From positions 1-25,449 of IMG/VR virus record IMGVR_UViG_3300042445_000919: a stretch of 25,449 nucleotides of DNA; one strand, given 5' to 3'. Made by a program: the position numbers and the translations under genes. Position 1 is the stretch's first letter. The number at the start of each line of letters is the position of its first letter. Below, one piece after another: positions 1 to 25,449 of this stretch. Origin of the DNA: a virus. The notes beneath the pieces are model-generated. The model saw only the letters and a list, made by a program, of their open reading frames with translations. It did not search any database and was not told where the DNA came from.

Positions 1-534
1 GGTTACGTAGTCAACCGAGTGTCGCTAGTAGCGATTGCTAGGGACGGCGATGAAAGAGACGTCAAGGTACACACAGAACCTTACGACGAATCTGTAGCAC
101 TAACTGCACTCGGTTGGCTCGCAACTGTTAAGGAATCAAAGGAACTCCCAGCACCGGAAAAGGATGCTAGTTACTGCCAGCATTACTGCCAGTTCTATGA
201 CGCATCTGGTGAGATGGGATGCGATGGTCTAAAAAAAGAACGTACCGCAGTTAGTGATGTAATCATTGATGATGCGGATGTTGACAAGAACGCACTGCTG
301 TACTTACAGTTGGGGCAAGCGATAAAGGATATGGAGAAGCAACAAGAATCTCTGAAAGAATCCTTTGTAGGTTTACTAGGTACTACGCAAAGTGGTATCG
401 AAGTAAGTTGGTCAACTATTAAAGGTCGTGAGACCGTTGATAGTAGCGAGGTAGAAAAACTATTAGGGTTCATCCCTAAGAAGGTAAGCGCTGAGAGTCA
501 GCGCCTATCTGTAAAGCAAGTTGGAGGTAACTAA
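1..534 (+). CDS. Cas4-like PD-(D/E)XK exonuclease, C-terminal part (5' end outside window)
   Basis: The frame is open from base 1, so the gene starts upstream and only the last 177 residues are seen. The beginning (GYVVNRVSLVAIARDGDERD) matches the late part of Cas4/RecB-type phage exonucleases, where a strand with Tyr and Val-Asn-Arg is followed by a 'V-A-L-V/I-x-R' strand. A cysteine cluster follows (SYCQHYCQFYD, then GCDG), as in the Fe-S-binding C-terminal half of Cas4-like nucleases. The final third is charged, helical and not recognised. The catalytic D/E-x-K core must lie upstream, so activity cannot be judged here. The family degrades or processes DNA ends in replication and recombination. 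The TAA is followed at once by the ATG of the next gene, which makes a shared operon likely. Confidence 0.55.
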   Translation, partial: GYVVNRVSLVAIARDGDERDVKVHTEPYDESVALTALGWLATVKESKELPAPEKDASYCQHYCQFYDASGEMGCDGLKKERTAVSDVIIDDADVDKNALLYLQLGQAIKDMEKQQESLKESFVGLLGTTQSGIEVSWSTIKGRETVDSSEVEKLLGFIPKKVSAESQRLSVKQVGGN

Positions 535-927
535 ATGGCTACAGAAGGAACCAAGTTCCAAGTCAACTACAAGTTGGCTGATGGAACACTTATCAATCTT
601 TACGCAGCAGATGTGCGTGAACTAGAAGCAGGACTTGCAGATATTGCAATGAACGCACTGAACATTATTACTACTGGTAGAGAACTATCACAAGGATCAG
701 TAGCACCAGCTGCTGTTTCACCTGCTGTATCTGCTATTGCAGCACAGTTTAAGGACACTCCACCAGCACCGGCTATTACTTCAGCACCACCAGCAGCTGG
801 TAATTCTTGTAAGCACGGACCTATGTCATTTAAGTCAGGTGTATCAGCTAAGGGGCCTTGGTCGGGTTGGATGTGTCCAACACCAAAGGGTGCTCCAGAT
901 AAGTGCGACACTATCTGGGTTAGATAG
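535..927 (+). CDS. Hypothetical protein with C-terminal Cys/His metal-binding module
   Basis: This 130-residue protein has three parts. Residues 1-55 look like a compact alpha/beta domain (KFQVNYKLADGTLINLYA). Residues 56-90 are an Ala/Pro-rich linker. The C-terminal module carries Cys92, His94, Cys114 and Cys124 (CKHGPMSFKSG, then WMCPTPKGAPDKC). Similar short tails (C-x-H-G ... W-x-x-W-x-C ... C) occur at the ends of actinophage proteins encoded beside RecB/Cas4-like exonucleases, so a DNA-binding accessory role is possible; that is inference. The start is fixed by the ATG directly after the upstream TAA, with a GGAGG element ending in the upstream gene. Confidence 0.7.
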   Translation: MATEGTKFQVNYKLADGTLINLYAADVRELEAGLADIAMNALNIITTGRELSQGSVAPAAVSPAVSAIAAQFKDTPPAPAITSAPPAAGNSCKHGPMSFKSGVSAKGPWSGWMCPTPKGAPDKCDTIWVR

Positions 928-930
928 CAA

Positions 931-1188
931 ATGCGGGAGCCAAAAGATTATGAAGCTCCCAGTTGTGCTCAAATAGGCGGTGACTTCTGGTTTCCAGATA
1001 TAAAGGAAGTAGGAAGTTTTGCGGATATGGCGTTTGCAAAGTCTGTTTGCAAGAAGTGTCCACATAAAAGCGAGTGTGCCGAATGGGGCATTGCTAATGA
1101 AGTTCACGGTATTTGGGGTGGGCTAACCAATAAAGATCGAACCTTAATTGCTCGTCTTAAAGAAATGGAAAGGAAAAACATTGCTTGA
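931..1188 (+). CDS. WhiB-family Fe-S transcriptional regulator
   Basis: This 85-residue protein has the WhiB signature. Four cysteines (Cys12, Cys40, Cys43, Cys49, the last three as C-x2-C-x5-C) would ligate a [4Fe-4S] cluster. They are followed by the turn GIWGG at residues 60-64 and a basic C-terminal stretch (residues 65-85). WhiB proteins bind the host sigma factor SigA region 4 and alter promoter choice. Phage copies can redirect host transcription or interfere with septation, as known for the WhiB of mycobacteriophage TM4. The product acts in the cytoplasm with RNA polymerase. It sits 3 bases after the preceding gene and overlaps the start of the ATPase gene, so it would be expressed with the replication genes. 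It is the best single indicator of an actinobacterial host. Confidence 0.93.
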   Translation: MREPKDYEAPSCAQIGGDFWFPDIKEVGSFADMAFAKSVCKKCPHKSECAEWGIANEVHGIWGGLTNKDRTLIARLKEMERKNIA

Positions 1189-2029
1189 TCTTTCCCGTGC
1201 TTGGGGTGGCGTGCTCACTAGAGCAACACCGCTACCTGATGTATGGGCTGGCTTAGCTGCCAAAGAGATTAAGTTCCGGCGTGGGCAAGTTTGTATGGTT
1301 GCAGCAGCACCTAATGCTGGTAAGTCAATGTTCGCATTGGTTTACGCAATCAAAGCAGGCGTGCCTACGCTGTTCTTTTCAGCAGATACCGACACAACAA
1401 CTGTGATGATGAGGGCAGCAGCCCACGTCAGCGGTCACTCACAGATCTCTGTAGAAAATAACTTAGCAAACGATAGTCACTACTACGATTCTCGCTTTGA
1501 GAAGTTAGGCCACATCAAGTGGGTCTTTGATTCATCACCATCTATTGATGATCTTGAATTAGAGATACGGGCATACGTTGAACTATATGGTCACGCGCCG
1601 GAGCTGATCGTAATAGATAACCTAATGAACGTAACAGCAGAGACTGACAATGAATGGGCAGGACTACGTGCGATTATGATGGAGTTGCACGATATGGCAC
1701 GCAAGACAGAAGCGTGCGTACTGGTACTGCACCACGTATCGGAACAGAGCGAGTATGGAAGCCCAATCAATCCGCCACATCGTCGGGCTATTCACGGCAA
1801 GGTAAGCCAACTACCGGCGTTGATCTTGACCTTGGGTTATGACCCAAGCCAGGGAACACTGAAGGTGGCTGCCGTGAAGAATCGCTTTGGGCCACACACA
1901 GCTGATGCTTCTAATTACGCACAGCTTCTAGTAAACTATGCAGCGTGTCAGATTAGTGATGAAGACCAATTTGGCAGGATGCTTAGACGAGACACAATGG
2001 CTGGATACCAAGGGAGTTACAATGTCTGA
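1181..2029 (+). CDS. DnaB/RecA-fold ATPase, probable replicative helicase or loader
   Basis: With the chosen start this is 282 residues. Walker A is AAPNAGKS (about 42-49). A beta strand ending in FFSADTD follows. Walker B is PELIVIDNL (about 140-148), and a sensor-like strand LVLHHVSE comes after it. This order fits the RecA/DnaB/KaiC ATPase core. The N-terminal DnaB domain is missing, which is usual for short 'DnaB-like' phage helicases. I chose TTG at 1181 because AAGGA lies just upstream; it overlaps the WhiB stop by 8 bases. A TTG at 1148 or a GTG at 1211 are alternatives. It lies upstream of the primase, so a helicase-primase partnership is plausible. A RecA-type recombinase or RadA-like role cannot be excluded. 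Confidence 0.8.
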   Translation: MLDLSRAWGGVLTRATPLPDVWAGLAAKEIKFRRGQVCMVAAAPNAGKSMFALVYAIKAGVPTLFFSADTDTTTVMMRAAAHVSGHSQISVENNLANDSHYYDSRFEKLGHIKWVFDSSPSIDDLELEIRAYVELYGHAPELIVIDNLMNVTAETDNEWAGLRAIMMELHDMARKTEACVLVLHHVSEQSEYGSPINPPHRRAIHGKVSQLPALILTLGYDPSQGTLKVAAVKNRFGPHTADASNYAQLLVNYAACQISDEDQFGRMLRRDTMAGYQGSYNV

Positions 2030-2252
2030 ACCGTTAGTAAATAAATACCGAGATAACTTGAGGATTGATGCACTGCGTGATGCTGGAAATGTATTGCGTG
2101 AAGAAGTTGATGCACTCAAGGTAGATCTAACTAACTTTGTTGGTGCCTTATTACAGTCCGGCATTGTCGAGTTAGTTAAAGATGAAGAAGGAAACATTAT
2201 CTACAAGATCAATAAAGCTGTACTGGTAGATGAGTCAGTACAACAAGACTAA
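2022..2252 (+). CDS. Small hypothetical protein (76 aa)
   Basis: ATG at 2022 is preceded by AGGGAG and overlaps the ATPase stop codon by 8 bases (ATGTCTGA). An upstream in-frame ATG at 1938 would lie deep inside the ATPase gene and has no good ribosome site. The protein is charged and probably helical. Residues 15-50 (LRIDALRDAGNVLREEVDAL) look like a short coiled coil, and a small strand follows (IIYKINKAVLVD). No family is recognised. Its place between the ATPase and the resolvase-like nuclease suggests an accessory replication role. Confidence 0.65.
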   Translation: MSEPLVNKYRDNLRIDALRDAGNVLREEVDALKVDLTNFVGALLQSGIVELVKDEEGNIIYKINKAVLVDESVQQD

Positions 2253-2580
2253 GGGTTCCAAGTTTGAGACAGATGTTATGAAGTGGCTGCGCGATAAAGG
2301 CGTAAGCGCTGAACGTTTGTCTAAGGCTGGGGCAAAAGATGAGGGTGATATTGTCGCTGTAATAGCGGGAGAAACATTCATCCTTGAACTAAAGAATAGG
2401 GCAGCGCTAGCACTGCCTGAGTTCTGGCGGGAAGCTGAAGTTGAGGCGCTTAATTACGCTAAGGCTCGCGGTAAAGGGGAAGTACCGCTGCACTACGTGA
2501 TAGTTAAGCGCCGCAACTCAGGCATAGAAAATGCTTGGGTAATCCAAGATCTTAAACAATGGTTAAAGGAGAAGGAATAA
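2230..2580 (+). CDS. Holliday junction resolvase-like PD-(D/E)XK nuclease
   Basis: This 116-residue protein has the compact order of the archaeal Hjc/VRR-NUC-type nuclease fold. A helix comes first (KGSKFETDVMKWLRDKG), with Glu13 as a likely helix acidic residue. Then come Ser/Lys-Ala-Gly, the GD pair with Asp40, and ELK (Glu53-Leu54-Lys55) at the end of the next strand. The later strand HYVIVKRR also fits. Enzymes of this fold cut branched DNA, so the likely job is debranching replication or recombination intermediates before packaging. Many actinophages carry such a gene beside the helicase and primase. It overlaps the preceding gene by 23 bases. The exact substrate cannot be told from sequence. 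Confidence 0.72.
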   Translation: MSQYNKTKGSKFETDVMKWLRDKGVSAERLSKAGAKDEGDIVAVIAGETFILELKNRAALALPEFWREAEVEALNYAKARGKGEVPLHYVIVKRRNSGIENAWVIQDLKQWLKEKE

Positions 2581-2732
2581 TGGCAATACCACAAGGAGAT
2601 ATAACAACATCAGAGATCCTAGTACCAGAAGTCGTACAAGATCCTGTACAAGTATTAGATGAGGCCATAATTGAGGCTGATAAAGAAGAAGCAGTAGAAG
2701 AATACGATGACTTTGATCCGGAGCAGGTATGA
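2580..2732 (+). CDS. Small acidic hypothetical protein (50 aa)
   Basis: The ATG shares one base with the upstream TAA (TAATG), and GGAGAAGGA lies just before it, so initiation is well supported. The product begins MAIPQGDITTSEIL and is strongly acidic in its second half (EADKEEAVEEYDDFDPEQ). No transmembrane segment or known domain is seen. It may be a disordered partner or DNA mimic, but that is only a possibility. Confidence 0.6.
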   Translation: MAIPQGDITTSEILVPEVVQDPVQVLDEAIIEADKEEAVEEYDDFDPEQV

Positions 2733-2863
2733 AACTAACTAAGTATTGGACTAAGCATCAGGATTTTACCTTTCGTATTCTATGGACTGATGAAGCAGAG
2801 CATCGCCGCGAACTAATGTTATGTTTTCCTTTTCGTGAACTGAGCATTGGGTTTGACTGGTGA
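2729..2863 (+). CDS. Small hypothetical protein (44 aa)
   Basis: ATG at 2729 overlaps the TGA of the upstream gene in an ATGA junction, and GGAGCAGG precedes it. The product (MKLTKYWTKHQDFTFRILWT and onward) is aromatic-rich and predicted to be mostly beta strand plus a short helix (EAEHRRELM). It has no recognised domain. The gene ends in another overlapping junction (GTGA) with the next small zinc protein. Confidence 0.5.
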   Translation: MKLTKYWTKHQDFTFRILWTDEAEHRRELMLCFPFRELSIGFDW

Positions 2864-3039
2864 TCTGCCAAAACTGCCTTCAAGCTGGTGCTGAGAATAA
2901 ACTAGGTCACTTGAAACGTGCCGCACATAAGCACGAGAAGTGCGATATGAAGGGGTGCGTATGCCAACACCGGACTGGTCCAGGGTACGTAAAGCGAGCA
3001 GATTCAAAGGTTCCGTTGATGCAAATACAATCCCCATAG
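2860..3039 (+). CDS. Small zinc-binding protein, GTG start, overlapping the primase gene
   Basis: GTG at 2860 overlaps the preceding TGA in a GTGA junction. The 59-residue product has Cys3, Cys6, His17, His23, His25, Cys28, Cys33, Cys35 and His37. The order C-x2-C ... H ... H-x-H-x2-C ... C-x-C-Q-H suggests one or two zinc sites. Small proteins of this pattern (ending in C-x-C-Q-H) are common in actinophage early regions. Its last 79 bases also encode, in another frame, the start of the primase zinc-finger protein. The dense Cys/His pattern argues for a real gene. The function is unknown; nucleic-acid binding is likely for such knuckles. Confidence 0.6.
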   Translation: MICQNCLQAGAENKLGHLKRAAHKHEKCDMKGCVCQHRTGPGYVKRADSKVPLMQIQSP

Positions 3040-3338
3040 GGGCAATAGTTGCCAACTTTGGTGGTGAAGTAAGAGAAGGTAAGTCAGTATCGGTTAGGTG
3101 CTGCTTACATAATGACAGTCGCAGGTCAGCTGTGATAAATACCTATGACAATTTATATTTCTGTCACACCTGCGGTAAGGGTGGCAACGCAGTAAACTTA
3201 GTTTGCATCCTAGAGAACTTGGAGTTTAACGATGGCCTCAAACGTGCAATCGAAATTGCTGCTGGAAGCGGCGCAGCGATACGCTCAGGCAATAAGTCCA
3301 GAGGCACTGGCCGTACTAGACGCACGTGGGATCTCTGA
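2961..3338 (+). CDS. DNA primase, CHC2 zinc-finger part
   Basis: This 125-residue protein carries a DnaG-type CHC2 zinc ribbon. Cys47/Cys48 and His50 are followed by Cys68 and Cys71 in the typical setting: C-x2-H, a polar loop, then NLYFCHTCGKGGNAVNLV. The following helix (LEFNDGLKRAIEIAAG) is the usual one after the ribbon. The ATG at 2961 has AAGGGG six bases upstream; a GTG at 2940 is the alternative. In DnaG-like primases this ribbon recognises the template and is joined to a TOPRIM catalytic domain. Here the TOPRIM part is in the next frame and overlaps the end of this one by 107 bases. The last ~30 residues (RSGNKSRGTGRTRRTWDL) do not look like primase and may be read only when no frameshift occurs. 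Confidence 0.82.
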   Translation: MPTPDWSRVRKASRFKGSVDANTIPIGAIVANFGGEVREGKSVSVRCCLHNDSRRSAVINTYDNLYFCHTCGKGGNAVNLVCILENLEFNDGLKRAIEIAAGSGAAIRSGNKSRGTGRTRRTWDL

Positions 3339-3882
3339 AGTTACAGCAGCCAAGTTCCAACTTGGCACCATCACCGATCCGATCAATGGTCACGAGATGT
3401 ATGAAGGTTGGATCTCCATTCCTTATATTACTGCTAGTGGTTCTTGTGTTGGGTTTAAGTTCCGCAGATTAGATGAAGGCAAACCTAAATATGGTAGTCC
3501 TACCGGACAGAAGGCTCACCTCTACAACGTAGCTGATGTGACCGTTATGAAGCCTTACATAGTTGTATGTGAAGGTGAACTAGATACCATCATAGTATCA
3601 GGTGAGTTAGATATACCAGCAGTTGGTGTGCCAGGGGTAGCTGCTTGGAAGCCACATTTTCCAAAGCTATTTGGTGGCTATGAAACTGTGTACGTTGTTG
3701 GTGATAATGATGTTAAAGAAGATGGCTCCAACCCTGGGGCTGAGTTTAGTAAGCGCGTGGCTAATGAGGTAATGAACTCTACAATCGTTACACTTCCACC
3801 TAATATGGACATTAACGATTACTACCTAGTACACGGCGCTAGTGCTACTCGCAAACTATTGATAGGAGAGTCCAGTGAATGA
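3232..3882 (+). CDS. DNA primase, TOPRIM catalytic part
   Basis: This 216-residue protein begins with the helical segment usual between the zinc ribbon and TOPRIM in phage primases (residues 16-45, ...LAVLDARGISEVTAAKFQLG). A small core with GFKFRRLD comes next. The TOPRIM acidic motifs are EGELD (Glu114 to Asp118) and VVGDND (Asp158, Asp160), which would bind metal for primer synthesis. The C-terminus (PPNMDINDYYLVHGA) is also typical. There is an ATG with GGAG eight bases upstream, so it may start independently. It may also be reached from the zinc-finger frame by a +1 (or -2) shift within 3232-3338. No helicase domain is attached; the separate ATPase at 1181-2029 may supply that activity. 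Confidence 0.85.
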   Translation: MASNVQSKLLLEAAQRYAQAISPEALAVLDARGISEVTAAKFQLGTITDPINGHEMYEGWISIPYITASGSCVGFKFRRLDEGKPKYGSPTGQKAHLYNVADVTVMKPYIVVCEGELDTIIVSGELDIPAVGVPGVAAWKPHFPKLFGGYETVYVVGDNDVKEDGSNPGAEFSKRVANEVMNSTIVTLPPNMDINDYYLVHGASATRKLLIGESSE

Positions 3883-4261
3883 CGGATCAAGATTGGGAAA
3901 GATTGCTACAGACTATGCTTACTATGGGCTTTCAGATCCTGCACTCGGACAGAGTGAACGAGACTATATTGATAAGGCCAATACCGACGCGTTCATAGCA
4001 GCGATGTGGGATGTGCTAGATGGTGCCGGTAACTTGTTACTAAAGAAGCATAGGGATTATGGCCCAAGCAATATCGCTGGCGCACCAGGTGGGCCACTAA
4101 ATGGTTTGCGTGTACGTATGTGGGATAAGACAGCACGCATTAACCACCTGATTGATAGCGGTGCTACACCTGAGAACGAATCGCTACGCGATAGCTTCAT
4201 TGATCTATTAAACTACAGCGCTATTGCTTTGCTAGTACTGGACGGTAAGTGGCCTGAGTGA
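3875..4261 (+). CDS. Nucleotide modification associated domain 1-like protein (DUF1599/Nmad1 family)
   Basis: The start is GTG at 3875 with AGGAG upstream, overlapping the primase stop. The 128-residue protein has the conserved core 'L-L-x-K-K-H-x-D-Y-G-P-S-N-I' (about residues 55-70). It continues with G-G-P-L-N-G-L-R-V-R-M-x-D-K and x-A-R-I-N-H-L-I, and ends in a helix with D-x-x-N-Y and L-D-G-K-W-P. This is how I recognise DUF1599/Nmad1-like phage proteins, which have been linked by genome context to modified-base metabolism. The helical layout with acidic and lysine residues also resembles MazG-type nucleotide pyrophosphohydrolases, which is the main alternative. It probably acts on nucleotides near the replisome. 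Confidence 0.6.
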   Translation: MNDGSRLGKIATDYAYYGLSDPALGQSERDYIDKANTDAFIAAMWDVLDGAGNLLLKKHRDYGPSNIAGAPGGPLNGLRVRMWDKTARINHLIDSGATPENESLRDSFIDLLNYSAIALLVLDGKWPE

Positions 4262-4893
4262 CCGGTGTTGATCCAGTTATCTATGACATAGCACCTGGCG
4301 TTGCTCGTGCTATTCACGGTAGGTATAAGGCTTATGTCGAACGTGAGGATATACTTCAAGAGTGTCTGTCGTGGGCGCTGTCTCGCCATAAGTGGATCAC
4401 TGAGCAGTTACTAGAAGCAACAGATCCTGATAAGCGTAAGCACGCTGAGTCACGCATAGCGTGGCAGATGAGGCGAGCAGCTGAACGCTACTCCAGACGT
4501 GAGAAGGCTTCTAAGTCTGGCTACCAGATAACTGATGAGGCTTACTACCAAGGCTACACGCTTGGTCAGTTGTTACCGTATGTTATTGCTTCAGTTGTTG
4601 ATGGCACAGTGCTTGAGCAGATCCAAGATATGATCCAAGATGGGCTACCACGTGGCTCATCTAGTCCATCTGAAGGTGGCAACCTGCTTGCTAACCTAAT
4701 AGATATTAAGGTTGGCTACACTAAACTTGAGGTTGAGGATCAGACCTTGTTGCGTATCAGATACCTAGATAGCTTTACCTTACAGCAGATAGCCAACCAC
4801 TATGAGTGCTCAGTATCTACTGCTGATCGTAGGATTGATGGCGCTATGCGACGGCTACAAGATCTACTAGGAGGGGTGAGTCCTTTCCAATGA
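4258..4893 (+). CDS. Sigma-factor-like DNA-binding protein
   Basis: The start is GTG at 4258 in a GTGA overlap with the previous stop. The 211-residue protein has a sigma-70 region 2-like helix near the N-terminus (YVEREDILQECLSWAL, about 26-41). A basic helical stretch follows (AWQMRRAAERYSRREKAS). Near the C-terminus is a region 4-like helix-turn-helix, TLQQIANHYECSVSTADRRI, at about 174-193. It is preceded by the familiar 'R-Y-L-D-S-F-T-L' lead-in and followed by a basic recognition tail. Such proteins could redirect RNA polymerase to late phage promoters. The middle (95-160) is divergent, so it may be a DNA-binding protein that only borrows the sigma layout. Together with WhiB it gives the early operon two candidate transcription switches. 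Confidence 0.65.
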   Translation: MTGVDPVIYDIAPGVARAIHGRYKAYVEREDILQECLSWALSRHKWITEQLLEATDPDKRKHAESRIAWQMRRAAERYSRREKASKSGYQITDEAYYQGYTLGQLLPYVIASVVDGTVLEQIQDMIQDGLPRGSSSPSEGGNLLANLIDIKVGYTKLEVEDQTLLRIRYLDSFTLQQIANHYECSVSTADRRIDGAMRRLQDLLGGVSPFQ

Positions 4894-5273
4894 AAGAGAT
4901 AGAGTTATTTGATTACCTTAAAGCCCAGTTATACCCAGACTTAGAGAAGTCTATTGGTATCTATGATGCCTTTGATTGTATCTCAGTGTTAGCCGGTCAC
5001 TACATAGAACTCAAGTGCCGTCATACTCATTACGATACGTTGCTGATCGAGGAGATGAAGTACCGGAAGTTAATAACTCAAGCTGCTGAACGAGATCTAA
5101 TCCCGTTCTATATTAACTCGACACCCAAGGGTGTCTTTTCTTTTGATCTGATGGATGTACCGGAACCTGAGTGGTTTACTCATCGTATGCCAGCGACTAC
5201 TGAGTTTGCTCGCAATAAGAAGATTGATAAGTTAGTAGGTTATCTCCCGATTGAGGAAGCGGTACAGCTGTGA
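4890..5273 (+). CDS. Small PD-(D/E)XK-type nuclease-like protein
   Basis: The ATG at 4890 overlaps the preceding TGA (ATGA). The 127-residue protein has a nuclease-like core: a helix (FDYLKAQLYPDLEKS), then DAFDC with Asp26/Asp29, then a strand ending in YIELKCR with Glu40 and Lys42. A helix (MKYRKLITQAAERD) and a strand (IPFYINSTPKGVFSFDL) follow. The Asp ... Glu-x-Lys spacing is that of PD-(D/E)XK enzymes. The target is unknown; recombination or host DNA breakdown are both possible. The family assignment rests on this motif and fold order only. Confidence 0.55.
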   Translation: MKEIELFDYLKAQLYPDLEKSIGIYDAFDCISVLAGHYIELKCRHTHYDTLLIEEMKYRKLITQAAERDLIPFYINSTPKGVFSFDLMDVPEPEWFTHRMPATTEFARNKKIDKLVGYLPIEEAVQL

Positions 5274-5449
5274 ACTACGATTACAAGTGCGATAAGTGTA
5301 ATAGCCAACTAACTATTGAGCGTTCTATTCACGCTGAAGCTAGTGATCCTATGTGCTTTGATTGCCATACAACTATGAGCCGTGTCTGGTCATCGCCCCC
5401 TGTCACCTTTAGTGGTACTGGTTTCTACTCTACCGACTATAAGAAATGA
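5270..5449 (+). CDS. FmdB-type zinc ribbon protein
   Basis: GTG at 5270 overlaps the upstream TGA (GTGA). The 59-residue product begins MNYDYKCDKC and has two CxxC pairs, Cys7/Cys10 and Cys29/Cys32. It then ends with PPVTFSGTGFYSTDYKK. This is the layout of FmdB-family regulators: ribbon, then 'P-x-x-F-x-G-x-G-F-Y-x-T-D-Y'. Such small ribbons are common in phages, with unproven roles in regulation. It is the last gene of the left operon; a strong hairpin begins four bases after its stop. Confidence 0.8.
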   Translation: MNYDYKCDKCNSQLTIERSIHAEASDPMCFDCHTTMSRVWSSPPVTFSGTGFYSTDYKK

Positions 5450-5452
5450 CAA

Positions 5453-5472
5453 AGCCCCGCCGAAGCGGGGCT
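5453..5472. terminator. Hairpin terminator between convergent operons
   Basis: A perfect 8-bp stem, AGCCCCGC/GCGGGGCT, closes a 4-base CGAA loop directly after the FmdB stop. Transcription from the left arrives at it, and the - strand block ends 45 bases beyond. The T-tract is weak on both strands (three T on the - strand), so it may end transcription in both directions by stem strength or with Rho. Confidence 0.75.
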
Positions 5473-5516
5473 AAGCCAGTGAACGAGAGAGCGTTCAATG
5501 CTTTATTGTAACATAC

Positions 5517-6113
5517 TTATCCCCATTGTTCAGCCATAGCTTTAGCAATACCAGGGAAAGTCTTTGATCTAGCTTTAGATCTTTCAGCTGGTGGTAGTTT
5601 CCAAGCGTCTGCGTACCAAGTGGGCATTGTTCTCCCGCTAGCGTACTCAGATCTAGGTGCTGGTTCTACCTCATTGGTTGCCACCAAAGGTTCTACACCT
5701 TTAAGCCATAAGCAGGTGCGCTTTTCAAATGGATCACCAAACCACCAAGGTTGAATAATCTGATCTGGTTTACGATATAGCCTACTCATAATACCTACCG
5801 GATTTTCTATTACCACTTTAGGTGCACTCAAATTAGTAAAGAGCGTAAAGAAATCTATACCTTCTTGTTGCCTACCATCTTTACGTTTCTGCTCAAACCA
5901 AGCAGCGCCGGAGCTAGCTAAATGGGTGCAAGGTGGGAAGGCAATAATCAAATCCCAATCCTGCTTTAGTAAAGGGATTACATCTTGTTGCAAGTGGTAT
6001 TCAGGCAAGCTGCCCGATGAAGGTAATATGTCGCACGAATAGGCTTCGTGCCCTCTATCTCTAAACTCTTTAGTGACAGCTTGGCTTTCCTCACACGCTA
6101 ATAACACTCTCAT
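5517..6113 (-). CDS. C5-cytosine DNA methyltransferase-like protein
   Basis: This 198-residue protein starts MRVLLACEES, a SAM-binding motif I-like strand, followed by the acidic position in YSCDIL. The catalytic-loop equivalent is FPPCTHLA (about 59-66), with the PC pair used by C5-cytosine methyltransferases. A motif VI-like VIENPVG lies at 101-107, and the tail RSKTFPGIAKAMAEQWG resembles motif X. It is much shorter than restriction-linked C5 methyltransferases and lacks an obvious target recognition domain, as is usual for this small phage family. Methylation could protect phage DNA from host restriction, or help regulation; the target is unknown. It is the last gene of the - strand block, three bases after the lysin gene. 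Confidence 0.72.
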   Translation of the reverse strand: MRVLLACEESQAVTKEFRDRGHEAYSCDILPSSGSLPEYHLQQDVIPLLKQDWDLIIAFPPCTHLASSGAAWFEQKRKDGRQQEGIDFFTLFTNLSAPKVVIENPVGIMSRLYRKPDQIIQPWWFGDPFEKRTCLWLKGVEPLVATNEVEPAPRSEYASGRTMPTWYADAWKLPPAERSKARSKTFPGIAKAMAEQWG

Positions 6114-6116
6114 AAC

Positions 6117-6524
6117 TCAGTACCAGTTCTTGCGGTTGTGGAAACTAAGTGCTCGACACGGGGTTGAATATCGGTGCTTAATGTATTTAAGACCGCTGAT
6201 AATTTGCTCTCTAGGATCTGACTTTGTTTCTCTAAGTAGCTGAGCAATTCCGAAAGCACTAGATCTGGGATTGTCCGCTTTGTGGTCATACCTACTCTCA
6301 CTGGTCCAAAGGGTGACAAGGCAGGCTTGCTGCTCTCTCCCCCACCCGTGTATGAGGTAAGCGTAACGCTTTGATACACGTATGTTTTCACGCTTCTCCT
6401 CCATCGTTGCTTGCGCTAGCACCGGCTTTGGTGGTGTCGGTAAGATCCCGACTCGATGCGCCGGCACTAATAGCCATACGAGTAGCGCCAGTAATATCAA
6501 TCCAACTCTTGCCCTCTTGCTCAT
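6117..6524 (-). CDS. Membrane-anchored lytic transglycosylase (SLT-like)
   Basis: This 135-residue protein has a basic N-terminus (MSKRAR) and a hydrophobic segment at about 7-21 that works as a signal anchor or signal peptide. A proline-rich linker follows. The catalytic domain has the lysozyme-like pattern ACLVTLWTSESRYDHKADNP, with Glu76 as probable catalytic acid, then SSAFGIAQLL. The end, ISGLKYIKHRY ... ALSFHNRKNWY, matches the C-terminal helix and 'N-x-x-W-Y' of short actinobacterial and phage transglycosylases. It would cleave peptidoglycan, for lysis or for entry. ATG at 6524 has AGAAGG upstream on the - strand. That start lies inside the preceding gene, in another frame, for 137 bases. 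Confidence 0.75.
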   Translation of the reverse strand: MSKRARVGLILLALLVWLLVPAHRVGILPTPPKPVLAQATMEEKRENIRVSKRYAYLIHGWGREQQACLVTLWTSESRYDHKADNPRSSAFGIAQLLRETKSDPREQIISGLKYIKHRYSTPCRALSFHNRKNWY

Positions 6525-6672
6525 CTATTGCCTTCTCAATCCCAAGCAGTTGCTTGTATGTATCGGGGTATAAATGAGAGAGCTTCGCCAGCGCCCTCTC
6601 TCTCGCTCTACGGTAGTTGCGGTAATGAACTGCTTGCTTTAGTGCGCTCTCGATCCTTCTCTCAACGGTCAT
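6388..6672 (-). CDS. Hypothetical basic helical protein overlapping the lysin gene
   Basis: This 94-residue protein has an Arg-rich helical first half (MTVERRIESALKQAVHYRNY, then RRARERALAKLSHLYPDTYK). I recognise this only loosely as a type of small actinophage protein. The second half from about residue 50 is Ser/Ala/Gly/Asp-rich and probably disordered, exactly where it shares DNA with the lysin signal segment. The gene starts at ATG 6672 and overlaps the preceding 27-residue membrane peptide by 11 bases. A helper of lysis is possible from position alone. Confidence 0.6.
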   Translation of the reverse strand: MTVERRIESALKQAVHYRNYRRARERALAKLSHLYPDTYKQLLGIEKAIDEQEGKSWIDITGATRMAISAGASSRDLTDTTKAGASASNDGGEA

Positions 6673-6745
6673 TTAACTTATCCTCTCCCACTATAAGTAG
6701 GTAGGCTATCACTAATACCACTATGATCCCTATTAAGTAGCTCAT
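6662..6745 (-). CDS. 27-residue single-pass membrane peptide
   Basis: On the - strand GGGAG lies just before ATG 6745. The reading frame encodes a peptide starting MSYLIGIIVVLVIAYLLIVG, then EDKLNDR and a stop. Nearly the whole product is one hydrophobic helix with a charged tail. It overlaps the next gene's ATG. The place upstream of the transglycosylase makes a pinholin-like or lysis-regulator role thinkable, but one-helix phage membrane peptides have many uses. Confidence 0.5.
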   Translation of the reverse strand: MSYLIGIIVVLVIAYLLIVGEDKLNDR

Positions 6746-6754
6746 TATCTCCCT

Positions 6755-6997
6755 CTATTCTCTACTAAAAGCGATAGCAGATACTACCGCACTTGTTATG
6801 TCTATCGGTTGCCCTATTAATCTGGCGTTCTCGGTGTCACTATCCCACCCAGATACCAGTAGCCGGCAGTTCACCGGACTATTACGGAATTGTTTGATCG
6901 CTTCATAACCCGACTCCCCGCCCCATAGGGGCGTGCCGGTGCTATCTACTACTTCGTATAGGTTTATTAAACCTGTCTTAGTTGGGTGAAAGCTCAT
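6755..6997 (-). CDS. Hypothetical protein (80 aa)
   Basis: The frame begins MSFHPTKTGLINLYEVVDST and continues with a beta-rich body (NCRLLVSGWDSD) and a C-terminal helix. The stretch 'G-x-E-A-I-K-Q-F-R-N-S-P' reads like a short amphipathic helix. ATG 6997 overlaps the upstream TGA (ATGA on the - strand), which supports translational coupling. No family is recognised. Confidence 0.55.
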   Translation of the reverse strand: MSFHPTKTGLINLYEVVDSTGTPLWGGESGYEAIKQFRNSPVNCRLLVSGWDSDTENARLIGQPIDITSAVVSAIAFSRE

Positions 6998-7173
6998 ACT
7001 AAGACTCCCGATTGCTCTAAAGCCTCGGTGATTGCGTCACTTAACTTGACCGCTACCCCGTCACCCTTTTGCTCGCCGTGCTCGTAAACTGTCACGCGAT
7101 AACCGATACCACTAGGGTTAAACTTTATATCGTCATCTATTTCATCTATGTCTAGCGTGTAGATAGCTCTCAT
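6994..7173 (-). CDS. Hypothetical acidic protein (59 aa)
   Basis: The product starts MRAIYTLDIDEIDDDIKFNP and contains a predicted strand GYRVTVYEHGE and a terminal helix (SDAITEALEQSG). GGAGATCAA precedes ATG 7173, which overlaps the upstream TGA. No domain is recognised. The alpha/beta pattern and acid bias suggest a small folded protein. Confidence 0.5.
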   Translation of the reverse strand: MRAIYTLDIDEIDDDIKFNPSGIGYRVTVYEHGEQKGDGVAVKLSDAITEALEQSGVLV

Positions 7174-7310
7174 TTGATCTCCTCGATTACTACTTCGTCA
7201 TAGCCTTTAACCTCACGCCAGAACTCAGCTATGCGTTCAGCGTCTATCTTATGCGTGTAGTGTTGCCAATTAACCTCGCTACCGCCTACCCATACTGTCC
7301 ACTTACTCAT
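7170..7310 (-). CDS. Hypothetical protein (46 aa)
   Basis: The product begins MSKWTVWVGGSEVNWQHYTH and looks like a small beta-hairpin followed by a helix (KIDAERIAEFWREVKG) and a last strand (YDEVVIEEIK). This beta-alpha-beta pattern resembles other tiny actinophage proteins, but no function is known. The start overlaps the end of the preceding gene by 8 bases (ATGAGTAA). Confidence 0.55.
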   Translation of the reverse strand: MSKWTVWVGGSEVNWQHYTHKIDAERIAEFWREVKGYDEVVIEEIK

Positions 7311-7479
7311 TATCCTTGCCCTCTCTCTCGATTATTATTCCGACTTCGCCTAACGCCTTGACCATACGCATTAGGTTTTCAGCTGCCTTCTCGCCCTCTC
7401 CCGCGTCTATCTGGGTGAGTGCTAGGTTCCGGCACATATTAGCTTTAGCCAATAGGTATTCTTTAGTAGGTGCGCTCAT
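7303..7479 (-). CDS. Hypothetical helical protein (58 aa)
   Basis: I prefer ATG 7479 (MSAPTKEYLLAKANMCRNLA) because it sits in a TAATG junction with the upstream stop and has AAGGG before it; an in-frame ATG at 7497 lies inside the previous gene. The protein is two amphipathic helices (residues 4-50, with EGEKAAENLMRMVKALGEVG) and a charged tail. It may dimerise; no family is recognised. Confidence 0.55.
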   Translation of the reverse strand: MSAPTKEYLLAKANMCRNLALTQIDAGEGEKAAENLMRMVKALGEVGIIIEREGKDNE

Positions 7480-7616
7480 TAGCCTACCCTTTCCCATACG
7501 TCATTAAGAATTGCGTTCTGCCACTCACCGCAACCTTCGCAAACTACGTCACCGATACCGGTATTTAGCACTAAATAATCACCGGTGCCACACTTCTCGC
7601 AATCAAACTCAATCAT
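7479..7616 (-). CDS. Small zinc ribbon protein (45 aa)
   Basis: The 45-residue product has Cys6/Cys9 (DCEKCG) and Cys26/Cys29 (VCEGCGEW). Two CxxC pairs 16 residues apart form a classic one-zinc ribbon. Start and stop are both in TAATG junctions, tying it to its neighbours. It probably binds nucleic acid or a protein partner; no finer role can be read. Confidence 0.6.
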   Translation of the reverse strand: MIEFDCEKCGTGDYLVLNTGIGDVVCEGCGEWQNAILNDVWERVG

Positions 7617-7834
7617 TACTCGCTCTCTTTCTGGCAACTATTGTCGCTCTCCATAGTAGTATCGTGATCGTGTAGCAATAGGCAGGTATCGCAATACCAG
7701 CCTTCGTAAGCGTCCCAGCAACCTTTTTCATCATCATCACATAGGTACTGGAGTCCGTGAAAGCTATCCTTGATCTTTGGGTGTTCATTTACTTTATCGC
7801 TACCGCATACAGCGCACTTATTTATTGTGCTCAT
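7616..7834 (-). CDS. Cysteine-rich hypothetical protein (72 aa)
   Basis: The product begins MSTINKCAVCGS and has Cys7/Cys10, Cys32, Cys39 and Cys48/Cys51 (WYCDTC), with further His residues (LLLHDHD). This suggests one complete zinc site made of two CxxC pairs, and possibly a second from Cys32 and Cys39. The tail is acidic. The TAA overlaps the next gene's ATG. The function is unknown. Confidence 0.6.
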   Translation of the reverse strand: MSTINKCAVCGSDKVNEHPKIKDSFHGLQYLCDDDEKGCWDAYEGWYCDTCLLLHDHDTTMESDNSCQKESE

Positions 7835-7836
7835 TA

Positions 7837-8001
7837 CTAGCCCTCTCTCTCAATAGGTGATAGGTAACCTCCCATAGTGGAGGTTAAATTAGTACGGATA
7901 GTTAAAGTGCCGTACATATCCTCATATACATCTGATCCTGGCATATTTTCGCTTAGCCATAGTTTAAGATCATTAAGCGTGTCCACGTTATCTAATTCCA
8001 T
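7837..8001 (-). CDS. Hypothetical protein (54 aa)
   Basis: The reading frame from ATG 8001 starts MELDNVDTLNDLKLWLSENM and continues with a strand pair (VYEDMYGTLTIRTNLT) and GGYLSP. A helix followed by a beta-hairpin is expected. The ATG shares a base with the upstream stop (TAATG). No known family is seen. Confidence 0.5.
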   Translation of the reverse strand: MELDNVDTLNDLKLWLSENMPGSDVYEDMYGTLTIRTNLTSTMGGYLSPIEREG

Positions 8002-8159
8002 TACTCGCCCTCGCCCTCTATCGCTATCTTAAATAGTGCCTTAGCTTGCTTTAGCGTGTAGCCAAAATAAGTGCGGGTAAATAGGTATTCGCCCGCGCCC
8101 TCTCCAGTAAATTGCGATATGACATAAGCCCCGCTAGGGTGCGCTCTCTCTATTGTCAT
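8001..8159 (-). CDS. Hypothetical protein (52 aa)
   Basis: The product starts MTIERAHPSGAYVISQFTGE and then has EYLFTRTYFGYTLKQAKALFK, a beta-beta-alpha pattern seen in small actinophage proteins of unknown function. The C-terminus is an acidic GEGE repeat. It ends in a TAATG junction with the following gene. Confidence 0.55.
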   Translation of the reverse strand: MTIERAHPSGAYVISQFTGEGAGEYLFTRTYFGYTLKQAKALFKIAIEGEGE

Positions 8160-8162
8160 TAC

Positions 8163-8288
8163 TTACTCACTCTCTTTATTCTCTAGTAGTTCAATTCTTT
8201 CAATAATAAGATCTAGTAATACGGGGTCACTTAAGTTAGCCCGCGCCTTCCAGTATTCCTCCCGTAGTACCTCTAATTCCCTGCTCAT
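8163..8288 (-). CDS. Small helical hypothetical protein (41 aa)
   Basis: The 41-residue product (MSRELEVLREEYWKARANLS, then a second helix DLIIERIELLENKE) looks like a helical hairpin or coiled coil. A purine-rich GAGAGAG run precedes ATG 8288. It is the first gene after the hairpin-rich spacer downstream of the clamp. Its function is unknown. Confidence 0.5.
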   Translation of the reverse strand: MSRELEVLREEYWKARANLSDPVLLDLIIERIELLENKESE

Positions 8289-8311
8289 AGCTCTCTCACT
8301 CTCTCTTACTT

Positions 8312-8359
8312 AGGGCGATCTGCCCTCTACTCTCCCCGGCTCTACCTTAGCCAGGGAGA
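8312..8359 (-). promoter_or_regulatory. Two hairpins in the spacer after the clamp gene
   Basis: A 10-bp stem with one mismatch pairs 8331-8341 (TCTCCC, c, GGCT) with 8349-8359 (AGCC, a, GGGAGA) around a 7-base loop. A second stem, AGGGC/GCCCT, spans 8312-8326. Both lie between the clamp stop and the next gene. They may slow or end transcription or stabilise the 3' end of the clamp message. No T-tract follows. Confidence 0.45.
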
Positions 8360-8392
8360 ATAGATAGCCTACCGATTAGGTACTATACCGTA

Positions 8393-9004
8393 TTAATCTA
8401 CGTAGCGCATAGGCATAAGCAGGGCGCGCCACGTAATTGTATCGCTAGTAATTCTCACGCGCATAGGCTTACCCTCACCGCCGAAATACACTTTAATAGC
8501 TGCGCCCTTGCCCGCTATTTTCGCGTAATCGGTAAAGAATACAGGGTTAAACGCTACGCCCTCTACCGCGATAGGATCACTCTCTACTTTAGATAGTAAT
8601 TCTGCGGTAGGCGGGTAATTAGCGTCTACTAGGGTAAAGGTAATGCTATCGCCTAATGAGCTTACGGTTAGGGTATTACTTACACGGCTTAACCCGATTA
8701 GGTTACGCTTATGATCTTTAGCTAAGGTAATTAGGCGCTTAATATCCTCTAATGAGATGATAGCGGGATCAAGCTGCCCGTCTAGTGCCTTAATGCTGCC
8801 CTCAATTAAGCGGTATCTATCGGTAGCGCGGGCAATAAATAGCCCGCCGGCGCCCTCTACCTGTAACGCGTTAAGCACCTGCCGTCCCTTATCCTTATCT
8901 GCGTGAGTGCTAACGCCCTCTAATAGCTCTAGCAATACCGCGCCCTCTACCTCTAAATAGTTTAAGCCTACGTTAGTAGCCTTATCTGCCTGTACTGTAT
9001 CCAT
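8393..9004 (-). CDS. Two-domain DNA sliding clamp (DnaN-like)
   Basis: This 203-residue protein matches the last two-thirds of bacterial DnaN. The first part has the order 'L-L-E-L-L-E-G-V ... K-D-K-G-R-Q-V-L-N-A-L-Q-V-E-G' and ATDRYRLIEG, like clamp domain 2. The middle contains FTLVDANYPPTAELL, like the 'L-I-D-G-x-Y-P' strand. The end has VAFNPVFFTDYAK and finally WRALLMPMRYVD, the clamp C-terminal MPMR hallmark. DnaN is about 370 residues with three domains and forms dimers. This length suggests two domains and therefore a trimer, as in T4 gp45 or PCNA (inference). It would tether the polymerase to DNA, but no polymerase is in this window. It is on the strand opposite the primase operon, between two hairpin-rich spacers. 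Confidence 0.75.
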   Translation of the reverse strand: MDTVQADKATNVGLNYLEVEGAVLLELLEGVSTHADKDKGRQVLNALQVEGAGGLFIARATDRYRLIEGSIKALDGQLDPAIISLEDIKRLITLAKDHKRNLIGLSRVSNTLTVSSLGDSITFTLVDANYPPTAELLSKVESDPIAVEGVAFNPVFFTDYAKIAGKGAAIKVYFGGEGKPMRVRITSDTITWRALLMPMRYVD

Positions 9005-9029
9005 ATCCTTGCCCTCTCTCTCGCCCTCT

Positions 9030-9093
9030 CCCGCAATTACGGGCTAGGTTATGCCTAATGGCATACCGCCACGCATAGGCTCTAACCTATGCG
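9030..9093 (-). promoter_or_regulatory. Three consecutive hairpins in the clamp leader
   Basis: On the - strand, ahead of the clamp gene, there are three inverted repeats: CGCATAGG/CCTATGCG (9072-9079 and 9086-9093, 6-base loop), TATGCC/GGCATA (9050-9055 and 9060-9065, 4-base loop) and CCCG/CGGG (9030-9033 and 9040-9043). The first two are perfect. They could end upstream transcription or control clamp translation. A GATCAA at 9105-9110 (TTGATC on the - strand) is a possible -35, but no good -10 follows. Confidence 0.5.
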
Positions 9094-9106
9094 CGACAGT
9101 ACGCGA

Positions 9107-9256
9107 TCAAACCTTAAAGCAGCTTACGATAGTGCCTAGGCAATAGTGACCGCCCCGCGTAGGGGTAGCGGGTACGTACCAAACTAGCCCCGTAATTGCT
9201 AGCACTAGAGCAGCTACTAGCAGCGCGATAAGCGCGCCTTTAATGAGCTTACGCAT
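9107..9256 (-). CDS. Small single-pass membrane protein (49 aa)
   Basis: I chose ATG 9256 because it forms a TAATG junction with the upstream stop; an in-frame ATG at 9298 lies inside the previous gene. The product has a basic start (MRKLIKG) and one hydrophobic helix, ALIALLVAALVLAITGLVWY. A short tail has two cysteines (HYCLGTIVSCFKV). The tail is probably outside the cell and may form a disulfide. The function is unknown. Confidence 0.55.
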   Translation of the reverse strand: MRKLIKGALIALLVAALVLAITGLVWYVPATPTRGGHYCLGTIVSCFKV

Positions 9257-9723
9257 TAGCGCCCCGCTTGATCTAATTGGCAGCCGTGACAATCGCATAT
9301 CTGCGGGGCAATAGTGCTATTCCACCTAGCAGACTTACGCGCAGCGCGTAGGCTTTCATATTGATTTACGGGTACGCCGTCACTATCCTGCGCCCATTCG
9401 CGGGCAAGCTCGCCATAAGGGCATAAGGTAACGATCTCATAATCGCGGGCACTATCGCCGTGTTTGCTTGACACAATAACCATTAAGCTATCGCAGCGCG
9501 GGCTAATACTCACGGGCTTAAAGTCTGCGATTCGTGAGCTAAAGAATCTCATCGTGTCGCGGCTAAAGTAATATCCCTGCGCCTTGGTTGCTATTTGCGA
9601 TTCGTGCCATATTTCGGCGGGGCGTGTAGGGTAATTGCGGCAGCCGTTACAGGTACAAGGGAAAGATAGCTTAGGCTTATCGGTTAGGTAATCGTTCATT
9701 AGTTTATCTTTTATTGCGCTCAT
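9256..9723 (-). CDS. Hypothetical protein with terminal C-x-C-x2-C motifs
   Basis: This 155-residue protein carries the same cysteine pattern near both ends: PCTCNGC (Cys23, Cys25, Cys28) and CDCHGC (Cys143, Cys145, Cys148). The two may come together on one metal ion or form two half-sites. The middle is beta-rich (DSLMVIVSSKHGDSARDYEI), then helical (NQYESLRAARKSARW). No family can be named with certainty, although CHGCQLD endings occur in other actinophage small proteins as I remember them. GGGAGAATAATC lies upstream of ATG 9723. Confidence 0.6.
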   Translation of the reverse strand: MSAIKDKLMNDYLTDKPKLSFPCTCNGCRNYPTRPAEIWHESQIATKAQGYYFSRDTMRFFSSRIADFKPVSISPRCDSLMVIVSSKHGDSARDYEIVTLCPYGELAREWAQDSDGVPVNQYESLRAARKSARWNSTIAPQICDCHGCQLDQAGR

Positions 9724-9737
9724 TAGATTATTCTCCC

Positions 9738-10097
9738 TTAAAATTGACGTGAATCATAGTTATCAGATATTGCGAAAGTAAGCGCTAAGTAATTAGAATC
9801 CTTAGAATCCGGGCGCTCATAGTGCTTGCTTACGTTATACCAATCACTAGTTAAACTAGTGCCTGCGGGTATCTCGAATAAGATCTGCGTATCATCGGGT
9901 AGCCCTGCGATAGCTGCTTTCATATCGGCAACCGTTAGCGGGTGAATCGAATTAATATATTCTGCGAATGATAATTTTTTAACGTCAATAATCTCATCGT
10001 TAGCAGCGCATAGCTCGGGGCGGTGATAACCGTCAATATCCTGCTCACTCTTGCCAATATACAAGCCGCAAGCCCCGCAATTTAATTCTTTACTCAT
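9738..10097 (-). CDS. Hypothetical protein with N-terminal CxxC
   Basis: The 119-residue product starts MSKELNCGACGLYIGKS, with Cys7/Cys10, and later has His25 and Cys30 (GYHRPELC), a possible zinc knuckle. The rest is a folded alpha/beta domain. It contains 'L-T-V-A-D-M-K-A-A-I-A-G-L-P-D-D-T-Q-I', a pattern (helix, 'LPDDT', strand) shared with many small phage proteins of unknown role. The start is in a TAATG junction with the first gene of the block. Confidence 0.6.
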   Translation of the reverse strand: MSKELNCGACGLYIGKSEQDIDGYHRPELCAANDEIIDVKKLSFAEYINSIHPLTVADMKAAIAGLPDDTQILFEIPAGTSLTSDWYNVSKHYERPDSKDSNYLALTFAISDNYDSRQF

Positions 10098-10225
10098 TAG
10101 TTATTACACTCCTTACATATCCAACCTTTAACTTGGTATCTGTGCTGCTGCGTATCCTTATCGCAGCTAGCGCAATAAAATACGTGCTGCGTAGGTGCGT
10201 TAATTGGATCATCGTATCTGCTCAT
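10097..10225 (-). CDS. Small zinc ribbon protein, first gene of the - strand block
   Basis: The 42-residue product has YCASC (Cys18/Cys21) and ICKEC (Cys37/Cys40), a compact zinc ribbon around QQHRYQVKGW. A purine-rich GAGAGAG run lies just before ATG 10225, and a promoter lies about 50 bases upstream. As first gene after the promoter it should be among the most strongly expressed. The function is unknown; nucleic-acid binding is likely. Confidence 0.6.
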   Translation of the reverse strand: MSRYDDPINAPTQHVFYCASCDKDTQQHRYQVKGWICKECNN

Positions 10226-10239
10226 TAGTAGCTCTCTCT

Positions 10240-10270
10240 TATGAGCGTGTTAGGTAGGTGATCGCTCATA
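10240..10270 (-). promoter_or_regulatory. Leader inverted repeat TATGAGCG/CGCTCATA
   Basis: A perfect 8-bp inverted repeat (10240-10247 and 10263-10270) with a 15-base spacer starts right at the expected transcription start of the - strand promoter. It may be a repressor site or an RNA hairpin in the 5' leader. Confidence 0.5.
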
Positions 10271-10276
10271 GATCAG

Positions 10277-10305
10277 ACTATACGCGCCTATACCGTATAG
10301 ATCAA
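10277..10305 (-). promoter_or_regulatory. Sigma-70-type promoter for the - strand block
   Basis: Read on the - strand there is TTGATC (10300-10305), a spacer of exactly 17 bases, and TATAGT (10277-10282). Both hexamers are close to the TTGACA/TATAAT consensus. The predicted start at about 10270 lies 45 bases before the first gene (10225). This is the clearest promoter in the window. Confidence 0.72.
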
Positions 10306-10388
10306 GCCCATTACTAAAGTATTTTTTAACCGTGTCGCGGGGTGAGAGTCTGCCCCAATATGGCGCAGCTCTTACCGATAGGGCGAGA

Positions 10389-10499
10389 GGTTAGGCAATA
10401 GCTCACGGGTTAGCGGGCAAGGTATCGGGTCACGGGCTAGCCGATAGATTACGGGCTAAAGGTTAGGGCTATCGGTTAGCTGTATCGGTTAGCGGTTAG
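10389..10499. repeat. GGTTAG-type G-rich repeat cluster
   Basis: Six copies of GGTTAG lie at 10389, 10408, 10461, 10474, 10487 and 10494. The 10474 and 10487 copies are both within TATCGGTTAGC and are 13 bases apart. ACGGGCTA and ACGGGTTA variants lie between them. Four GGG runs at 10407-10435 could form a G-quadruplex with long loops. The cluster resembles degenerate iterons and could bind an initiator or regulator. Confidence 0.5.
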
Positions 10500-10594
10500 G
10501 GCTAAGAGTCTGCTACTTATTGGTTACTTAATAGCTAAGGCTTAGGGGATTAGGTAGCCGTAGCGGTAGTCCGCCCCTCTAAACTTTACAACAC

Positions 10595-10623
10595 CCTAGA
10601 CAGATCGCCCCGTAATGTCTAGG
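10595..10623. promoter_or_regulatory. Inverted repeat CCTAGACA/TGTCTAGG
   Basis: A perfect 8-bp inverted repeat with a 13-base spacer (10595-10602 and 10616-10623). The half-site centres are 21 bases apart, two helical turns, which fits an operator for a dimeric regulator. It abuts the GGCAGACAG repeats and shares CAGACA-like sequence with them. Confidence 0.45.
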
Positions 10624-10653
10624 CAGACAGGGCAGACAGGCAGGGCAGACAGG
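10622..10653. repeat. GGCAGACAG direct repeats
   Basis: Three exact copies of GGCAGACAG begin at 10622, 10631 and 10644. The first two are adjacent and the third is offset by four bases. They sit next to the CCTAGACA inverted repeat. Protein-binding repeats or a small slipped duplication would both explain them. Confidence 0.6.
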
Positions 10654-10760
10654 GCGAGGCAACCCCCCGTTGCTTAATTGCGGGCGGGGGTGCGGTGTAC
10701 TCCCCACACAAATATATTTCCTAAAGTGAAACCAGCTGTAAACCCCTGACCTGCGGTTAT

Positions 10761-10778
10761 ACACTGTAATAATAGTGT
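10761..10778 (+). promoter_or_regulatory. Operator-like inverted repeat ACACT-N8-AGTGT
   Basis: ACACT and AGTGT flank the AT-rich GTAATAAT. This may be an operator over a -10-like TAATAA for the head operon. The matching -35 (CCTGAC or similar) is poor, so the promoter call is weak. Confidence 0.3.
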
Positions 10779-10847
10779 GACACGAAACACAGTACCAAAA
10801 GCGGTAAACGCGTTATTTTTTCTGCCTTATATATAGTAGAGGAGTAA

Positions 10848-10986
10848 AGTGGGGATGGTTGACTTTACGACGAAAGGTTGGCCTCTAGCGAGGCCCCTAG
10901 GCCGAGCACTGACTTACCCCTCAGTTCGCTGTAGCTCCTTCGGGCGCTAAGCCCGAACTGTCCGGTGGTTTTTAGTGGGGATAGTT
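10848..10986 (+). promoter_or_regulatory. Structured leader between AGTGGGGAT direct repeats
   Basis: AGTGGGGATGGTT (10848-10860) recurs with one change at 10974-10986. Between the copies are hairpins GGCCTC/GAGGCC (10880-10895), ACTGA/TCAGT (10908-10925) and TTCGGGC/GCCCGAA (10939-10957). A competing stem, CAGTTCG/CGAACTG (10922-10928 with 10954-10960), cannot form together with the last two. This is the layout of an attenuator or structured leader RNA. The position before the terminase also allows a packaging site. Confidence 0.5.
10855..10950 (+). CDS. Possible 31-residue leader peptide
   Basis: ATG 10855 (or GTG 10849) follows AGAGGAG and opens a 31-residue frame starting MVDFTTKGWPLARPLGRALT. 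Its TAA falls exactly in the 5-base loop of the TTCGGGC/GCCCGAA hairpin. The neighbouring frame continues as AKPELSGGF before its own stop, so a shift there would extend the peptide. It could act as a leader peptide that couples translation to the hairpins. The coding evidence is weak. Confidence 0.3.
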   Translation: MVDFTTKGWPLARPLGRALTYPSVRCSSFGR

Positions 10987-11079
10987 CTGTTAAAAACGCG
11001 GAACGCCTAGTAACCCCTTCCCTGCCTAGTAATGAAATAACATTTCGCGCCATTCACGGCGCTTCTAAAGGAGACACCA

Positions 11080-11445
11080 ATGGCCCCAAAGAAATCTGCA
11101 GATATGTACAGTAAGCCTAAGCCTACAAAGAAGCCCTATGTTACCTCTGCTAAAGAACCTGAATTACAGGGTGGCAGAACAGCTAGGGCTAAAGCAGATT
11201 ACAAAAAAGCCGTAAAGGGTGGAGCAGCAAAAGCTGCAAACAAACTTGTTAAACCACGCACAAAAGATGTTGCAATAGTAACTGGGATTAATATGGGAAC
11301 AACTAAAAAAATTGTTGTAGACCCACGTACCGCAGAAAAAAAGGCAATGGCTTCTCGTATTGTTAACGACAAATCTAAGAACGTTACGCGTGCCAAGATT
11401 GCCGAAATGAACGCAAAGAAAGCCCGCACCAAGAAGGCTAAGTAA
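11080..11445 (+). CDS. Lysine-rich basic protein upstream of the terminase
   Basis: AAAGGAG lies just before the ATG. The 121-residue product is about 22% lysine, with few acidic residues. It has a Lys/Pro/Thr N-terminus (MAPKKSADMYSKPKPTKKPY), a short central folded-looking segment (DVAIVTGINMGTTKKIVVDP) and a helical basic C-terminus (AEMNAKKARTKKAK). This resembles histone H1 tails or DNA-condensing proteins. The place before the large terminase is where a small terminase subunit often lies, but no HTH is visible here. A DNA-binding packaging or head protein is the best guess. The stop overlaps the terminase ATG (TAATG). Confidence 0.7.
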   Translation: MAPKKSADMYSKPKPTKKPYVTSAKEPELQGGRTARAKADYKKAVKGGAAKAANKLVKPRTKDVAIVTGINMGTTKKIVVDPRTAEKKAMASRIVNDKSKNVTRAKIAEMNAKKARTKKAK

Positions 11446-13310
11446 TGGCTGATAATTCAGCAGACATAGCCAAGCGAATTATCCTTGGCTGTGTAGCAGA
11501 AGGTATGACCATAGACGCGGCTTGTTCATCAGCCGGTAAGTCTATGAAGACTTATGAGTATTACCGTCGCACCGATAAGATCTTCTGCGACAAGATTGAC
11601 CGTACTAGGCTCGGTCTCAAGGAGAAGTCTTTCGCCTCTGGCGATGTCCACGACATTGACTTTACCGAGTTTAGAAAACGCTTCCTACACTCAAACACTT
11701 TTCCGCATCAGCAGAACCTAGTAGATATGATCGAAACTGGTAAACCTTCTTGGTTGCACCCCAGTATGAAGTATGAGCCAGGAGTGGCCAACAACCGCAT
11801 CCTGCTAAACATTCCGCCCAACCACGCCAAGTCAATGACCATTACGGTTGACTATGTAACTTGGCAGGTAGCTCGTAACCCTAACTTTAGAGTGCTAATA
11901 GTTTCACAGACTCAACGCCTAGCCTCAGACTTTCTCTACGCCATCAAGCAACGCCTGACTCATCCTATGTATGAAGACCTCCAGAGCGCTTATGCTGCTG
12001 GCGTAGGGTTTAACTCTAAGTCTGCCTCGTGGCAGGCTACCCGTATCACCTTTGGTGATGAGCTGCGTGAGACCGGTGAAAAAGACCCGAACATCGAAGC
12101 AGTTGGTATCGGCGGTCAGATCTACGGCAAGCGTGCCGATATGATTATTGTAGATGACGCTGTTACTTTATCTAACGCTAATGACTTTGAACGACAGATC
12201 AAGTGGCTAACCCAAGACGTTAGATCTCGTCTTAACCCTACTGGTAAGTTAATTATTATCGGTACCCGTGTAGCCTCAGTTGACTTATACAAGGAACTAC
12301 GCAACGAAGACCGATACCCTGGCGGTATCGTGCCTTGGTCATATCTTGCTATGCCGGCGCTTTTAACTGTAGATGATGAACCTGACAAATGGGAAACTCT
12401 TTGGCCCGCATCCGACCAACCATTTGATGGACAGAAGGAAGAAGAAAAAGATCCAGAGACTGGATTCTATCCTAGATGGAATGGCCGCAATTTATTTAAC
12501 GAACGCCAATCTATGGATGCTTCGACCTGGGCTTTGATTTATCAGCAACAAGATATCTCAGATGATGCCGCCTTTGACCCCGTATGTGTTCGTGGCTCTA
12601 TTGACGGTATGCGTAAGTCTGGCCATCTAGTTGCTGGCCACCCTGGACACCCCAGAGACTTAAATGGCTTTACCTACATCTGTGGTTTAGACCCAGCGAT
12701 GATTGGTGACACCGCAGCTATCTGCTATGCCATTGACCGCCAAACTAAAAAAAGGTACATAGTAGATGCTATTAAGATTAGCCGCCCGTCTCCAGCTGCT
12801 ATCCGCAATCTTATTTTTGATTGGACATCCCTCTACTCCCCCTCCGAGTGGATCGTCGAAAAGAACGCCTTCCAATCCTTCTTAACACAAGACGAAGGTA
12901 TCAGGATGCACTTAGCATCTAAGGGAGTACAGTTTAAGGAACACCATACTGGATCTAATAAATGGGATGCCGGTTTTGGTGTAGCTTCTATGTCTACCTT
13001 GTTTGGTACTAAGCAGTTCGATGGCAAGCACCATAGAGATAATCTAATACATCTGCCATCAGATCAAACTGAGAACATTAAATCTTTAATTGAACAATTA
13101 GTTACCTGGTCACCTAGTACTAAAGGCAAGACCGACTTAGTTATGGCGCTGTGGTTCTGTGAAATCAGAGCACGCGAGATGCTGAACTATGGTCAGTATG
13201 CCACCCATCATATGAAGAATCCATTTCTATCTCGGCAAGAGATAGGCAAGCGAACTGTTATCAATTTAGATGAAGCCTTCGCTGAACAAAACCGTATGCA
13301 AGTAATCTAA
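11445..13310 (+). CDS. terL: Large terminase subunit with HTH-like N-terminus
   Basis: This 621-residue ATPase-nuclease packages DNA into the prohead. The ATPase half has a Walker A-like IPPNHAKS (123-130), a strand LIVSQTQRLA, Walker B MIIVDDAV (233-240) and motif III LIIIGTRV (269-276). The RNase H-like nuclease half has CGLDPAMIGDTAA with Asp416, then WIVEKNAFQ with Glu472, and KTDLVMALW near the C-terminus as the third acidic site. The first 60 residues look like a phage HTH: AKRIILGCVAEGMTIDAACS, then AGKSMKTYEYYRR and FCDKIDRTR. That pattern is typical of small-terminase or homeodomain-like DNA binding, so recognition and motor may be in one chain. No separate small terminase was found nearby. 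Confidence 0.92.
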   Translation: MADNSADIAKRIILGCVAEGMTIDAACSSAGKSMKTYEYYRRTDKIFCDKIDRTRLGLKEKSFASGDVHDIDFTEFRKRFLHSNTFPHQQNLVDMIETGKPSWLHPSMKYEPGVANNRILLNIPPNHAKSMTITVDYVTWQVARNPNFRVLIVSQTQRLASDFLYAIKQRLTHPMYEDLQSAYAAGVGFNSKSASWQATRITFGDELRETGEKDPNIEAVGIGGQIYGKRADMIIVDDAVTLSNANDFERQIKWLTQDVRSRLNPTGKLIIIGTRVASVDLYKELRNEDRYPGGIVPWSYLAMPALLTVDDEPDKWETLWPASDQPFDGQKEEEKDPETGFYPRWNGRNLFNERQSMDASTWALIYQQQDISDDAAFDPVCVRGSIDGMRKSGHLVAGHPGHPRDLNGFTYICGLDPAMIGDTAAICYAIDRQTKKRYIVDAIKISRPSPAAIRNLIFDWTSLYSPSEWIVEKNAFQSFLTQDEGIRMHLASKGVQFKEHHTGSNKWDAGFGVASMSTLFGTKQFDGKHHRDNLIHLPSDQTENIKSLIEQLVTWSPSTKGKTDLVMALWFCEIRAREMLNYGQYATHHMKNPFLSRQEIGKRTVINLDEAFAEQNRMQVI

Positions 13311-13325
13311 CAAGGAGATAATAAA

Positions 13326-13709
13326 ATGGCAACTGCACCAAAGCCAAAGCCAAAGAAAGTATTACCAAAGCGACCAACAGGCGAACTTCCAAAAAGAAGT
13401 TCTGAATTAGCAAAATATATTGGTGGAAAAAATCAACAAGGGCAAGTAATTCCAAAAGAACTTAAATTAGATCTGCCTTCAGCGCGTGCTGCAGCTGGAA
13501 AATATAGAGAAAATGTAAAAAAGAATCCAGCTGGCGTTGCAGATCGATCTTGGATGCCTTTAAAGAAAGCAATTGGCCAAGTTAGAGCAGCTCAAAAGGC
13601 AGCTGATGCTAAACCAAAGCCAAAAGTAACATCAAAGCCAAAGCCTAAAGGACCTTACGAAAAAGATTATATGAAGCCACCTAAGACTGAAAAGAAAAAA
13701 AAGAAGTAA
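13326..13709 (+). CDS. Lys/Pro-rich disordered basic protein
   Basis: AAGGAG precedes ATG 13326. The 127-residue product has about 30 lysines (24%), many in PKPKPK runs at both ends, and ends in KKKKK. The middle has a short helical segment (SARAAAGKYRENVKKNPAG). It should be disordered and bind DNA or another polyanion. It lies between the terminase and the portal, unusual for a cellular-type histone mimic, and suggests packaging or a virion role. No enzyme motif is present. Confidence 0.7.
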   Translation: MATAPKPKPKKVLPKRPTGELPKRSSELAKYIGGKNQQGQVIPKELKLDLPSARAAAGKYRENVKKNPAGVADRSWMPLKKAIGQVRAAQKAADAKPKPKVTSKPKPKGPYEKDYMKPPKTEKKKKK

Positions 13710-13721
13710 TAGGAATTACCA

Positions 13722-14165
13722 ATGGCAGATATGAAGAAGCCTGTAGGCAAAGTTAGAAAAACACAAGCACAAATTGATGCTGAACTTGCTGCTTCTAAGA
13801 AGGCGTATGAGAAGTACAGAGCAACACGTCCTTCAAAAGAAAAACTTGCTGAGATGTACAACGCACAGCAGGCTCGTATAAATCGTTCAAAGACTGCAGC
13901 ACCTAAGCCAGCAGTTAAGCGTCCTGCAATTAAGCCAGCACCATTGGGTCTAGCACCTAAAGCTAAGCCAAGACCATTAGGTGTAGCACCTAAAGGATCA
14001 GCACGTAAGCCAGCAACACCAGTGCCTATGCCTAAAAAACCTTTACGCGGACCAGATGCTATCAAAGAATACCAACGTCAAGTATCACCTAAAGGTGTTA
14101 AGAAAACTGAATCAGGCGCCAAAAAAGGCCTTGATAAGAAGTATCCAGGATTGTACAAGAAGTAA
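13722..14165 (+). CDS. Lys/Pro/Ala-rich basic protein
   Basis: The 147-residue product is about 20% lysine. Residues 10-55 form a charged helix (KTQAQIDAELAASKKAYEKY). A Pro/Ala/Lys tail then has near-repeats PLGLAPKAKP and PLGVAPKGSA. The C-terminus ends GLDKKYPGLYKK. The composition is like histone H1 and like the two other basic proteins of this operon. AGGAA precedes the ATG. A role in condensing or guiding DNA in the head is an inference from charge and place. Confidence 0.7.
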   Translation: MADMKKPVGKVRKTQAQIDAELAASKKAYEKYRATRPSKEKLAEMYNAQQARINRSKTAAPKPAVKRPAIKPAPLGLAPKAKPRPLGVAPKGSARKPATPVPMPKKPLRGPDAIKEYQRQVSPKGVKKTESGAKKGLDKKYPGLYKK

Positions 14166-14174
14166 GGAACCCCA

Positions 14175-15932
14175 TTGCTATCAGTCAAAGAAGTTGACGC
14201 GAAGTTATCGCGCCTACGCTCACGCTCTGCAGCGCGAGATCAACGTATGCGCGATGTGCTCTCGGTGCGTCAAGGAGATATCTCCAAGGTATTTCCTTCA
14301 ATGTTTTCAGAGGACTATCCAAAGCCTCTGGTTGCAAACTTCATTGACGTAGCAGCGCGTGACTTAGCAGAAGCAATGGCACCACTGCCATCCTTTAACT
14401 GCTCAGCAACTAATATGGTTTCAGATGCAGCTCGCAAAGCGGCAGATACTAGAACTCGTATTGCTAACTTCTATGTTTCAAACTCTGATCTACAGCTACA
14501 GATGTATACCGCAGCAGACTGGTATAACACCTATGGTATGTGTATCGGTATGGTCGAGATGGATTACGATGACAACAACCCACGTATCCGTATGCTCAAT
14601 CCATTTGGAACTTACCCAGAGTTAGATCGCTATGGTCGCACCTTATCTTTGACTCAGGTTATTATCAGCGATGCTGAGACGTTAGCTGCCCAGTATCCAG
14701 AGTTCTACGAACAAATCCTTGGTAGAAACAACTACCAACTAGGTTCTCCTTATGTCTCAATGGTTAAATACCACGACAAAGATCAAGACTTGCTTTACTT
14801 ACCAGAACGAAAGAACCTAGTACTATCACGTACTCCTAACGTTCTTGGTAAGTCTATGGCACGTACCGTGATGCGTTCATCTTTAGATGGCGAAGCACGC
14901 GGTCAGTTTGATGATGTGCTCTCCGTTCAGCTTGCTCGTGCTCGCTTTGCGATCTTACAGATCCAAGCAGCAGAGAAATCTATCCAAGCACCTATTGCTA
15001 TTCCACAAGATGTTCAGGAACTTGCCCTCGGCCCTGATGCCATTATGCGTTCTGCTAATCCGCAAGGCATCCGCCGTGTTCCATTAGAACTTCCCGCTGG
15101 AGTATTTACTGAATCCGGTGTATTAGAACGTGAACTTCGTATGGGTGCTAGGTACCCAGAGTCACGTTCAGGTAACATTGACGCATCCGTTGTTACAGGT
15201 CGTGGAGTCCAAGCGCTACAAGCTGGCTTCGATACACAGATCAAGGCAGCACAAGCACAGTTTGCTAGATTGTTTACCGAACTTGCCTCACTTTGCTTTG
15301 AAGCAGATGAGCAAATCTTTGGTGGAATCCCTAAGACTATTAAGGGAACCGATGACGGTACACCTTATGTACTTAAATACAGTCCATCTCGTGATATTAA
15401 AGGCGAGTATGGCGTAGATGTACGCTACGGAATTATGTCTGGTATGGATCCTAACCGTGCCATCATTGCTTTACTACAAATGCGTTCAGACAAACTCGTT
15501 TCTCGTGACTATGTACGTCGTGAGATCCCTATGGATCTAAATGTTACTCAGGAGGAACAACGTGTTGATATTGAAGAAATGCGTGATTCTCTGCGTGTTG
15601 CTGTTGCACAGTATGCTCAGGCGATTCCGGCTCTCGCGGCGCAGGGGCAAGACCCTTCCGAGATTATCAGCCGTATCGCAACTGTTATCCAAGGTCGGCA
15701 AAAGGGCCAAGCACTAGAGAACATTATCGAAAAAGCATTTACACCAGCACCAGAGCCAATGATGCCACCACAGATGCCAGGTATGCCTGGCGCAGAACAG
15801 ATTCCAGCAGCAGGTGCGGCCTCCGCCCCTGCCTCGCAGCAACCTCCAAATCCACAAGGCGGTATGGCCCCTGCTGCTGGTCAAAAACCCGATATAGCCC
15901 AACTACTAGCTGGTATTACCGGCGCCGCATAA
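14175..15932 (+). CDS. Portal protein
   Basis: This 585-residue protein follows the terminase and two basic proteins, the expected place for the portal. It has the typical make-up: a helical N-terminus (residues 5-60), 'L-V-A-N-F-I-D-V-A-A-R-D-L-A-E-A-M-A-P-L-P', then MYTAADWYNTYGMCIGMVEM and the wing-domain strands NPRIRMLNPFGTYPELD. A long helical stem follows, around LQAGFDTQIKAAQAQFARLF. The C-terminal tail is rich in Pro, Met, Gly, Ala and Gln (about 520-585). The start is TTG at 14175 with AAGGA upstream; there is no ATG nearby. The dodecameric ring would carry DNA in and out of the head. The assignment rests on size, order and pattern, and is quite secure. Confidence 0.85.
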   Translation: MLSVKEVDAKLSRLRSRSAARDQRMRDVLSVRQGDISKVFPSMFSEDYPKPLVANFIDVAARDLAEAMAPLPSFNCSATNMVSDAARKAADTRTRIANFYVSNSDLQLQMYTAADWYNTYGMCIGMVEMDYDDNNPRIRMLNPFGTYPELDRYGRTLSLTQVIISDAETLAAQYPEFYEQILGRNNYQLGSPYVSMVKYHDKDQDLLYLPERKNLVLSRTPNVLGKSMARTVMRSSLDGEARGQFDDVLSVQLARARFAILQIQAAEKSIQAPIAIPQDVQELALGPDAIMRSANPQGIRRVPLELPAGVFTESGVLERELRMGARYPESRSGNIDASVVTGRGVQALQAGFDTQIKAAQAQFARLFTELASLCFEADEQIFGGIPKTIKGTDDGTPYVLKYSPSRDIKGEYGVDVRYGIMSGMDPNRAIIALLQMRSDKLVSRDYVRREIPMDLNVTQEEQRVDIEEMRDSLRVAVAQYAQAIPALAAQGQDPSEIISRIATVIQGRQKGQALENIIEKAFTPAPEPMMPPQMPGMPGAEQIPAAGAASAPASQQPPNPQGGMAPAAGQKPDIAQLLAGITGAA

Positions 15933-15950
15933 AAAAGGAGGAGGTGTAAT

Positions 15951-16094
15951 ATGAATAAAGGATCACGTGCAGCAGCACCTATGTCAATGCCAACTGAAGG
16001 TAAGAAGGATACTTCTAAGCCAGCAGGACCAGGCAAGGTAGTACCATCAATGATGCCAGCAGGACGTAAAGGCAACGCAGTTAAAAAAGGATAA
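15951..16094 (+). CDS. Small basic Met/Pro/Lys-rich protein (47 aa)
   Basis: A very strong ribosome site, AAGGAGGAGGTG, precedes ATG 15951. The 47-residue product (MNKGSRAAAPMSMPTEGKKD and onward) is basic, disordered and ends in NAVKKG. It looks like a short relative of the Lys/Pro-rich proteins upstream. The unusually good ribosome site suggests high expression, as for a structural or scaffold helper. Confidence 0.6.
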   Translation: MNKGSRAAAPMSMPTEGKKDTSKPAGPGKVVPSMMPAGRKGNAVKKG

Positions 16095-16117
16095 ATTTTT
16101 TATAGGAGGTGTACTGG

Positions 16118-16333
16118 GTGAGCAACAATAAGATTCCTCGCCCAGTGCGCCTTTCTGATTTTCTAGTAATACTTACAGGTTTTATTCACAACATAGCACA
16201 AACATTTGAAGCTATGACAGGTGAACTAATGGAACTATCCATTTACCATTCTAACCAAAAGACGGAAACTATCCGTGCTTGGGAAGATATGTCCGCAGAT
16301 TTAGAAAAGTTAGGAGAAGAAACAGATGGCTGA
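16118..16333 (+). CDS. Small helical hypothetical protein (71 aa)
   Basis: I chose GTG 16118 because AGGAGGT ends seven bases upstream. The product (MSNNKIPRPVRLSDFLVILT and onward) has a mildly hydrophobic helix at about 10-35 (DFLVILTGFIHNIAQTFEAM). A charged helix follows (KTETIRAWEDMSADLEKLGE). It may be a peripheral membrane or coiled-coil protein. The stop overlaps the next gene by 8 bases. Confidence 0.6.
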   Translation: MSNNKIPRPVRLSDFLVILTGFIHNIAQTFEAMTGELMELSIYHSNQKTETIRAWEDMSADLEKLGEETDG

Positions 16334-16730
16334 ACCAATGAATCCATTGGCCGGAGTTTCAGGTCCTGGCAAATACGCAGTTAGAACAGATAAATTAAGT
16401 ATGGGTTCTACAGCATACGGCGAAGGCGTAGAGACATCGGCAATTAAGTCAGGTGCTCCGCTTTCAACAACTCCAGATCAACGCCCAATGCCAGCCGCTG
16501 AAGTACGCGAAGCTGCAATGGCGCCAGTAACAGGTTTATATGATCCATCTTCACGCCCAGGCGAAGCAGTAACTTCTGGTATTGATATGGGCGCAGGCTC
16601 AGGATCTTCAGCTTTAATGATGAAGAAGAACACCGTTAAACTTTCAGATTCTCTAGTACAACTATTGCCTTTTGACACCACCGGTGAGATCGCAGTGTTA
16701 TACCAAGAAGCGCTAGCGCAAGGTAACTGA
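16326..16730 (+). CDS. Hypothetical head-operon protein (134 aa)
   Basis: The product (MAEPMNPLAGVSGPGKYAVR and onward) is low-complexity, rich in Gly, Ala, Ser, Pro and Met for about 95 residues. A helical end follows (TVKLSDSLVQLLPFDTTGEI, LYQEALAQ). GGAGAAG lies upstream, and the stop shares a base with the ATG of the giant gene. Short partners of this kind next to portal genes are often virion or assembly proteins; no family is recognised. Confidence 0.6.
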   Translation: MAEPMNPLAGVSGPGKYAVRTDKLSMGSTAYGEGVETSAIKSGAPLSTTPDQRPMPAAEVREAAMAPVTGLYDPSSRPGEAVTSGIDMGAGSGSSALMMKKNTVKLSDSLVQLLPFDTTGEIAVLYQEALAQGN

Positions 16731-19700
16731 TGGCTGATAATGTTAAAGCAGCAGCGCTAGCCGCAAACCTACAAGGTGAATCAAAGAAGCAAGTTGACGA
16801 TATGGTCAAGGCTCTCTTTGTCCATAAAGAATTATCTAACTTACCAGCTGATGTTGCACAAGCAAAGTATTCTAAATTGCCACCAGACCAACAAGCAGAT
16901 ATTGTTAAAAAATTTGGAACAGAAGATCCTATTACTAAACCATCTCGTGGTTGGTTTGGAACTGCTTGGCATTATGCAGCAACACGTAACCCAATTACAC
17001 TTGCGTTTAAGGGTGCCATAGAATTATCTGATCTTGCTACACGTACTTATCGTGCTATTGCTATTCCAATGTCTCAAGGCGAGATTGGCTTTGCTTGGGA
17101 TCAAGCTAACGATAAAGGCGATAAGGTATACAACGAAGGCCGTATTGAAAAGGCTAAGTCAAAGTATGGCCAAGACGCAGTTGATATTGCTATGCGTATT
17201 AAGTCAGGCGAAGATATAGGCAAGTTATTTGCTACCGCTACTCCTGGACAACAGAAGTACATTATGCTTGCTGATCCTAATAACAAGGTCATACCAGGCG
17301 TAGACGATATTGAAGAAGAACGTGGACTATTTAATGACGTTCTATCTGAAGTAGATCGTGCTAAGTTTTCACCAGGACGTCAGTTAGCTAACGCTATTCT
17401 TCCTGAAGAACTTGAGAAAAACGGATTAGCCTACGGTTTAGTATCTGGCAGCGTAGATACAGCATTTCGTTTATTTGCAGACCCGCTTGTTGTAGCATCT
17501 AAATTAAGATCTCTATATGTAATTGGTAAGTATTCTTTAGATGTAATGGCTAAAGGCGAAAAGGTAATTGAGTACTTTGCTAAGCCAACTACTGTTGCCT
17601 TCTGGGATCAATACGGAACTGCCTTGGCTAAATATACCGGACTACAAAAGTCCAATAGCAATGGAAAAGAATTAGTAGAAGCGCGTGATGATCTTAAAAG
17701 ACTAGCACCTGAGTTTGGTCAAGAAGTAATTAGAGTACTTCAAAAGGCTGAAGTAGTAGATGCTAATACTGCAAAAGGTTTTTTACTAAACACAGAAGAA
17801 GCTATTAATCTATTAAAAGGATCCGTCGGGCGCAAGCGCGTAATACTTCCTCGCTTAGATTTACAACGTAAAACACGTATAGCAATCGTTACAGGCGCTG
17901 ATAGAGTTATTAGTATTGATAAATATGCTCCTAGAATTATGGATGACCTATATGGTCAACTATCAGATACAGATGGAATCCTTAAAACACTTTCTGAAGA
18001 TAGTACGATTCTTGGCGAAAAGGTAAAGCAATCTCAAGATCTAAAGAAGTTTGTACGTCTACCATCTAGGGCTATTGGAGCACGCTTAGATAGGTTTAAG
18101 GCAAAGTTTAACATTGCTCCTATGTTCAAAGATGACTTATTTGATGTTACTGCAGCAGATGCCTCAACACAGGTTTATCGTTTAGCACGCTTAGTAATGA
18201 CTAAGTACGATGCAAGAGTAATTTCGGAAACCTTTGAAGCAACAGATGATGTTGGCAAGCGCAAGGAAATGGTTAAAGGCGTCTGGGGAACTATTGCAGA
18301 AGCACGTGGCCTAAACCTTACAGAAGCTGGTCAAAAGATTGTTAACCAGACTATTACTAAAGGTGAATCAAGGTTCTCTGTAGCAAACTTTGCTGATGAC
18401 TTTCCAGAACTTGGTGTATATCCATCTGACTACAATCCTTTTATGACCACGCCTAGCCTTGTAGATATTGACAGAGCAGCAGCGCGTAGCGGTCTTATTA
18501 ACAGAATGTTTGGTCAAGCCAATAAAGAATGGGTAGACAATATGACCGGATACTGGTCATTCCTAACCCTTGCTGGCCCACGTTATGCTATCCGTAACGC
18601 ATCTGAAGATCTAATGGTTCACCTGGCTATCGGTGGCAGCCCTTGGGGTCTTGCTAAGAGTCGTTATCTTTCTACTCGCGTTAATACAGCCCTAGAAGGC
18701 GCAAGAAAAACTAGCACTTGGAACGATAATCCACTAGGTGGAGTTCTAAGAATCCTTAATAAAAAAGAAGCCGGTAAATTTGAGGCTGAAATTACAGCTG
18801 TTGACGATATGATTGTTAAAGCACGTGATGAAATTAAATTAAAAAGAGAAGCAATGAAGATTACAACAGATCCTGTTGTCAAAGCATCTCTTGCTGGCGA
18901 AATTGAAACACTTAAAGCATCTACAGCAGGTGGCGCAGTAGGTCAGACTCGTCGCATTATTGCTACATCTCTTACATCTGGGCGAGTTAATCGCTTACGT
19001 GAAAGAATGGGTATGAAACCTATGTTTGAAGATGAAGCGGCAATTCTTGCCGAGCATCTTATCTACGGAAACTTAGATAACTCTTTGGCTATGGTCTCTG
19101 AAGGCGCAAGTAACTTTGCTACTGGTGGAGATTACATAACAAGAGCCACTAATTTTACTCGCGCACACGGAGTTCGTAGCGAAGCCCTAGTAATCAACGA
19201 GCCAAAAGCTGCAAAGTATGGAATAGCAAAAGATGGTCGTAAGATTGATAAGCGTGCGTTACGTAATCAAGATGAGGCAGCGCTACTTACCTGGCTTATG
19301 CGTATTAACTACATCGCAAACGACAGACTTGGTGCTGTTGCTATGGCAAACCTTAGTAACACAGCAGAAGGCAAGGCTATTGCTATACAAAAGATTATGG
19401 ATTGGATGGAAAAGAACCCATCTTTTCGTAAGGAAGCTCAACTTGCAGCAAAAGGCATTGATGAAAGACAACACGCTGAGATTGCTTACAATAGAGCACA
19501 AGAAGTATTTGAAAAGAGTGGAAGTAAAGAAGAAATCAACTTAGATCTTCTTAATAAGATTCGTGTGCAGAATGACCAAGGAGAATATATTATCTCTGGT
19601 CAATTATCACTAGATGATGTATCTAAGTTTGATGATGCAGACATTCCAGCCTATGTGCTTGGACCTGTATTGGTTCCTTTATCAGAATCAGGCAATGTAA

Positions 19701-21562
19701 CTGCTTCATTGATATCAAAGGGTTGGACTTGGCTAGGTCTTGCTAACTCACGTATGTCTCGTCAACCTATGGTATTTAATGAGATCATTGACATTCGCAA
19801 GCAGATGAAAAAGTCTGGCTTTGAAGAAGCATACATTGCATCTGTTGTTAGTAAAGTTGACCAAGCAGATCCAAAGAAGATTGCTACAGCTAAAGAACGT
19901 GCTAAGCGTCAGTTTGCTGAGATCGTAGAAGAACGTGCAGTATCTCAAGTATTGCAGTATGTGGATAATCCACTAGTTCGTACACAATTAGCATTTGGAG
20001 CGCGTAACTTTTCTCGTTTCTATCGTGCGACTGAGGACTTCTATCGTCGTATGTCTCGTGTTGTTGTCTATAACCCAATGGCTATTCGTAAAGCAGCGCT
20101 AACTTATGACGGAATCAGTCATAATGGTTGGATTCAAGAAGACGATCAAGGCGAAAAGTACTTTGTCTACCCAGCTATTGAACCAGTTTATGCTGCTGTA
20201 AGAGGCGCAATGACAGCAATGGGTATACCAGCAGAGTTTAAGACACCTTTCCCAGTACAATTTGGCGCTCAAGTAAAGATGCTTACTCCATCTTTGAACC
20301 AAGACTCTTTGATTCCTACATTTTCAGGTCCACTTGCCGGTGTATCTATGAAGATTATATCAAATTTAGTAGATGTTGCTGGAGCACCAGGTGCTGCAGA
20401 CACAATTACTCAATTAACTATGGGTAAGTACGCAGTAGATCGTTCCTTTGTATCTTCATTCTTACCAGCTCACATAAATCGTGCATACGAAGTAATGAGT
20501 ACAGATGAACGTGACTCACAGTACGCATCAGCTTGGCGTAAGGCTGTTACTTACTTAGAAGCAGGCGGTCACGGACTGCCACAGAAGTATGACGAGACCG
20601 GTAATTTAATTCCTCCTTCAATTCAGGAACAAGAAATGTATCGTCAGCGTATTAAGAACACAGTTATTGGTATTCTTGGTACACGTTTTGTATTTGGATT
20701 CTTTGCTCCGGCATCACCATCAGTACAGTTAAAAGCTGATATGGCTCAGTGGATTAGCGACAATGGTAAGGCTAACTTCAAGCAGGCTTGGAACAGTTTA
20801 CTAGACCAGTATCCAGGTGACTACGACGCAGCTATGACTAAATGGGTTGAACTATTCCCCAATGAGATCCCATTTACTGTACCTGAATCTGAAAAGAAGA
20901 CAGTTGCTATGATTAAATACGCAGAAGAATCAGGCGTATTTGTAGACAAGAATCAAAGTCTATTTGAAAAATACCCACAAGGTGCTGCGTTTCTTATTCC
21001 TCACAAGTCAGGCTTCTCTTGGGATGCCTATAAGATTATGAAAGATGCTGGCTTAAAGTACAACAAGCGTGTAGATGATTACTTACGTGAAGTACAAACA
21101 GCCTCTGACCTACAGCAGTATTACGCAAAGAAGAATGACTATGAGTCTTCTCTTGAGAATATGGTTACAGATTTTGAACGCAGTATTGCTCGTAAAGACT
21201 TTACGGAATGGGCAAAAGTCTTCAAGGCTGGCCGTCCTTTAGTTCAAGAAGAATTATCAGAAGGCGGCAAGAAAGCAATCGAGCGCATACGCGCTCTTGA
21301 TGACTTACGCAAGATGTTAAATGACAAGACTGTAACCGTTCGTGGTCCTATCCAGAAGTCTCTTAAAGAGATGCTAGATACTTACGACTCATACAAGATG
21401 CAGAAGGAAGCGCTAAGCACACTTTCTGGTACAAGTAGCCTTGTATCGTTTATGAAAGATGAAGCAATTGTTAAATTACGTGAACTTGCCAAGGTAAATG
21501 AAAACACTATGAGTGCTTACAACACAATGTTTGCATCGTTAATTGGAGATACAAATGGCTGA
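16730..21562 (+). CDS. Giant putative internal virion/ejection protein (1610 aa)
   Basis: A single open frame of 1610 residues, the largest gene in the window. It is mostly helical. The N-terminal ~130 residues are charged and amphipathic. A conserved-looking section around 610-645 contains FLTLAGPRYAIRNASEDLMV. Around 1100-1130 is ARNFSRFYRATEDFYRRMSR. A hydrophobic segment near 1310 reads TVIGILGTRFVFGFF, and the last 200 residues look like coiled coil. No clear catalytic motif was found. A very long helical protein encoded between portal and scaffold fits an internal virion, ejection or large 'polyvalent' protein that enters the host with the DNA. A MuF-type domain, frequent at this position in other phages, is not evident. 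Tape measure is less likely because no tail genes adjoin. Confidence 0.55.
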   Translation: MADNVKAAALAANLQGESKKQVDDMVKALFVHKELSNLPADVAQAKYSKLPPDQQADIVKKFGTEDPITKPSRGWFGTAWHYAATRNPITLAFKGAIELSDLATRTYRAIAIPMSQGEIGFAWDQANDKGDKVYNEGRIEKAKSKYGQDAVDIAMRIKSGEDIGKLFATATPGQQKYIMLADPNNKVIPGVDDIEEERGLFNDVLSEVDRAKFSPGRQLANAILPEELEKNGLAYGLVSGSVDTAFRLFADPLVVASKLRSLYVIGKYSLDVMAKGEKVIEYFAKPTTVAFWDQYGTALAKYTGLQKSNSNGKELVEARDDLKRLAPEFGQEVIRVLQKAEVVDANTAKGFLLNTEEAINLLKGSVGRKRVILPRLDLQRKTRIAIVTGADRVISIDKYAPRIMDDLYGQLSDTDGILKTLSEDSTILGEKVKQSQDLKKFVRLPSRAIGARLDRFKAKFNIAPMFKDDLFDVTAADASTQVYRLARLVMTKYDARVISETFEATDDVGKRKEMVKGVWGTIAEARGLNLTEAGQKIVNQTITKGESRFSVANFADDFPELGVYPSDYNPFMTTPSLVDIDRAAARSGLINRMFGQANKEWVDNMTGYWSFLTLAGPRYAIRNASEDLMVHLAIGGSPWGLAKSRYLSTRVNTALEGARKTSTWNDNPLGGVLRILNKKEAGKFEAEITAVDDMIVKARDEIKLKREAMKITTDPVVKASLAGEIETLKASTAGGAVGQTRRIIATSLTSGRVNRLRERMGMKPMFEDEAAILAEHLIYGNLDNSLAMVSEGASNFATGGDYITRATNFTRAHGVRSEALVINEPKAAKYGIAKDGRKIDKRALRNQDEAALLTWLMRINYIANDRLGAVAMANLSNTAEGKAIAIQKIMDWMEKNPSFRKEAQLAAKGIDERQHAEIAYNRAQEVFEKSGSKEEINLDLLNKIRVQNDQGEYIISGQLSLDDVSKFDDADIPAYVLGPVLVPLSESGNVTASLISKGWTWLGLANSRMSRQPMVFNEIIDIRKQMKKSGFEEAYIASVVSKVDQADPKKIATAKERAKRQFAEIVEERAVSQVLQYVDNPLVRTQLAFGARNFSRFYRATEDFYRRMSRVVVYNPMAIRKAALTYDGISHNGWIQEDDQGEKYFVYPAIEPVYAAVRGAMTAMGIPAEFKTPFPVQFGAQVKMLTPSLNQDSLIPTFSGPLAGVSMKIISNLVDVAGAPGAADTITQLTMGKYAVDRSFVSSFLPAHINRAYEVMSTDERDSQYASAWRKAVTYLEAGGHGLPQKYDETGNLIPPSIQEQEMYRQRIKNTVIGILGTRFVFGFFAPASPSVQLKADMAQWISDNGKANFKQAWNSLLDQYPGDYDAAMTKWVELFPNEIPFTVPESEKKTVAMIKYAEESGVFVDKNQSLFEKYPQGAAFLIPHKSGFSWDAYKIMKDAGLKYNKRVDDYLREVQTASDLQQYYAKKNDYESSLENMVTDFERSIARKDFTEWAKVFKAGRPLVQEELSEGGKKAIERIRALDDLRKMLNDKTVTVRGPIQKSLKEMLDTYDSYKMQKEALSTLSGTSSLVSFMKDEAIVKLRELAKVNENTMSAYNTMFASLIGDTNG

Positions 21563-22142
21563 TGAAGTAACCCTTGCAGTTTTTGCTAAAGATATAGCAG
21601 ATGGCTCAAAAGAGGCACGTCTAGCCTTGGCTCAACAATTAAAAGATGCCGGTTTTTGGACTGGCAAGATAAGTTCTGATTTTAATATAAATTACTATAA
21701 GGCTTTAGTAAAGTTAGAAGAAGCATATCAAGGCCAAGTTACTCTTAATAAGATTGTTGGCTCAACAACACCTGTCAAGCGCTACGATGTTCTTAAAAGC
21801 AGCAAGCGGGATGCTGCTGGTACTGGTGCCCCAACAACCACAAAGCAGACATACGTAACTAGCTCAACTCAGACAGCAAAGATACTTGAGACTGTTGCTA
21901 AAGATCTATTAGGTCGCTCTTTAACTGCAGCTGAAAAAGCAAAGTACCAGAAGATAATTAACGCAGAACAAAAGAGACAACCTGCCGTTAACGTATCTGG
22001 TAAAGGATTTAGCACTACTACTGGTGGTGTAGATGAAGAACAATTTATTACACAAAAGATTGCCGGCACAGCAGAGGCTAAGACTAATCAAGCATCTGAT
22101 GCCTACACAATTCTAATGCAGGAACTTGGAGGTCTACGCTAA
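21555..22142 (+). CDS. Virion-associated hypothetical protein (195 aa)
   Basis: I chose ATG 21555, preceded by GGAGA, over the TTG 12 bases upstream. The 195-residue product has a helical N-terminus (AVFAKDIADGSKEARLALAQ), then GFWTGKISSDFNINYYKALV, a Ser/Thr/Gly linker at about 70-105, and a helical segment, LLGRSLTAAEKAKYQKIIN. The C-terminus returns to helix. The pattern is shared with small head or tail-adjacent phage proteins, but no named family can be supported. It is coupled to the giant gene by an 8-base overlap. Confidence 0.55.
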   Translation: MADEVTLAVFAKDIADGSKEARLALAQQLKDAGFWTGKISSDFNINYYKALVKLEEAYQGQVTLNKIVGSTTPVKRYDVLKSSKRDAAGTGAPTTTKQTYVTSSTQTAKILETVAKDLLGRSLTAAEKAKYQKIINAEQKRQPAVNVSGKGFSTTTGGVDEEQFITQKIAGTAEAKTNQASDAYTILMQELGGLR

Positions 22143-23744
22143 ATGTCTACCGCAGTCACCTCTAAGTTAACCAGTCTTAGTAACCAATACAGTGATAGTG
22201 TAAAAGAATTACGCGACCTTAAAGCAAAACTTCGCAGCGGTGGAGCAGGCGTATCAGACGCTGAGGCTAAAAGACTTAACGGTCTAATCAAGACTGTTGA
22301 TGCAAAACGTCTAAAACTTATGGAAGATTACAATAAGTTAAAGAAGTTAGAAAAGCCAGCAAAAGATTACATTAGTATTTCAGGTGATATCAAAGATATC
22401 CAAGCGCAGATAAATAAGGCAAAGGCTCGTGGGGAAAATACAGCTTCTCTACAAACAAAATTAAATACCTTAACAAGTAAGTTTAATGCTATTGCGCCAA
22501 AAGTTGAAGCAGCATTTCCTGAAATCAAAATAAAACTGCCTTCATCAACAGATACTCAAGGACCATTAAATAGTAGCTATTATACTGGTAAAGGAACTAC
22601 GGCTAATCCATTCTTACAGAGTGGTAAGCCATTTACTGGTACATATAACAATAGAAAATATAAAGATGGTATCGAAATAGCTGCCGCTGCTGGACTAACA
22701 CCAGCAGATAATAAGGTCATCACTGATAAAGCAGCAGCCGATAAGGTCATTACTGATAAAACAGTAGATGATAAAGATAAAGAGAAAGTTAAAACTGCTG
22801 CTGAATTAGAAGATGAAGCGCTTAACACAGCAGCAGAAAAAGACTTTGCTTTACCTGAAACTTTATTTAAGAACATCCCAAGTCTTAATGCACTTCTAAA
22901 AAAATATGTATCTGAAAAGTGGACTCCGGACAAACTGCGTAAAGCAATCCGTGATGACCTTTGGTTCAAGCAGAACTCCGCTGAGATCAAGACACGTTAT
23001 GTCCAGTACTACAACTTCCGTGATTTACAGGCGTCAGGTCAAGCTACAGGATCTACTGACTATGAATTACAGATTGCCAAGATTGAAGCAAATCTAAAGA
23101 AGCGTGCAGTTGCATTAGGTTCAGCCGCTGCTTCAGATCCTGCAGCTCTACGTAAAGCAGCAGAAAATCTTTACATCACTAATCGAAGTGAAGATGAATC
23201 TTTTATTACAGACTTACTTGCAGCCTCTATCCGCACCACAGCAGGAAAAATTGGCGGCAAAGTAACTGAAGGTTACTCAGGTGAAGCACTTAGTAATTAC
23301 AAACTTATAGTTGCAGCAGCACGTGATAATGGATTACAAGTTAGCGACATTATTCCTGGCGGATCAGACGAACAACAAACCTTACAAGGTATAGCAGCCG
23401 GAACTATTGATATAAATAGAGTTATTGCTGATGCTCGTAAACTTGCCGCACAAGGACAGCCTCAATATGTCCGTGACCTATTGGCTCAGGGCTATAACTT
23501 AAATCAAGTTTTTGCCCCTTACCGTCAAACAATGGCTAACATTCTTGAGATTGATGACCCAAATCAAATTAGTCTAAATGATCCAGTACTACGTTCAGCT
23601 ATCACCGATAAGGGCGATATGAACGTGTATGACTTTAAGAAGTTGCTACGACGCGATGATCGTTGGCAATATACAGAACAAGCTAGACAAGATGTTTCAA
23701 CTGCTGCACTAGATGTGTTGCGTGACTTTGGATTCCAGGGGTAA
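22143..23744 (+). CDS. Virion structural-like protein (533 aa)
   Basis: The first 120 residues are coiled coil (LSNQYSDSVKELRDLKAKLR and onward). A Gly/Ser/Thr linker follows to about 190. A low-complexity Asp/Lys/Ala stretch comes next (VITDKAAADKVITDKTVDDK, 197-216). The region at about 245-330 (LNALLKKYVSEKWTPDKLRK, then a Tyr-rich helix) resembles the module at about 205-290 of the downstream 475-residue protein. The C-terminal third is helical and ends WQYTEQARQDVSTAALDVLR. A minor head or tail-connected protein is likely by position. No enzymatic motif is seen. The ATG directly follows the upstream TAA. Confidence 0.6.
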   Translation: MSTAVTSKLTSLSNQYSDSVKELRDLKAKLRSGGAGVSDAEAKRLNGLIKTVDAKRLKLMEDYNKLKKLEKPAKDYISISGDIKDIQAQINKAKARGENTASLQTKLNTLTSKFNAIAPKVEAAFPEIKIKLPSSTDTQGPLNSSYYTGKGTTANPFLQSGKPFTGTYNNRKYKDGIEIAAAAGLTPADNKVITDKAAADKVITDKTVDDKDKEKVKTAAELEDEALNTAAEKDFALPETLFKNIPSLNALLKKYVSEKWTPDKLRKAIRDDLWFKQNSAEIKTRYVQYYNFRDLQASGQATGSTDYELQIAKIEANLKKRAVALGSAAASDPAALRKAAENLYITNRSEDESFITDLLAASIRTTAGKIGGKVTEGYSGEALSNYKLIVAAARDNGLQVSDIIPGGSDEQQTLQGIAAGTIDINRVIADARKLAAQGQPQYVRDLLAQGYNLNQVFAPYRQTMANILEIDDPNQISLNDPVLRSAITDKGDMNVYDFKKLLRRDDRWQYTEQARQDVSTAALDVLRDFGFQG

Positions 23745-23746
23745 TT

Positions 23747-25174
23747 ATGGCAACATTAAAAGAACGTCTTGATGCTATTGCTAATGAATTAAAAGCTGCA
23801 CAAGCAGCCTTAGCTGCCGCTGTTGAAAATCAAGAATCTAGCACAATAGTTAACAAAGCAAAAGCAAGAGTTAATGAAGCGCGAAAAGCCTACGAGTTAA
23901 GTGCGCCACAACGCAGCGATATTGCTGCCACGCCTACCCCTACACCAACACCAACACCAACACCTACTCCTACACCAACACCTACTCCTGAAGAAGATAA
24001 TTTTCAAGCATCAATTGATGAAGCAGCAGGAATGGATTCTTCATCATATGCAATAGATGAAGATGGTGATAGAACAGATGTTACTAGTGTTTCATTCGCT
24101 GGATTAACAGCCGAAGAACAAGCGGCTATTAGTGCTATTGATGAAAATGCTGTAGTTTCTACAGATATTGTTAACGAAGAAGATGCTGACGAAGAAGATG
24201 ATGATGAAGATACTGATGTTACCGGAGTTACTGGTACCACAACTTACACAGCACCAGATGGAAAGATATTTACTAATATAGATCTTTACAATGCTTACCT
24301 TGGTAAATTAAAATTAGATGAAAAGCGTGAAAGAGGAGAATCCGCTTACAAAATCTTGTATGAAGAATTTGACCGCTATGGACTTGCTTCTCTAGTAACA
24401 GATATTGAAGAATTTATTAAAGATGGTTTGTCTAAAGAAGAACTTAGAATTAAATTACGTGGAACGACATCCTATCAAAAACGTTTTGCTGCTAACGCAG
24501 ACCGTATTAAAAATGGATTAGCAGCAATCTCTGAAGCTGAGTACCTTGGACTTGAAGACCAGTACCAAAACATTATGCGTAACTATGGTCTGCCAGCGTC
24601 TTACTATACTAAAGGTGATTTAGGCGTACAAGAAGGTTTCCAAAAGTTTATCGCTAACGACGTATCAGCAACTGAATTAGAAGATCGCATTATGACAGCG
24701 CAAAATCGTGTGATTAACTCTAACCCAGAAGTATTGGCATCACTTAAAGCGTTCTATCCTGATATTAATAACGGCGATATTCTTGCTTACACACTAGATC
24801 CTAAGAACGCACTTGATAATATCAAGCGCAAGGTAACAGCAGCAGAGATCGGTGGCGCAGCCACACAAGCCGGACTCAAGACTGGTATGACTCGCGCTGA
24901 AGAACTTGGTGCTGCTGGTGTTACTAAGGCTGTAGCCCAACAAGGCTTTGAGACAGTAGCTGGCGGTGCTCCACGTGGTGGACAACTAGCATCAATATAC
25001 GGTCAAGATCCTTATACACAGGCCACAGCAGAAACAGAAGTCTTTGGTCTTGGTGGAAAAACAGAAGCCGCTAAGCAGCGTAAAAAAATTACAGGACTTG
25101 AGAAGGCCACCTTTAGTGGTCAATCTGGAGCAACCAGCACAGCACTAGTTAGAGATAGAGCTGGCGCTTACTAA
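23747..25174 (+). CDS. Virion structural protein with TP hinge and acidic tract (475 aa)
   Basis: The N-terminus is a helix (residues 1-50). A hinge of ten Thr-Pro units lies at 62-81. An acidic tract (NEEDADEEDDDEDTD) lies at about 143-157. From 185 onward it matches a module I know from many actinophages just upstream of scaffold and capsid genes: 'Y-G-L-x-S-L-V ... L-R-x-T-x-x-Y-x-x-R-F-A-A-N', then EYLGLEDQYQNIMRNYGLPA, and a C-terminal part with IYGQDPYTQATAETEVFGLG and ATFSGQSGAT. These proteins are usually annotated only as minor virion or hypothetical proteins. The hinge-plus-acid insert is an unusual addition. The gene is the last before the scaffold leader. Confidence 0.7.
   Translation: MATLKERLDAIANELKAAQAALAAAVENQESSTIVNKAKARVNEARKAYELSAPQRSDIAATPTPTPTPTPTPTPTPTPTPEEDNFQASIDEAAGMDSSSYAIDEDGDRTDVTSVSFAGLTAEEQAAISAIDENAVVSTDIVNEEDADEEDDDEDTDVTGVTGTTTYTAPDGKIFTNIDLYNAYLGKLKLDEKRERGESAYKILYEEFDRYGLASLVTDIEEFIKDGLSKEELRIKLRGTTSYQKRFAANADRIKNGLAAISEAEYLGLEDQYQNIMRNYGLPASYYTKGDLGVQEGFQKFIANDVSATELEDRIMTAQNRVINSNPEVLASLKAFYPDINNGDILAYTLDPKNALDNIKRKVTAAEIGGAATQAGLKTGMTRAEELGAAGVTKAVAQQGFETVAGGAPRGGQLASIYGQDPYTQATAETEVFGLGGKTEAAKQRKKITGLEKATFSGQSGATSTALVRDRAGAY
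23930..23989 (+). repeat. Thr-Pro coding tandem repeat
   Basis: Ten Thr-Pro codon pairs (ACN-CCN) lie in a row. They are built mostly from ACACCA and ACTCCT hexamers, with larger blocks such as ACACCAACACCTACTCCT seen twice. The repeat codes for the hinge at residues 62-81 of the 475-residue protein and is a likely site of length change by slippage. Confidence 0.85.
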
Positions 25175-25187
25175 ATAAATAAACCTG

Positions 25188-25211
25188 CCACTAGAACTAC
25201 TGGCCTAGTGG
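25188..25211 (+). promoter_or_regulatory. Hairpin in the scaffold-gene leader
   Basis: CCACTAG (25188-25194) pairs with CTAGTGG (25205-25211) around a 10-base loop. It begins 14 bases after the stop of the 475-residue protein, in the 127-base gap before the scaffold gene. It may be an mRNA stabiliser or processing point, as often seen before highly expressed capsid genes. No T-tract follows. Confidence 0.4.
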
Positions 25212-25301
25212 AGCGATAAGAAGACCAGGAGTTAGAGCCATACCAGTTCCCCGATTGGATATGAGGCTAACGATCAAACCAACTGATAGGGAGAAGGACT
25301 A

Positions 25302-25449
25302 ATGTCCAATTACGACTACGAGGATGACGATGACTTCACAATGGAAGACACCGGCAACGACCTTGTTAAACAACTACGCAAAGCATCCAAGCAAAAGGAT
25401 AAAGAACTGCAAGAACTTCGTTCACAGTTCGATGGACAAAGTTCTTGCA
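25302..25449 (+). CDS. Scaffold-like protein, N-terminal part (3' end outside window)
   Basis: GGGAGAAGG precedes ATG 25302. The 49 visible residues have a strongly acidic start (MSNYDYEDDDDFTMEDTGND), then a basic coiled coil (LVKQLRKASKQKDKELQELR). This acid-then-coil start is typical of phage capsid scaffolding proteins and fits its place after the portal and minor head genes. The capsid gene is expected next. The frame runs off the end of the window. Confidence 0.65.
   Translation, partial: MSNYDYEDDDDFTMEDTGNDLVKQLRKASKQKDKELQELRSQFDGQSSC

Follow-up and report, generated by a model that had tools for sequence, protein, structure and literature searches.

To our knowledge, all well-characterised ring clamps consist of two or three subunits that together form a six-domain ring. 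PCNA and T4 gp45 are trimers with two full domains per subunit, the T4 protein being 228 aa in length; bacterial DnaN has three domains of ~120 aa. Full-length phage clamps, such as Arthrobacter DrYang gp100 (372 aa), Persistence gp71 (358 aa) and the members of PHROG 947, are DnaN homologues that carry the ligand pocket and keep all three domains, unlike the protein described here. A family of short clamps is also already present in databases. It is found in Gordonia, Rhodococcus and Mycobacterium phages (PHROG 12598 and 3007), and its members have neither domain I nor the first half of domain III. In the open-access literature, no paper on this 1.5-domain build or on truncated or short phage clamps was found.

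The clamp gene analysed here, designated the mini-clamp gene, is carried by a 25,449-base IMG/VR virus record (the window; GC 44.3%). Its features are listed in Table 1. The plus strand across 8393-9004 is full of stops. In two scans of viral contigs, a relative of ~200 aa that is 37-100% identical turned up at more than 70 loci, and in an alignment of 55 sequences 24 residues were invariant. The median dN/dS was 0.22 (272 pairs), and the family is under purifying selection. The 203-residue open reading frame noted in an initial sequence-only reading is therefore a real gene. The open frame comprises 216 codons; an in-frame stop stands 14 codons upstream of the ATG, with 13 open codons between. 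This rules out the upstream extension to three domains that the sequence-only reading had named as grounds for rejecting its proposal, and no three-domain in-frame version was seen among the more than 70 viral loci. One scan of bacterial genomes with short patterns detected no relatives, and a tblastn search with the window protein against a phage collection gave no significant match; relatives in cultured phages were reached through profiles and structure. One relative (G008; loci L089 and L091) appeared to carry two paralogous clamp copies, hinting at a hetero-oligomer, but its contig ends overlap, which reduces the pair to one gene with strain variation.

Table 1. Coordinates of the mini-clamp gene, its predicted structural units, pocket motifs and leader in the window.
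Feature	Position	Strand	Details
Mini-clamp gene	8393..9004	minus	203 aa, ATG start, stop codon within range
Predicted unit A, residues 15-72 (first half of DnaN domain II)	8789..8962	minus	E15-20 H21-34 E46-52 E55-61 E65-72 (AlphaFold); PF02767 19-131
Predicted unit B, residues 75-124 (second half of DnaN domain II)	8633..8782	minus	E75-84 H85-97 E102-108 E111-116 E119-124 (AlphaFold)
Short linker, residues 125-144, replacing first half of domain III	8573..8632	minus	Alignment
Predicted unit C, residues 145-203 (second half of DnaN domain III to C-terminus)	8396..8572	minus	H154-164 E171-173 E181-184 E191-196 (AlphaFold); aligned with E. coli 316-366
Pocket motif ATDRYRL, residues 60-66 (E. 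coli 171-177)	8807..8827	minus	T61, R63, Y64, R65 invariant in 55 relatives
Pocket motif FNP, residues 152-154 (N153 = E. coli N320)	8543..8551	minus	N153 invariant
Pocket motif LLMPMR, residues 195-200 (E. coli 360-365)	8405..8422	minus	M197, P198, M199 invariant
Leader CGAGAGAGAGGGCAAGGAT with purine-rich, ribosome-binding-like GAGAGAGG	9005..9023	minus	Sequence; repeat family D7

The mini-clamp is homologous to bacterial DnaN. Residues 19-131 matched the Pfam profile for the DnaN central domain (DNA_pol3_beta_2, PF02767) over its whole length and above the cut-off (E 2.5e-6), a PHROG processivity factor was matched at 5.9e-14, and a profile built from 55 relatives matched solved DnaN chains at best at 3.8e-11. 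PF02767 was matched by 50 of these 55 relatives, and the Pfam C-terminal domain, weakly, by 28. The DnaN marks on which the sequence-only reading had relied, ATDRYRL, VDANYPP (residues 126-132) and the C-terminal LLMPMR, are all present. AlphaFold2 with the family alignment gave a model with pLDDT 90 and pTM 0.86, and residues 12-199 of this model superimposed on residues 127-380 of a solved DnaN chain (Z 21.0, rmsd 2.3, 183 residues). The assignment to a DnaN-type clamp is thus borne out, and with it the clamp fold that structure prediction of the monomer had been expected to recover.

The model consists of three successive strand-helix-three-strand half-domain units, A, B and C, with the first strand of unit C reduced to a mere bridge. 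A relative that is 40% identical, modelled separately, showed the same three units. The structural alignment runs from DnaN domain II through to the DnaN C-terminus, so in the model unit C most likely takes the place of the second half of domain III. When the sequence was aligned with E. coli DnaN, residues 19-148 fell on 130-259 and residues 149-201 on 316-366; the spacing from P131 to N153 is ~20 residues, as compared with ~77 in E. coli. What is missing is domain I, together with about 56-60 residues from domain III. The mini-clamp therefore comprises 1.5 domains, a complete domain II and only the second half of domain III, and the sequence-only estimate of room for two of the three DnaN domains was too generous by half a domain. 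At 203 aa the protein lacks the three ~120-aa domains of bacterial DnaN, with which it shares domain II, the second half of domain III, the ligand pocket and the fold. It also differs from PCNA and T4 gp45, which belong to the same superfamily and likewise have small subunits: both models contain three half-domain units in place of two complete domains. Because residues 19-148 align with DnaN domain II and the following junction and residues 149-201 with the DnaN C-terminus, the mini-clamp looks like a secondary deletion of a DnaN and is probably not the structural intermediate between clamp types that had been suggested. A split clamp with domain I encoded elsewhere was also considered. No separate gene for an N-terminal clamp domain scored above the cut-off in 11 records, comprising the window and ten near-complete relatives of 38-42 kb, and three weak matches fell in the mini-clamp itself.

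For E. coli DnaN, 18 ligand-pocket residues and 13 dimer-interface residues have been listed (PMC11139829). All 18 pocket positions have an aligned counterpart in the mini-clamp. Among 55 relatives, conservation reaches at least 90% at 12 of the 18 and is complete at 9, both above expectation (Fisher p 9e-5 and 2e-5, respectively); relative to E. coli, the window protein carries the substitutions G174R, H175Y, R246E, Y323F and V344G. As judged by alignment, the canonical pocket for clamp-binding-motif peptides is retained, since the protein has kept domain II along with the C-terminal half of domain III. None of the 13 dimer-interface residues, which include I78, F106, I272, L273 and ion pairs, could be aligned; the interface was lost along with domain I and the ~60 missing residues of domain III. 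This agrees with the earlier view that so small a clamp could not form the normal two-subunit DnaN ring.

Basic residues at K37, K39, K89, R90, K96, K99, K162 and K166 are at least 90% conserved. Placed from the alignment and the predicted secondary structure rather than on coordinates, they lie on or beside three helices equivalent to the helices that line the channel in DnaN (PMC11139829). The K37-K39 loop aligns with DnaN H148-D150, and Q149 of DnaN contacts DNA (PMC11139829). We infer that these residues would face DNA in the mini-clamp. The family is thus conserved and selected without the dimer interface and half a domain, while keeping the pocket and the channel lysines. This raises the question of how, or whether, the mini-clamp encircles DNA, and implies either an as yet undescribed ring assembly or a clamp module that works without ring closure.

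The same 1.5-domain layout and pocket residues were found in Gordonia Jace gp60, Horus gp57 and Sahara gp46, Rhodococcus REQ2 Orf51 and Mycobacterium Tortellini gp57. The mini-clamp shares with these short clamps of PHROG 12598 and 3007 a domain II and a domain III second half with pocket residues. They differ from it in sequence (19-24% identity), in length (233-266 aa, with extra N- or C-terminal tails) and in host. An uncultured Caudovirales phage protein labelled DNA polymerase III, beta chain, central (A0A6J5S145, 202 aa) is similar in size, with a TM-score of 0.74 in a comparison of predicted structures only, and is 24% identical.

Other genes of the window encode a WhiB protein, a DnaB-like helicase, primase pieces and a sigma factor, with a terminase to the right. 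The terminase is 46% identical to those of the cultured phages LanE43-AprE7 and LanE43-AprF5 (OX376640/OX376641), whose names and sizes match 'Ca. Planktophila' phages (PMC10202952). The WhiB gene, the GC content and these relatives indicate that the host is probably a freshwater actinobacterium. In the 11 records, searches covering DNA polymerase families A, B and C and, of the loader subunits, delta-prime gave no match, and the controls for these searches were positive. No convincing clamp-binding motif was present in the phage's replication proteins, so the client of the mini-clamp is probably a host protein. As for the primase, DNA primase family matches fall in two overlapping frames within 2940-3882, the N-terminal part at 2940-3338 and the later part at 3232-3882, and both frames are present in many relatives.

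We consider the chances evenly balanced that the mini-clamp, bound to DNA in a non-canonical assembly, serves the host replicase as a tether or clamp. The phage would supply its own helicase and primase and employ host DNA polymerase III, and the mini-clamp would tether to phage DNA that polymerase and perhaps also the loader or further clamp clients. On the simplest reading the pocket would bind host proteins, polymerase III first: the helicase and primase are present, matches to polymerases A, B and C and to delta-prime are absent, and the phage's replication proteins offer no convincing clamp-binding motif. The weakest step is the assembly itself, which might plausibly be tetrameric, with 4 x 3 half-domain units, or else an open, non-encircling tether. 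A normal ring has 12 half-domain units, and at three per chain four subunits are needed; a normal 12-helix ring, if closed, would thus take four subunits, not three. A tetramer-closing clamp of 1.5-domain subunits, possibly with D2 symmetry and with the C units of two subunits completing one domain, is a doubtful proposition. If true, such a tetramer would display ligand pockets on both sides of the ring and represent a new way to build a six-domain ring. Several observations count against the tether or clamp reading. A monomeric DnaN variant binds DNA yet is unable to support processive replication (PMC11139829). The mini-clamp gene sits in a leftward gene group, apart from the helicase and primase, and no homologue was found in the cultured relatives E7 and F5, so the gene is dispensable in that wider group.

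The main rival to a host-replicase tether or clamp is a monomeric decoy that sequesters clamp-binding proteins. Only the pocket and the DNA-facing helices have been kept and the known ring-closing surfaces have been lost, and delta binds monomeric DnaN ~50 times more tightly than the dimer (PMC11139829). Overexpressed phage clamps are toxic in Mycobacterium, as reported for Adephagia gp35 (PMC11373665) and Waterfoul gp48 (376 aa; PMC9339283); the latter, the toxic case of known length, is however a full-length clamp. In the Gordonia phages Sahara (L102, 2354-3124) and Horus (L104, 2387-3103) cro is found two genes before the short clamp, which neighbours the immunity repressor; early expression is therefore probable, as would suit a decoy. 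A pure decoy would have no obvious need for the lysines that are strictly conserved on the channel helices and that argue for DNA contact, and we regard this explanation as unlikely, if still worth serious attention. A mixed assembly with host DnaN, for example one in which the mini-clamp caps an opened host clamp, would exploit the surface of unit C that normally packs on the missing half of domain III and would here be free. With all known DnaN interface residues absent, no known surface could mediate such an assembly, which we consider very improbable. The homotrimeric ring like that of PCNA or T4 gp45, to which the sequence-only reading had been led, draws on the closeness of 203 aa to the length of T4 gp45. 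It is not supported by the models, in which three chains would provide 9 of the 12 half-domain units, and its likelihood appears slighter still.

Two further explanations are scarcely credible. One follows the annotation of known short clamps. GenBank labels the Jace, REQ2, Sahara, Tortellini and Horus proteins DNA polymerase III sliding clamp or beta subunit, whereas RefSeq and PHROGs label them RusA-like Holliday junction resolvase; some close relatives are labelled FtsK-like translocase. The full-length PHROG matches of the mini-clamp carry the RusA-like label, yet neither the window protein nor the 55 family members gave a RusA Pfam match, the predicted fold is that of a clamp, and GenBank names the same proteins as clamps. 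Tortellini has a separate RusA-like gene of 125 aa two genes downstream of its short clamp, and the label was therefore probably carried over from a neighbouring gene. These data suggest that the RusA-like label for such clamps in PHROGs and RefSeq is wrong. It is attached to the clamp-like protein of locus L103 (2489-3190), to the RefSeq copies of Jace, REQ2, Sahara, Horus, Hedwig and Bowser, and to PHROG 3007 and 12598. The other explanation, that a DnaN gene has been truncated or is decaying, or that the assembly has produced a fragment, would account for a protein shorter than DnaN. It is refuted by the same length in more than 70 contigs, the low dN/dS and the invariant residues.

The leader of the mini-clamp gene is part of an exact 20-nt repeat, the sequence at 9004-9023 being identical to that at 7311-7330. 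The heptamer GCCCTCT occurs 15 times between 6050 and 9029, as compared with 2.9 expected in the window; every copy is on the plus strand and all lie in a region of leftward genes, some in leaders and others inside the mini-clamp gene. In the right-hand part of the window, a 475-aa open reading frame (23747-25174) contains about ten consecutive Pro-Thr pairs and, after them, acidic stretches.
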